Assembly: GCA_013824085.1 (NCBI GenBank)
Contig: PNNF01000018.1
Location: 1 to 47,829, forward strand
Direction of reading: 5' to 3'
DNA: 47,829 nt
Origin: Chlorobiaceae bacterium
GTDB lineage: Bacteria > Bacteroidota > Ignavibacteria > Ignavibacteriales > Ignavibacteriaceae
The notes under the pieces were generated by a model that saw nothing but the letters and a program-made list of their open reading frames with translations, was not told where the DNA came from and did not search any database. This document shows positions 1 through 47,829 of the stretch, piece by piece. Position 1 is the first letter of the stretch. Every line of letters begins with the position of its first letter. A program made the position numbers and the translations under genes.

Positions 1-717
1 TTTAATCATGCATTACATATGCAGATTGAAAATACAACTTGCGAAAGTTGTCACAAAGGCTTGAGTGAAGTTGACTATTCATTTGAATCAGTGAGTGCAA
101 AACCTCCAATGAGTTCTTGCTACACTTGTCATAACGATGTAAACGTTGCTGCTAATACTTGTGAGTCTTGTCATTATTCCACAGTCAACTTAAAGCCCGC
201 TGATCATAAGCAAAGCGATTTTATGCGAGCACATAAATTTGCAGCACAAAAAATTGATGCAAACTGTGCAATGTGTCACGATAATCAATCTTGTGAAAGT
301 TGCCACGCAGGAACTTCAAAACTTTCTGATAATAACGCTACTCCTAAAATGTATGCTCCATATTCACCAAGTAATTTTGTTGATGGAACAAAGCAACAGC
401 AAGTTACAAGAGTTCATTCATTAAATTATCGATTCACTCACGGCATAGATGCTAAATCAAAAATTACAGATTGCCAAAGTTGTCACGAAGTTGAAAGTTT
501 CTGTGTTCAATGCCACTCTTCAACTGAAGGTGATTTTGCTCTTGGTGGATTTACTCCATCTTCACACGCAAGACCAGACTTCATAAGATTGGCTAGAGGA
601 AGCGGCGGTGGATGGCACGCAACGCTTGCAAGACGCGATTTAGAAAGCTGTATAGCTTGTCATGATGTTTCTGGACAAGATCCAACTTGTATGACTTGTC
701 ATGCAGACAATCGATAA
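1..717 (+). CDS. multihaem c-type cytochrome (5'-partial)
   Basis: The reading frame is open to the left edge, so the gene starts outside the window; the first internal Met is at base 19. The visible 238 residues hold nine CxxCH haem-attachment motifs (for example CESCH, CYTCH, CAMCH, CQSCH, CVQCH, CIACH, CMTCH) and many other His residues that could be distal haem ligands. This is the pattern of cytochrome c3/c7-like periplasmic electron carriers. The signal peptide would lie upstream and is not seen. Its redox partner cannot be told from this window. A role in anaerobic respiration or extracellular electron transfer is inference only. The last motif lies about seven codons before the stop, so the C-terminus looks complete. 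Confidence 0.85.
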   Translation, partial: FNHALHMQIENTTCESCHKGLSEVDYSFESVSAKPPMSSCYTCHNDVNVAANTCESCHYSTVNLKPADHKQSDFMRAHKFAAQKIDANCAMCHDNQSCESCHAGTSKLSDNNATPKMYAPYSPSNFVDGTKQQQVTRVHSLNYRFTHGIDAKSKITDCQSCHEVESFCVQCHSSTEGDFALGGFTPSSHARPDFIRLARGSGGGWHATLARRDLESCIACHDVSGQDPTCMTCHADNR

Positions 718-824
718 GAAAATAGAGCCAATTAAATTATTAAAAATTTTCTCGACTAATTTTCAGAGCATTAAAAGCGTAAGTATTGAATATTATTTTT
801 CATTAAAGTATTTTGTTGGTTATT

Positions 825-1367
825 ATGACTCAAGCAGATGGTAACGATTTAGGATCGGATAATTTTGGAGTTGGGATAGAAGACGGAAATTCTCTCCCAA
901 CAATAATAAAAAGAGAGACAGCAGAAAAGTTAGCCGATCTAACATTCAAGCTTCTCACTCGCTGCCAAGAAAAAGAAGATAATCTCGCCAAGCTTTATGA
1001 ATTGACTCCCGCTGAATTTAGGTGCTTAAGACACATTCACGCAAATGAAAATATAAATAACAAAGTGATGTCTGAGAGAATGCAATTGAGTGCAAGTCGT
1101 TTGACTCGCATTATTGATGGCTTAGTAAAAAAGGGATATGTTAATCGTGAGATTGAACCAAATGATAGAAGAAATATGCGTGTCTATCTTTCAGCCAAAG
1201 GATTAAATTTTGTAACAACTCTGAATGAAGCTTATGTGAAAATTCATGAAGATATTCTTACGGAGGTTGATCCTGTTCTTCAAGTTCATTTAATAAATGG
1301 TATGACAAATTTCTTAGCAGCAGTTGAAAATTGGCTTGAGAAAGATGGAATAGAATCTTACAGATAA
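825..1367 (+). CDS. MarR family transcriptional regulator
   Basis: The 180-residue protein has a winged helix-turn-helix core at about residues 60-130. The recognition-helix region LSASRLTRIIDGLVKKGYV is followed by a wing with the DRRNMRVYLSAKG pattern, the typical MarR 'DxR...v.LT..G' motif. Flanking helices would form the dimer interface. I chose ATG at 825; the frame also allows TTG at 813, adding four residues. No clear Shine-Dalgarno is present before either. The acidic N-terminal 30 residues look unstructured. The ligand and target are unknown. It lies about 100 bases after the cytochrome gene, so it may be transcribed alone, and it converges on the HIT gene. Confidence 0.85.
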   Translation: MTQADGNDLGSDNFGVGIEDGNSLPTIIKRETAEKLADLTFKLLTRCQEKEDNLAKLYELTPAEFRCLRHIHANENINNKVMSERMQLSASRLTRIIDGLVKKGYVNREIEPNDRRNMRVYLSAKGLNFVTTLNEAYVKIHEDILTEVDPVLQVHLINGMTNFLAAVENWLEKDGIESYR

Positions 1368-1388
1368 TTTTTTCTGGGGTAGAAATTA

Positions 1389-1892
1389 TTAGGTGTTTTG
1401 TTTCGTGTTATAAGCTTCAATCAACTTCTTTTTCGTTAATAGCAAATCTTGTGATAAGACTTTAACTTCACCAAGCACAGGCATAAAGTTAGTGTCGCCA
1501 TTCCAGCGTGGTACAATGTGAAAATGAATATGATCGTCAATACCCGCTCCACTAGCTTTCCCGAGATTAGCACCAATATTAAATCCAGCAGGTTTGCTAA
1601 TTATATTTAATGCAGATTTCGCCAATTTTAATTTTCTCATTATGTCTAAATATTCATCATCAGTGAGTAGATCAAAATCACTTAAATGTCGATTAGGAAC
1701 AATCAGCAAGTGTCCATTGTTATATGGATAAAGATTCAGAACAGTGAAAGTTAATTCCCCTTTTTCAATCAACAAACTTGAATCATCATTTACATTTTCA
1801 TGAAAAGCATCACAAAAAATACAACCCGAATTTTTCGGATTCTTAAATGATTCTATGTAATGCGATCGCCAAGGCGACCAAAGTTTTTCCAT
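1389..1892 (-). CDS. HIT family nucleotide hydrolase/phosphorylase
   Basis: The 167-residue protein starts with the MEKLWSPWR motif common in bacterial Ap4A-phosphorylase-like HIT proteins. It carries the catalytic histidine triad as HIHFHIVPRW (His121, His123, His125), preceded by the NIGANLGKASGAG nucleotide-binding stretch. GCIFCD near residue 23 resembles the N-terminal Cys pair of this subgroup. The family acts on Ap4A, AMP derivatives or similar nucleotides in the cytoplasm. The ATG lies just after the T-rich tail of a hairpin that follows the EF-G gene, and no Shine-Dalgarno is visible, so it may be expressed by read-through or with poor initiation. The exact substrate is not predictable. 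Confidence 0.88.
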   Translation of the reverse strand: MEKLWSPWRSHYIESFKNPKNSGCIFCDAFHENVNDDSSLLIEKGELTFTVLNLYPYNNGHLLIVPNRHLSDFDLLTDDEYLDIMRKLKLAKSALNIISKPAGFNIGANLGKASGAGIDDHIHFHIVPRWNGDTNFMPVLGEVKVLSQDLLLTKKKLIEAYNTKQNT

Positions 1893-1896
1893 GATA

Positions 1897-1936
1897 AAAT
1901 AAAATAAAGTTGAGCAACCTAAAAAGATTGCTCAAC
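1897..1936 (-). terminator. hairpin terminator after the EF-G paralogue
   Basis: A perfect 9-bp inverted repeat, GTTGAGCAA at 1909-1917 and TTGCTCAAC at 1928-1936, has a 10-base loop. Read on the minus strand it is followed by TTTATTTTATTTT, a Rho-independent terminator layout. It sits in the gap between the EF-G stop and the HIT start codon, so it should end or attenuate transcripts coming from the EF-G gene. Confidence 0.75.
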
Positions 1937-1949
1937 AATTAATAAAAAA

Positions 1950-4040
1950 CTATTCTTCTAACTTCGACTTTTTATATTCTTCAACAACTTTTGCTTCAAC
2001 TTCTTTTGGCACTTCTTCATAATGCCTAAATTTGGTTGAGTATGCGCCACGCCCAGCAGTTAGACTTCTAAGAGTGGAAGAATATTTATAAATTTCTGAC
2101 AATGGAATTTGAGCTTTAATAATTTGAAAATGTCCGTCGCTATCCATTCCTAAAATTTTTCCTCTTCTACTTGAAAGGTCACCCATAACATCGCCCATGC
2201 AATCATCAGGAATTTTTACGACGAGATCATAAATCGGTTCTAATAAAATTGGACGCGCTTCGAGAAAACCTTTTTTGAAGCCCATTGAACCAGCAATTTT
2301 AAATGACATGTCATCTGAGTCAACGGGATGATGAGAGCCATCAAATATGGTGACTTTAACATCCACAACTTTACAACCAGAAAGAATTCCTCTTTCCATA
2401 GTTTCTATTACACCTTTTTCAACGGCGGGAATAAATCTGCCCGGAACATTTCCACCTACGACCGCATCAACAAATTCAAACCCTTTGCCTCTTGGTTGCG
2501 GTTCAATTTTTAAGAAGATATGTCCATATTGTCCTCTACCGCCGGATTGTTTCTTATGTTTATACTCAATGCTTTCAGCTTTTCCTTTGATAGTTTCTTT
2601 GTAAGGAATTTTTGGTTCAACTAAATCTACTGAAACATTATAGCGTTCTTTCAAGCGTTTAATAGCAAGCGCTAAGTGAAGTTCACCTTGGCCAGAAATA
2701 ATTGTTTGAGAAATTTCGGGATCAAACTTTACATTGAACGATGGATCTTCTTCGTGTAAACTGTGCAAACAATTTGCGATTTTATCTTCATCACCTTTTG
2801 AGTGAGGAATGATTGCTCCTTTAAGCAGAGCAGATGGAAACACTATTGGTTCTAACACAACAGCAAAAGTTTTTGACGCAAGCGTGTTATTGGTATGTGT
2901 ATCTTTTAGTTTTACTACTGCACCAATATCACCCGCGGAGAGGGAAGTAACTTCTTTTCGATGTCTTCCGTTCAATATTGAAATCTGATTTAGTCTTTCA
3001 ACTTTTCCGGTATTTTCATTTATCAAATCCATACCAGCATTTACTCTGCCAGAGAAAACTTTAAATAAAGAAAGTTCACCAACGTGTTGCTCAGCGACTG
3101 TCTTAAAAATAAATATTACTGGTTCAGCGTTTGGTTTGCATGGAATTTGAACTTTTTGTTTTGAGTCCTTCAATGAACCTTCTGCAATTTTCCCTTCGCT
3201 TGGAGCAGGGAAATATTTGACTACAAAATCAAGGAAGTTATTCATGCCAACGCCTTTATCTGCAGACATTGCAAATACAGGGCTAAGACTTCTATTGATC
3301 ATCGATTTTTTAATTCCGATTTCCAATTCTTTATCCGAAAGAGAACCTTCATCAAAATATTTACTCATCAAAGCTTCATCAAGCTCAGCAACTTTTTCAA
3401 TTAATTCAGTTCTATAAGCTTCGGCATCAGCTTTGCAGTTTTCAGGAATTTCCATTTCGGTAACTTTTTTGCTACCGATAGGACCATATTGGAATGCCTT
3501 CATTTTCACTACGTCAACTACAGTGTTGAACTGCAGCCCTTCAGTAGCAGGGAAAGTAACAACAACGGCTCCGGTTGTTAATCTTTCTTTAGCTTTTTTT
3601 ACAACTTCTTTAAAGTTGGAATGTTCGTTATCGATTTTATTGACAACAAAAGCGAGTGGCAAACCTAACTCATTCACTAATCTTAGAGTAGTTTCAGAGC
3701 CGACTTCTACGCCTTCAACAGCTCTTAATAACATGATTGCTGTATCAGATACTTTTAGTCCGCATTTAACTTCACCAATAAAATCAGTGTAGCCGGGTGT
3801 ATCGAGTAAATTAAGTTTTGTGTTTTGCCAGTCGAGGTGTAATGATGAGAGAGAAATTGAAAATTGTCTTTCAACTTCATTTGATGTGTAATCTGAAACA
3901 GTATTGCCTTCACCAACTTTTCCAACTCTTGTAGTTTCACCAGCAGTGAACAACAAAATTTCAGTTAATGTAGTTTTACCAGTTCCACCATGCCCTATCA
4001 GTGCAACATTTCTTATTGATTCTGGACTATATTCTTTCAC
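1950..4040 (-). CDS. elongation factor G-like GTPase (FusA2-type paralogue)
   Basis: This 696-residue translational GTPase has the EF-G length. G1 is GHGGTGKTT (residues 16-24), G3 is DTPGY (80-84) and G4 is NKID (134-137). Domains II to V follow, including the domain IV stretch YKHKKQSGGRGQYGH. The switch I region reads ERQFSIS where housekeeping EF-G has ERGITI, and the gene is not next to rpsL/rpsG or tuf, so it is probably a second EF-G rather than the essential one. The start is GTG, preceded on its strand by a good AGAGGAGA Shine-Dalgarno. In this subgroup roles have been proposed in ribosome recycling or as slow-GTPase paralogues; which applies here is unknown. Confidence 0.85.
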   Translation of the reverse strand: MKEYSPESIRNVALIGHGGTGKTTLTEILLFTAGETTRVGKVGEGNTVSDYTSNEVERQFSISLSSLHLDWQNTKLNLLDTPGYTDFIGEVKCGLKVSDTAIMLLRAVEGVEVGSETTLRLVNELGLPLAFVVNKIDNEHSNFKEVVKKAKERLTTGAVVVTFPATEGLQFNTVVDVVKMKAFQYGPIGSKKVTEMEIPENCKADAEAYRTELIEKVAELDEALMSKYFDEGSLSDKELEIGIKKSMINRSLSPVFAMSADKGVGMNNFLDFVVKYFPAPSEGKIAEGSLKDSKQKVQIPCKPNAEPVIFIFKTVAEQHVGELSLFKVFSGRVNAGMDLINENTGKVERLNQISILNGRHRKEVTSLSAGDIGAVVKLKDTHTNNTLASKTFAVVLEPIVFPSALLKGAIIPHSKGDEDKIANCLHSLHEEDPSFNVKFDPEISQTIISGQGELHLALAIKRLKERYNVSVDLVEPKIPYKETIKGKAESIEYKHKKQSGGRGQYGHIFLKIEPQPRGKGFEFVDAVVGGNVPGRFIPAVEKGVIETMERGILSGCKVVDVKVTIFDGSHHPVDSDDMSFKIAGSMGFKKGFLEARPILLEPIYDLVVKIPDDCMGDVMGDLSSRRGKILGMDSDGHFQIIKAQIPLSEIYKYSSTLRSLTAGRGAYSTKFRHYEEVPKEVEAKVVEEYKKSKLEE

Positions 4041-4073
4041 TAAAAATTCTCCTCTCTATTTAGAATGGAATAA

Positions 4074-4460
4074 CTATCGATTTTTTAATACTCTCCAAAA
4101 AGTTGATAATCCATTCTTAATAGCAGCAAGTTTTTTCAGTAAGTCATCAATAGGTTCTTCCAACTTACCTTCTATTCTCTGTTCAAATTCAAAAATGTTT
4201 TCGAATTTTTCTTTAACTCCATCAACGATCCAAGTTACTTTATCAACATTAGAGCGAAGTTCATCACTAACAGTCAGAAGTGAGTCACTTAATTCTTGCA
4301 GGCTTTTTAGGAGTGGATGTAATTCTGATGTTACTTTTGAGACATCTTCTTTAATAGCATCTAAAGATTTAACAAGTTTATTTAAATAAATAATTAAGGC
4401 AATACAAGCAGCCGAAGCTGAAAGTATTAATATTAATTGTGCAACTTCAATTAAAGTCAT
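4074..4460 (-). CDS. DUF948-like membrane-anchored coiled-coil protein
   Basis: The 128-residue protein has one hydrophobic segment at about residues 7-27, then a long helical, heptad-rich region of alternating Leu/Val and Lys/Glu/Asp/Ser residues (about 30-100). This matches the DUF948/YtxG-like layout of a membrane anchor with a cytoplasmic coiled coil. It lies eight bases after the YtxH gene, and DUF948 and YtxH genes are commonly neighbours. Its molecular role is unknown; envelope stress is the usual guess for the family in Gram-positive bacteria. The assignment rests on architecture and neighbourhood rather than a catalytic motif. Confidence 0.65.
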   Translation of the reverse strand: MTLIEVAQLILILSASAACIALIIYLNKLVKSLDAIKEDVSKVTSELHPLLKSLQELSDSLLTVSDELRSNVDKVTWIVDGVKEKFENIFEFEQRIEGKLEEPIDDLLKKLAAIKNGLSTFWRVLKNR

Positions 4461-4468
4461 TATGTTTA

Positions 4469-4888
4469 TTAACTTGTAGTTTTAGTTTCGTTATAAGCAT
4501 CGACACCGGCTTTTACTGCTGACTTAAATTTTCCGGTTTCACTTTGAACAGTTTCCTTGCCATGTTCAATTGCTTCAGATGTTTTAACTTTTGCATCGTG
4601 AAAAATTTTTTCAGCATCTTTTAGTAATTCGTCGGCTTTTACTTTTGCGTTTGCAATAAGTTGTTCAGATTTTTTTTTCCCTTCGTTCACAGCATCAGAA
4701 GCTTTTTCTTTTGCTACGTGTAATAATTTTTCGGCTTCGTCAACTAATTCGTCTTTCTTAACTTTGATATCTTTTCTTAATTCTTTTCCGGTCTTAGGAG
4801 CGTATAACAAAGCAACAGCAGCTCCAATAATACTACCTGTTAAAAATCCGAATAACAAGCCTTTTCCGAGATTATTTTCTTTTGACAT
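4469..4888 (-). CDS. YtxH domain protein
   Basis: The 139-residue protein begins with a glycine-rich hydrophobic segment (about residues 8-27) ending in YAPKTGKELRKDI, the signature of YtxH/GvpP-like proteins. The rest is a Lys/Ala/Glu-rich helix with repeated patterns such as KVKADELLKDAEK and KVKTSEAIEHGKE, resembling LEA or apolipoprotein-type amphipathic repeats. A strong Shine-Dalgarno, GGAGGA, lies five bases before the ATG, much better than at most genes here. The function is unknown; homologues are linked to general stress. It is followed by the DUF948-like gene. Confidence 0.8.
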   Translation of the reverse strand: MSKENNLGKGLLFGFLTGSIIGAAVALLYAPKTGKELRKDIKVKKDELVDEAEKLLHVAKEKASDAVNEGKKKSEQLIANAKVKADELLKDAEKIFHDAKVKTSEAIEHGKETVQSETGKFKSAVKAGVDAYNETKTTS

Positions 4889-4906
4889 ATATCCTCCAAT
4901 AAATTT

Positions 4907-5863
4907 TTACTTAAAATTATTTAATAAAATTTTACCATACCTTTTCTGATAAATCAAGACACTTATGATTCCAATAACAACTGCAAACCAAAGTGTAGCA
5001 GCTCTTACAATAAACGTACTTGCAAATGCAATATCAAGAGAATAATTTTCACCTAATACAAAAAACGTTAAAGAACCATCAGTAACACCAAGTCCGCCGG
5101 GCAACATCGAAACTGCGCCAACAATCGTAGCAAATGAATATGCGAACGATGCCCATAAAATTGTAATGTCCATTCCAAAATTAGTTAGAATAATATAATA
5201 TCCCAAACATTCTAAGCCCCAAGAAAAAAAACTTATGAAAGTCATTAAAAGGAGTGGCTTTAATTTTAATAATTGATAGGAACTTTCATACGCCGAATTA
5301 ATTGAAGTGAGATGTTTCCTGAGAAATTTTACTCGCTCAAGTAATGTGAGAATAATTTTTGAAAGTTTATTGTTACTTATGACTACAACAATTAAAACAA
5401 AAAATAATCCAACAGCAATTACTATTGTTCTACCAAAATCGAATGAATATGCACCTACTAGAGCTATTATAATTAGAGATAAAAAATCAGTGATGCGTTC
5501 TACTAAAATTATTGGAGCAGTTTTACTTATTGGTTCGTTTGTTAATTGCTTTACCAGATATGATTTCATCACTTCACCCATTTTGCCGGGAGTGATACTC
5601 ATTATTAAGCCAGACATAAAAATAAAAAATGAATCAACTTTACTAATTTTTACTTTTAGTATTGATAAATAATAATCCCACTTTATAAATCTTATACAAA
5701 AATTTAAAAAAGTTAAAAGCAGAACTACAGGAATTAAAAACCAATCGAATCTACTAAAAGCGTTAATTACATTTTGATAATTAGAGAGGATTGCGAAGAG
5801 TAGATACAGCACTCCCGCAATAGCAGTGGTGATTAATATTTTTTTTTTAATTACATCAAGCAT
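4907..5863 (-). CDS. flippase-like (lysylphosphatidylglycerol synthase TM domain) protein
   Basis: The 318-residue integral membrane protein has about eight hydrophobic segments. Conserved stretches ITPGKMGEVMKSYLVK and MLPGGLGVTDGSL are hallmarks of the UPF0104/LPG_synthase_TM family, which includes the membrane half of MprF and AglD-type proteins. There is no soluble synthase domain, so it is not a full MprF. A role in moving or modifying lipids is inferred from the family. Its start overlaps the Maf stop by one base (TAATG), indicating translational coupling in the SpoIID-Maf-flippase run. Confidence 0.82.
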   Translation of the reverse strand: MLDVIKKKILITTAIAGVLYLLFAILSNYQNVINAFSRFDWFLIPVVLLLTFLNFCIRFIKWDYYLSILKVKISKVDSFFIFMSGLIMSITPGKMGEVMKSYLVKQLTNEPISKTAPIILVERITDFLSLIIIALVGAYSFDFGRTIVIAVGLFFVLIVVVISNNKLSKIILTLLERVKFLRKHLTSINSAYESSYQLLKLKPLLLMTFISFFSWGLECLGYYIILTNFGMDITILWASFAYSFATIVGAVSMLPGGLGVTDGSLTFFVLGENYSLDIAFASTFIVRAATLWFAVVIGIISVLIYQKRYGKILLNNFK

Positions 5864-6441
5864 TAAATTATCTTACACAATGCATCATAAATTTTTGACA
5901 ACGGAAGTCCAACTACATTATAATAACATCCATTAATTTTTTTTACGAAGACAGCACCAAAATCATCTTGAATGCCATAAGCACCCGCTTTGTCCATAGG
6001 GCTTCCCGATTCGATATAATCAAGAATTTCTAATTTCGTCAACTCTCTAAATGTTACAGCAGTCTTTTCATATCCAACGATAACTTTATTTTTGTCAACG
6101 TTTAAAACACAAAAGCCCGTGTAAACATTGTGTCTTCTGCCACTTAGTTTTTTTAAAATCCTGAAAGCGTCATCTTTGTCTTTTGGTTTATTAATAATTT
6201 TATCATCGAGAACAACAGTAGTATCAGCAGTAATAATTATTCCACTTTTAATTTTTTCTTTTGCTGCTTCCATTTTATGAAGTGCTAAAGTTTGAACGTA
6301 ATGCGATGGTTTTTTATTTTCACATAAATCTTCATCAACAGGAAGTTTTACAATTTTTATTTTTAATCCAACTTGCTCTAATAATTTTTTTCTTCTTGGA
6401 GATTTAGAAGCGAGATAGATTGTTTGCGTTGTCTTAATCAT
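5863..6441 (-). CDS. maf: Maf family nucleoside triphosphate pyrophosphatase
   Basis: The 192-residue protein has the family signature LASKSPRRKKLLEQVG at residues 10-25, the metal/base-recognition stretch ADTTVV, KPKDKDDAFRILKKLSG, and the C-terminal DKAGAYGIQ motif. Maf proteins hydrolyse dTTP/UTP or modified nucleotides to monophosphates and pyrophosphate in the cytoplasm and are linked to septum inhibition and house-cleaning. The Arg pair in SPRR and DKAGAYGIQ fit the dTTP/UTP (YhdE-like) group, but substrate cannot be proved here. The gene overlaps the end of the SpoIID gene by eight bases. Confidence 0.93.
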   Translation of the reverse strand: MIKTTQTIYLASKSPRRKKLLEQVGLKIKIVKLPVDEDLCENKKPSHYVQTLALHKMEAAKEKIKSGIIITADTTVVLDDKIINKPKDKDDAFRILKKLSGRRHNVYTGFCVLNVDKNKVIVGYEKTAVTFRELTKLEILDYIESGSPMDKAGAYGIQDDFGAVFVKKINGCYYNVVGLPLSKIYDALCKII

Positions 6442-7735
6442 TTGGACTTTCTATTACAGTGCCGGGGAAATAAAACTGAATTATTTCTTCAAAATTTTTT
6501 CCTTGTTCAGATAATGAAAGCGACCCCCATTGACATAAGCCAACGCCGTGTCCGTTTCCTTTTCCAATCAAATTAATTTTTGAAACTGAGTTAGATTTTT
6601 TTTCAACATCAATTTTAAAATTTGTGCTGCGTAAAATTCCGCCATTATCTTTTCGTCGTATCACATCACGAATATTTCTGTTGTTCAAAAAAACTTTTTC
6701 TCCATCAGTAAATAATATTTCCAATTTAGCAATTCTTCCTGACTCAAAAATATCATCAATCGCAATATCATCAATCCTTTTCGATTTCGTATTGATCATT
6801 TTTGAATTGAAAAGAAAATTAATAAAATCAGTTTCAGAATAAGTTTCTCTCCAAGAAAAAGAGGGGGAGATAACACAATTTGGTCCATATCCATCTTTTA
6901 TAGTACGCAAATAATTTATATCATTTCTCGAAAAAACATTCCCAACATTTTCAGTGTAGCCACCGCAAGAAGAAGAATAGAAAACAATTGCAAGCTCATT
7001 ATTGTAGGCTAAGACTTTGCTCTTCGTTTCTTCAATTGCTTTGTTGTCAAATTTGGTTTCAAAATTTGCACCTCTATAAACTTGGTCACGCACATCATTT
7101 TTAACATCATAATATTTGTCACCACTATTTAGTCTCATTATCGCAAATGTTCGTGCAACAATTGCGAAGGCTTTCATCGCTTCAAAATAGGAATCATTTT
7201 CTTTAACTCCCATCTCAACTGGTAATACGCCCATCAAATAAGTTTCAAGTGGCAATCGATTTATCAGATAAATTTCATTCTCCGCCGCAGTCAAATTAAT
7301 CTCGCCTCTGTATTTGAGATTTTTATACTCAAGCAGCGTTTTCGTTTTTGAAATTATTATGAATGAGCTGCTCTCAAATTTTCTTCTTCCAAGTGTAATT
7401 AATATTGAACCATTCTCAAGTTGAGCATTGATAGTATTGCCTCTTTTTACAATTGCAATTTCTTCACCATTAGAAATTATTCCGACATCAGTATTTACTT
7501 TATACTTTAAGGTTGATTTAAACTCATCGAGTAAAACTCTGATTTCTAATTCTGAAGTATCAACGGAAAATTTTTTTTGTATTATTGGTTCTTGTGTAGG
7601 AGGAATTTCTTTTTTAATTCTTCCGGGAGTGCTGCAACCTGAATGAAGTGAAAAGAGAAACAATACAATGAAGCCAAGTGCGAGCTTTGAAAAAAAATGA
7701 GAAAAATATTTGGAAGGAAGAAAATTAGAAACCAA
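6434..7735 (-). CDS. SpoIID/LytB domain lipoprotein
   Basis: The 433-residue protein has an N-terminal hydrophobic stretch ending in LHSGC, a plausible lipobox, so it is probably a lipoprotein. The SpoIID core shows LETYLMGVLPVEM, FAIVARTFA, VYRGANF, FYSSSCGGYTENV and the final GHGVGLCQWG...FYFPG motif. In Bacillus SpoIID cuts peptidoglycan glycan strands as a lytic transglycosylase; this organism shows no sporulation genes here, so a wall-remodelling role is more likely. The start is TTG, and no better Met lies before the signal sequence. Its gene is two bases from the upstream FnIII-like gene and overlaps maf. Confidence 0.87.
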   Translation of the reverse strand: MVSNFLPSKYFSHFFSKLALGFIVLFLFSLHSGCSTPGRIKKEIPPTQEPIIQKKFSVDTSELEIRVLLDEFKSTLKYKVNTDVGIISNGEEIAIVKRGNTINAQLENGSILITLGRRKFESSSFIIISKTKTLLEYKNLKYRGEINLTAAENEIYLINRLPLETYLMGVLPVEMGVKENDSYFEAMKAFAIVARTFAIMRLNSGDKYYDVKNDVRDQVYRGANFETKFDNKAIEETKSKVLAYNNELAIVFYSSSCGGYTENVGNVFSRNDINYLRTIKDGYGPNCVISPSFSWRETYSETDFINFLFNSKMINTKSKRIDDIAIDDIFESGRIAKLEILFTDGEKVFLNNRNIRDVIRRKDNGGILRSTNFKIDVEKKSNSVSKINLIGKGNGHGVGLCQWGSLSLSEQGKNFEEIIQFYFPGTVIESPND

Positions 7736-7737
7736 AA

Positions 7738-8130
7738 CTATCTAAACATTGCTTTAATACTTCCCCAGGTTCTTTTAATTCCTGAGACGCTATGGGAAAC
7801 AACAATTTCTTTAGATAATGAAAAATTATTATCTGATGTTACAATTTTAATGCGATAGATAAAAATCATATCGTTAGGCTTGTAAGTATTTTCATCTAAG
7901 TAAGAATAAAAAGAATTGTTACCTTTGGGTTGAACAGTTGCAATCGGTAAAAAGCTACTGTTTGGAGATTTCCTTTCGATGATGAAAGAAGTTACATCTC
8001 TCTCTTCTCCTGTTTTCCATTCAATTCTAACATTACCTGTTTCGCTTCTTGCATGGAAAAATTCAAAGAACGCTCCAGCGAGCATTGAAGGAATAAAAAG
8101 GCACAGTGTTATGAATATTGTCTTTTTCAT
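7738..8130 (-). CDS. secreted FnIII-like hypothetical protein
   Basis: The 130-residue protein has a signal peptide (about residues 1-19, hydrophobic, ending near AGA). The rest reads as a single fibronectin-III-like beta sandwich: VRIEWKTGEERDVTSFIIER, then a YRIKIV strand and a final hydrophobic strand. Such 'E...V..F.IERS.dg..f..i' modules are common in surface proteins of this group. No enzyme motif is present. It heads the minus-strand envelope run and ends two bases before the SpoIID gene, suggesting cotranscription. The function is unknown. Confidence 0.7.
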   Translation of the reverse strand: MKKTIFITLCLFIPSMLAGAFFEFFHARSETGNVRIEWKTGEERDVTSFIIERKSPNSSFLPIATVQPKGNNSFYSYLDENTYKPNDMIFIYRIKIVTSDNNFSLSKEIVVSHSVSGIKRTWGSIKAMFR

Positions 8131-8279
8131 AGTGAAAAACTAAGTCTTCTAAAATTAAAAAACAAGGAATTAATTAAAAAATATTTATTTAATTTTTTTT
8201 TGAAATAAAAATAATTTTTTCCGATAATGAATTAATCCGCTTCTATTATAAATCTAAACTCTATAAAAGTAATTTAATA

Positions 8280-8311
8280 TTTGTAATGTGTTAAAATATG
8301 ATTTAGATTTG
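8280..8311 (+). promoter_or_regulatory. candidate Bacteroidota-type promoter
   Basis: TTTG at 8280-8283 and TAGATTTG at 8304-8311 are separated by 20 bases. This matches the TTTG / TAnnTTTG layout known for the primary sigma factor of Bacteroidota. Transcription would begin near 8317, giving a leader of about 40 bases before the ATG at 8356. In AT-rich DNA such matches also arise by chance, and it is not established that this lineage uses the Bacteroidota consensus. Confidence 0.45.
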
Positions 8312-8355
8312 TAATAAAATTATCGAAATTTAGAGCTTATTAAAGTAAAATCATA

Positions 8356-10695
8356 ATGTTAAATAATCTAAAATTACTAAAATCTATTGTAGAACTTCTG
8401 AATAAATCTTCTTCCAATCCGGGGAATTTACCAGATAGTATTTGTGAATTATTAGTTCAAGAATTAGAGATTCAGGCAGCTGTTATTTTTAGAGTAACTG
8501 AGTCCAGCAATTTCACTTGTATTGGGAAATCAGATTCTTCAAAAAAATCTTATCTACAAAATGGTCTTTACAATTGTGCATTCTGTAAGCAAGTAAGCGG
8601 TCCCGACAAAAAAATCGCATTGCATTCAGATCAGAATTGTCAGATAAAAGCATCAGATTTCGATCTGCACGAAGCTTGCTTTTTTATTACAGCTAAACAA
8701 AATTCTAAATTTTTAATTAAGATTGCTCAAAAAAATCCATTCACTCCAACCGAAAAAGATGGCATACAAATTATCGGAAATTTTTTAGAATATATTTTAT
8801 CTGCTTGGATTGATGACTCATACACAGGCAAGACAGATATCAATAAAATTCTTTTTGACATTTCTAATGAGTTGAGAACACCGACTAATAGTATAGTTGG
8901 CTTCACATCATTGTTGAGTGATGACAAGCTTTCATCAAAGCAAGTTGATTATGTTTTAAGCTTACGTGACAACGCTCAAAATCTTTTAGGACTAATTAAC
9001 GATTTAATTGACATTACAAAAGTTGAATCTAATCTTATCACAAATAATAAAATTTTAATTTCGTCAAAATCTTTTTTTGAAGAAATATTAAATCAATTTG
9101 ATGATCATAAAAAATATAATTTAGAATATGTAATTGAAAATTCGATTCCAGATAATTTTTATTTTGATGGTGCAAAGCTCAGATATATTGTTCAAAACTT
9201 TTTAGCATACTTTGTTTCGATTTCAGAAGGTGGAAAAATTCAAATAAAAATTTCCGCTCCTAAAGGAAATCAAATAAAAATTCAAATCCTCAATAGTTCC
9301 ATAGTTGTTCCTTCTTCGCGTATAAAAGATTTGTTTACGCCAAATACTTTGATCGATCTTGGCAACCAGAGAATAAATAAATTGTCTGTGCTTGGTTTAC
9401 ATCTCGCAAAAAAATATCTCGATCTGCTTAATTGTGAACTCGACTTGATGAGCGCAATCGGAAAAGGAACTGTCTTAAATATTAATCTTACTGTTCAAGA
9501 ATTTTCTGCAATTGAAAATCAATTAAGTGCACTTCCAAAACCCGGCATCAAAAATAAAGTTTTAGTAATTGAAGATGATTACGCTACATCCAAACTCTTG
9601 ATGAATTATCTCAATAAATGGGGCTATCAACCGAGCAATGTAACGAGTGGTGAAAAAGCTTTGGCGCTGCTTGAGAAGGAACAGTTCCTTGCAATCATTA
9701 CTGACATTGTGTTGCCTGATATTAATGGTTTGGAATTACTGAAAAAAATTCGTGAAATAAAATCTGCAAAGAATACTCCGATAATTGTTTGCTCTGTTGA
9801 AGCTGAACAACAAAAAGCTTTTCTTATGGGAGCAGTTGAGTATTTTGTAAAGCCAATAAAATATAAAGATTTAGTTGAAGTGCTTACAAGCTATCGACTG
9901 AAAAAAGATTCTAATATTCTTTGTGTTGATGATGATGTTCCTACACTTCATCTAATAAAAAGTGCAATTGACTCCGTTGGTTATAATTCAATTGCTGAAG
10001 CTCATTCTTCTAAAGTAATGGACTTAATTAAGAATATCGATTTAGACCTTGCAATTATTGATCTTGAGATGCCTGAGATAAATGGAATTGAATTAATTAA
10101 ACTGATTAAATCTAATCCAAGATTTGCAAATCTTCCGATAATAATTTATACCGGTAAAGAAAATTTTGAACACGATCTAAAAGGTATCGATGGATTGTTC
10201 ACAGAGCTGCTAAGCAAACGATCTAAAAATATTGAAGACCTTGCAGAAACAATCAACAAGATGATCAATCGATATGAAACTCCAACACTTCCTGAAGATG
10301 CTGCAAAATCTCAAGAAGGTTTTAAGATTTTATTAGTTGAAGATTATAAGCATTCACAAATTATTGTTACACGTTTATTAAAAAAGAATAATTTTACTTC
10401 TGTCGTTGTTGTTGAAAATGGCGCTGAAGCAGTTGACCAAGTAAAGAAACAAAAATACGATTTGATTCTGATGGATATGCAAATGCCTGTAATGAATGGG
10501 TTTGAAGCTACTGAAAGAATTAGACAAATACCAGATTACAAAACAACTCCAATAATTGCATTGACTGCATTTGCGATGAAAGGGGATCGCGAAAAATGTC
10601 TCGAAGCTGGTGCAACTGATTATATTCCTAAACCAATCGATAGTCATGAATTTATCGAAAAAGTTAAATTCTATACAAATCAAAATACAAATTAG
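8356..10695 (+). CDS. triple-receiver protein with degenerate histidine-kinase core
   Basis: The 779-residue cytoplasmic protein has an N-terminal GAF-like region (about 15-150) with a cluster of Cys/His. A HisKA-like segment (about 160-225), a HATPase-like region (about 250-380) and three receiver domains (about 400-515, 520-645, 656-775) follow. The receivers keep their phospho-acceptor Asp residues: D450 in ITDIVLP, D569 in IIDLEMP and D707 in LMDMQMP. The kinase core is broken. The usual HELRTP reads NELRTP (N171), the N-box Asn is Tyr285, the G1 DxGxG reads NSSIV (313-317), and G2 reads LSVLGL (343-348). It should not autophosphorylate or bind ATP normally, and probably takes phosphate or signals from other kinases. 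gltX starts 11 bases downstream. A TAnnTTTG promoter candidate precedes it. Confidence 0.88.
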   Translation: MLNNLKLLKSIVELLNKSSSNPGNLPDSICELLVQELEIQAAVIFRVTESSNFTCIGKSDSSKKSYLQNGLYNCAFCKQVSGPDKKIALHSDQNCQIKASDFDLHEACFFITAKQNSKFLIKIAQKNPFTPTEKDGIQIIGNFLEYILSAWIDDSYTGKTDINKILFDISNELRTPTNSIVGFTSLLSDDKLSSKQVDYVLSLRDNAQNLLGLINDLIDITKVESNLITNNKILISSKSFFEEILNQFDDHKKYNLEYVIENSIPDNFYFDGAKLRYIVQNFLAYFVSISEGGKIQIKISAPKGNQIKIQILNSSIVVPSSRIKDLFTPNTLIDLGNQRINKLSVLGLHLAKKYLDLLNCELDLMSAIGKGTVLNINLTVQEFSAIENQLSALPKPGIKNKVLVIEDDYATSKLLMNYLNKWGYQPSNVTSGEKALALLEKEQFLAIITDIVLPDINGLELLKKIREIKSAKNTPIIVCSVEAEQQKAFLMGAVEYFVKPIKYKDLVEVLTSYRLKKDSNILCVDDDVPTLHLIKSAIDSVGYNSIAEAHSSKVMDLIKNIDLDLAIIDLEMPEINGIELIKLIKSNPRFANLPIIIYTGKENFEHDLKGIDGLFTELLSKRSKNIEDLAETINKMINRYETPTLPEDAAKSQEGFKILLVEDYKHSQIIVTRLLKKNNFTSVVVVENGAEAVDQVKKQKYDLILMDMQMPVMNGFEATERIRQIPDYKTTPIIALTAFAMKGDREKCLEAGATDYIPKPIDSHEFIEKVKFYTNQNTN

Positions 10696-10706
10696 TTTAT
10701 ATAAAA

Positions 10707-12164
10707 ATGGTCAGAGTTAGATTCGCTCCAAGCCCTACGGGGTATTTACATATTGGTGGTCTTAGAACCGCACTTTATAATTATCTTTTTGCAAAAAAGA
10801 TGAACGGAATTTTTATCCTTAGAATTGAAGATACCGATCGTGCAAGATTTGTAGAAGGTGCAATTGAAAATTTAATTTCAACTTTGCGTTGGGCTGGTTT
10901 AGATTATGATGAAGGCATTGATAAAGACGGCGGATTTGCTCCTTATATGCAATCACAAAGATTGGACATCTATCAAAAACATATTCAAGATTTATTAGGA
11001 AATAAAAAAGCATACTATTGTTTTTGTGAACAAGCACGACTTACTTCATTAAGAGAAGAACAGAGTAAACTTGGACATCAACCGAAGTATGATAAACATT
11101 GCCTGAAACTAACTGATACTGAAATACAAAATAACTTAGAAAATAAAATTCCATTTGTTGTTAGATTAAATGTTCCAGTTTCAGAACCAATAATTTTTTT
11201 TGACATTGTTCGTGGTGATGTTGAATTTAATAGCGATGTTTTAGATGATCAAATACTAATGAAGAGTGATGGTTATCCAACTTATCATTTAGCAAATGTA
11301 GTTGATGATCATTTAATGGAAATCACTCACGTAATTCGTGGTGAAGAATGGCTCTCCTCAACTCCAAAACATATTTTACTTTATAAATTTTTTAATTGGG
11401 AAATTCCAATCTTCGCACATCTTCCTCTTTTGTTAAATTCTGATCGTTCTAAATTAAGTAAACGACAAGGCGATGTTGCAGTTGAGGATTATCGCGCCAA
11501 AGGTTACTTGAAGGAAGCTCTCGTTAATTTCGTTGGGTTGCTCGGTTGGACTGCAGGCGATGATAAAGAATATTATGAGTTAGATGAAATGATAAATGCT
11601 TTCTCTTTAGAAAGAGTAAATAAATCAAGTGCTGTGTTTGATGTGCAAAAGTTAAATTGGCTAAACGCAGAACATCTAAGAAAAAAACCGATACTCGATT
11701 TACTTGAAATGTTAAAAGTAGAATTGCAAAAAAGTAGATTCAATACAAAAGTATTTAGTGATGATTACTTATTAAAAATTATTGATGCAATGCTACCACG
11801 AGTCTCTTTTACGCATGAATTTGTTTCAACTGCAGAATACTTTTTTGATATTCCAAATTCGTATGACGAAGAGACGATTAAGAAAAGATGGAAGAGTAAC
11901 AGTGCAGAATTATTGTTAAAATATTTAGAAAAAATTGAAGCACTGAATTCTATTTCAAAAGAAGAATTTGAACAAGCACTTCATAAAACTGCTGAAGAAA
12001 ATTCTGCAAAGAATGCAGATTTAATTCATCCATTAAGATTGGCATTATCTGGCGTTGGTGGTGGACCAGGAGTTTTTGATATAGCAGTGATTTTAGGACT
12101 TGATGAAGTAAAAAACAGAATTAAAATTGCAATTCAAAAAATTAGCAATGGAGAGAATAAATGA
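10707..12164 (+). CDS. gltX: glutamate-tRNA ligase
   Basis: The 485-residue class I synthetase charges tRNA-Glu with glutamate. The HIGH motif is in [19 protein letters not shown] (His15-Gly18) and the KMSKS motif is KLSKRQGD (249-256). The stretches [10 protein letters not shown] and VIRGEEW are typical of GluRS. Length and order fit the bacterial enzyme, with the anticodon-binding helical domain in the last 170 residues. It follows the receiver protein by 11 bases and overlaps glnS by four (ATGA), so the three genes are probably cotranscribed. Confidence 0.96.
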
Positions 12165-13831
12165 ATGAGATTTTGAACAAACCCTCTGAGAAGAAATCAA
12201 ATTTCATTAGAGAAATTATTGATGAAGATTTAAGAACAAACAAATGGAACGGACGCGTTCATACCCGCTTCCCTCCTGAACCAAATGGTTATCTTCATAT
12301 TGGACATGCAAAATCAATTTTATTAAATTATGGTTTAGCAAAAGATTATAACGGAAAATTTAATTTGCGTTTTGATGATACTAATCCCGAAAAAGAAGAA
12401 CAAGAATATGTTGACTCAATTGTCGAAGATGTGAAATGGTTGGGCGCTGATTTTGAAAATAGAATTTTATTCGCTTCAGATTATTTTGATGAAATGTATT
12501 TGTTTGCGATTGCGCTAATCAAAAAAGAAAAAGCATACGTATGTGATTTAACTGCCGAACAGATTCGTGAGACACGTGGAACTTTAACTGAACCGGGAAT
12601 TGAAAGTCCATTTAGAAATAGAAGTGTTGAGGAAAATCTTTCTTTATTTGAGCAGATGAAAAATGGCGAATTCCCTGATGGCACGAAAACACTCAGGGCA
12701 AAGATTGATATGGCTTCGCCGAATTTTAATTTACGTGATCCAATTATGTATCGCATTCTTCACGCACATCACCATCGACAAGGAGATAAATGGAAAATTT
12801 ATCCAACTTATGATTGGGCTCACGGAATAGAAGATTCAATCGAAAAAATTACGCATTCTATTTGCACACTTGAATTTGAAAATCATAGACCACTTTATGA
12901 TTGGTACTTAGAACAATTGGAAGTTTATCATCCGCAACAAATTGAATTTGCACGCTTGAACTTAAATTATACAGTTATGAGTAAACGAAGATTACTAAAA
13001 CTTGTTCAAGAAAAATTTGTTGATGGTTGGGATGACCCGCGAATGCCAACTATTTCAGGATTTCGAAGACGTGGTTACACACCTGAATCAATAATAAATT
13101 TTACTGATACAATTGGTGTTGCTAAACGAGATGCTCTCTCAGATTTTTCTTTACTCGAGTTTGCTATTCGTGATGACCTCAACAAAAAAGCTTTAAGAGT
13201 TATGTCAGTATTAAAACCGCTCAAAGTTGTGATTACAAATTATGATGGCGAAGAAGATATTGAAGCGATTAACAATCCCGAAGATATTACTGCTGGGACA
13301 AGAAAATTAAAATTCTCTAAAGAAATTTTTATTGAGCAATCAGATTTTATGGAAGTTCCTGTAAAAGGATATCATCGTTTATTTTTAGGCGGTGAAGTAA
13401 GACTTCGTTATGCTTACATTATCAAATGTGATGAAATAGTAAAAGATGAGAACGACAATATTATTGAGTTAAGATGCACTTATGAGCAAGATACAAAAAG
13501 TGGAAGCGGAACAAGTACAAAAAAAGTAAAAGGTGTCATCCACTGGATTTCAGCCAATAATTGTGTTGATGCCGAAGTAAGACTTTATGATCGTTTATTT
13601 ACAGTTGAAAATCCGAATGCTGAAGAGAATTGGCTTGATTTTATTAATCCGAATTCATTAGAGATAATAGAGAATGCAAAGATTGAAGCAGGATTACTCA
13701 GTGCAAAATTTCCAACTAATTTTCAATTTGAACGAATGGGATATTTCTGCATCGATTCAAAATATTCCTCAGCAAAAAAAATAGTTTTCAACAGAACAGT
13801 TAGTCTAAAAGATAGCTGGACAAAAAAGTAG
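12161..13831 (+). CDS. glnS: glutamine-tRNA ligase
   Basis: The 556-residue class I synthetase has [16 protein letters not shown] (HIGH at 46-49) and VMSKRRL (Met273-Arg276) as its KMSKS motif. [19 protein letters not shown] and the C-terminal beta-barrel anticodon domain (about 340-556) mark GlnRS rather than GluRS. It attaches glutamine directly to tRNA-Gln, so this organism need not rely on the transamidation route for Gln-tRNA. Its start overlaps the gltX stop by four bases. Length matches E. coli GlnRS (554). Confidence 0.96.
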
Positions 13832-13920
13832 ATAAAGAAGTTTTATTAAATGGAATTTTCTATAATTTTGAATAGTAAAAAAAATAACTCATTTATTAAA
13901 GCTATATTTATTAAGGATCA

Positions 13921-15324
13921 ATGGAAGCATTTCTAAATTCAGCACTTGATGATTGTTCAAAATTCATTGCTGAAGCGGTTGCAGTTTTTAATAAAAAAAA
14001 ATTAAGCAGTGGAATTATTTCCTACTCTCTAAAATTGGAGAAGAAAATATCAGATATTTCTTTTCAAACTTTGTGTAATAAAATCAATCCAACATTTCTT
14101 TTCGAAAACCAAAAAGAAGAATATTCCTTTATTGCTCTTGGTGAAGTTCATACAATAATTGAAAATGGTTTAGGCAGGTTCGCTCAAATCTCAAAAAGAA
14201 AAAGAATGTTGATCGACAAAGTTCAATCAAACTGGAATAAATATCCAGGAATGAAATTTCCTTTATTTGTTGGTGGTTTAAAATTTTCTGTTGAGCATGA
14301 TGAAGAAGAATGGAAAAATTTTCAAGATTCGATCTGGTACATCCCTGAGTTATTGTTGTATAATAATAATCAAAATACTTATTTAATTTTTAATTCTACT
14401 TTTGAAAATAAAATTTCAATTCGTGAAAGAATTTCAGTATTTAAAAAATATTTTGAATTAATCTCTGACGATTCTTCTTTTGAAAAAATAAATAATAAAA
14501 AAATTGAGCTGTTAAGTATAACTGGAAATTCTGCAAAAGATAAAAAGAAGTGGATGCAGAACGTTAATGAAATTCTTGATAGAATAAGTTCTAATGAAGT
14601 TGAGAAAGTTGTAATAGCAAGAAGAAATGAAATTTTGTTTTCAGAGCCACCGAGCATTGATCAATTAATAAATAAATTGAGAGAAAAAAATAAATCTTCT
14701 CTTCTCTTCGCATTCTCAAATCATAAATCAATTTTTTTCGGAGCTTCGCCAGAGCGTTTATTTACAATACACAAAGGGAAATTAACAACTGATGCTCTTG
14801 CGGGAAGTATCAAAAAAGATGATGATACTCCAGAAGAATTATTGTTCAGCGAAAAAAATAGATTAGAGCATAAGTTTGTAGTAGATTTTCTTGTGAAAGC
14901 TTTTTGTGAATTTTCAGAAGAGATAAAATATGAAATCGAACCCGAAGTAAAGAATTTAAATAACATCAAACATCTCTGGACAAAAATAGTAGTAGAGTTG
15001 AAAGCTGATGTTTCAATCTTTAATATGATGGAGAAAGTTTTTCCTTCTCCTGCAATTTGTGGTTTTCCAAAAGCAGAATCATTTAGGTTGATAAAAAAAA
15101 TTGAAGAAAATAATCGTGGACTTTATAGCGGTGTGATTGGTTGGTTCAACCTTAATTGGACTTGCGAATTTGCTGTTGCAATTAGATCAGCATTATTAAA
15201 TGAGAAAAAACTCTTTGTTTATGCAGGTGCGGGAATTGTCGCAGATTCTGATCCTGAAGAGGAATTTTTTGAAACAGAATTAAAGATGAAGACAATTCAA
15301 TCCCTTTTTATAGATGAAAATTAA
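13921..15324 (+). CDS. menF: isochorismate synthase
   Basis: The 467-residue chorismate-utilising enzyme converts chorismate to isochorismate, the first step of menaquinone synthesis. The C-terminal half has family landmarks: VEKVVIARRNEI, FFGASPERLF, LAGS, FPSPAICGFPK (the usual HPTPAVGG-type site), RGLYSGVIGW and the final AGAGIVADSDPEEEFFETELK Mg/chorismate-binding stretch. AAGGAT lies just before the ATG. Overlap with menD by 11 bases supports the menaquinone role over a siderophore or salicylate role. Confidence 0.92.
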   Translation: MEAFLNSALDDCSKFIAEAVAVFNKKKLSSGIISYSLKLEKKISDISFQTLCNKINPTFLFENQKEEYSFIALGEVHTIIENGLGRFAQISKRKRMLIDKVQSNWNKYPGMKFPLFVGGLKFSVEHDEEEWKNFQDSIWYIPELLLYNNNQNTYLIFNSTFENKISIRERISVFKKYFELISDDSSFEKINNKKIELLSITGNSAKDKKKWMQNVNEILDRISSNEVEKVVIARRNEILFSEPPSIDQLINKLREKNKSSLLFAFSNHKSIFFGASPERLFTIHKGKLTTDALAGSIKKDDDTPEELLFSEKNRLEHKFVVDFLVKAFCEFSEEIKYEIEPEVKNLNNIKHLWTKIVVELKADVSIFNMMEKVFPSPAICGFPKAESFRLIKKIEENNRGLYSGVIGWFNLNWTCEFAVAIRSALLNEKKLFVYAGAGIVADSDPEEEFFETELKMKTIQSLFIDEN

Positions 15325-17074
15325 TCGTAACATTTTTTGGTCTGAGCTTTTTGTAGAAGAACTTGTCTCATCAGGTGTAAAATATGCGTGCATCTCTCCG
15401 GGTTCAAGAAGCACATCATTAAATTTAGCATTTGCAAAGCACGAAAAAATAAAATCTTTTTCTCACATTGATGAGCGAAGTGGTGGTTTCTTTGCGCTTG
15501 GTTTAGCAAAGCAATCAAATTCACCCGTAGCTTTAATTTGTACTTCAGGAACAGCCACAGCAGAATTCTATCCAGCAATAATCGAAGCGTATAATCAGCG
15601 TGTTCCATTAATTGTTTGCACTGCTGACCGTTCGCCAGAGTTGCAGAATCTAGGTGCGAATCAAACTATCAATCAGGAAAATATTTTTAAAAATCATATA
15701 CGCTGGTTTGCTAATGTCGGTTTACCGGAGCTTTCAATAGAACAATTGAAAAATATAAAATTGATTGCAAGAAGAGCTGTGTATGAAGCCGTTGCGAAGT
15801 CGAGAGGTCCAGTTCATCTTAATTTTCCTTTCAATAAACCATTTGAGCCGCATCTGATTACTGATGAAATTTCGCAAGACTTTTTTGAGAGTGCAGTAAA
15901 TTCTAAAATTAAAAAGTTTGATTTTGAAAAGTCTGTTTCTAAAACTATTAGCATTAAAAAATTGAATGAAGTTTTAAGTTTAATTCAATCAAAGAAAAAA
16001 GGTTTGATAATAGTTGGTCCGAATAATTACGATAAAAAATTTATTGCAAAAATAAATTATCTCGCAAAGACTTTATCATATCCAATTTTAGCTGATGTTG
16101 CTTCTCAGCTGCGATTTAATAGAGAAGAGAAGATTAATGTCATAACGAATTATGATGCGTTGTTAAGAAACTCCAAATTAAAAAAATATTATGAGTCTGA
16201 TTTTATTTTACAATTCGGAAGAACAACAACTTCAAAAGGTTTGGAGATTTATTTAGAAGAAACATCTGCAACAAGAATAATTATTAATCAATACGGTGAT
16301 TGGTTTGATCCATCAAATAATGCTTCAGAATCAATCGCTTGTGATCCAATAATTTTTTGTGAGCAATTAATTAGTCTATTAGGAAAATCTGATATTCCTA
16401 AAAATCATAAATGGTTAAATTTATTTTTAGATTCTGATTCAAAAGCTGCAGCAATTAGAAAAAAAATAATTGACAAAATAGAATTTATAAATGAATCGAA
16501 ATTTGTAAATCAATTTTTAAATCTGCTTCCAGAAAATATTAATCTAATGCTCTCGAACAGTATGCCTATTCGTGAATTCGATTACTTCGCTTCAAAGCTG
16601 AACAAAAATATTTTTGTTCATCAGAATAGAGGAGCAAGTGGAATTGACGGGATAAACTCAACTGCATTAGGAATTGCTGCAACATCAGAAATTCCGACTA
16701 TACTTGTTACGGGTGATTTAGCTTTTTATCATGACTTGAATGGATTGATTGCAGCAAAGAAATATAAAATTCCATTGATAATTATTTTGATAAACAATAA
16801 CGGTGGTGGAATTTTTGAAATTCTACCAATTGCGTCTTATGGAAAAGTGTTTGAAGAATTTTTTCTTACTCCAACAAATTTAGAATTCAAAAAATTTGTT
16901 GAAGCTTATTCCGGCAATTATACTTTGATCAAAACATGGCAACACTTAGAAAAAGAACTTAAGAAAGCATTTGCAAAAAATACTTTCTCAGTTCTTGAAC
17001 TCAAAACAGATGCAAAAAAATCTTTTTCACTTAAGAATGAATATTGGAAAAAATTAGAATCTCTTAAACTTTAA
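15314..17074 (+). CDS. menD: SEPHCHC synthase (MenD)
   Basis: The 586-residue thiamine-diphosphate enzyme joins 2-oxoglutarate and isochorismate in menaquinone synthesis. Conserved segments are ISPGSRSTSLNLAF, HIDERSGGFFALGLAK, the ThDP Glu region CTSGTATAEFYPAIIEA, HQNRGASGIDG, and the cofactor motif GDLAFYHDLNGL...INNNGGGIFEILP. The start lies inside the menF end, showing translational coupling. The remaining men genes (menH, menC, menB, menE, menA) are not in this window. The gene ends tail to tail with, and overlaps by 11 bases, the DUF5009 gene on the other strand. Confidence 0.96.
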   Translation: MKINRNIFWSELFVEELVSSGVKYACISPGSRSTSLNLAFAKHEKIKSFSHIDERSGGFFALGLAKQSNSPVALICTSGTATAEFYPAIIEAYNQRVPLIVCTADRSPELQNLGANQTINQENIFKNHIRWFANVGLPELSIEQLKNIKLIARRAVYEAVAKSRGPVHLNFPFNKPFEPHLITDEISQDFFESAVNSKIKKFDFEKSVSKTISIKKLNEVLSLIQSKKKGLIIVGPNNYDKKFIAKINYLAKTLSYPILADVASQLRFNREEKINVITNYDALLRNSKLKKYYESDFILQFGRTTTSKGLEIYLEETSATRIIINQYGDWFDPSNNASESIACDPIIFCEQLISLLGKSDIPKNHKWLNLFLDSDSKAAAIRKKIIDKIEFINESKFVNQFLNLLPENINLMLSNSMPIREFDYFASKLNKNIFVHQNRGASGIDGINSTALGIAATSEIPTILVTGDLAFYHDLNGLIAAKKYKIPLIIILINNNGGGIFEILPIASYGKVFEEFFLTPTNLEFKKFVEAYSGNYTLIKTWQHLEKELKKAFAKNTFSVLELKTDAKKSFSLKNEYWKKLESLKL

Positions 17075-18242
17075 TAAATATTTTCTTCCAATATAAAATC
17101 CATAAAATTCCCAGCCATACAGTTACATACAACAACGCCCAAGCTAATGATGCGTTTATTGGCGACATATACGGAACGAACAAAATGTTGTAAAGAAAAT
17201 TATGCAATGAAACGATGTTTCCTTCTGCATTAGTAACTTTTATTAATCCAAATGTTCGAGCCATAATTCCAGTTAAAAAGAAGACAGTAATTGCGTTCAT
17301 TCCATAAACTACGAATGGCTTTGTCCACCACGTGTAGCCTTTAATATCAATAAGGAAATAACATAACGCAAAAAAATGAAGTGCCATTCCTGAAGTGTAA
17401 AGAACGTATGAGCTTGTCCACAAACCTTTGTTAAAAGGAAACCACATATCCCAAATAACTCCTAACATTATTCCAAGATTTCCAAACACAAACATCCAAA
17501 CAACTCTTGTCATAGGTTCAATTTTACTTCTCAAAAGATGACCAAGCATTATTCCAGAAATCGCAGTTGAAATTGCAGGAACAGTGGAGAGCAATCCTTC
17601 AGGATCCCAAACTTTACTCGCGCGCCACAAATGACTACCAAGAAGATTATAATCAATCCAACCAGCAAGATTAGGTGCGAACGCTAATTTCGTAACTTCA
17701 TTTATCATAATGGGAATATCTAAATTTGGCATTCCAAATCCGGGAACAGGAATCAATGTCATCACGAACCAATAAATAAATAGGAAAATTGCTGCAATAA
17801 TTGCTTGCCATTTAATGTCAAACTTCAAAAAAATAAATGCGGCTACAAAATAGACTAACGCAATTCGCTGAAGCACTCCGGGAATTCTCACATTTGAAAT
17901 ATCAAAGTTGTGACTGAAGAGTAAACCAAAAGGGTAGCTTGCGAGAATCATTCCAAGTAGGAATAATAACAAACTTCGCTTGGCAACTTGTAACATTATT
18001 TTAGTATGACTTTCACCTTTTTCTTTCTTCTTAGAAAGTGATATGGTTATAGCTACTCCAACTATGAAAAGAAAAAATGGAAAGATTAAATCTGTGGGTG
18101 TGCAACCGTGCCAATCTGCGTGTTTTAGAGCGGGATAAATATTGCCCCAACTACCGGGATTATTGACAAGGATCATTCCAGCGATTGTAATTCCTCTGAA
18201 AACATCGAGAGAAATTAGTCGTTCACTTTTTTGTTCTAACAT
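17064..18242 (-). CDS. DUF5009 / NagX-like membrane acyltransferase
   Basis: The 392-residue polytopic membrane protein has about ten hydrophobic segments. The N-terminal motif SLDVFRGITIAGMILVNNPG and the following HADWHGCTPTDLIFPFFLF are hallmarks of the DUF5009/HGSNAT-like family related to heparan-alpha-glucosaminide N-acetyltransferase. The His in HADWHG is a candidate catalytic residue by family analogy. It may acetylate amino sugars across the inner membrane, but the substrate is unknown. The start is ATG. It stands alone on the minus strand, overlapping the menD end. Confidence 0.83.
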   Translation of the reverse strand: MLEQKSERLISLDVFRGITIAGMILVNNPGSWGNIYPALKHADWHGCTPTDLIFPFFLFIVGVAITISLSKKKEKGESHTKIMLQVAKRSLLLFLLGMILASYPFGLLFSHNFDISNVRIPGVLQRIALVYFVAAFIFLKFDIKWQAIIAAIFLFIYWFVMTLIPVPGFGMPNLDIPIMINEVTKLAFAPNLAGWIDYNLLGSHLWRASKVWDPEGLLSTVPAISTAISGIMLGHLLRSKIEPMTRVVWMFVFGNLGIMLGVIWDMWFPFNKGLWTSSYVLYTSGMALHFFALCYFLIDIKGYTWWTKPFVVYGMNAITVFFLTGIMARTFGLIKVTNAEGNIVSLHNFLYNILFVPYMSPINASLAWALLYVTVWLGILWILYWKKIFIKV

Positions 18243-18557
18243 GATTGTTCCATAATTTTTTTTGTGTGAACTAAATAAAATTTCAAAATTAACATTGAAA
18301 CTTACAAATTGTTATTTCAATGGAAAAATTATTTTGAGTTGGGGAATTAAAAATAATTAAAATTTACGCACCATAAACGATGATTACGAAAATATAACAT
18401 CGTGCTTATTTCAGAATTAGCTTTAAGACAACTATATTGAACCCATAGTTTCAAATTTTCTATTAGCGCCTATAAATTTGGCAAATAAAAAATAGTACAG
18501 AATTTCGTTTTACAATTAATCTTTTTGCACACTCCTCTTTTTGATTATTTTTGAATT
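18243..18557. other. intergenic divergent promoter region, 315 bases
   Basis: This is the only gap over 300 bases in the window. It separates the divergent DUF5009 gene and the response-regulator gene and should hold promoters for both. It is AT-rich, and I see no tRNA fold, no terminator and no ORF worth reporting. TATTTTTG at 18546-18553 matches the TAnnTTTG element, but it lies only five bases before the regulator's ATG, so use as a promoter would give a leaderless transcript. Confidence 0.5.
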
Positions 18558-19235
18558 ATGAAAATTTTATTGATAGAAGACGAAAAAAAAGTTTCTGCCT
18601 TTATAAAAAAAGGGTTGGAAGGGGAATATTACACAGTCGATACCGCATTCAACGGAAAAGATGGATTGGAGATTGCACTCAAATTTAATTTTGATTTAAT
18701 TATTCTTGATGTGATGTTACCTTTTCTTGATGGCATTACCGTTACAAAGGAGATTAGAAAAGCAAAAGTAACAACGCCAATTTTATTATTGACTGTAAAG
18801 AATAGTGTTAAAGATAAAGTTGAAGGACTTGACGCTGGTGCAGATGATTATTTAACCAAACCATTTGCGTTCGAAGAATTAATTGCAAGAGTTCGTGCAT
18901 TATTCAGAAGAAAAGAAAATATCCCATCACCTACACTTTCAATTGCAGATCTTATCGTTGACCAACAACAACACAAAGTTAAACGTGGCGAGAAAGAAAT
19001 TATTTTGACACCAAAAGAATATGCAATACTCGAATACCTATTGATAAATAAGAACAATGTTGTTTCACGTACCAAACTTGTTGAGCATGTTTACGCATAT
19101 AACTTCGATACAGGCACAAATGTAATCGATGTTTACATTAATAAACTCAGGAACAAAATTGATTTCGAATCAGACTCGCCTTTGATCCATACTATTCGCG
19201 GTGTTGGTTACACAATTAAAGAACTTGAAAACTGA
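18558..19235 (+). CDS. OmpR/PhoB-family response regulator
   Basis: The 225-residue protein has a receiver domain (1-118) with acidic pocket E7/D8, phospho-acceptor D51 in LILDVMLP, and the conserved Thr and Lys in LLTVKN and YLTKPF. A winged-helix DNA-binding domain follows (about 128-222), with LTPKEYAILEYLL and GTNVIDVYINKLRNKID and the closing IRGVGYTIK. Its stop overlaps the sensor-kinase start by one base (TGATG), so the pair works together. Sequence style resembles CusR/MprA-type regulators; the target genes are not evident. Confidence 0.94.
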   Translation: MKILLIEDEKKVSAFIKKGLEGEYYTVDTAFNGKDGLEIALKFNFDLIILDVMLPFLDGITVTKEIRKAKVTTPILLLTVKNSVKDKVEGLDAGADDYLTKPFAFEELIARVRALFRRKENIPSPTLSIADLIVDQQQHKVKRGEKEIILTPKEYAILEYLLINKNNVVSRTKLVEHVYAYNFDTGTNVIDVYINKLRNKIDFESDSPLIHTIRGVGYTIKELEN

Positions 19236-20671
19236 TGCTATCGAACATTCTACTTAAATTAAAACCTTTTGTCTTAACAACTAGATTCAAGACAACACTT
19301 TGGTATTCACTTTTATTTTTAACTCTCGAGATTGCTCTTGGAGTTATTATCTATCTTTATCTTTATGAAAGTTCAATCAGTAGTCTTGACAACTCTCTTA
19401 AAGCACAAGCAAATTCAATTCTAAAAGTTGTTGTTGATAGACGAATTAATCTTGATGACTTCAAGCCCGATGCTACTTATTCAAAACCTGAAGATCTCGT
19501 TGGTGATTTAATTTACGACGCAGTTATTTCAAATCGCCGAAACAATTTTATTCAAGTCTCTTTTAGAAATAGAATTATTTTTAAGTCGGGAAACTTGGAA
19601 GGGAAAAAATTAGAATTTCCTCACTTGGAAGATGAGCTGTCATTATTCGAATTTCGGGACACAACACTTTCAGGTGATGCGATTAGAGGCGTGCAATTAT
19701 TGAAGAATCGTTATAAGGTAATTGTAGCATTCCCAATTGAATCAGTGCGACAAACACTGAGTAGCTTAGTGGATATTTATATTCTGATTGCTCCTTTCTT
19801 TTTACTGATTGCTTTCCTTGGTGGAGCAGCAATATCAGCAAGGGCTTTAGCAAGGATTGATGCGGTTATAAAGAAGACTGAAGAAATAACTGCACAAAAT
19901 TTAAATGAAATAATTGGTGGCGAAGAATTTAATGATGAGTATGGTCGTTTGGTAAAAACAATGAATGCGATGATACTGAGAATAAAAAATTCAGTTGAGT
20001 TTTTAAATCAATTTTCTGTAGCAGCTGCACATGAATTAAAAACACCACTGACAATATTAAGAGGTGAAATTGAGGTTGCGCTAAAATCAGAATTAACTCC
20101 TCCCGAGTATGTCGAGATATTGAAGAGCAATTATGAAGAAACAATTCGCCTCATCAAAATTATTGAGAATCTTTTCTTCATAGCCAAAATTGATAATTCA
20201 TTGATTGAGTTGAATAAGCAATCGATTAAATATGATGATTATGTTTCGTCCATTGTGAATAGCTTGCAAACTCTTGGTAAAGATAAAAATGTTGCAATTA
20301 GTTTTATCTCTAACTTTAATGGTTATTTGATGATAGACAAAGAGATTATGCAGCAAGCAATAATTAATCTTATAGACAACGCAATTAAATTCAGTTATGA
20401 AAATAATCAAGTTGAAATTTCCTTGCTCGAATCAAATAACAAAATTGTCTTATCAGTTGCAAACTTTGGCGAAGGAATTCCACAGGAATCTTTAACTAAA
20501 ATATTTGAGCGTTTTTATAGATTAGAATCTTCTCGCAACAGAAAAACTGGTGGAGTAGGACTTGGTTTATCAGTAGTAAAATCAGTAGTGCAATGGCATG
20601 ATGGTGAAATAAAAGTCGAGTCTGAACCGAATCAAAAAACTATTTTCTCAATCATACTTGACAAAACTTAA
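19235..20671 (+). CDS. HAMP-containing sensor histidine kinase
   Basis: The 478-residue membrane kinase has two transmembrane segments (about 20-42 and 170-195) bracketing a periplasmic sensor of some 125 residues. A HAMP domain follows (about 195-250). The HisKA motif AAAHELKTPLT carries His266, and the HATPase shows the N-box LIDNAIKFS, the G1-type NFGEGIP (with Asn for the usual Asp) and GVGLGLSVV. It has the QseC/CusS layout and is the partner of the preceding regulator. The usual G1 DxGxGI reads NFGEGI, a mild departure seen in some active kinases. The signal is unknown. prmA begins in the stop codon (TAATG). Confidence 0.93.
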   Translation: MLSNILLKLKPFVLTTRFKTTLWYSLLFLTLEIALGVIIYLYLYESSISSLDNSLKAQANSILKVVVDRRINLDDFKPDATYSKPEDLVGDLIYDAVISNRRNNFIQVSFRNRIIFKSGNLEGKKLEFPHLEDELSLFEFRDTTLSGDAIRGVQLLKNRYKVIVAFPIESVRQTLSSLVDIYILIAPFFLLIAFLGGAAISARALARIDAVIKKTEEITAQNLNEIIGGEEFNDEYGRLVKTMNAMILRIKNSVEFLNQFSVAAAHELKTPLTILRGEIEVALKSELTPPEYVEILKSNYEETIRLIKIIENLFFIAKIDNSLIELNKQSIKYDDYVSSIVNSLQTLGKDKNVAISFISNFNGYLMIDKEIMQQAIINLIDNAIKFSYENNQVEISLLESNNKIVLSVANFGEGIPQESLTKIFERFYRLESSRNRKTGGVGLGLSVVKSVVQWHDGEIKVESEPNQKTIFSIILDKT

Positions 20672-21510
20672 TGAAAACTTATTTCGAATATTCTCTCTCA
20701 ACCTCTCCTTTTGATGCTGATATTATTTCATCTTTCATCTGGGAATTATCGCCCGAAGGAATTGTTGAAGAGGAAACAAAACTTATCATTTACTCACAAA
20801 CAAAAATTGAAAATGAAGTTTCAGAGCTGATGGTTTCATTAATAAATAAAAAAGTGATTGAAGATTTTTCTCTTGATGAAGACGAACTGGAAGAAAAGAA
20901 TTGGAATGAGGAATGGGAAAACAATCTTGAAATTATTCACGTCTCAGAAAAAATTATTATAAAACCAAGTAACAAAGATTACGTAAAAAGTGATGATCAA
21001 ATCGTAATTACAATTAATCCTAAAATGTCCTTTGGAACAGGAGAGCATCAAACAACAAAGCTATGTTTGCTTGCACTTGATAAGTACGTGAAAAAAAATC
21101 AGAAAGTTTTAGATGTTGGTTCGGGAACGGGAGTGCTTGCAATAGCTTCAGTATTGATGGGAGCTGAGAAATCATTTGCAGTTGATAATGATGAATGGTG
21201 TTACGAAAATGGAATTGAAAATTCTGAAATAAATTCAGTTAAAGAAAAAGTAACTTTTATTATTGGTGAAATAAATGATTGTCAAGAATCTGATTTTGAT
21301 TTAGTCGTTGCAAATATTCAAAGAAATATTTTACTACAAATAAAAAATGAATTGAAGAAAAAATTAAAATCAGACGGAATATTAATTCTCTCCGGTTTAC
21401 TCGATATCGATTTCGATATTATAAAACCAAGCTATGAAGAGATTGGATTTCAATTCATAGAAAAAAATCAGATGAATGAATGGATTTCTATTTCATTCAA
21501 ACTTATGTAA
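20671..21510 (+). CDS. prmA: ribosomal protein L11 methyltransferase
   Basis: The 279-residue SAM-dependent methyltransferase trimethylates lysines on ribosomal protein L11. The PrmA signature MSFGTGEHQTTKLCLLALDK precedes motif I VLDVGSGTGVLAIAS, and the substrate motif VVANIQRNIL follows (usually DLVxANIl). The N-terminal 90 residues correspond to the L11-recognition domain. Length is typical. The start overlaps the sensor-kinase stop by one base. I see no functional link to the two-component pair beyond cotranscription. Confidence 0.93.
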   Translation: MKTYFEYSLSTSPFDADIISSFIWELSPEGIVEEETKLIIYSQTKIENEVSELMVSLINKKVIEDFSLDEDELEEKNWNEEWENNLEIIHVSEKIIIKPSNKDYVKSDDQIVITINPKMSFGTGEHQTTKLCLLALDKYVKKNQKVLDVGSGTGVLAIASVLMGAEKSFAVDNDEWCYENGIENSEINSVKEKVTFIIGEINDCQESDFDLVVANIQRNILLQIKNELKKKLKSDGILILSGLLDIDFDIIKPSYEEIGFQFIEKNQMNEWISISFKLM

Positions 21511-21512
21511 AA

Positions 21513-23171
21513 CTATTTTTTTTTGTAAATAATTTTTCCATCAAGAATTGTAAATAAAACTTCTACGTCTTTTATTTTTTCAGGTGCTATAGTTAAAATA
21601 TCTTCATTCAAGATTACAAAATCTGCAAGTTTCCCGACCTCAATTGAGCCTTTTAAATCTTCTTCAAACGATGCGTAAGCATTATTTATTGTGTAACATT
21701 TTATTGCTTCTTCAATCGTAATTTTTTGTTCAGGAATCCAGCCATAAGGATTTTTTCCATCTAAAGTTCTTCTTGTTACTGCAGCGTAAATCCCGAGCAG
21801 TGGATTCAGTGGTGCAACCGTCCAATCACTACCAAAGCAAAGCAGAACGCCTTCATCAAGCATTGTTCGGAATGGATAAGTGTATGCGAGTCTTTCTTTT
21901 CCAATTCTTTTTTCTGCCCAAACTCCATCATCTATTAAATGATAAGGCTGAGCTGATGCAACAACTTTTAAATCTCTAAATCTTTTTACGTCTGCAAATC
22001 TAACGTGTTGCGAATGTTCAATTCTAAATCTTCGATCCCATTTAGGATTTTCTTTTACAATTTTTTCAAACATATCGAGCATCGCACTGTTGGCTCTATC
22101 ACCAATTGCATGAATTGAAATCTGAAGTTTATTTTTGTCCGCATCAAGAGCCCATTTTTCTAAACTTCCATCTGTAACAATTTCCATCGGCAGTCCAAAT
22201 GTATTTGTATCTTGATCATACTTTTCAAAAAACCAAGCAGTCGATGAGCCAAGCGAACCATCGGCAAAGGCTTTGAGCGAACCAATCTTTAAACGCTCAT
22301 CACCGAAGTTATATTGAATTCCTGCATCAACTAAATTTTTATAAACATAAATTGGTAAACGTGTGTAAACTCTTAAATCCAATTTGCCTTCGCGACGTGC
22401 ACGTTGAAAAGCTCTATAATGTGCGACTTCAGTAATGTCTTGAATACTTGTGAGTCCTAATTCTTTAGCGTGCTCTAATGCTGTCAATAAAGCATGGTAA
22501 TGCTCATCATCTGAAGCTTCAGGAACAACATTGAAGACAAGCGACATCGCATTATCTTTAAGCATTCCAGTTGGCTCACCAGTTTTTGGATCTCGAATAA
22601 TTAATCCACCATCGGGATCAGGCGTGTCTTTATTGATTCCAGCGAGCTTCAACGCATAAGAATTTGCAACGCCCATATGTCCGTCAAATCTACTTACAAA
22701 AATTGGAGTTGTTTCAGAGAATGAATCGAGCCATTCTTTTTTTGGATAATCTTTAACGTCCCATGCCTCGTGATCCCATCCGCCTCCGGTTATCCATTTA
22801 CCTTTATTTTTTTCAACATAATTTTTTAGTAACTCAATAAATTCTTTAGACGACTTTGCACCTCTCAAATCAATGCCATTAAGATGGAAGCCACCATAAA
22901 GGAAATGAGTATGATTATCAATGAAACCGGGAAGCATGAGTTTATTTTTTAAATCAATAATTTCAGTTTTATCATCAACATATTTTTTTGCTTCACTATC
23001 AGAGCCGACAAAAATAATTTTGTTATCGAGTGTAACTACTGCTTCTGCTATTGGTTGATTTGCATTAACAGTGTAGATTTTTCCGTTGGTGTATATTTTT
23101 TTCATGGGTTGACCAATTAAATTAGTTACTGAAATTAAAAGAATTGCAATTGAAAAATAAACCGTTTTCAT
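21513..23171 (-). CDS. secreted amidohydrolase (YtcJ-like, amidohydrolase 3 family)
   Basis: The 552-residue protein has a likely signal peptide (about 1-20) and a metal-dependent amidohydrolase fold. GFIDNHTHF gives the first metal His pair, SIHAIGDRAN and RIEHSQHV the later His ligands, and CFGSDWTVAPLNPL the catalytic Asp region. This matches the COG1574/YtcJ group, with distant relatives that deformylate N-substituted formamides. The substrate is unknown. It ends two bases from the convergent prmA stop. No cotranscribed partner is obvious, as the GT9 gene lies about 100 bases upstream on the same strand. Confidence 0.88.
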   Translation of the reverse strand: MKTVYFSIAILLISVTNLIGQPMKKIYTNGKIYTVNANQPIAEAVVTLDNKIIFVGSDSEAKKYVDDKTEIIDLKNKLMLPGFIDNHTHFLYGGFHLNGIDLRGAKSSKEFIELLKNYVEKNKGKWITGGGWDHEAWDVKDYPKKEWLDSFSETTPIFVSRFDGHMGVANSYALKLAGINKDTPDPDGGLIIRDPKTGEPTGMLKDNAMSLVFNVVPEASDDEHYHALLTALEHAKELGLTSIQDITEVAHYRAFQRARREGKLDLRVYTRLPIYVYKNLVDAGIQYNFGDERLKIGSLKAFADGSLGSSTAWFFEKYDQDTNTFGLPMEIVTDGSLEKWALDADKNKLQISIHAIGDRANSAMLDMFEKIVKENPKWDRRFRIEHSQHVRFADVKRFRDLKVVASAQPYHLIDDGVWAEKRIGKERLAYTYPFRTMLDEGVLLCFGSDWTVAPLNPLLGIYAAVTRRTLDGKNPYGWIPEQKITIEEAIKCYTINNAYASFEEDLKGSIEVGKLADFVILNEDILTIAPEKIKDVEVLFTILDGKIIYKKK

Positions 23172-23268
23172 AATTCCTCAAACTGTTTTTAATAAATTAA
23201 AAAAGATTTCATCGAGTAACAATTATTGAACAAAATTTATTTTTTAATATAGAATAACAATTCAAAGC

Positions 23269-24333
23269 TTACTCTGACTTCTTAATTTGTTTTTCCAAAA
23301 AAGGAAAAAATTTTCGAGCAACTTCCTCATAGTTCACATTCCATAAATTTGCTTCGGTTGTAACTATTGCATCATATTCAGAACGATAAGGAGACCAAAT
23401 CATATTTTCAGTTTTATATTTTACGTAAAGACCAAACACGGGCACTTGACATGCTGAAGCCAAATGAACTATTGAAGTATCAGGAGTAAATAATAAATTT
23501 GCTTTACTTATCAGAGCAGCAAATTTCAAGAATGATTCAGTATAATAAATTTTTTCATCAGGGAAATTTTCTTTCACTATCTGAAAATCTTTTTGAAGAG
23601 TTGTTACTAAAATATTAATCGGATATTTTTTTAGATCACGCAAAAAATTCTGATAATTTTTTATTCCCCAAAATCGCGCAGCTCCAATCTCAGAGATATT
23701 TATGAAAAGATTAAATTTTTTTTCGGGAAATATTGAAGCAAAGACGTTCTCAATTTCAATATTATCTTTCTCTTCGGGATAGATTTTTACATTTGCATTT
23801 TCTCTGTCTGGACTAATAGACAAAGGCAAAGAAAGGTTTAGCAAGCGATCTATTACATGTGTGATTGTCGGGTTTTCTCTTTTTACGAGATGCGTAAATA
23901 ATTTATCAATTCCTTTTGCAAATCCGATTTTATATTTTGATTTTGTCAGAGCAACAAAAGTTGCAACAGTCGTTGATAGATCATCATGCGAATCGATAAT
24001 TACATCATATTCATTTTTATTTATCTCTTTGATTTGAGTTAAGATATTTTTAATCCCTTTTTTGAAAATAATTATTTCACTAATTGCAGGATTATTTTTG
24101 AACACGAAATAATTTTTGTGGCTTGCAAGAATCAATAATTCGCAATTCAAATTTTTTTTTAATAGAGCAATAAAAGGAGTGGTAACAAGCGCATCGCCAA
24201 TATTATTCAATCGAACGATTAATATTTTCATCCGATGTTGAGTTACAATTTTCTCTTTCGAGCTAACTTTTTTGCTTAATAATAAAATTAGTTGCAACAA
24301 TAAATTTTTAATGAAGATTTCTATCGATTTCAA
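23269..24333 (-). CDS. glycosyltransferase family 9 (heptosyltransferase-like)
   Basis: The GT-B enzyme has MKILIVRLNNIGDALVTTP as its N-terminal signature and FTPDTSIVHLASACQVPVFGLY as the donor-binding stretch. The family adds heptose or related sugars to lipopolysaccharide or other glycans at the inner membrane face. The long frame starts with TTG and adds a 34-residue basic/hydrophobic extension (FIKNLLLQLILLLSKK) that could be a membrane-associating helix. The alternative ATG at 24231 gives a 320-residue enzyme beginning at the canonical motif. I cannot decide between them; no Shine-Dalgarno is clear. Confidence 0.85.
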   Translation of the reverse strand: MKSIEIFIKNLLLQLILLLSKKVSSKEKIVTQHRMKILIVRLNNIGDALVTTPFIALLKKNLNCELLILASHKNYFVFKNNPAISEIIIFKKGIKNILTQIKEINKNEYDVIIDSHDDLSTTVATFVALTKSKYKIGFAKGIDKLFTHLVKRENPTITHVIDRLLNLSLPLSISPDRENANVKIYPEEKDNIEIENVFASIFPEKKFNLFINISEIGAARFWGIKNYQNFLRDLKKYPINILVTTLQKDFQIVKENFPDEKIYYTESFLKFAALISKANLLFTPDTSIVHLASACQVPVFGLYVKYKTENMIWSPYRSEYDAIVTTEANLWNVNYEEVARKFFPFLEKQIKKSE

Positions 24334-24604
24334 TTTTTCTATAAATGTTTTCCAAAATATAATTGAAATGAAAATTTTTTGGGAATAAATAAATCTTGTT
24401 GCATTTTTTAGTGTGTATTAATTGAAACGAATTCTCAGTGAGAGTCATAATGGGAATCGCTTAAAACGAAGTCAACAACTGTTTTCTTGAATATCATAAA
24501 TATTTATTCAGATAATTTGCTCTGTTCGTAAACAATCAAAACTGTGAAACATTAAACTCAAAATTTTAATCTGAATTTACTGACGAGAAAAGAATTTCAT
24601 TAAC

Positions 24605-25363
24605 TCACTTTTTTTTACTCTCGTTCCAATAAATATCCATTTCTTCTAAATTTGAATCGAGGACATTTTTGTTTTGCTCCGCTAATTTTTTTTCGATGTA
24701 ACGAAATCGTTTCATAAATTTTTGATTGGTTTTTCTTAACGCATCTTCTGGATTCACTTTTATGAATCTGGCATAATTAACTAATGCGAAGAGTAGATCA
24801 CCAAATTCTTCTTCGATAAATTCAGGGACAGAATTTTCTTCAGCTTCCTTCAGTTCGTTTAATTCTTCTTCACATTTTTTCCAAACATCTTTTTTATCTT
24901 TCCAGTCAAATCCAACTTTCGCAACTTTTTCTTGTAGGCGATTTGCAAATAACAGCGAAGACATTGCCTCAGGTAATCCATCGACTACAGATTTTCGTCC
25001 TTCCGAAAGTTTCATCGCTTCCCAATTTGATTTTACATCCTCAGAATTTCCGACAACTTTGTTTCCAAAAACATGTGGATGTCTTCTAATTAATTTTTCA
25101 GAAATAGAATCAATCACATCTTCAATATTGAAATGCCCCAATTCTTCGGCAATCTGTGTATGAAAAATTACGTGCAGAAAGAGATCACCAATCTCTTTTT
25201 TGAGTTCATCGAAATTTTTTTCATCAATCGCCTGAACCACTTCATAAGCTTCTTCCAAAGTTGCAGCTTTTATGGAATCATTTGTTTGTTCTTTATCCCA
25301 CGGACATTCTTTTCTTAATTTTTTTACAATCGTAACAAAATCGTTAAATTTGTTTTCGAGCAT
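24605..25363 (-). CDS. mazG: nucleoside triphosphate pyrophosphohydrolase MazG
   Basis: The 252-residue protein has two MazG-type helical domains. The first shows ECPWDKEQTNDSI, TLEEAYEVVQAI and KKEIGDLFLHVIFH (EExxE and ExxD metal ligands); the second shows KCEEELNELKEAEE and EEEFGDLLFALVNYAR. It hydrolyses NTPs to NMP and pyrophosphate, a house-cleaning activity that in E. coli also lowers ppGpp. The start is ATG. It is divergent from ridA, with about 75 bases between the two starts. Confidence 0.94.
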   Translation of the reverse strand: MLENKFNDFVTIVKKLRKECPWDKEQTNDSIKAATLEEAYEVVQAIDEKNFDELKKEIGDLFLHVIFHTQIAEELGHFNIEDVIDSISEKLIRRHPHVFGNKVVGNSEDVKSNWEAMKLSEGRKSVVDGLPEAMSSLLFANRLQEKVAKVGFDWKDKKDVWKKCEEELNELKEAEENSVPEFIEEEFGDLLFALVNYARFIKVNPEDALRKTNQKFMKRFRYIEKKLAEQNKNVLDSNLEEMDIYWNESKKK

Positions 25364-25440
25364 TTGAAAACCTCGATAATTTTGGAAAACTATAATTGTT
25401 TCAATTTAAATAAAATCCCGCTATCAAAAAAGGAAACTAT

Positions 25441-25899
25441 ATGATCAACGAAAAATTAAATGAGCTCGGAATTAAATTACCAGAGCCTGTGAAACCGCTT
25501 GCCTCATACATCCCCGCAATTAGAGTTGGAAATTTAGTAATGACTTCTGGACAAGTACCAATTGTTGATGGTCAAATTAAATATAAGGGAAGAGTCGGTA
25601 GAGACTTGACAGAAGCCGAAGGAAAAGAAGCGGCAAAACTTTGTGCAATAAATTGTTTGGCTGTAATTAAATCTGTTGTTAATGATTTAGACGAAATAAA
25701 AAAAATTGTGAAGTTGACAGTTTTTATTGCAAGTGCCGATGGCTTTACAAATCAACCAGAAGTAGCAAATGGTGCAAGTGATTTAATTGTCGAAATATTT
25801 GGCGAAAACGGAAAACACGCTCGCAGCGCTGTTGGAGTTAGTGAGCTTCCTCGCGGCTCAGCAGTTGAAATTGAAATGATCGCTGAATTGAAAAATTAA
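25441..25899 (+). CDS. RidA family protein
   Basis: The 152-residue protein has the YjgF/YER057c/UK114 fold. NLVMTSGQVPIVDGQIKYKG and the C-terminal ARSAVGVSELPRGSAVEIEMIAEL hold the conserved Arg of the deaminase site. Archetypal RidA hydrolyses reactive enamine/imine intermediates from PLP enzymes; this longer version belongs to a paralogous subgroup whose activity is less sure, so I give no symbol. AAGGAA lies six bases before the ATG. It heads the plus-strand run to ruvB and the Kdo/Lpt genes, with only five bases to the next gene. Confidence 0.88.
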   Translation: MINEKLNELGIKLPEPVKPLASYIPAIRVGNLVMTSGQVPIVDGQIKYKGRVGRDLTEAEGKEAAKLCAINCLAVIKSVVNDLDEIKKIVKLTVFIASADGFTNQPEVANGASDLIVEIFGENGKHARSAVGVSELPRGSAVEIEMIAELKN

Positions 25900-25904
25900 T
25901 TTCA

Positions 25905-26993
25905 ATGACTTTAAGTAGTACAAAAAATCGCGTAATCTTCCTCGATCTTATTCGAGCTTTCGCGGTTCTGAATATGGTGCAAGGGCATACGATTGATGTT
26001 TTGCTCGGCACTCAGTTTAGAAATCTTGACAATATTTTTTTCTTGTCTTGGTGGACAAACAGGGGACTAACAGCTCCAATTTTCTTATTCACTGCGGGAA
26101 CTGTTTTTACTTATCTCTTTAGACTTCACAAAGAACCCGCAGAAAAAAATCCAAGAACAAAAAAAGGTTTCGGCAGATTTTTTCTACTCCTTTCGATTGG
26201 ATATATTATGCACTATCCGACTTGGACAATAATTAATTTTGAAAATGTTACTCCAGAATTATGGTCGAATTTTTTTCGCGTTGATGTACTCCACTTAATT
26301 GGAGTTGGAATTTTATTAATTCTAGTTTTAGCATTTCTGTCTGAAAAAACAAAGTTGGGCGATTTGATAATTTTTTCTACTGCTTCTATAATCTTTTTTG
26401 TTGCTTCAATTTTTATCCTTCGAGTAGATTGGATCAACTACGTGCATCCATTCTTTGCTGGTTATCTCTATGGTGGAACAGGTTCTTATTTTCCACTTTT
26501 CCCTTGGCTGGTTTACATCTTTGCAGGTTCAATTTTAGGAAGTATTCTTGCTAAAAACCCTAATGTGTTTAAGACTTTTAGATTTACTATTTCTTTGCTA
26601 TTCGTTGGTCTCGGATTTTTATTACTTTCTGTTGTTGGATATTTTGTTGAGATTGCTCTAACAGGAAAAAGTGAATTTTGGACTAACTCTCCAAATCTTG
26701 TGATTTTTAGATTAGGAATAGTGATTCTTCTAAATTCATTATTTACATTCATTGCACTTAAGATGAAGACAATACCAAAAATTGTAATTCTTTTAGGAAG
26801 GAATACATTGTTAATTTATGTAGTACACATTCTAATTTTATATGGTAGTGCTTGGAATGTTGGACTTTATTCAATTTGGAGAGAAGCATTTAATCCTCTT
26901 GTAACAATACTTGCGGCACTTGCAATGATTGGATTGATGATCTCAATGGTGTATATTTTCAATCGCTTCAATTTTAGAAATAGATCTTTATAA
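25905..26993 (+). CDS. DUF1624/HGSNAT-like membrane protein
   Basis: The 362-residue polytopic membrane protein has about ten hydrophobic segments. It starts with [26 protein letters not shown], matching the catalytic-domain start of heparan-alpha-glucosaminide N-acetyltransferase/DUF1624 proteins, where the His (in QGH) is the candidate acetyl carrier. It is not closely similar to the DUF5009 protein at 17064-18242 beyond this motif. A role in acetylating a cell-surface sugar is inference. It sits between ridA and ruvB with short gaps (5 and 16 bases), so it is likely cotranscribed. Confidence 0.75.
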
Positions 26994-27009
26994 ATTTTAT
27001 TTAGGTATC

Positions 27010-28041
27010 GTGAGAAAATCAATTAATACAAACGGAAACCAGAACGAAGAAGAAAAATCTTTTGATCAGTCAATTAGACCTTTAAATTTTTCAGATTTTA
27101 TTGGACAATTAAAAATTACTGATAATCTAAAAATTTATATCTCCGCAACTCAAAAAAGAAAAGAAGCATTAGATCACGTCTTATTAACTGGTCCTCCGGG
27201 ATTAGGAAAGACTACTCTTGCAAACATAATTGCGAATGAACTAAAAGTAAAAATCAAAACTACTTCTGGTCCAGTTTTGGAAAAGCCCGGTGACTTAGCG
27301 GGCTTGCTAACAACACTTGAAGAGCACTCAGTTCTTTTCATCGATGAAATTCATCGCTTAAGTCCTGTTGTTGAAGAATATCTTTACTCAGCAATGGAAG
27401 ACTACAAGCTCGATATTATGATTGACTCTGGACCGAATGCAAGAACAGTTCAAATTAAATTACCTAAATATACTTTGATTGGTGCTACAACAAGAGCGGG
27501 AATGTTGACTGCTCCGCTCCGAGATCGTTTTGGAATAAAATTTCGTTTAGATTATTACGAACCAGATTTAATAAAAAAAATAATTGATAGATCATCAAGA
27601 ATAATGAATATAAAAATTGATGACGATGCTGCACTTGAAATTGCTAAACGCTCCAGAGGCACTCCAAGAATTGCAAATAGATTATTGAGACGAACTCGTG
27701 ACTTTGCAGATTATGAAAATAAAAATATTATCGACATCTCAATTGCAAAAAAATCTTTGACTGCTTTGGAGGTTGATGAATTAGGGTTAGATGAAATGGA
27801 TAAAGCAATCATCTTAACTATTATTGAAAAATTTAATGGCGGTCCAGTTGGAATCAATGCTCTCGCTGTTGCTGTAAATGAAGAAGCGGGAACTCTCGAA
27901 GAAGTGTATGAACCTTTTCTTATTCAACAAGGATTTATAAATAGAACGCCACGTGGCAGGGAAGCTACGGACGCTGCATATAAACGATTTGGAAAATTGA
28001 AAAAAATAAATCAATCAAATACTTTATTTGACAAGGAATAA
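27010..28041 (+). CDS. ruvB: Holliday junction branch migration ATPase RuvB
   Basis: The 343-residue AAA+ motor drives branch migration of Holliday junctions with RuvA. Walker A is GPPGLGKTT (61-69), Walker B is LFIDEIHR (109-116), sensor 1 is GATTRAG (158-164), and the arginine-finger region is LRDRFG (170-175). The C-terminal winged helix ends with [10 protein letters not shown]. The start is GTG. ruvA and ruvC are not adjacent. The last codons of ruvB contain the AAGGA Shine-Dalgarno for kdsA. Confidence 0.96.
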
Positions 28042-28042
28042 A

Positions 28043-28855
28043 ATGGTAGAAGTTGGTAAAATAAAAATTGGTGATGGTAATCCATTTGTTCTTATTGCTG
28101 GTCCCTGTATTGTTGAAAATAGAGAATTAAATTTTTTCACTGCTCAAAAAATTTATGAAATTACTTCTAAACTAAATATTCCTTTCATCTTCAAATCGAG
28201 TTACAGAAAAGCAAACAGAACTAGTGGCAAATCGTTTCAAGGAATTGGCGATCTTGAATCGCTTGAAATAATTCAGATGATTGGAAAAAGTCTCGACGTT
28301 CCAACGCTCACTGACATTCACGCAAATGAGGAAGCGGAGCTTGCTGCTAAATATGTTGACATAATTCAGATACCTGCTTTTTTGTGCAGACAAACTGATC
28401 TATTAGTCGCAGCAGGAAAAACAGGAAAAATTGTGAACATAAAAAAAGGACAGTTCCTTTCGCCATACGATATAAAATATGCTGTCGAAAAAGTTGAGTC
28501 AACAGGAAATAGAAATATTTTGTTGACTGAAAGAGGAACTACATTCGGATACAATAATCTTGTTGTCGATATGCGATCGCTTGTAATTATGAGAGAGAGC
28601 GGCTATCCGATAGTGATGGATGCAACTCATTCTGTCCAACTTCCAGGCAATGCGGGAACAACAGGTGGCGATAAAAAATTTATTGAGCCACTCGCGAAAG
28701 CTGCTGTTGCAATTGGTGTTGATGCACTCTTTCTTGAAGTTCATCCAAATCCTAAAGAAGCAATGAGTGACAAGGAGAGTCAACTTCCGTTGGATGAATT
28801 AAAAAATTTATTGACTCGTTTAGTAAAACTTGATTCAATTACAAAAGGTTATTGA
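28043..28855 (+). CDS. kdsA: 3-deoxy-8-phosphooctulonate synthase
   Basis: The 270-residue enzyme condenses phosphoenolpyruvate with arabinose 5-phosphate to make Kdo 8-phosphate, the first committed step of Kdo synthesis for lipopolysaccharide. LIAGPCIVEN, FKSSYRKANRTS, LTDIHANEEAE, IQIPAFLCRQTDLL, NILLTERGTTFGYNNLVVDMR and DATHSVQLPG are all conserved. I chose ATG at 28043, as AAGGA at 28033-28037 is correctly spaced and the longer TTG start would overlap ruvB. It is followed one base later by an unknown gene rather than by kdsC. Confidence 0.95.
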   Translation: MVEVGKIKIGDGNPFVLIAGPCIVENRELNFFTAQKIYEITSKLNIPFIFKSSYRKANRTSGKSFQGIGDLESLEIIQMIGKSLDVPTLTDIHANEEAELAAKYVDIIQIPAFLCRQTDLLVAAGKTGKIVNIKKGQFLSPYDIKYAVEKVESTGNRNILLTERGTTFGYNNLVVDMRSLVIMRESGYPIVMDATHSVQLPGNAGTTGGDKKFIEPLAKAAVAIGVDALFLEVHPNPKEAMSDKESQLPLDELKNLLTRLVKLDSITKGY

Positions 28856-28856
28856 A

Positions 28857-29537
28857 GTGTCGCAAGAATTTCCAAGAAAAATTTATGACTACGAACTAGA
28901 TTGGCTCAGTGTGTTATTGCCAAGTAACAAAGCGGTTTATAAAAATTATTTTGAAAAAATAAAATCACTTTACGTAATTGGTAATGGAAGATTTAATGAG
29001 ATGAATTTTATACTTGGAAACATTGATCAGAAACCAGATTTATCTATTCCATCTTCTTCGATATTTGCAATTGGTGGAATTCAATTTGCTGACAATAATT
29101 TGGATATTGTTATTCATCAAGAAGATGAAGAAATGATTGAAGTTGATTTCTCTTTCTCTCAAATAGTAAATGATTTTAACTTGCTTTCGATTCTGAAAAA
29201 ATGGAGTTTCTCTGATTGGAATTCCGGAGATAAATCACCTTTGTTAAATAATGAAGTGAGAGAAGTTGTTATTAAGCCGGATAAATATCTACTCGTTTTT
29301 GATTCTGAAAATAAAAAAATTTGGATGCACGATTTAAATAGTCATTTTAATTTAATTATTCCAGTTACGAATTTTTTCAATGAGTTGATGTTGTATAAAA
29401 AAATTATTGATCCAAAAATTGCATTGAAGCCGAGTAATTTTTTTTCATGTTTGTCAAATTATGCAGATGGAGATTTAAGAGCAGCATTTATCAATTATAA
29501 TAAATATCTTAGAAAACTAAATTTAAGTTTCGACTAA
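28857..29537 (+). CDS. hypothetical protein in the Kdo/Lpt operon
   Basis: I do not recognise this protein. From the GTG at 28857 it is 226 residues (a TTG at 28830 would add nine and overlap kdsA). It is soluble, with no signal peptide and no clear membrane segment, and is rich in aromatic and acidic residues. Landmarks are YDYELDWLSVLLPSNK, LYVIGNGRFNEMNFI and IFAIGGIQFADNNLDIVIH. It lacks the DxDG motif of HAD phosphatases, so it is not the missing KdsC. The position between kdsA and kdsD, with a one-base gap after kdsA, suggests a role linked to Kdo or envelope assembly; that is inference from context. Confidence 0.7.
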   Translation: MSQEFPRKIYDYELDWLSVLLPSNKAVYKNYFEKIKSLYVIGNGRFNEMNFILGNIDQKPDLSIPSSSIFAIGGIQFADNNLDIVIHQEDEEMIEVDFSFSQIVNDFNLLSILKKWSFSDWNSGDKSPLLNNEVREVVIKPDKYLLVFDSENKKIWMHDLNSHFNLIIPVTNFFNELMLYKKIIDPKIALKPSNFFSCLSNYADGDLRAAFINYNKYLRKLNLSFD

Positions 29538-29573
29538 GAGATAATTAAAAAAACAATTTTATTAGGTGCAGGA

Positions 29574-30551
29574 TTGAACAAAGAAGAAATTATTAAAAAA
29601 GGAAAAGAAGTAATCAGGATAGAAGCAGAAGCCGTGTTTGCGCTTATTGAAAGCATTGATGATAGCTTTTATTCTGTGATTGAAAAAATATTTGAATGCA
29701 GCGGAAGAGTTGTTCTTACTGGAATGGGGAAGTCTGGATTGATTGCAAGAAAAATAGTTGCAACATTAAACTCAACAGGAACCGCCGCAATTTATCTGCA
29801 TCCAAGCGATGCTGTGCACGGAGATCTTGGAATGGTGAGGAAGGAAGATGTTGTTATTCTTCTTTCAAAAAGTGGTGAGACTGAAGAGATAATTAATTTG
29901 ATACCAATGTTAAAGCGGCTTGAAGTTACATTGATTGGAATGATTGGAAATACAAATTCCAAAATTGCACGCGAAGTTGATTACATCCTAAATGTTGCAG
30001 TGCCCGAAGAAGCGTGTCCATTTGACTTAGCGCCAACTGCATCAACAACTGCTACATTAGCAATGGGAGATGCTATTTCCGTTTGTCTATTGAAGCGAAG
30101 AGGATTCACAGAAGAAGATTTTGCGATGCTGCATCCGGGTGGAAGTTTGGGTAAAAGACTCTCACTAAAAATAAGCGAGATTATGTCCACTGGAGATAAA
30201 ATTCCTATTGTAAATGAGAACGCTCCTTTGAAAGATGCGATTTATAAAATCACTTCAAAATTTCTTGGATGCACAGGAGTAGTGAATGATAAGAATGTCT
30301 TAATCGGAATTATTACCGATGGAGATTTGCGAAGACTTTTAGAAAAAACATTGGATATAAAAAATCTTTTAGCAAAAGATGCTATGTCACTGAATCCCAA
30401 AAAAATATCACCAGATGTGCTCGCTTCATTTGCATTGCAACAAATGGAAAATCATAAAATCACTTCGCTCTTTATTACAAATGAAAAAAAGAATCCGATT
30501 GGAATAATTCATCTGCACCAACTTCTTAATTTGGGTTTAAGCAGCAGATGA
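29574..30551 (+). CDS. kdsD: arabinose 5-phosphate isomerase
   Basis: The 325-residue protein has a SIS sugar-isomerase domain (about 30-175) followed by two CBS domains (about 205-320). The isomerase shows LTGMGKSGLIARKIVATLNS, LHPSDAVHGDLGM, LSKSGETEEII and the C-terminal FAMLHPGGSLGKRL. It converts ribulose 5-phosphate to arabinose 5-phosphate, the substrate of KdsA. The start is TTG with AGGTGCAGGA just upstream; the next Met lies inside the SIS domain, so TTG is the best choice. It overlaps lptC by four bases. Confidence 0.94.
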   Translation: MNKEEIIKKGKEVIRIEAEAVFALIESIDDSFYSVIEKIFECSGRVVLTGMGKSGLIARKIVATLNSTGTAAIYLHPSDAVHGDLGMVRKEDVVILLSKSGETEEIINLIPMLKRLEVTLIGMIGNTNSKIAREVDYILNVAVPEEACPFDLAPTASTTATLAMGDAISVCLLKRRGFTEEDFAMLHPGGSLGKRLSLKISEIMSTGDKIPIVNENAPLKDAIYKITSKFLGCTGVVNDKNVLIGIITDGDLRRLLEKTLDIKNLLAKDAMSLNPKKISPDVLASFALQQMENHKITSLFITNEKKNPIGIIHLHQLLNLGLSSR

Positions 30552-31087
30552 AAAAAATAATTTTTCTTTTCGTTGGATTAATTATTTTTTCTGGATGTGG
30601 AAATGATTCAATAAAACCACCTGTCTCCGAAATTAAAATTGCTGAACTTCCCGCTCAAGAGAGTTGGAACTCCACCATTGTTTTTACTGACTCGGGAAGA
30701 ACACAAGCAATTGTTCAAGTTGGACATTTAAGATCATTCACAAATGCACAAGAAACTTTAATAGATGATAATTTAAAAATTGATTTCTATGACAATAATG
30801 AAATTGTAACTTCAACACTTAAATCAAGGCGGGGAAGAGTGGACGACAAAACCAAAGATTTATACGCATACGAAGATGTTAAAGTGGTGAACAACGAAGG
30901 AACAACTATAACAACAGAAGAATTGATGTGGAGAAATTCTGATAGTAAAATTGTCTCGAATAAATTTGTTACAATTATTTCTCCAACAGAAAAAATTCAA
31001 GGTTTCGGTTTTGAATCTGATCAGTATCTCAGGAACTATGTTATTTATAGAATTACTTACATCACCAATATCGATACACTGCGATGA
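30548..31087 (+). CDS. lptC: LptC-like lipopolysaccharide export lipoprotein
   Basis: The 179-residue protein has a lipobox after a hydrophobic signal sequence (LIIFSGC, Cys at about 17) and a beta-jellyroll-type region with IVQVGHLRSF, LKIDFYDNNEIVTSTLKS and DLYAYEDVKVVNNEGTTITT. This matches LptC family (YrbK) proteins that take lipopolysaccharide from the LptB2FG extractor to LptA. Being a lipoprotein rather than a bitopic membrane protein is common in this phylum. Overlaps of four bases with kdsD and with the next gene support one operon. Confidence 0.85.
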   Translation: MKKIIFLFVGLIIFSGCGNDSIKPPVSEIKIAELPAQESWNSTIVFTDSGRTQAIVQVGHLRSFTNAQETLIDDNLKIDFYDNNEIVTSTLKSRRGRVDDKTKDLYAYEDVKVVNNEGTTITTEELMWRNSDSKIVSNKFVTIISPTEKIQGFGFESDQYLRNYVIYRITYITNIDTLR

Positions 31088-32496
31088 AAAAAAACTTCTA
31101 CATAGTTTTCCAATTAGTCATTTTAAAATTTATTTTTTTGTCGTCATTTATTTGGGCGCAAAATGAAAACACGATAACTATTATTGGACGCGAATTAATT
31201 GGTCGTGTTGAAAATGGAGAAATGATTCGTGAAGTGATTGGCGATGTAGTATTAACTCAAGGAAACGTTGTTATTACTTGCGACAGAGCAATTCAGTATA
31301 TCGAACGAAATGATGCAAAGTTAATGGGGAATGTAATAGTTAGACAAGATACTCTTACAATCAAAACTGATGAAGGATTTTATTTCGGAAATTCTCGCAG
31401 AGCTTATTCAAACAAAGGTGTAATTCTTGACGACAAAAAAGTAATTTTGACTGCAAGAATTGGTGAATATTTTTTTAATGAACAGTATGCTGATTTTGAA
31501 GAGAACGTAAAATTAGTAGATGCAGCTTCAACATTAACTTCTGAACGATTAATTTATTATCGAAGACTGGACAAAGCAGTTGCGATAGATAATGTAAAAA
31601 TAATAGATGCAGAGAATGAAATTACTGCCGATAGTTTAATTCATTATCGAAATGAAAAAATGACTTACGGATTTGATAACATCAAAATAAAAAATTTCCG
31701 AAACAACACTTGGATTTTCGGTGACAGAATTACTGATGACAGAAATAAAAATTATAGTTTGATAGATCTCAATCCTTTATTAGTTCAAATTGATTCTGTA
31801 AAAACTAAAGTTGGTGATTCCATAATTGTTACTATTGATTCGCTAATAATCAAATCAAATAAAATGGAGTCTTTTAGGGACACTACAAATCGATTCATCG
31901 CAACAGATTCTGTCCTGATAGTTCGTGGTAATTTTGCATCTCGAAATGATTACACTATCTATTTTCGCGATAAAGATAAAATCATTACAAATAAAAAGGA
32001 TGGTAATTTTGAACCGCCAATATTGTGGTTTGAAAATTCGCAGCTCTCGGGTGATTCAATTACAATATTTTTGAAGGAGAGTAAAATTGATGAAATTTTT
32101 ATTAATCGAAATGCGTTGTTAGTTTCAGAAAATATTTTGTTCCCAAAAAGATTCGATCAAATTAGCGGCTCAAGAATTGTGCTCCGGTTCTATGATGGAA
32201 AGCTAAGTGCTACCGAAGTTTTTGAAAATGTTTTGAGCATCTATTTTTTGTATGAAGGACCTGATCCCAACGGTGCAATAAAAGCAAGTGCGAAAGATGC
32301 AATAATTGAAATTCTTGATGGAAGAGTCGATAAAGTGAAATTATATGGAAATCCCAATAGCGAATTTTTTCCAGAAATTTTAGTTCGCAACAAAGAAAAA
32401 GAATTTACTTTGCCAAGATTTCAGTATTTTGGTAGTCGTCCAACAAGAGAATATTTAATCCAAATAAATAAAAAAGAAAAAAATATAATTGAATGA
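31084..32496 (+). CDS. OstA/LptA-like periplasmic protein
   Basis: The 470-residue protein has a signal peptide (about 1-22, ending in IWAQ) and repeated beta-strand modules typical of OstA_2/LptA domains: VVLTQGNVVITCDRAIQYI, DAKLMGNVIVRQDTLTIKT, NVKLVDAASTLTSERLIYY. This double-length OstA-like protein is the Bacteroidota-type equivalent of LptA and is expected to bridge lipopolysaccharide across the periplasm. It is much longer than E. coli LptA (185), with a C-terminal half of unclear function. It overlaps lptC and lptB by four bases on each side. I withhold a symbol because some such proteins are not proven LptA. Confidence 0.8.
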   Translation: MKKNFYIVFQLVILKFIFLSSFIWAQNENTITIIGRELIGRVENGEMIREVIGDVVLTQGNVVITCDRAIQYIERNDAKLMGNVIVRQDTLTIKTDEGFYFGNSRRAYSNKGVILDDKKVILTARIGEYFFNEQYADFEENVKLVDAASTLTSERLIYYRRLDKAVAIDNVKIIDAENEITADSLIHYRNEKMTYGFDNIKIKNFRNNTWIFGDRITDDRNKNYSLIDLNPLLVQIDSVKTKVGDSIIVTIDSLIIKSNKMESFRDTTNRFIATDSVLIVRGNFASRNDYTIYFRDKDKIITNKKDGNFEPPILWFENSQLSGDSITIFLKESKIDEIFINRNALLVSENILFPKRFDQISGSRIVLRFYDGKLSATEVFENVLSIYFLYEGPDPNGAIKASAKDAIIEILDGRVDKVKLYGNPNSEFFPEILVRNKEKEFTLPRFQYFGSRPTREYLIQINKKEKNIIE

Positions 32497-33227
32497 GTCA
32501 AACATTAAGCTGTAAAGATTTAGTAAAAATCTATAAGAAAAGAACAGTTGTAAATAAAGCATCCATTCAAGTTTCAAAAGGGGAAATTGTCGGATTGCTC
32601 GGACCAAATGGTGCAGGAAAGACAACTACTTTTTATATGATGGTCGGAATGGTAACACCTGACAGTGGACAAGTTTTTATAGATGATAAAGAAATTACTA
32701 AAGTCCCGATGTACAAACGTGCAAGAATGGGAATCGGATATCTTCCTCAAGAAGCTTCTGTCTTTAGGCGACTCTCAGTTGAAGATAACATTATGGCTGT
32801 ATTGCAGATGATGAAGTTGACAAATGAACAGAGGAAAGAAAAACTTGAAAAACTTATTATTGATTTGAACATCGCTCCAATCAGAAAAAGTCTTGGTTTT
32901 CAACTTAGCGGTGGAGAGCGACGCAGAACAGAAATAGCACGTTCGCTTGCAACTGATCCGAATTTTATTTTGCTCGATGAACCTTTTGCTGGAGTTGATC
33001 CGATTGCAGTTGAGGATATTATGAACATTGTTTCGAATCTTAAAAATAGAGGAATTGGAGTTTTGCTGACAGATCACAATGTGCACGAAACTTTAAGCAT
33101 AGTTGATAAAGCATATATTTTGATAAACGGTTTGATTTTTAAGGCTGGTGACGCCAAAGATATTTCTGAGGATGAAGAGGTTAGGAAATTATATTTGGGT
33201 GAAAAATTCAAATTAGATCGTTATTAA
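32493..33227 (+). CDS. lptB: lipopolysaccharide export ABC transporter ATPase
   Basis: The 244-residue ATPase has Walker A GPNGAGKTTTFYM, the Q-loop YLPQEASVFRRL, signature LSGGERRR and Walker B FILLDEPFAGVDP. YLPQEASVFRRL is specific to LptB among ABC ATPases. It powers extraction of lipopolysaccharide from the inner membrane with LptF/LptG, which are not in this window. The ATG overlaps the previous stop by four bases. The stop codon lies inside the first of the four repeats that precede the phosphorus operon. Confidence 0.95.
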   Translation: MSQTLSCKDLVKIYKKRTVVNKASIQVSKGEIVGLLGPNGAGKTTTFYMMVGMVTPDSGQVFIDDKEITKVPMYKRARMGIGYLPQEASVFRRLSVEDNIMAVLQMMKLTNEQRKEKLEKLIIDLNIAPIRKSLGFQLSGGERRRTEIARSLATDPNFILLDEPFAGVDPIAVEDIMNIVSNLKNRGIGVLLTDHNVHETLSIVDKAYILINGLIFKAGDAKDISEDEEVRKLYLGEKFKLDRY

Positions 33228-33262
33228 GAAATTCTTAACAATTTCTTAACAATTTCTTAACA
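33224..33262 (+). promoter_or_regulatory. candidate Pho box: four direct repeats, 11-base spacing
   Basis: TTAAGA at 33224, then TTAACA at 33235, 33246 and 33257, give four direct repeats with an exact 11-base period (about one helical turn). Tandem TTAACA-like hexamers with about five-base spacers are the known recognition pattern of PhoP-type regulators in Bacillus, and E. coli PhoB also binds 11-base direct repeats. The array ends 71 bases before phnD, the first of eight phosphorus-uptake genes, and overlaps the lptB stop codon. That a PhoB/PhoP regulator binds here is inference; phoB/phoR are not in this operon. Confidence 0.75.
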
Positions 33263-33333
33263 TTGAAATATCGAACATCGTTTGATTGCATCTTTTATTA
33301 TTGGCATATTAGATGATTAAGTTTTAAAAAATT

Positions 33334-34263
33334 ATGACATTATTAAAATATTTTATTTATTTGCTTCCCCTTCTTTTATTTGTTGTAATAACTACAAGTT
33401 CAGAATTGAAGGAGAGGGAACTCGGTTCTCGATATAATCCGATTCGTCTTTATTTTACCCCTTCTGTGGATGCTAAAACAATTACAACAAATGCAAAAGA
33501 ATTAACCGCTTTTTTAGAAGCTGAAACTGGTTATTATTTTGTTACTGCAGTTCCATCCAGTTTTATTGCTGTTGTTGAAGCATTCGGAACTAAAAAAGCT
33601 GACATCGCAATCATCAATACTTTCTCATATTTGATGAGTAATGAAAAATATGGTGCTCAAGCTTTGCTTCGTGTTGTTAGGCGTGGCGGACAAACATCAT
33701 ACAAAGGACAAATTATTACTCTGGTAGATTCTGGTATTGATTCTATTCAAGATCTCGAAGGAAAAAAAATGGCTTATGTCGATCCTTCTTCCACTTCTGG
33801 ATACATCTTACCAAAATTTTTACTGATGCAAAAGGGCATCCAACCTTCCGATGAAACTTTTGCGATGAAGCATGACAATGTTGTTACAATGGTTTATCAA
33901 GGGCAAGTCGATGCGGGTGCAACTTTTTATAGTCCACCTGATCCAGTTACAGGACAGATGTTAGATGCTCGGATGAGAGTATTGCAACAATTTCCTGATG
34001 TCGAGAAAAAAATAAAAATTATTGCTTTCACTCCAGAGATTCCAAATGATCCAGTGGTTTTCAGAAAAGATCTTCCGCAAGAAATGAAAGATAAAGTTGT
34101 AAATGCTCTTTTAAAATTTGTATCTACTCCTGAAGGTGTAAAAGCATTAGGAAGAATTTATAGCGTTGAAGGGCTTGTAAGAACAACAGATGCTGATTAT
34201 GATATATTAAGGCGAATGCTCGCTGACCAAGAAATAGCTTTAGAAGAAATGTTGAATAAATAA
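33334..34263 (+). CDS. phnD: PhnD-type phosphate/phosphonate/phosphite-binding protein
   Basis: The 309-residue protein has a signal sequence (about 1-22) and the PhnD fold. Landmarks are NPIRLYFTPSVDAKTI, ADIAIINTFSYL, GKKMAYVDPSSTSGYILPKFLL, QGQVDAGATFYSPP and IAFTPEIPNDPVVFRKDLP. It delivers a phosphorus oxyanion to the PhnC/PhnE importer. No phosphonate-degrading genes (C-P lyase, phosphonatase) or phosphite dehydrogenase are in the window, so the substrate could be phosphate itself, phosphite or phosphonate. It is the first gene of the Pho-box-controlled run. Confidence 0.87.
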   Translation: MTLLKYFIYLLPLLLFVVITTSSELKERELGSRYNPIRLYFTPSVDAKTITTNAKELTAFLEAETGYYFVTAVPSSFIAVVEAFGTKKADIAIINTFSYLMSNEKYGAQALLRVVRRGGQTSYKGQIITLVDSGIDSIQDLEGKKMAYVDPSSTSGYILPKFLLMQKGIQPSDETFAMKHDNVVTMVYQGQVDAGATFYSPPDPVTGQMLDARMRVLQQFPDVEKKIKIIAFTPEIPNDPVVFRKDLPQEMKDKVVNALLKFVSTPEGVKALGRIYSVEGLVRTTDADYDILRRMLADQEIALEEMLNK

Positions 34264-34271
34264 AAAAGAAT

Positions 34272-35033
34272 ATGCTACTTGAAGTAAAAAATCTCCATAA
34301 AATTTATAAAAATGGTACGCACGCCCTAAAAGGAGTTAGCTTTAAAGTTAAAGAGGGAGAATTCCTTGTAATAATTGGATTAAGTGGCTCGGGTAAATCA
34401 ACTTTGTTGCGATGTATTAATCGATTGATTGAACCGACTACAGGAAAAATTATTTTTAATGGAAAAGATGTAACTCACGTAAGAGGCGAAGAACTACGTG
34501 ACTTAAAAAGACAGATTGGGATGGTATTCCAACAGTTTAATTTAATTAAGCGGAGATCAGTTTTAACCAATGTTATCACGGGTAAACTCGGTTCGCTTGG
34601 AACTTTTGAATCAATCTTTGAGAAATTTTCAGATGATGTTTATGAAAAAGCTCACAGTTGTCTTGAAACAGTAGGAATAAGTGAAAAAGCGAAAATGAGA
34701 GCCGATTCTTTGAGTGGTGGTCAGCAGCAACGCGTTGCTATTGCAAGAAGTTTAATGCAAAATCCAAAATTGTTACTTGCTGATGAACCTGTCGCTTCAC
34801 TTGATCCAGCAACTTCAAATTCAGTGATGCAATATTTTGAAAAAATTAATAAAGAATTTGGAACTACAGTAGTGTGTAATCTTCATTTCTTAAGTCTTGT
34901 AAGAAAATATGCTTCCAGAGTTATTGCCTTAAAAGCAGGAGAAATTATTTATGAAGGTTCACCACACGAAATTAGCGAAGAGTGGTTCAGAACTATTTAT
35001 GGCGAAGAAGCAGAAGAGGTGGAAATACGATGA
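34272..35033 (+). CDS. phnC: phosphonate/phosphate importer ATPase
   Basis: The 253-residue ABC ATPase has Walker A GLSGSGKSTLLR, the Q-loop FQQFNLIKRRSVLTNV, signature [13 protein letters not shown] and Walker B LLLADEPVASLDP. The QQFNLIKRRSVLTNV stretch and VVCNLHFLSLVRKYA are characteristic of PhnC. It pairs with the following permease, overlapping it by four bases (ATGA). It powers uptake of the ligand bound by PhnD. Confidence 0.93.
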   Translation: MLLEVKNLHKIYKNGTHALKGVSFKVKEGEFLVIIGLSGSGKSTLLRCINRLIEPTTGKIIFNGKDVTHVRGEELRDLKRQIGMVFQQFNLIKRRSVLTNVITGKLGSLGTFESIFEKFSDDVYEKAHSCLETVGISEKAKMRADSLSGGQQQRVAIARSLMQNPKLLLADEPVASLDPATSNSVMQYFEKINKEFGTTVVCNLHFLSLVRKYASRVIALKAGEIIYEGSPHEISEEWFRTIYGEEAEEVEIR

Positions 35034-36106
35034 GCAGTATTCCTGAATTAGATATTCATCCGCATCATATAATTCAAAAGAAGAAAGATAAAGAAGCCAA
35101 GTTCAATCTTGTTAAAGCTATCTTCTTAGATATTTTCTTTGTCTTTTATGCAATCATTGTTTTGCAAAGAGCAATCTATTATAAATTTATTTTACAACTT
35201 CGCGAGCTTCCATTTTCGTGGAATGAAATTTTATTAATATTTATTCTCAGTATTATTATCGGTACTCTTTGGGCTGTTAGTAGAACTTCAATCTCTGCTA
35301 AGTTATTCGGAATTGCCAAGGATACTAAAGTTACAAAATGGACTGTAGAAATTTTTGGTTGGACTCTTTTCAACTTAACTTTTATCGCAGGATGGGTTGT
35401 TACTCAAATTTCTATAGTTGATATTTTTAGTTCAGAAGGAATTGAAGGTGCAAATAGAATTTTTGGTGCAATGTTCAGACCAGAGATGGGGATTTTTGAT
35501 GATGCTCTCTTTGCAATTATCGAAACTATCTACATCGCTTTAGTTGCAACATTAATTTCAATTCCTCCAACTCTACTTTTGAGTTTTCTATCGGCAAGAA
35601 ATTTAATGAAAGACAGTAAACTCAGTTTTTCGGTTTACTACGTAATTAGAGTTATCACAAATTTTGTTCGTTCAATTGAGCCATTAATTTGGGCAATCAT
35701 TTTTTCTGTTTGGGTTGGTATCGGTCCATATGCAGGAATGATTGCGCTTCTGGTTCATACAATTGCATCCAACGCAAAGCTTTATTCAGAAGCGATTGAA
35801 AGTATTGAAGAAGGTCCACTTGAGGCGATTTCTGCAACGGGTGCAAATAAAATTCAGGTCGTTTGGTATGCTGTTGTTCCACAAATTATTCTTCCATTCT
35901 TGGCGTTCACAATTTATCGTTGGGATATTAACGTTAGAATGGCGACCATAATTGGATTAGTTGGTGGTGGTGGAATTGGTACAATGTTAATGCAGTATCA
36001 AGGAATAGCAAAGTGGCATGAAGTTGGATTGATAGTAATCATGATTGCAGTTGTGGTATGGATTATGGATTATATAAGTGCAAAAATTAGAGAAGCAATT
36101 TATTAA
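35030..36106 (+). CDS. phnE: PhnE-type importer permease with extended N-terminus
   Basis: The 358-residue permease starts at ATG 35030, overlapping phnC. The C-terminal two-thirds has the PhnE pattern: ETIYIALVATLISIPPTLLLSFLSARNLM, RSIEPLIWAIIF, and the EAA-loop region SIEEGPLEAISATGANKIQVVWYAVVPQ. About 90 extra N-terminal residues hold probably two more membrane segments before the usual PhnE start, against about 260-280 residues for many PhnE proteins. A longer in-frame start at 34982 would lie within phnC and is unlikely. Confidence 0.88.
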   Translation: MSSIPELDIHPHHIIQKKKDKEAKFNLVKAIFLDIFFVFYAIIVLQRAIYYKFILQLRELPFSWNEILLIFILSIIIGTLWAVSRTSISAKLFGIAKDTKVTKWTVEIFGWTLFNLTFIAGWVVTQISIVDIFSSEGIEGANRIFGAMFRPEMGIFDDALFAIIETIYIALVATLISIPPTLLLSFLSARNLMKDSKLSFSVYYVIRVITNFVRSIEPLIWAIIFSVWVGIGPYAGMIALLVHTIASNAKLYSEAIESIEEGPLEAISATGANKIQVVWYAVVPQIILPFLAFTIYRWDINVRMATIIGLVGGGGIGTMLMQYQGIAKWHEVGLIVIMIAVVVWIMDYISAKIREAIY

Positions 36107-36120
36107 TAATAGGAGATAAT

Positions 36121-37035
36121 ATGAATAGAGTAAAAATCACAAAAATTTTCTTTTTTAGTCTATTTCTCTTTGCGTCTGTTGGAACTTTTGTAGGATGCAA
36201 GAAAAAAGATGATGAGAAAAAAGTTGTAATAAGTATAAAAGGGTCTGACACTATGGTAAATTTAGCTCAAAAATGGGCTGAAATTTATATGAAAACTAAC
36301 CCAAATGTTTCAATACAAGTTACTGGCGGTGGCTCTGGAACAGGTGTTGCAGCTTTGTTAAATCAGACTACAAATATTGCTCTCTCAAGTAGAGAAATGA
36401 AACCCGCAGAAATTGAAAAATTTAATGAACGAGGAATTACTTATACAGCTTTCCCTGTAGCATTAGATGGCTTAGCTGTAATTGTTCATCCGAGCAATCC
36501 TCTTGATTCATTAACGCATGAACAAATTAGAGATATTTTTATTGGTAGAGCAACAAATTTCAATAAGTTTTCTACTTATGACTCAAAGATCTCAATTTAT
36601 GGAAGAGAAAATAGTAGTGGCACTTATGAATTTTTTAAAGATCACGTACTTGGAAAAGATGCTCAAGGAAATAGTTATGACTATTCTCCAAAAACTCAAG
36701 TGTTACAAGGAACATCTGCATTAGCTGAGGCAATTGCAAGAGATGTGAATGGTATTGCTTATGGTGGTGTTGGTTACTTCGCACATCGTAATGATGTAAA
36801 AATTATTCATATCAAAAAAGATAAAGATTCACCCGCCATTGCTCCTGCTGAAAATAACAAAGTAAATTTTGATGTAATCTGGAGTGGAGATTATTCAATC
36901 TCTCGAAATCTTTATATGTTCGTGGCAGGTCAAGCAGAAGGCGAAATAAAAACATTTATTGAATGGATTGTTTCTCCTGCTGGACAAAAAATTGTTGAAA
37001 CTATGGAATATATACCGTTAAGGAAAGTTGAATAG
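36121..37035 (+). CDS. pstS: phosphate-binding lipoprotein PstS
   Basis: The 304-residue protein has a lipobox FVGC after a hydrophobic signal sequence (Cys about 26). The phosphate-binding fold shows IKGSDTMVNLAQKWAE, TGGGSGTGVAALLNQ, IALSSREMK, YGRENSSGTYEFFKDHVLG and the closing EWIVSPAGQKIVE. It is the periplasmic receptor of the high-affinity phosphate importer. AGGAG lies five bases before the ATG. It follows phnE by 14 bases and precedes pstC by two, so both uptake systems are probably on one transcript. Confidence 0.94.
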   Translation: MNRVKITKIFFFSLFLFASVGTFVGCKKKDDEKKVVISIKGSDTMVNLAQKWAEIYMKTNPNVSIQVTGGGSGTGVAALLNQTTNIALSSREMKPAEIEKFNERGITYTAFPVALDGLAVIVHPSNPLDSLTHEQIRDIFIGRATNFNKFSTYDSKISIYGRENSSGTYEFFKDHVLGKDAQGNSYDYSPKTQVLQGTSALAEAIARDVNGIAYGGVGYFAHRNDVKIIHIKKDKDSPAIAPAENNKVNFDVIWSGDYSISRNLYMFVAGQAEGEIKTFIEWIVSPAGQKIVETMEYIPLRKVE

Positions 37036-37037
37036 TT

Positions 37038-38054
37038 TTGGATAATTTGGATTCAAATACTTCGGATGAAAAAAACTTAGCTGAGGGTCCAGATAATTTT
37101 AAAAAAATAGAATCTGTCTTTGGGAAAAAACTTGGGCGAAAAACACGAATAAAAGAAAAAATTATTGAAGTGTTTTTTGCTCTTGCAGGGTCAATGGCAC
37201 TTGTTTTTATTTTTTTAATTTTCTTCTTCTTGTTCAAAGAGGGAGTAAAAGCTTTTTATCATATTGACCCATTATCATTTTTATTTGCATACAAATATGA
37301 TATTCATAGTGAGTTTAGACGAGTATATGAATGGTATCCAACCTCTGAAGATACAAGATTTTCACTAATCCCTTTAATTCTTGGAACGCTTGTAACTTCT
37401 ATTCCAGCTGTGATTATCTCATCAATATTTGGAGTAGCAGCAGGAATTTATTTATCTGAAGTTGCAAATCCAAAAGTTAAAGAATTCTTAAAGCCGATGA
37501 TTGAATTATTCGCAGCTATTCCCACAGTGGTTATCGGATTCATTATGTTGGTAGTTGGTGCAAGCTTAGTTGACAATTTTTTCCAGCCCGTAAATCGTTT
37601 GAATGCTTTTGTTGCTTCGCTCGGTTTATCTCTGGTTATCATTCCCGTAATTGCTTCACTTACAGAAGATGCTCTAAGGTCAATTCCAAATGATATACGA
37701 ATGGCTTCATATGGATTAGGAGCAACTAAGTGGCAGACGATAAGCAGAGTTATTCTTCCCGCAGGTTTTTCAGGTGTTTCGGCAAGCATTATTCTTGGGT
37801 TTGGAAGAGCTATTGGCGAAACGATGATTGTGCTTATGGCTTCAGGAAATGCGGCAAATATAACCGCTGACATTTTTTCAAGTGTTAGAACTATGACCGC
37901 AACTATCGCAGCAGAGATGGGTGAAGTATCACAAGGCTCTGACCATTACTACGCACTATTTTTTATTGGAGTTGTACTTTTTGTAATCACTTTTGTTCTG
38001 AATTTAATTGCAGAAATTATCATTAGTAAAATGAGAAAGAAGAATACTTTCTAA
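37038..38054 (+). CDS. pstC: phosphate importer permease PstC
   Basis: The 338-residue permease starts with TTG two bases after pstS. Six hydrophobic segments are present, with an extended cytoplasmic N-terminus of about 50 residues and a periplasmic loop after the first segment (YHIDPLSFLFAYKYD). The EAA loop region DALRSIPNDIRMASYGLGATKWQTI and FGRAIGETMIVLMASGNAA are typical of PstC. With PstA it forms the phosphate channel. It abuts pstA with no gap. Confidence 0.94.
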   Translation: MDNLDSNTSDEKNLAEGPDNFKKIESVFGKKLGRKTRIKEKIIEVFFALAGSMALVFIFLIFFFLFKEGVKAFYHIDPLSFLFAYKYDIHSEFRRVYEWYPTSEDTRFSLIPLILGTLVTSIPAVIISSIFGVAAGIYLSEVANPKVKEFLKPMIELFAAIPTVVIGFIMLVVGASLVDNFFQPVNRLNAFVASLGLSLVIIPVIASLTEDALRSIPNDIRMASYGLGATKWQTISRVILPAGFSGVSASIILGFGRAIGETMIVLMASGNAANITADIFSSVRTMTATIAAEMGEVSQGSDHYYALFFIGVVLFVITFVLNLIAEIIISKMRKKNTF

Positions 38055-39002
38055 ATGGATTTAGGAAAAAAACAGAGAGACTTAACGGGATTCTTTTTTA
38101 TTAATCTAACCAGATTAATTTTTGGATTACTTGTTATTGTACTCTTCGCAATTATCGGAAAGATATTTGTCGAAGGAATTGGAACTGTAACTCTTGAATT
38201 TATTTTTACAGAACCTACGAACAATATGACCGAAGGTGGAATTGGTCCTGCAATTTTTGGAACAATCGTAGTAACTTTTATCATGGTTCTTTTTTCAGTT
38301 CCGCTTGGAGTTTTCTCCGCAATTTATCTTAGTGAATATGCACGAGACTCATTTTTTTACCGCTTGGTCAGAACATCAATAAATAATCTTGCAGGCGTTC
38401 CATCAATTGTGTTTGGATTGTTCGGGCTTGGCTTCTTCATTCTTTTTGTAGGACAAGGATTGGATCAAGTTTTGCAAACAGGTTTATTATTCGGAAGACC
38501 AGCAATATTGTGGGCATCAGCTACATTAGCAATTTTAGTTTTGCCAATAGTAATCGTTTCAACTTTAGAAGCGCTCAACTCAGTTCCCAAAAGTCATAGA
38601 GATGCTGCATATGGTTTGGGTGCAACAAAATGGCAAACAATAAAAAATGTAGTCCTTCCGCAAGCTCGTCCCGGAATTTTAACAGGAACAATTTTAGCGA
38701 TTAGTCGTGGAGTTGGAGAGACTGCACCAATCCTATTTCTTGGATGTGCTTTTTTTCTACCCAATTTACCTTTAGTGGATTTATGTTTTTTTGGATATTG
38801 CATTCCGATTGTTAATCCAACCGAACAATTCATGTATTTGGCTTATCATATTTTTATTTTATCAACACAATCTTCGAACCCAACATTAACTTTACCATTG
38901 CAGTATGGTTCGACATTGGTTTTAATCACGTTAACGCTCTTATTAAATGTAACAGCAATTATTTTTAGATACAGATTTAGAAAAGCACTTGGAAGAATTT
39001 AA
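38055..39002 (+). CDS. pstA: phosphate importer permease PstA
   Basis: The 315-residue permease has six hydrophobic segments, the AIYLSEYA segment, NLAGVPSIVFGLFGLGFF and the EAA loop EALNSVPKSHRDAAYGLGATKWQTI, followed by ISRGVGETAPILFLGCAFF. It is the second channel subunit with PstC. It starts at ATG immediately after the pstC stop. A Cys/Pro-rich loop (FFLPNLPLVDLCFFGYCIP) near residue 235 is a lineage-specific insertion. pstB follows after three bases. Confidence 0.94.
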   Translation: MDLGKKQRDLTGFFFINLTRLIFGLLVIVLFAIIGKIFVEGIGTVTLEFIFTEPTNNMTEGGIGPAIFGTIVVTFIMVLFSVPLGVFSAIYLSEYARDSFFYRLVRTSINNLAGVPSIVFGLFGLGFFILFVGQGLDQVLQTGLLFGRPAILWASATLAILVLPIVIVSTLEALNSVPKSHRDAAYGLGATKWQTIKNVVLPQARPGILTGTILAISRGVGETAPILFLGCAFFLPNLPLVDLCFFGYCIPIVNPTEQFMYLAYHIFILSTQSSNPTLTLPLQYGSTLVLITLTLLLNVTAIIFRYRFRKALGRI

Positions 39003-39005
39003 TTT

Positions 39006-39764
39006 ATGAAAGATGTAAAAATTCAAGTAAACGATCTCAATTTATTTTATAGTGATAAGCAAGCGCTAAAAAATATCACTCTAAATATGCCGGCAAAAAG
39101 AGTAACTGCTTTTATCGGTCCATCGGGTTGTGGCAAGTCAACTTTTTTGCGTGTGCTAAATCGAATGAACGACTTGATTGATAATGTTAATATGAAAGGG
39201 AGTGTATTAATAGATGGGATTGATATCTATGATAGAAATATTGATGTTGTGAATTTAAGAAAACAAGTTGGAATGGTTTTTCAGAAATCAAATTTATTCC
39301 CAAAAACAATTTTTGAAAATTTAGTTTTTGCTCCTCGCCTGAATGGAATAAAAGACAAAAAAAAATTGATGGAAATTGCAGAAGAGTCTTGCATTAAAGC
39401 TGCTATTTGGGATGAAGTAAAAGACCGTCTTTATGATCCCGCATTTAGTTTATCAGGCGGACAGCAGCAAAGACTCTGCATCGCTCGTGCTTTGGCAGTG
39501 CAGCCACAAATTCTTTTAATGGATGAACCAGCAAGTGCACTCGATCCTCTCTCAACAGCAAAAATTGAGGAACTAATTTTTGAGTTGAAAAAGAATTATA
39601 CAATCATTATTGTTACGCATAATATGCAGCAAGCCGCGCGTGTAAGTGATTACACTGCATTTTTCTATATCGGCGAGCTTATTGAATATGATAAAACAAG
39701 TAAAATATTTACTAACCCTTCAATAAAACAGACTGAAGATTATGTTACGGGAAGGTTTGGTTAA
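39006..39764 (+). CDS. pstB: phosphate importer ATPase PstB
   Basis: The 252-residue ATPase has Walker [20 protein letters not shown], the PstB-specific Q-loop [19 protein letters not shown], signature [13 protein letters not shown] and Walker [14 protein letters not shown]. The C-terminal [16 protein letters not shown] is also PstB-like. It hydrolyses ATP for phosphate uptake and, with PhoU, takes part in phosphate sensing in other bacteria. Gaps of 3 and 12 bases to its neighbours place it in the pst operon. Confidence 0.96.
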
Positions 39765-39776
39765 AGAGAGGACAAA

Positions 39777-40493
39777 ATGGAAAGAAATATTGATCAACAA
39801 TTAGAAAAATTAAAAACTAGACTCATTAAGATGTGCAGTTTAGTTGATGAGCAAGTTGAATTTGCAATTAAATCTGTAGTCGATGAGGATAGAAATCTCG
39901 CTAATATTGTGATTGAACGGGATAGAAAAGTTGATAAATATGATCTTAAAGTTGATAAAATTTGTCAAAAAATATTTGCTCTAAATCAACCTGTAGCAAT
40001 GGATTTGCGATTGATTATGTCAGCGTTAAATATCAATAGCAATCTTGAAAGAATGGGCGACATAGCTGTAAACATTGCAGAAAATTTCCTTCGTCTTCAG
40101 CAAAAGCCAGTCTTTTTTGAAAGAACAAACTTTATTCAGATGAGTGTAACAGTTAGAGAGATGATTAAAAATTCGATCGACTCTTTTATTGATCGTGATG
40201 CAAAGCTTGCAGAAAAAGTAATTCTTATGGATAGCGTTCTCGATAAATTATTTATCGAAAACAATCAGATAATGATTGACATCATGAAGGAATCAATAAA
40301 TAATATTGATACCGCTGTGCTGATTCTTGATATGGCAAAAGAATTGGAAAGAATTGGCGACCACGCAACAAATATAGCCGAAGATGTCTTCTTCATAGTT
40401 GAAGCTCAACAAGTAAAACATAATTATGAAAGATTTTTTTTCAACGATTCCCGAAATCCCGAAAGAGAAAAAGAAGAGGAAGATGAAGATTAA
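39777..40493 (+). CDS. phoU: phosphate signalling protein PhoU
   Basis: The 238-residue all-helical protein has the two PhoU repeats with metal-binding ExxxDxxx(D) patterns: NIVIERDRKVDKYDLKVDK, LERMGDIAVNIAENFL, and in the second half KVILMDSVLDKLFIEN and LERIGDHATNIAEDVF. PhoU restrains PstSCAB and the PhoR kinase when phosphate is plentiful. The acidic C-terminal tail (about 12 residues) is unusual but short. It ends the Pho-type operon, two bases from the convergent TetR gene, with no hairpin terminator visible between them. Confidence 0.95.
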   Translation: MERNIDQQLEKLKTRLIKMCSLVDEQVEFAIKSVVDEDRNLANIVIERDRKVDKYDLKVDKICQKIFALNQPVAMDLRLIMSALNINSNLERMGDIAVNIAENFLRLQQKPVFFERTNFIQMSVTVREMIKNSIDSFIDRDAKLAEKVILMDSVLDKLFIENNQIMIDIMKESINNIDTAVLILDMAKELERIGDHATNIAEDVFFIVEAQQVKHNYERFFFNDSRNPEREKEEEDED

Positions 40494-40495
40494 TT

Positions 40496-41077
40496 TTAAT
40501 CTTCGTCCATAAATATTTTACACAAAGTATTTATTGAAAGTGCTTGTAATTCAATAATACTTTCGCTCTCAATTTTTTTCGAAATTGAATTACTAAAAAT
40601 TAGTCCGTTGCTAAGATGAACTAACATCTCAATTTTTTTATTCTTCTTTGCTTCTCCGTTTTTTCCCAATCTCGAATTATCAAAAAGTTTTATTAATTCA
40701 ACTTCTTCAGTTAGCATTTTTTTTATTAATAATTTTTCCCATTCAAAAATTGAATCAGACGTATTCCCATCTAGCAGTATATAAAGCAGAGGAAATTTTT
40801 CTTGCATCATCAATTTATGAGTTAGATATTCATGAAATTTTATCTCTTGATTATTATTTTCATTTTCAAAAATGATTTTTATTGAGTTAAGATATTCCTC
40901 AATCACCCATTCGATAGTGCTTCTGTAAAGCTCCTCCTTAGAATTAAAATAATGATAGATTGTTGCTTTCCCGATTCTAAGGTCGCGAGCAATTTCTTCC
41001 AATGTAGTTTTATGAATACCATGCCGGGTAATTCTTTTTTCTGCGGTTTTTATAATTTCGATTTTTCGTGTTTTCAA
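40496..41077 (-). CDS. TetR/AcrR family transcriptional regulator
   Basis: The 193-residue protein has an N-terminal helix-turn-helix (about 10-55), RHGIHKTTLEEIARDLRIG and KATIYHYFNSKEELY, which is the TetR signature. The C-terminal ligand domain is unrecognised. The start is TTG; no ATG lies nearby. It is divergent from the PpiD-like gene with about 120 bases between starts, so it could regulate itself and that gene. On its strand TATCTTTG (41097-41104) matches the TAnnTTTG element a few bases upstream, with no good upstream element. The ligand is unknown. Confidence 0.88.
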   Translation of the reverse strand: MKTRKIEIIKTAEKRITRHGIHKTTLEEIARDLRIGKATIYHYFNSKEELYRSTIEWVIEEYLNSIKIIFENENNNQEIKFHEYLTHKLMMQEKFPLLYILLDGNTSDSIFEWEKLLIKKMLTEEVELIKLFDNSRLGKNGEAKKNKKIEMLVHLSNGLIFSNSISKKIESESIIELQALSINTLCKIFMDED

Positions 41078-41196
41078 AATATTCTATTTTTTTACCCAAA
41101 GATACTTCCTCTTTACTTTAAATTTTCATTGATTTTTAAGGTGGATGTGTCTAACTTAGCTATTTAGTTATTAAAAATTTTTTGGAGAGATGAGTT

Positions 41197-43284
41197 ATGG
41201 GTATGATGGCCCGAATGAGAGATTTAGCTCCTGCTTTTATCATAACAGTGGGTGTTTTATTCGTTCTATTTATGGTTATTGCAGATTCGCAATTACTTGA
41301 AAATTTTGGTGGACCAACGCAAAATGTTGGAACAGTAAATGGAAAAGATATTACATTCCAAGAATTTTCTAATTTTGTAGATAGAGCTGCTGAAAATCAA
41401 AAAGCACAAACTGGACAAGATATTGAACTTGAACAGATGGATCAATTCAGAGATCAAGTATGGGATGCAATTGTTACCCAGACACTTACCGAACAGCAAA
41501 TAAAAAAGTTTGGTATTGTAGTCGCTGATCAAGAAATTAGAGATGTAATCATAAGCGATAACCCCCCAGAATTTTTAAGACAAAATTTTATCGATTCGTT
41601 AGGGCGATTTAATCGTGAAGCTTATGAAACTGCAATCTTTGATGCGCGCAATAAAGACGCATTAATTGAAGCTGAAGAAGTTGTTCGTCAACAGTTGTTA
41701 AGCCAAAAGTTACAAAGCTATCTTTGGGGAACTGTTAATATTGGCGAAGGTGAATTGAGAAAAAGATTCACAGATCAAAATATTAGAATGACTGCAGAGT
41801 TTGCTTTAGTTGAAACTAATTTGATCGGTGAAAATGAGATTACTTTTACTGAAGATGAAATTAAAAAATTTTATAACGACAATCCCGAAAAATTTACTGC
41901 TGAGGCTCAACGCAAATTAAAGTATGTAGTATTTAGTGTTGCGGCTTCATCAAAAGATTCCTCTTTAGTTAGAGAGAACTTAGAGAACGTTTCACGCAGA
42001 CTTTTAACTGATACTGCTTCCTTCGCTTCATTCGTCTCCATTTATTCTGAGTTACCACATTCTATTGATACAATGACAGCTCAACAACTTCCAGCTAACT
42101 TAGTTAATACTTTTTTGACTAGCAGCGCTGGAGCAGTTATTGGACCTGTGCAATCACAAACTGGTTATGGAATTTATAAATTAGTAAATCGACTTTCAGG
42201 AACAGAAATGTTTGCGAGAGCATCGCATATTTTAATTCAAGCAAGTGGTGATGATGCAAAAGATTTAGCTGAAGCAAATAGAATTTATGACGAATTAATT
42301 AAAGGTGCAGATTTCGCTTCCTTAGCTATTCAACACTCAAAAGATCCAGGCAGTGGACAAAAGGGTGGAGATTTAGGTTGGTTCGGAAGAGGACAAATGG
42401 TTGCTGAATTTGATAATGTGTCATTTAATGGGCCATTGAATGTTGTTCAAAAGCCAATTAAAACTTCTTTTGGTTATCATATCGTTAAAGTTACTGGAAG
42501 AACCAACACTCGTTTTGTCGTTGAAAAAATAGTGAACAACGTAAAAATTTCTGCAACAACAAGAGATAATATTTTTAATAGTGCAAATGATTTTGTCTAT
42601 TTAGCTCAAGAGAATGGATTTGAGAAGGAAGCTCAGTTAGCAAACTTTCAAGTGTTAGAGACTCCTGAGTTTAACGAAAAAGCTTTTTCAGTTCCTGGTA
42701 TTGGAGTCAATAAGAGATTGATTGATTTTGCATTCAACAACAGCGTAAATGAAGTTAGCCCTGTATTTAAAGTTAATCAAAACTTTATAGTTGCTATGGT
42801 TTCTGATGTTATTAAAGCTGGTGTTAAGAAATTTGAAGATGTGAAAGAAGAAGCTAAACTAGAATTAATTAAAGAGAAAAAATTTCAAAAAGCAAAAGAG
42901 ATTTCACTCAATATTAAAAATCATGTTGGTGGTAATCTTTTCAGAGCAAGAGAAGTTTTTCAAAATGCTCTAATTGATTCATCTGTAAATTTTTCGACTT
43001 CAGGAAGTATCCCAAATATTGGAATGGAATTTAATGTTAGTCACACTGCATTAACACTTCCATTAAACACTGTGTCAGAGCCAATAAAAGGATATCGTGG
43101 TTATTATTTAATAAAGGTTGTGAGCAGAACTGAATTCGATAATAATCTTTATCAACAACAAAGAAATTCATTGATACAACAATTGATACAAGAAAAAAGG
43201 TCATATCTTTTTAATCAGTGGATGAACTCAATGAAAGAGAATGCTGAAATTATAGACAACAGACATTTATTCTATGGTTATTAA
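41197..43284 (+). CDS. PpiD-like membrane-anchored peptidyl-prolyl isomerase
   Basis: The 695-residue protein has one N-terminal membrane segment (about 12-32), a SurA_N-type chaperone region, and at least one full parvulin domain (about 340-440: ARASHILIQ, DFASLAIQHSKDPGSGQKGGDLGWFGRGQMV, PIKTSFGYHIVKV). A degenerate parvulin-like region precedes it (about 245-335) and a third half-repeat, PIKGYRGYYLIKVV, lies near the C-terminus. It is expected to help fold outer-membrane proteins in the periplasm. GGAGAG lies seven bases before the ATG. A strong terminator follows. It faces the TetR gene. Confidence 0.88.
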   Translation: MGMMARMRDLAPAFIITVGVLFVLFMVIADSQLLENFGGPTQNVGTVNGKDITFQEFSNFVDRAAENQKAQTGQDIELEQMDQFRDQVWDAIVTQTLTEQQIKKFGIVVADQEIRDVIISDNPPEFLRQNFIDSLGRFNREAYETAIFDARNKDALIEAEEVVRQQLLSQKLQSYLWGTVNIGEGELRKRFTDQNIRMTAEFALVETNLIGENEITFTEDEIKKFYNDNPEKFTAEAQRKLKYVVFSVAASSKDSSLVRENLENVSRRLLTDTASFASFVSIYSELPHSIDTMTAQQLPANLVNTFLTSSAGAVIGPVQSQTGYGIYKLVNRLSGTEMFARASHILIQASGDDAKDLAEANRIYDELIKGADFASLAIQHSKDPGSGQKGGDLGWFGRGQMVAEFDNVSFNGPLNVVQKPIKTSFGYHIVKVTGRTNTRFVVEKIVNNVKISATTRDNIFNSANDFVYLAQENGFEKEAQLANFQVLETPEFNEKAFSVPGIGVNKRLIDFAFNNSVNEVSPVFKVNQNFIVAMVSDVIKAGVKKFEDVKEEAKLELIKEKKFQKAKEISLNIKNHVGGNLFRAREVFQNALIDSSVNFSTSGSIPNIGMEFNVSHTALTLPLNTVSEPIKGYRGYYLIKVVSRTEFDNNLYQQQRNSLIQQLIQEKRSYLFNQWMNSMKENAEIIDNRHLFYGY

Positions 43285-43305
43285 AATTTAAGTGAGTAAT
43301 ATTTG

Positions 43306-43338
43306 CCCTCTATTTCTAATCGAGATAGAGGGTTTTTT
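43306..43338 (+). terminator. Rho-independent terminator after the PpiD-like gene
   Basis: An 8-bp stem, CCCTCTAT at 43306-43313 and ATAGAGGG at 43325-43332, with an 11-base loop, is followed by a run of six T at 43333-43338. It lies about 20 bases after the PpiD-like stop, so that gene is probably a single-gene unit and the outer-membrane barrel gene downstream has its own promoter. Confidence 0.9.
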
Positions 43339-43380
43339 ATTTTAAATTGTATTTAATTTTTTCTCTCTATTTTATCACTG

Positions 43381-44088
43381 ATGAAATATTTTTTATTCTT
43401 AATAATAATTTTTAGCGGAATTTTATTTTCGCAAAATAAAGATGTGGTTGTGAATATTAATTACAACTATACTACATCTGCAAAAATTTATTTAAATCCA
43501 ACGTCATCAGATCCATTTCTAAGAAACAGTTTTTTTCAATTAGGTGAATTTTATAATCCTGCGTTTGAAATTAGATATAGATTAACTGAATCATTGTTAG
43601 CGGGCTTCAATATTGAGTTTTTGCGACATTACGCATCTGGAAGAAACCTTACTGTAATATCAAATTTTGCAACTGAATCGATCCCAATTGAGGAAGGATT
43701 CAGATTAATCCCAATTGAGCTTGCCCTTTATTATCAATTCCCATTCTCGTTAGAAAATTTAAAATTTTATTTTGGTGGTGGTGTCGGATTTTATTTTGGA
43801 GACCACATTCGTCAAGTAGGGAATTTGGAAACGAGAACAGTTGAAAGAAAATTTTCTTACGGAATTAATGCAAGTATTTTTTTGGAATACTTCCCACTAA
43901 CAGATTTTGCATTGACTGCAGGAATGAAGTTTAGAGACCCTCAATTTCAGGTAAAAATTTATTATGAAAATCAAGACTTTGAATTCCAAAATAGGGGCTT
44001 TAGAACAGCGCAGGAGTCATTTGATTCAAAGATTAATATTGATGGGCTGATATTTAATTTTGGTGTTGCTTATCATTTTGATTTTTAA
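43381..44088 (+). CDS. outer-membrane beta-barrel hypothetical protein
   Basis: The 235-residue protein has a signal peptide (about 1-18, FSGILFSQ). Alternating hydrophobic strands rich in Phe, Tyr and Gly follow (FEIRYRLTESLLAGFNIEFL, YYFGGG-like turns), and it ends in FNFGVAYHFDF, with the C-terminal Phe and alternating pattern used for Bam-mediated barrel insertion. An eight- or ten-strand barrel of OmpW/OmpA type is plausible. The ligand is unknown. It precedes aroK by eight bases and is probably cotranscribed. Confidence 0.78.
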   Translation: MKYFLFLIIIFSGILFSQNKDVVVNINYNYTTSAKIYLNPTSSDPFLRNSFFQLGEFYNPAFEIRYRLTESLLAGFNIEFLRHYASGRNLTVISNFATESIPIEEGFRLIPIELALYYQFPFSLENLKFYFGGGVGFYFGDHIRQVGNLETRTVERKFSYGINASIFLEYFPLTDFALTAGMKFRDPQFQVKIYYENQDFEFQNRGFRTAQESFDSKINIDGLIFNFGVAYHFDF

Positions 44089-44096
44089 GAAATAAA

Positions 44097-44645
44097 ATGA
44101 AAAGAAGAATTTATCTTACTGGATTTATGGGCTCTGGCAAAAGTACGATTGGACCAATTCTTGCAAATACTTTGGGCTGGGATTTTTTTGACCTCGACAA
44201 AGTGATAGAAGAAAAAAAAAACAAAAAGGTTAGAGAAATTTTTGATGAAGAAGGCGAAGAGAGTTTTAGAGAAATAGAATCTGTTGTATTGAAAGAAATT
44301 TCACAAAAAGAAAAAATAATTATTTCATTAGGCGGTGGAACAATTATCAAAAAAGATAATCTGGATTTTATGAAGTCAAATGGGGTAATCATTTATTTAA
44401 AAACGTCAGAAGAAAAAATTTATCAAAGGTTACGTTTTAAAACTGATCGCCCGATAATGAATTCTATTTTAACGGAAAATGTTTCAACTGCTGATGGAAT
44501 TAAAAAAATTAGTGAGTTGTTAACCAAACGAGAAAAATATTACTTAAATGCAGATGTTGTTTTTGATATTGATAAATATCCAGTTGGTGTTACAGTTGAT
44601 AAAATTATTCAAATAATAAAACAGAGATATGGAAAAAATAATTAA
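44097..44645 (+). CDS. aroK: shikimate kinase
   Basis: The 182-residue P-loop kinase phosphorylates shikimate in aromatic amino-acid and menaquinone precursor synthesis. The P-loop is GFMGSGKST (9-17), the shikimate-binding DLDK lies at 32-35, the Arg in FREIE is at about 58, and LGGGT at 78-82. The lid region RLRFKTDRPI follows. Length is typical. It overlaps aroB by 17 bases, and the chorismate it helps make is the substrate of MenF elsewhere in the window. Confidence 0.95.
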   Translation: MKRRIYLTGFMGSGKSTIGPILANTLGWDFFDLDKVIEEKKNKKVREIFDEEGEESFREIESVVLKEISQKEKIIISLGGGTIIKKDNLDFMKSNGVIIYLKTSEEKIYQRLRFKTDRPIMNSILTENVSTADGIKKISELLTKREKYYLNADVVFDIDKYPVGVTVDKIIQIIKQRYGKNN

Positions 44646-45699
44646 CGTAAAAATTTTGAATAAGAGTTATTCAATTTTAATTGGGAAAAATTATCTCAAA
44701 AAAATTAAGTTACTTTTTAAGGATAAAAATTTATCGCAAAATATTTTCATAGTTACCGATAAGAATGTTTATAAATATCATAAAGATTATATCAATCGTT
44801 CCTTTGAATTTGCAAAAAAACTTCAATTGGTAATTATTGACTCAACTGAAAAAAATAAAAATTTAATGACAGTTGAAAAAATTTATTCTGAACTGATTAA
44901 AAATAATTTTGGGCGTGATACAACTATAGTTGGTATAGGTGGCGGATTGATTGGTGATATTGCTGCTTATGTTGCATCTAGTTACATGCGTGGAATTTCA
45001 TTCGTAAATATTCCTACAACTTTGCTTGCTGCAGTTGATGCGTCAATTGGTGGTAAGACCGGAGTAAATTTTTCGAACATAAAAAATATTATTGGCACTT
45101 TTTATCAACCAGCTCTTGTTCTAAATGATTCAGTTTTTCTTTCATCTCTTCCAGAGAAAGAATATTTGTCGGGCTTAGGTGAAGTTCTAAAATATAAATT
45201 TATCACGCATAAAAGTTTTGCAGATTCCGCACTGCTTAAAAATAATGTCCAAGAGTTGATTGGGTTATCTGCTTCCGTTAAAGCGAATATTGTGATGCTT
45301 GATGAAAAAGAATTATCATTAAGAAAAGTATTAAACCTCGGTCATACTTTTGCTCACGCTTTTGAAAGTGTCTTAGATTTTAAGATTAAACATGGAGTGG
45401 CAGTTGCAGCGGGAATAACTGCAGCTTCTTATTTATCACGACTTGAAAATTTAATTTCTGAAAAAAAATTAATTGAATTCTTAAATGAAATTTCTAAATT
45501 TAATATTCATCCTCAATTAAAAAATGTTGATGAGGAAGAAGTTTATAGTTTAATGTTGAGTGATAAGAAAAATCGTGATGAAAAAATTAAATTTGTTTTA
45601 CCAATAGATTTTGGAAAAATAATTCTTGATTACGAAGCGGCTAAAATTAATGTGATAAATTCAATTAAGTTAGTAAAGTTTTTTTTCGGACCGGTTTAA
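44629..45699 (+). CDS. aroB: 3-dehydroquinate synthase
   Basis: The 356-residue enzyme makes dehydroquinate from DAHP. NAD binding is GGGLIGDIAAYVAS (104-117), then MRGISFVNIPTTLLAAVDASIGGKTGVN. The metal ligands are Glu185 in GLGEVLKY, His239 in NLGHTFAHAFE and His255 in KHGVAVAAG. Length and motifs are complete. The start codon lies 17 bases inside aroK, indicating coupling. A structured intergenic element begins about ten bases after its stop. Confidence 0.96.
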   Translation: MEKIINVKILNKSYSILIGKNYLKKIKLLFKDKNLSQNIFIVTDKNVYKYHKDYINRSFEFAKKLQLVIIDSTEKNKNLMTVEKIYSELIKNNFGRDTTIVGIGGGLIGDIAAYVASSYMRGISFVNIPTTLLAAVDASIGGKTGVNFSNIKNIIGTFYQPALVLNDSVFLSSLPEKEYLSGLGEVLKYKFITHKSFADSALLKNNVQELIGLSASVKANIVMLDEKELSLRKVLNLGHTFAHAFESVLDFKIKHGVAVAAGITAASYLSRLENLISEKKLIEFLNEISKFNIHPQLKNVDEEEVYSLMLSDKKNRDEKIKFVLPIDFGKIILDYEAAKINVINSIKLVKFFFGPV

Positions 45700-45708
45700 A
45701 AAACCACC

Positions 45709-45794
45709 GCCGTGGAGAGGGCATAACCACGGCAGTATGTGTGTGCTTCTATAAGGAGGGTGTGTTGACAACAGATTTACTGTTGTCAGTTTAA
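45709..45794 (+). ncRNA. candidate structured RNA element between aroB and nadA
   Basis: Two perfect hairpins are visible. GCCGTGG (45709-45715) pairs with CCACGGC (45727-45733) across an 11-base loop, and TGACAACAG (45766-45774) pairs with CTGTTGTCA (45780-45788) across a five-base loop. Between them is AAGGAGGG (45753-45760), followed by a 10-codon frame starting GTG at 45762 and ending TAA at 45794, whose codons overlap the second hairpin. The stretch is clearly more GC-rich than its surroundings. It could be a leader peptide/attenuator, a small RNA, or a weak terminator for aroB. No known class is recognised. Confidence 0.4.
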
Positions 45795-45864
45795 TTTAGC
45801 AAATCTTATGCCGAGTTAATTAGACGTTTTTATTGCATTTTTGAAAGAATTGTAAGACTAAAAA

Positions 45865-45879
45865 TAACAATCATTATCA
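45865..45879. promoter_or_regulatory. candidate Fur-family (7-1-7) box upstream of nadA
   Basis: TAACAATCATTATCA matches the 7-1-7 consensus TGATAATnATTATCA of Fur-family regulators at 12 of 14 defined bases. It lies about 60 bases before the nadA ATG. A weaker match, TGAGAATCAATAAAC, begins at 45913. NadA carries a [4Fe-4S] cluster, so iron- or peroxide-responsive control is reasonable but not shown; AT-rich DNA raises the chance of a random match. Confidence 0.3.
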
Positions 45880-45939
45880 TTCTTTAGAATTTTGTATAAA
45901 TTTTATCAATAATGAGAATCAATAAACTGAAAATAAAAA

Positions 45940-46887
45940 ATGTTAAGAAATAATAGATATGAAACTAAGATTAACTTCGAAGAAGAAATCTTAAAATTAA
46001 AAAAAGAGTTAAACGCTGTAATCCTTGTTCATTATTATCAAGAAGGAAATATTCAGGATATCGGCGATTTCATTGGAGATAGTTTAGAATTGGCGCGAAG
46101 AGCAAAAACAACTGACGCGGATGTTATCGTTTTTGCTGGAGTTCATTTTATGGCCGAGACTGCAAAAATTCTAAACCCGAATAAAAAAATTATCATTCCT
46201 GATCTAAATGCAGGTTGTTCTTTGTCGGATAGTTGTCCTCCAAATCTTTTTAGAGAATTTAGAAAAAAAAATCCAAATCATCTCGCAATTACGTACATCA
46301 ATTGTTCTGCTGCTGTAAAGGCAATGAGTGATATTATCTGCACATCAAGCAATGCAGAAAAAATTATTAATCAAATTCCACTTCATCAACCAATACTTTT
46401 TTCGCCTGATAGAAATCTTGGAAAATATTTAGCGAAGAAGACAGGGCGTGAAATGTTGCTTTGGAATGGGACTTGCATTGTTCACGAAGCATTTAGCGAA
46501 AAAAAAATATTCAAATTAAAAAATGAATTTCCCGACGCGAAGTTAATTGCTCATCCTGAATGTGAAGAAAACATTTTATCTTTAGCCGATTACATTGGCT
46601 CTACAAGTAAACTCTTAAATTTTGTTAAAGAAGATTCGAGTAGAAAATATATTGTTGTCACAGAAGCAGGAATAATTCATCAAATGGAAAAAGCTGAGCC
46701 AACAAAAATGTTTATCCCAGCGCCGTCAGATAAGAGCTGTGAATGTAATAATTGCCCACACATGAAATTAAACACACTTGAAAAATTATATTTGTGTATG
46801 AAGAATCTTTCACCCGAAATTATTTTGAGTGACGAGATAATTGCAAAAGCATTAGTCCCAATTGAAAAAATGCTTGCGATGAGTTAA
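45940..46887 (+). CDS. nadA: quinolinate synthase
   Basis: The 315-residue [4Fe-4S] enzyme condenses iminoaspartate with dihydroxyacetone phosphate to quinolinate in NAD synthesis. [21 protein letters not shown], the first cluster Cys in LNAGCSLSD (C93), C208 in [10 protein letters not shown] and C272 in [15 protein letters not shown] are present. The protein is the short (NadA type without N-terminal extension) form. nadB and nadC are not in the window. It follows the structured intergenic region and a possible Fur-type box, and its stop overlaps the convergent sensor-kinase stop by four bases. Confidence 0.95.
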
Positions 46888-47829
46888 ACTTTTTTCAACA
46901 CAATTTTAAAAGTTGTTCCTTCATTAATTACAGAAGACTTTACGAAAATTTTTCCGTTGTGATAATCTTCAATAATTCTTTTTGATAAACTCAAGCCCAA
47001 ACCCCATCCTCTTCGTTTAGTGCTATAACCGGGTCTGAAAACATCTTTTCGTCTTTTGCCATCGATTCCTTTTCCATTATCAGTAACTTCAATTTCGATG
47101 TTAGATTTTTCAGCTTTCACAGTAATATCAATTTTCCCTTTTCCATTTTCGATTGCGTCGAGTGAGTTCTTAATTAAATTTTCTATTACCCATTCAAATA
47201 ATTCGCAATTAACTCGTGTAAGTAGATTGTCCTGACCCGATAAATTTATTTCAACTTTTTTCCCTGATTGCGGCAATCTACGTTTATAATATTCAACTAC
47301 TTTACTAAGTTTATGAAAAACATTTTCAATTTTCAATTCGGGCTTTGAACCAATTTTAGAAAAGCGATAAGTAATTTTATTCAACTTCTCAACATCATTC
47401 TCGATTTCTTCAGCAGTATCAAGCACTTTGTCGGGGTCGCGGTAATTCATTTTTAAAATTTCAACCCAACCCATCAAACTTGAAATTGGTGTTCCAAACT
47501 GATGAGCAATTTCTTTTGCCATTCCGACCCAAATATTTCCTTGTTCACTTTTCTTTATTTGAGAAAATCCGATGTAGCCAATCAAAACAAAGATAGAAGC
47601 GATTAAGAGCTGTAGATATGGATAATACTTGAGTTGGTTGATTAGATCCGAATCACCAAAATGTATTTTCGTTAATATTAGTGTGTCTTGATCAGCAATA
47701 AATTTTACTAAGATTGGATTATTTGTTTCATCCATCTCAGCAATTTTTTCATTAAAAAACTTTTCGAGTTCGGGGCGAGATAAATTTGTATCATACTTAA
47801 TATTTCTAATGTCCGATTTGCTATCAAAA
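46884..47829 (-). CDS. sensor histidine kinase (5'-partial)
   Basis: The frame stays open to the right edge, so the N-terminus is outside the window; the first in-window ATG would be at 47735. The visible 314 residues hold a short extracytoplasmic tail, one membrane segment ([15 protein letters not shown]), a HisKA with [18 protein letters not shown] as the phospho-acceptor motif, and a complete HATPase: [17 protein letters not shown] and [18 protein letters not shown] in place of HELRTP is seen in some kinases of this phylum. No adjacent response regulator is visible. The input signal is unknown. Confidence 0.9.

Follow-up and report, generated by a model that had tools for sequence, protein, structure and literature searches.

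Gene and domain architecture

What can a protein built as a hybrid histidine kinase do when its kinase residues are gone and its receivers are intact? This question is raised by a gene at positions 8356..10695 (forward strand) of the window, that is, the whole 47,829-nucleotide stretch of DNA analysed here. The open reading frame encodes 779 amino acids without an internal stop, and its product was assigned the architecture GAF-DHp-CA-REC-REC-REC, that of a pseudo-hybrid histidine kinase, by combining Pfam, an AlphaFold2 model and orthologue alignment. Pfam matches were obtained for HisKA (residues 168-225, E 3e-11), HATPase_c (residues 271-379, E 6e-7) and three Response_reg domains (E 3e-70). 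The AlphaFold2 model (mean pLDDT 78.5, pTM 0.41; 73 aligned sequences) contained the two DHp helices (residues 162-188 and 194-224), an alpha/beta domain resembling CA and folds for all three receivers; its placement of the domains relative to one another is unreliable. From the Pfam matches, the alignment and the model, the DHp (HisKA) helices were delimited to 8839..9027 (residues 162-224) and a degenerate CA/HATPase_c domain to 9049..9495 (residues 232-380); the Pfam-defined receivers follow at 9553..9900 (residues 400-515), 9910..10275 (residues 519-640) and 10321..10680 (residues 656-775), all on the forward strand.

The first-pass annotation of this DNA had described a pseudo-kinase carrying three receivers, which stands, and had not included the N-terminal sensor domain (residues 1-153; 8356..8814, forward strand). 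When the N-terminal 155 residues were modelled alone (pLDDT 88.5), Foldseek matched them to GAF domains in the PDB (3trc, 4g3v and 3ci6); a sequence search of the PDB with the same domain returned no relative. Four to five cysteines are conserved in this domain (Cys 30, 74, 77, 95 and 108, kept in 63-68 of 72 full-length orthologues), which suggests a putative metal or redox site.

Directly downstream lies gltX, encoding glutamyl-tRNA synthetase (10707..12164, forward strand), and no kinase gene adjoins the query gene within the window. Elsewhere in the window, an ordinary two-component pair lies at 18558-20671, where an OmpR-type response regulator precedes a histidine kinase whose AHELKTP box is intact, and an open reading frame with several CxxCH motifs at the window start (19-717) encodes a multihaem cytochrome-like protein.

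Loss of kinase residues

In the query the acceptor His is replaced by N171 (8866-8868) within SNELRTP and the N-box Asn by Y285 (9208-9210), while G1 reads NSSIV (residues 313-317; 9292-9306) where DxGxG is expected and G2 reads LSVLGL (residues 343-348; 9382-9399) where GxGLGL is expected. Sequence and alignment confirmed all of these first-pass readings, together with the phospho-acceptors Asp450 (9703-9705), Asp569 (10060-10062) and Asp707 (10474-10476); each receiver also carries the acidic pair, Thr/Ser and Lys, and its phosphorylation machinery is complete. The further statement that every catalytic element had been lost holds for the His and the ATP motifs but was too broad, as the H-box residues E172 (His+1) and T175 (His+4; 8878-8880) are retained. 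Willett and Kirby (PMC3510030) assign separate roles to these positions in HisKA kinases: the acidic residue at His+1 is required solely for the kinase reaction, and Thr/Asn at His+4 solely for the phosphatase reaction. Measured against a canonical hybrid histidine kinase, the query thus lacks the DHp phospho-acceptor and the N/G1/G2 ATP-binding motifs and keeps the full receiver set, and it shows the kinase fold minus catalytic residues of a DivL-type histidine pseudokinase. With the acceptor His and all ATP-site motifs lost, the protein is, as read from its sequence, kinase-dead. In its own genome, 30 of the 33 HisKA matches were fetched, and 29 of these have the acceptor His, the query being the sole exception.

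Distribution and recurrence of the loss

Using the receiver part as the query, we found a match in 147 of the 164 genomes of the order (class Ignavibacteria), nearly always at one place; many of the 17 genomes without a match are incomplete. Full-length relatives across the order share 41-60% identity, the named ones coming from Ignavibacteriaceae and ‘Ignavibacteriae’ metagenome genomes. A survey of the class outside the order returned no full-length orthologue, the next best matches there being intact kinases of 1061 residues with ~32% identity, and in the literature that was searched no triple-receiver pseudokinase from the order was described. Among 57 surveyed genomes with the gene, comparison of coordinates by hand showed gltX as the next gene downstream, on the same strand, in 46; upstream genes vary, and no conserved upstream neighbour was found. 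The gene is absent from one surveyed genome (G023), where the gltX contig appears atypical, so this is no clear loss; that contig (L233:1-701, G023:C78) begins GC-rich with a MoxR-like open reading frame, unlike the order, and is possibly foreign.

Not one of the 72 full-length orthologues retains all seven of the kinase residues scored (H171, N285, D313, G315, G317, G345 and G347). Position 171 is variable, with Asn commonest (22), followed by His and Gln (14 each), Ser (7) and other residues, and position 285 is Asn in 10 of 72. His and the N-box Asn occur together in L003 and L034 only, both of which retain most of the ATP site, with DTSPG for DxGxG in L003; a third orthologue (L027) has the full ATP set, yet Pro at the His position. 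The query belongs to a clade of 14 members from ten genera (SH-aLRT 98), all of which lack H171, N285, D313, G317 and G345 and carry Thr at His+4. A tree of the receivers alone, with intact paralogues as the root, requires at least seven changes in the presence of His, or 16 losses if regain is barred, the latter (Dollo) count leaning on weakly supported forks of a quick tree. Because orthologues with His exist, kinase loss is recurrent across lineages rather than one ancient event, and it is not recent and isolated. A recent isolated loss, betrayed by orthologues in which His and the ATP lid are intact, had been named beforehand as one finding that would overturn the first-pass reading: some do keep His, but none has the full motif set, and the loss in the query is common to its whole clade.

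Constraint on the receivers

The receivers show the opposite pattern. Asp569 is kept in 72 of 72 orthologues, Asp707 in 71 and Asp450 in 67, the other five having Asn in an otherwise preserved REC1; all three Lys and the switch Thr of REC2 and REC3 are present in 72 of 72. The sole substitution of Asp707 is a Val in LMVMQMP (L065:2042-4369), where a sequencing error is possible. Mean pairwise identity among the orthologues was.32 for GAF,.44 for HisKA and.33 for HATPase, against.72,.70 and.81 for REC1, REC2 and REC3. The alpha-1 helix is the usual docking helix of receivers for kinases and HPt proteins; in REC3 (10348-10386) its identity was.99 versus.49 for alpha-2, and in REC1.87 versus.33.

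As a control, we used a paralogous triple-receiver hybrid kinase from the same genomes (25 sequences), in which all nine catalytic positions are intact in 25 of 25. Here the direction of constraint was inverted, the kinase (HisKA.67, HATPase.55) being more conserved than the receivers (.36,.34 and.57); therefore, a loose kinase with frozen receivers is no general property of these genomes.

A receivers-only orthologue of 394 residues (L078, genome G058) was also found upstream of gltX. It begins just before REC1 (MQDIESTLSQLPKP). A GGAG precedes it as a possible ribosome-binding site, and clpP lies 245 bp upstream. Since its own DHp is gone and REC3 alpha-1 is unchanged, the docking partner of REC3 in that genome would be another protein. 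Two genus-mates (G363 and G364) have full-length genes, so this form, known from one draft assembly, either arose recently or reflects an error in that assembly. Together with the identities relative to the paralogue control, it supports the view that the receivers are the selected part. At Pfam sensitivity, G058 has 26 HisKA matches and no HPt match. A dedicated HPt relay was considered and rejected: the one HPt match in a second genome (G000) lies inside another hybrid kinase, and this scarcity in both genomes makes a general HPt output unlikely.

Proposed function and alternative explanations

Repeated loss of the kinase next to nearly unchanged receivers makes it most likely that the protein collects signals from other kinases and does not emit its own. 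The protein is real, conserved and kinase-dead, a variant form within histidine pseudokinases whose function and partner are putative; we put the probability at roughly 0.57 that this non-catalytic homologue acts as a phosphoryl-receiving hub in a RetS-like manner, with receivers charged in trans. The first-pass interpretation, a phosphate sink, scaffold or integration hub fed by other kinases, is partly supported, both the feeding kinases and the choice among these roles being putative. In this model, phosphoryl groups would come from other histidine kinases of the cell that dock on the receivers. Having ceased to produce phosphate, the dimeric DHp/CA core would position the receivers or the partner kinases and may also drain phosphate through transmitter phosphatase action; the state adopted by the dimer would depend on the Cys-bearing GAF domain. 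Counting against the hub are the missing kinase neighbour, the loss of the REC1 Asp in five orthologues and the His that RetS keeps; receiver conservation could also reflect binding that is independent of phosphorylation.

By reciprocal best matches among their HisKA proteins, three distant genomes (G000, G058 and G037) have about 11 kinases in common. Of these, the core kinase L091 (G000:C7:70266-70466) has the DHp helix that varies least, identical at 18 of 21 positions in the three, followed by L109 and L086; as a lead only, L091 and then the other two are candidate partners of REC3. A wider scenario, which we regard as tentative and rather doubtful, would make the gene an order-wide core signalling node. 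A hybrid kinase would here have become a hub of receivers only, its kinase being lost many times in parallel and, in one case, the entire sensor-kinase half being deleted, and receiver 3 would offer a constant docking site to one or several kinases in every cell.

The kinase core itself remains under selection. In the 58 orthologues without His, position 171 varies freely (entropy 2.72 bits) while N178 (0.22), I180 (0.51), L187 (0.55), G182 (0.63) and D216 (0.67) are constrained, a pattern consistent with preservation of the DHp dimer and of its docking face. In close pairs, kinase-region dN/dS was low, pointing to purifying selection on the dead core (in the pair L036/L037 of the query clade, HATPase dN 0.000 and dS 0.41, HisKA ratio 0.035), by a simple Nei-Gojobori count in which most pairs are saturated. 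The entropy values also speak for a reading that overlaps with the hub and locates the action in DHp: by pairing or dephosphorylation, the kinase-dead dimer would act on a partner kinase or on that kinase's receivers, with the query's own tethered receivers as regulatory docking domains. Thr or Asn at His+4 in 60 of 72 orthologues agrees with it, as does the proposal that the pseudokinases DivL and ChrS pair with active kinases (PMC9491836). Nevertheless, His+4 is Ser, Ala or Leu in the other 12, the receivers are conserved far above DHp, and one orthologue without any DHp still has its receivers, and we consider this reading possible but unlikely.

Two further explanations keep the receivers at the centre. 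In one, they hold partners together as a scaffold that works without phosphorylation, their Asp serving only the fold or Mg binding; the five REC1 domains that have exchanged Asp for Asn and kept the rest speak for it, but a role without chemistry would hardly account for the near-invariant set of D569, D707, all Lys and the REC2/REC3 Thr, and such a scaffold is improbable. In the other, the receivers are charged not by kinases but by small phosphodonors such as acetyl phosphate, as the complete active sites and the lack of an adjoining kinase gene would allow; small donors have no need of the almost invariant kinase/HPt docking face on REC3 alpha-1, and we rate this lower still.

The remaining two explanations are very improbable. 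Gene decay or an assembly artefact could account for kinase motifs lost many times and for possible whole-gene losses in the genomes without a match, but the frame is open in nearly all 72 orthologues of an order-wide single-copy gene, close pairs show very low dN/dS, and the loss is common to a ten-genus clade; a pseudogene was rejected on the open frame, retention and dN/dS, and the earlier judgement that this is not a decaying gene is upheld by these data and by receivers more conserved than the kinase. Residual or non-canonical kinase activity would concern at least the His-bearing orthologues, two of which have His, the N-box Asn and most of the ATP site, but one of these has an altered G1 and the query has neither acceptor nor ATP motif.

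Comparison with known systems

Most descriptions of pseudo-histidine-kinases concern single cases. In the present order, orthologues of one gene show all stages, from His-bearing forms with a near-complete ATP site through fully dead ones to receivers alone, and an intact paralogue alongside serves as control for these stages. This makes it testable what stays selected in a histidine kinase after catalysis is lost, and whether the real output of a hybrid kinase can lie in its tethered receivers; for most of these proteins, ‘hybrid sensor histidine kinase’ as an automatic label would be misleading.

The nearest homologues found are intact kinases with three receivers (about 25-33% identity), namely the control hybrids (L207-L231) and, from a different family within the class, L115 and L117, which also end in an HPt-like segment. 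These HK-REC-REC-REC proteins with an HPt-like end (L115:274-3459 and L117:429-3614) give a plausible picture of the ancestral architecture.

A PDB sequence search with the query kinase core returned GacS and RetS as top matches (RetS E 2.6e-17), both also high by fold. RetS has two receivers and a periplasmic sensor. The query differs in having three receivers, in its soluble GAF domain with conserved Cys, and in being a core protein of the whole order. The mode of action proposed for the query would resemble that of RetS of Pseudomonas aeruginosa, in which the HATPase is degenerate, REC2 is a phosphate sink and the HExxT box has phosphatase activity, these elements acting on GacS (PMC5992135). 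Degenerate HATPase, tandem receivers with Asp and a HisKA box with ExxT are shared, and RetS lacks autokinase activity as is predicted for the query. RetS keeps its His, however, and the query has NELRT in place of HExxT, with E and T kept; because the His is lost, the query may work like RetS and is not classed as RetS.

DivL, by comparison, is not known to carry receivers. This Caulobacter pseudo-histidine kinase (PMC9491836, PMC12189002) matches the query core by fold (4q20), but acts on CckA and has different sensor domains. RodK of Myxococcus xanthus is a kinase with three receivers, as is the intact paralogue, but an active one that passes phosphate to its own third receiver (PMC3868531), a transfer not predicted for the query, which has neither the acceptor His nor the ATP motifs. 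Subfamily II ethylene receptors (PMC4730734) likewise combine GAF with a degenerate histidine kinase, some isoforms adding a receiver, but these are plant membrane proteins with at most one receiver.
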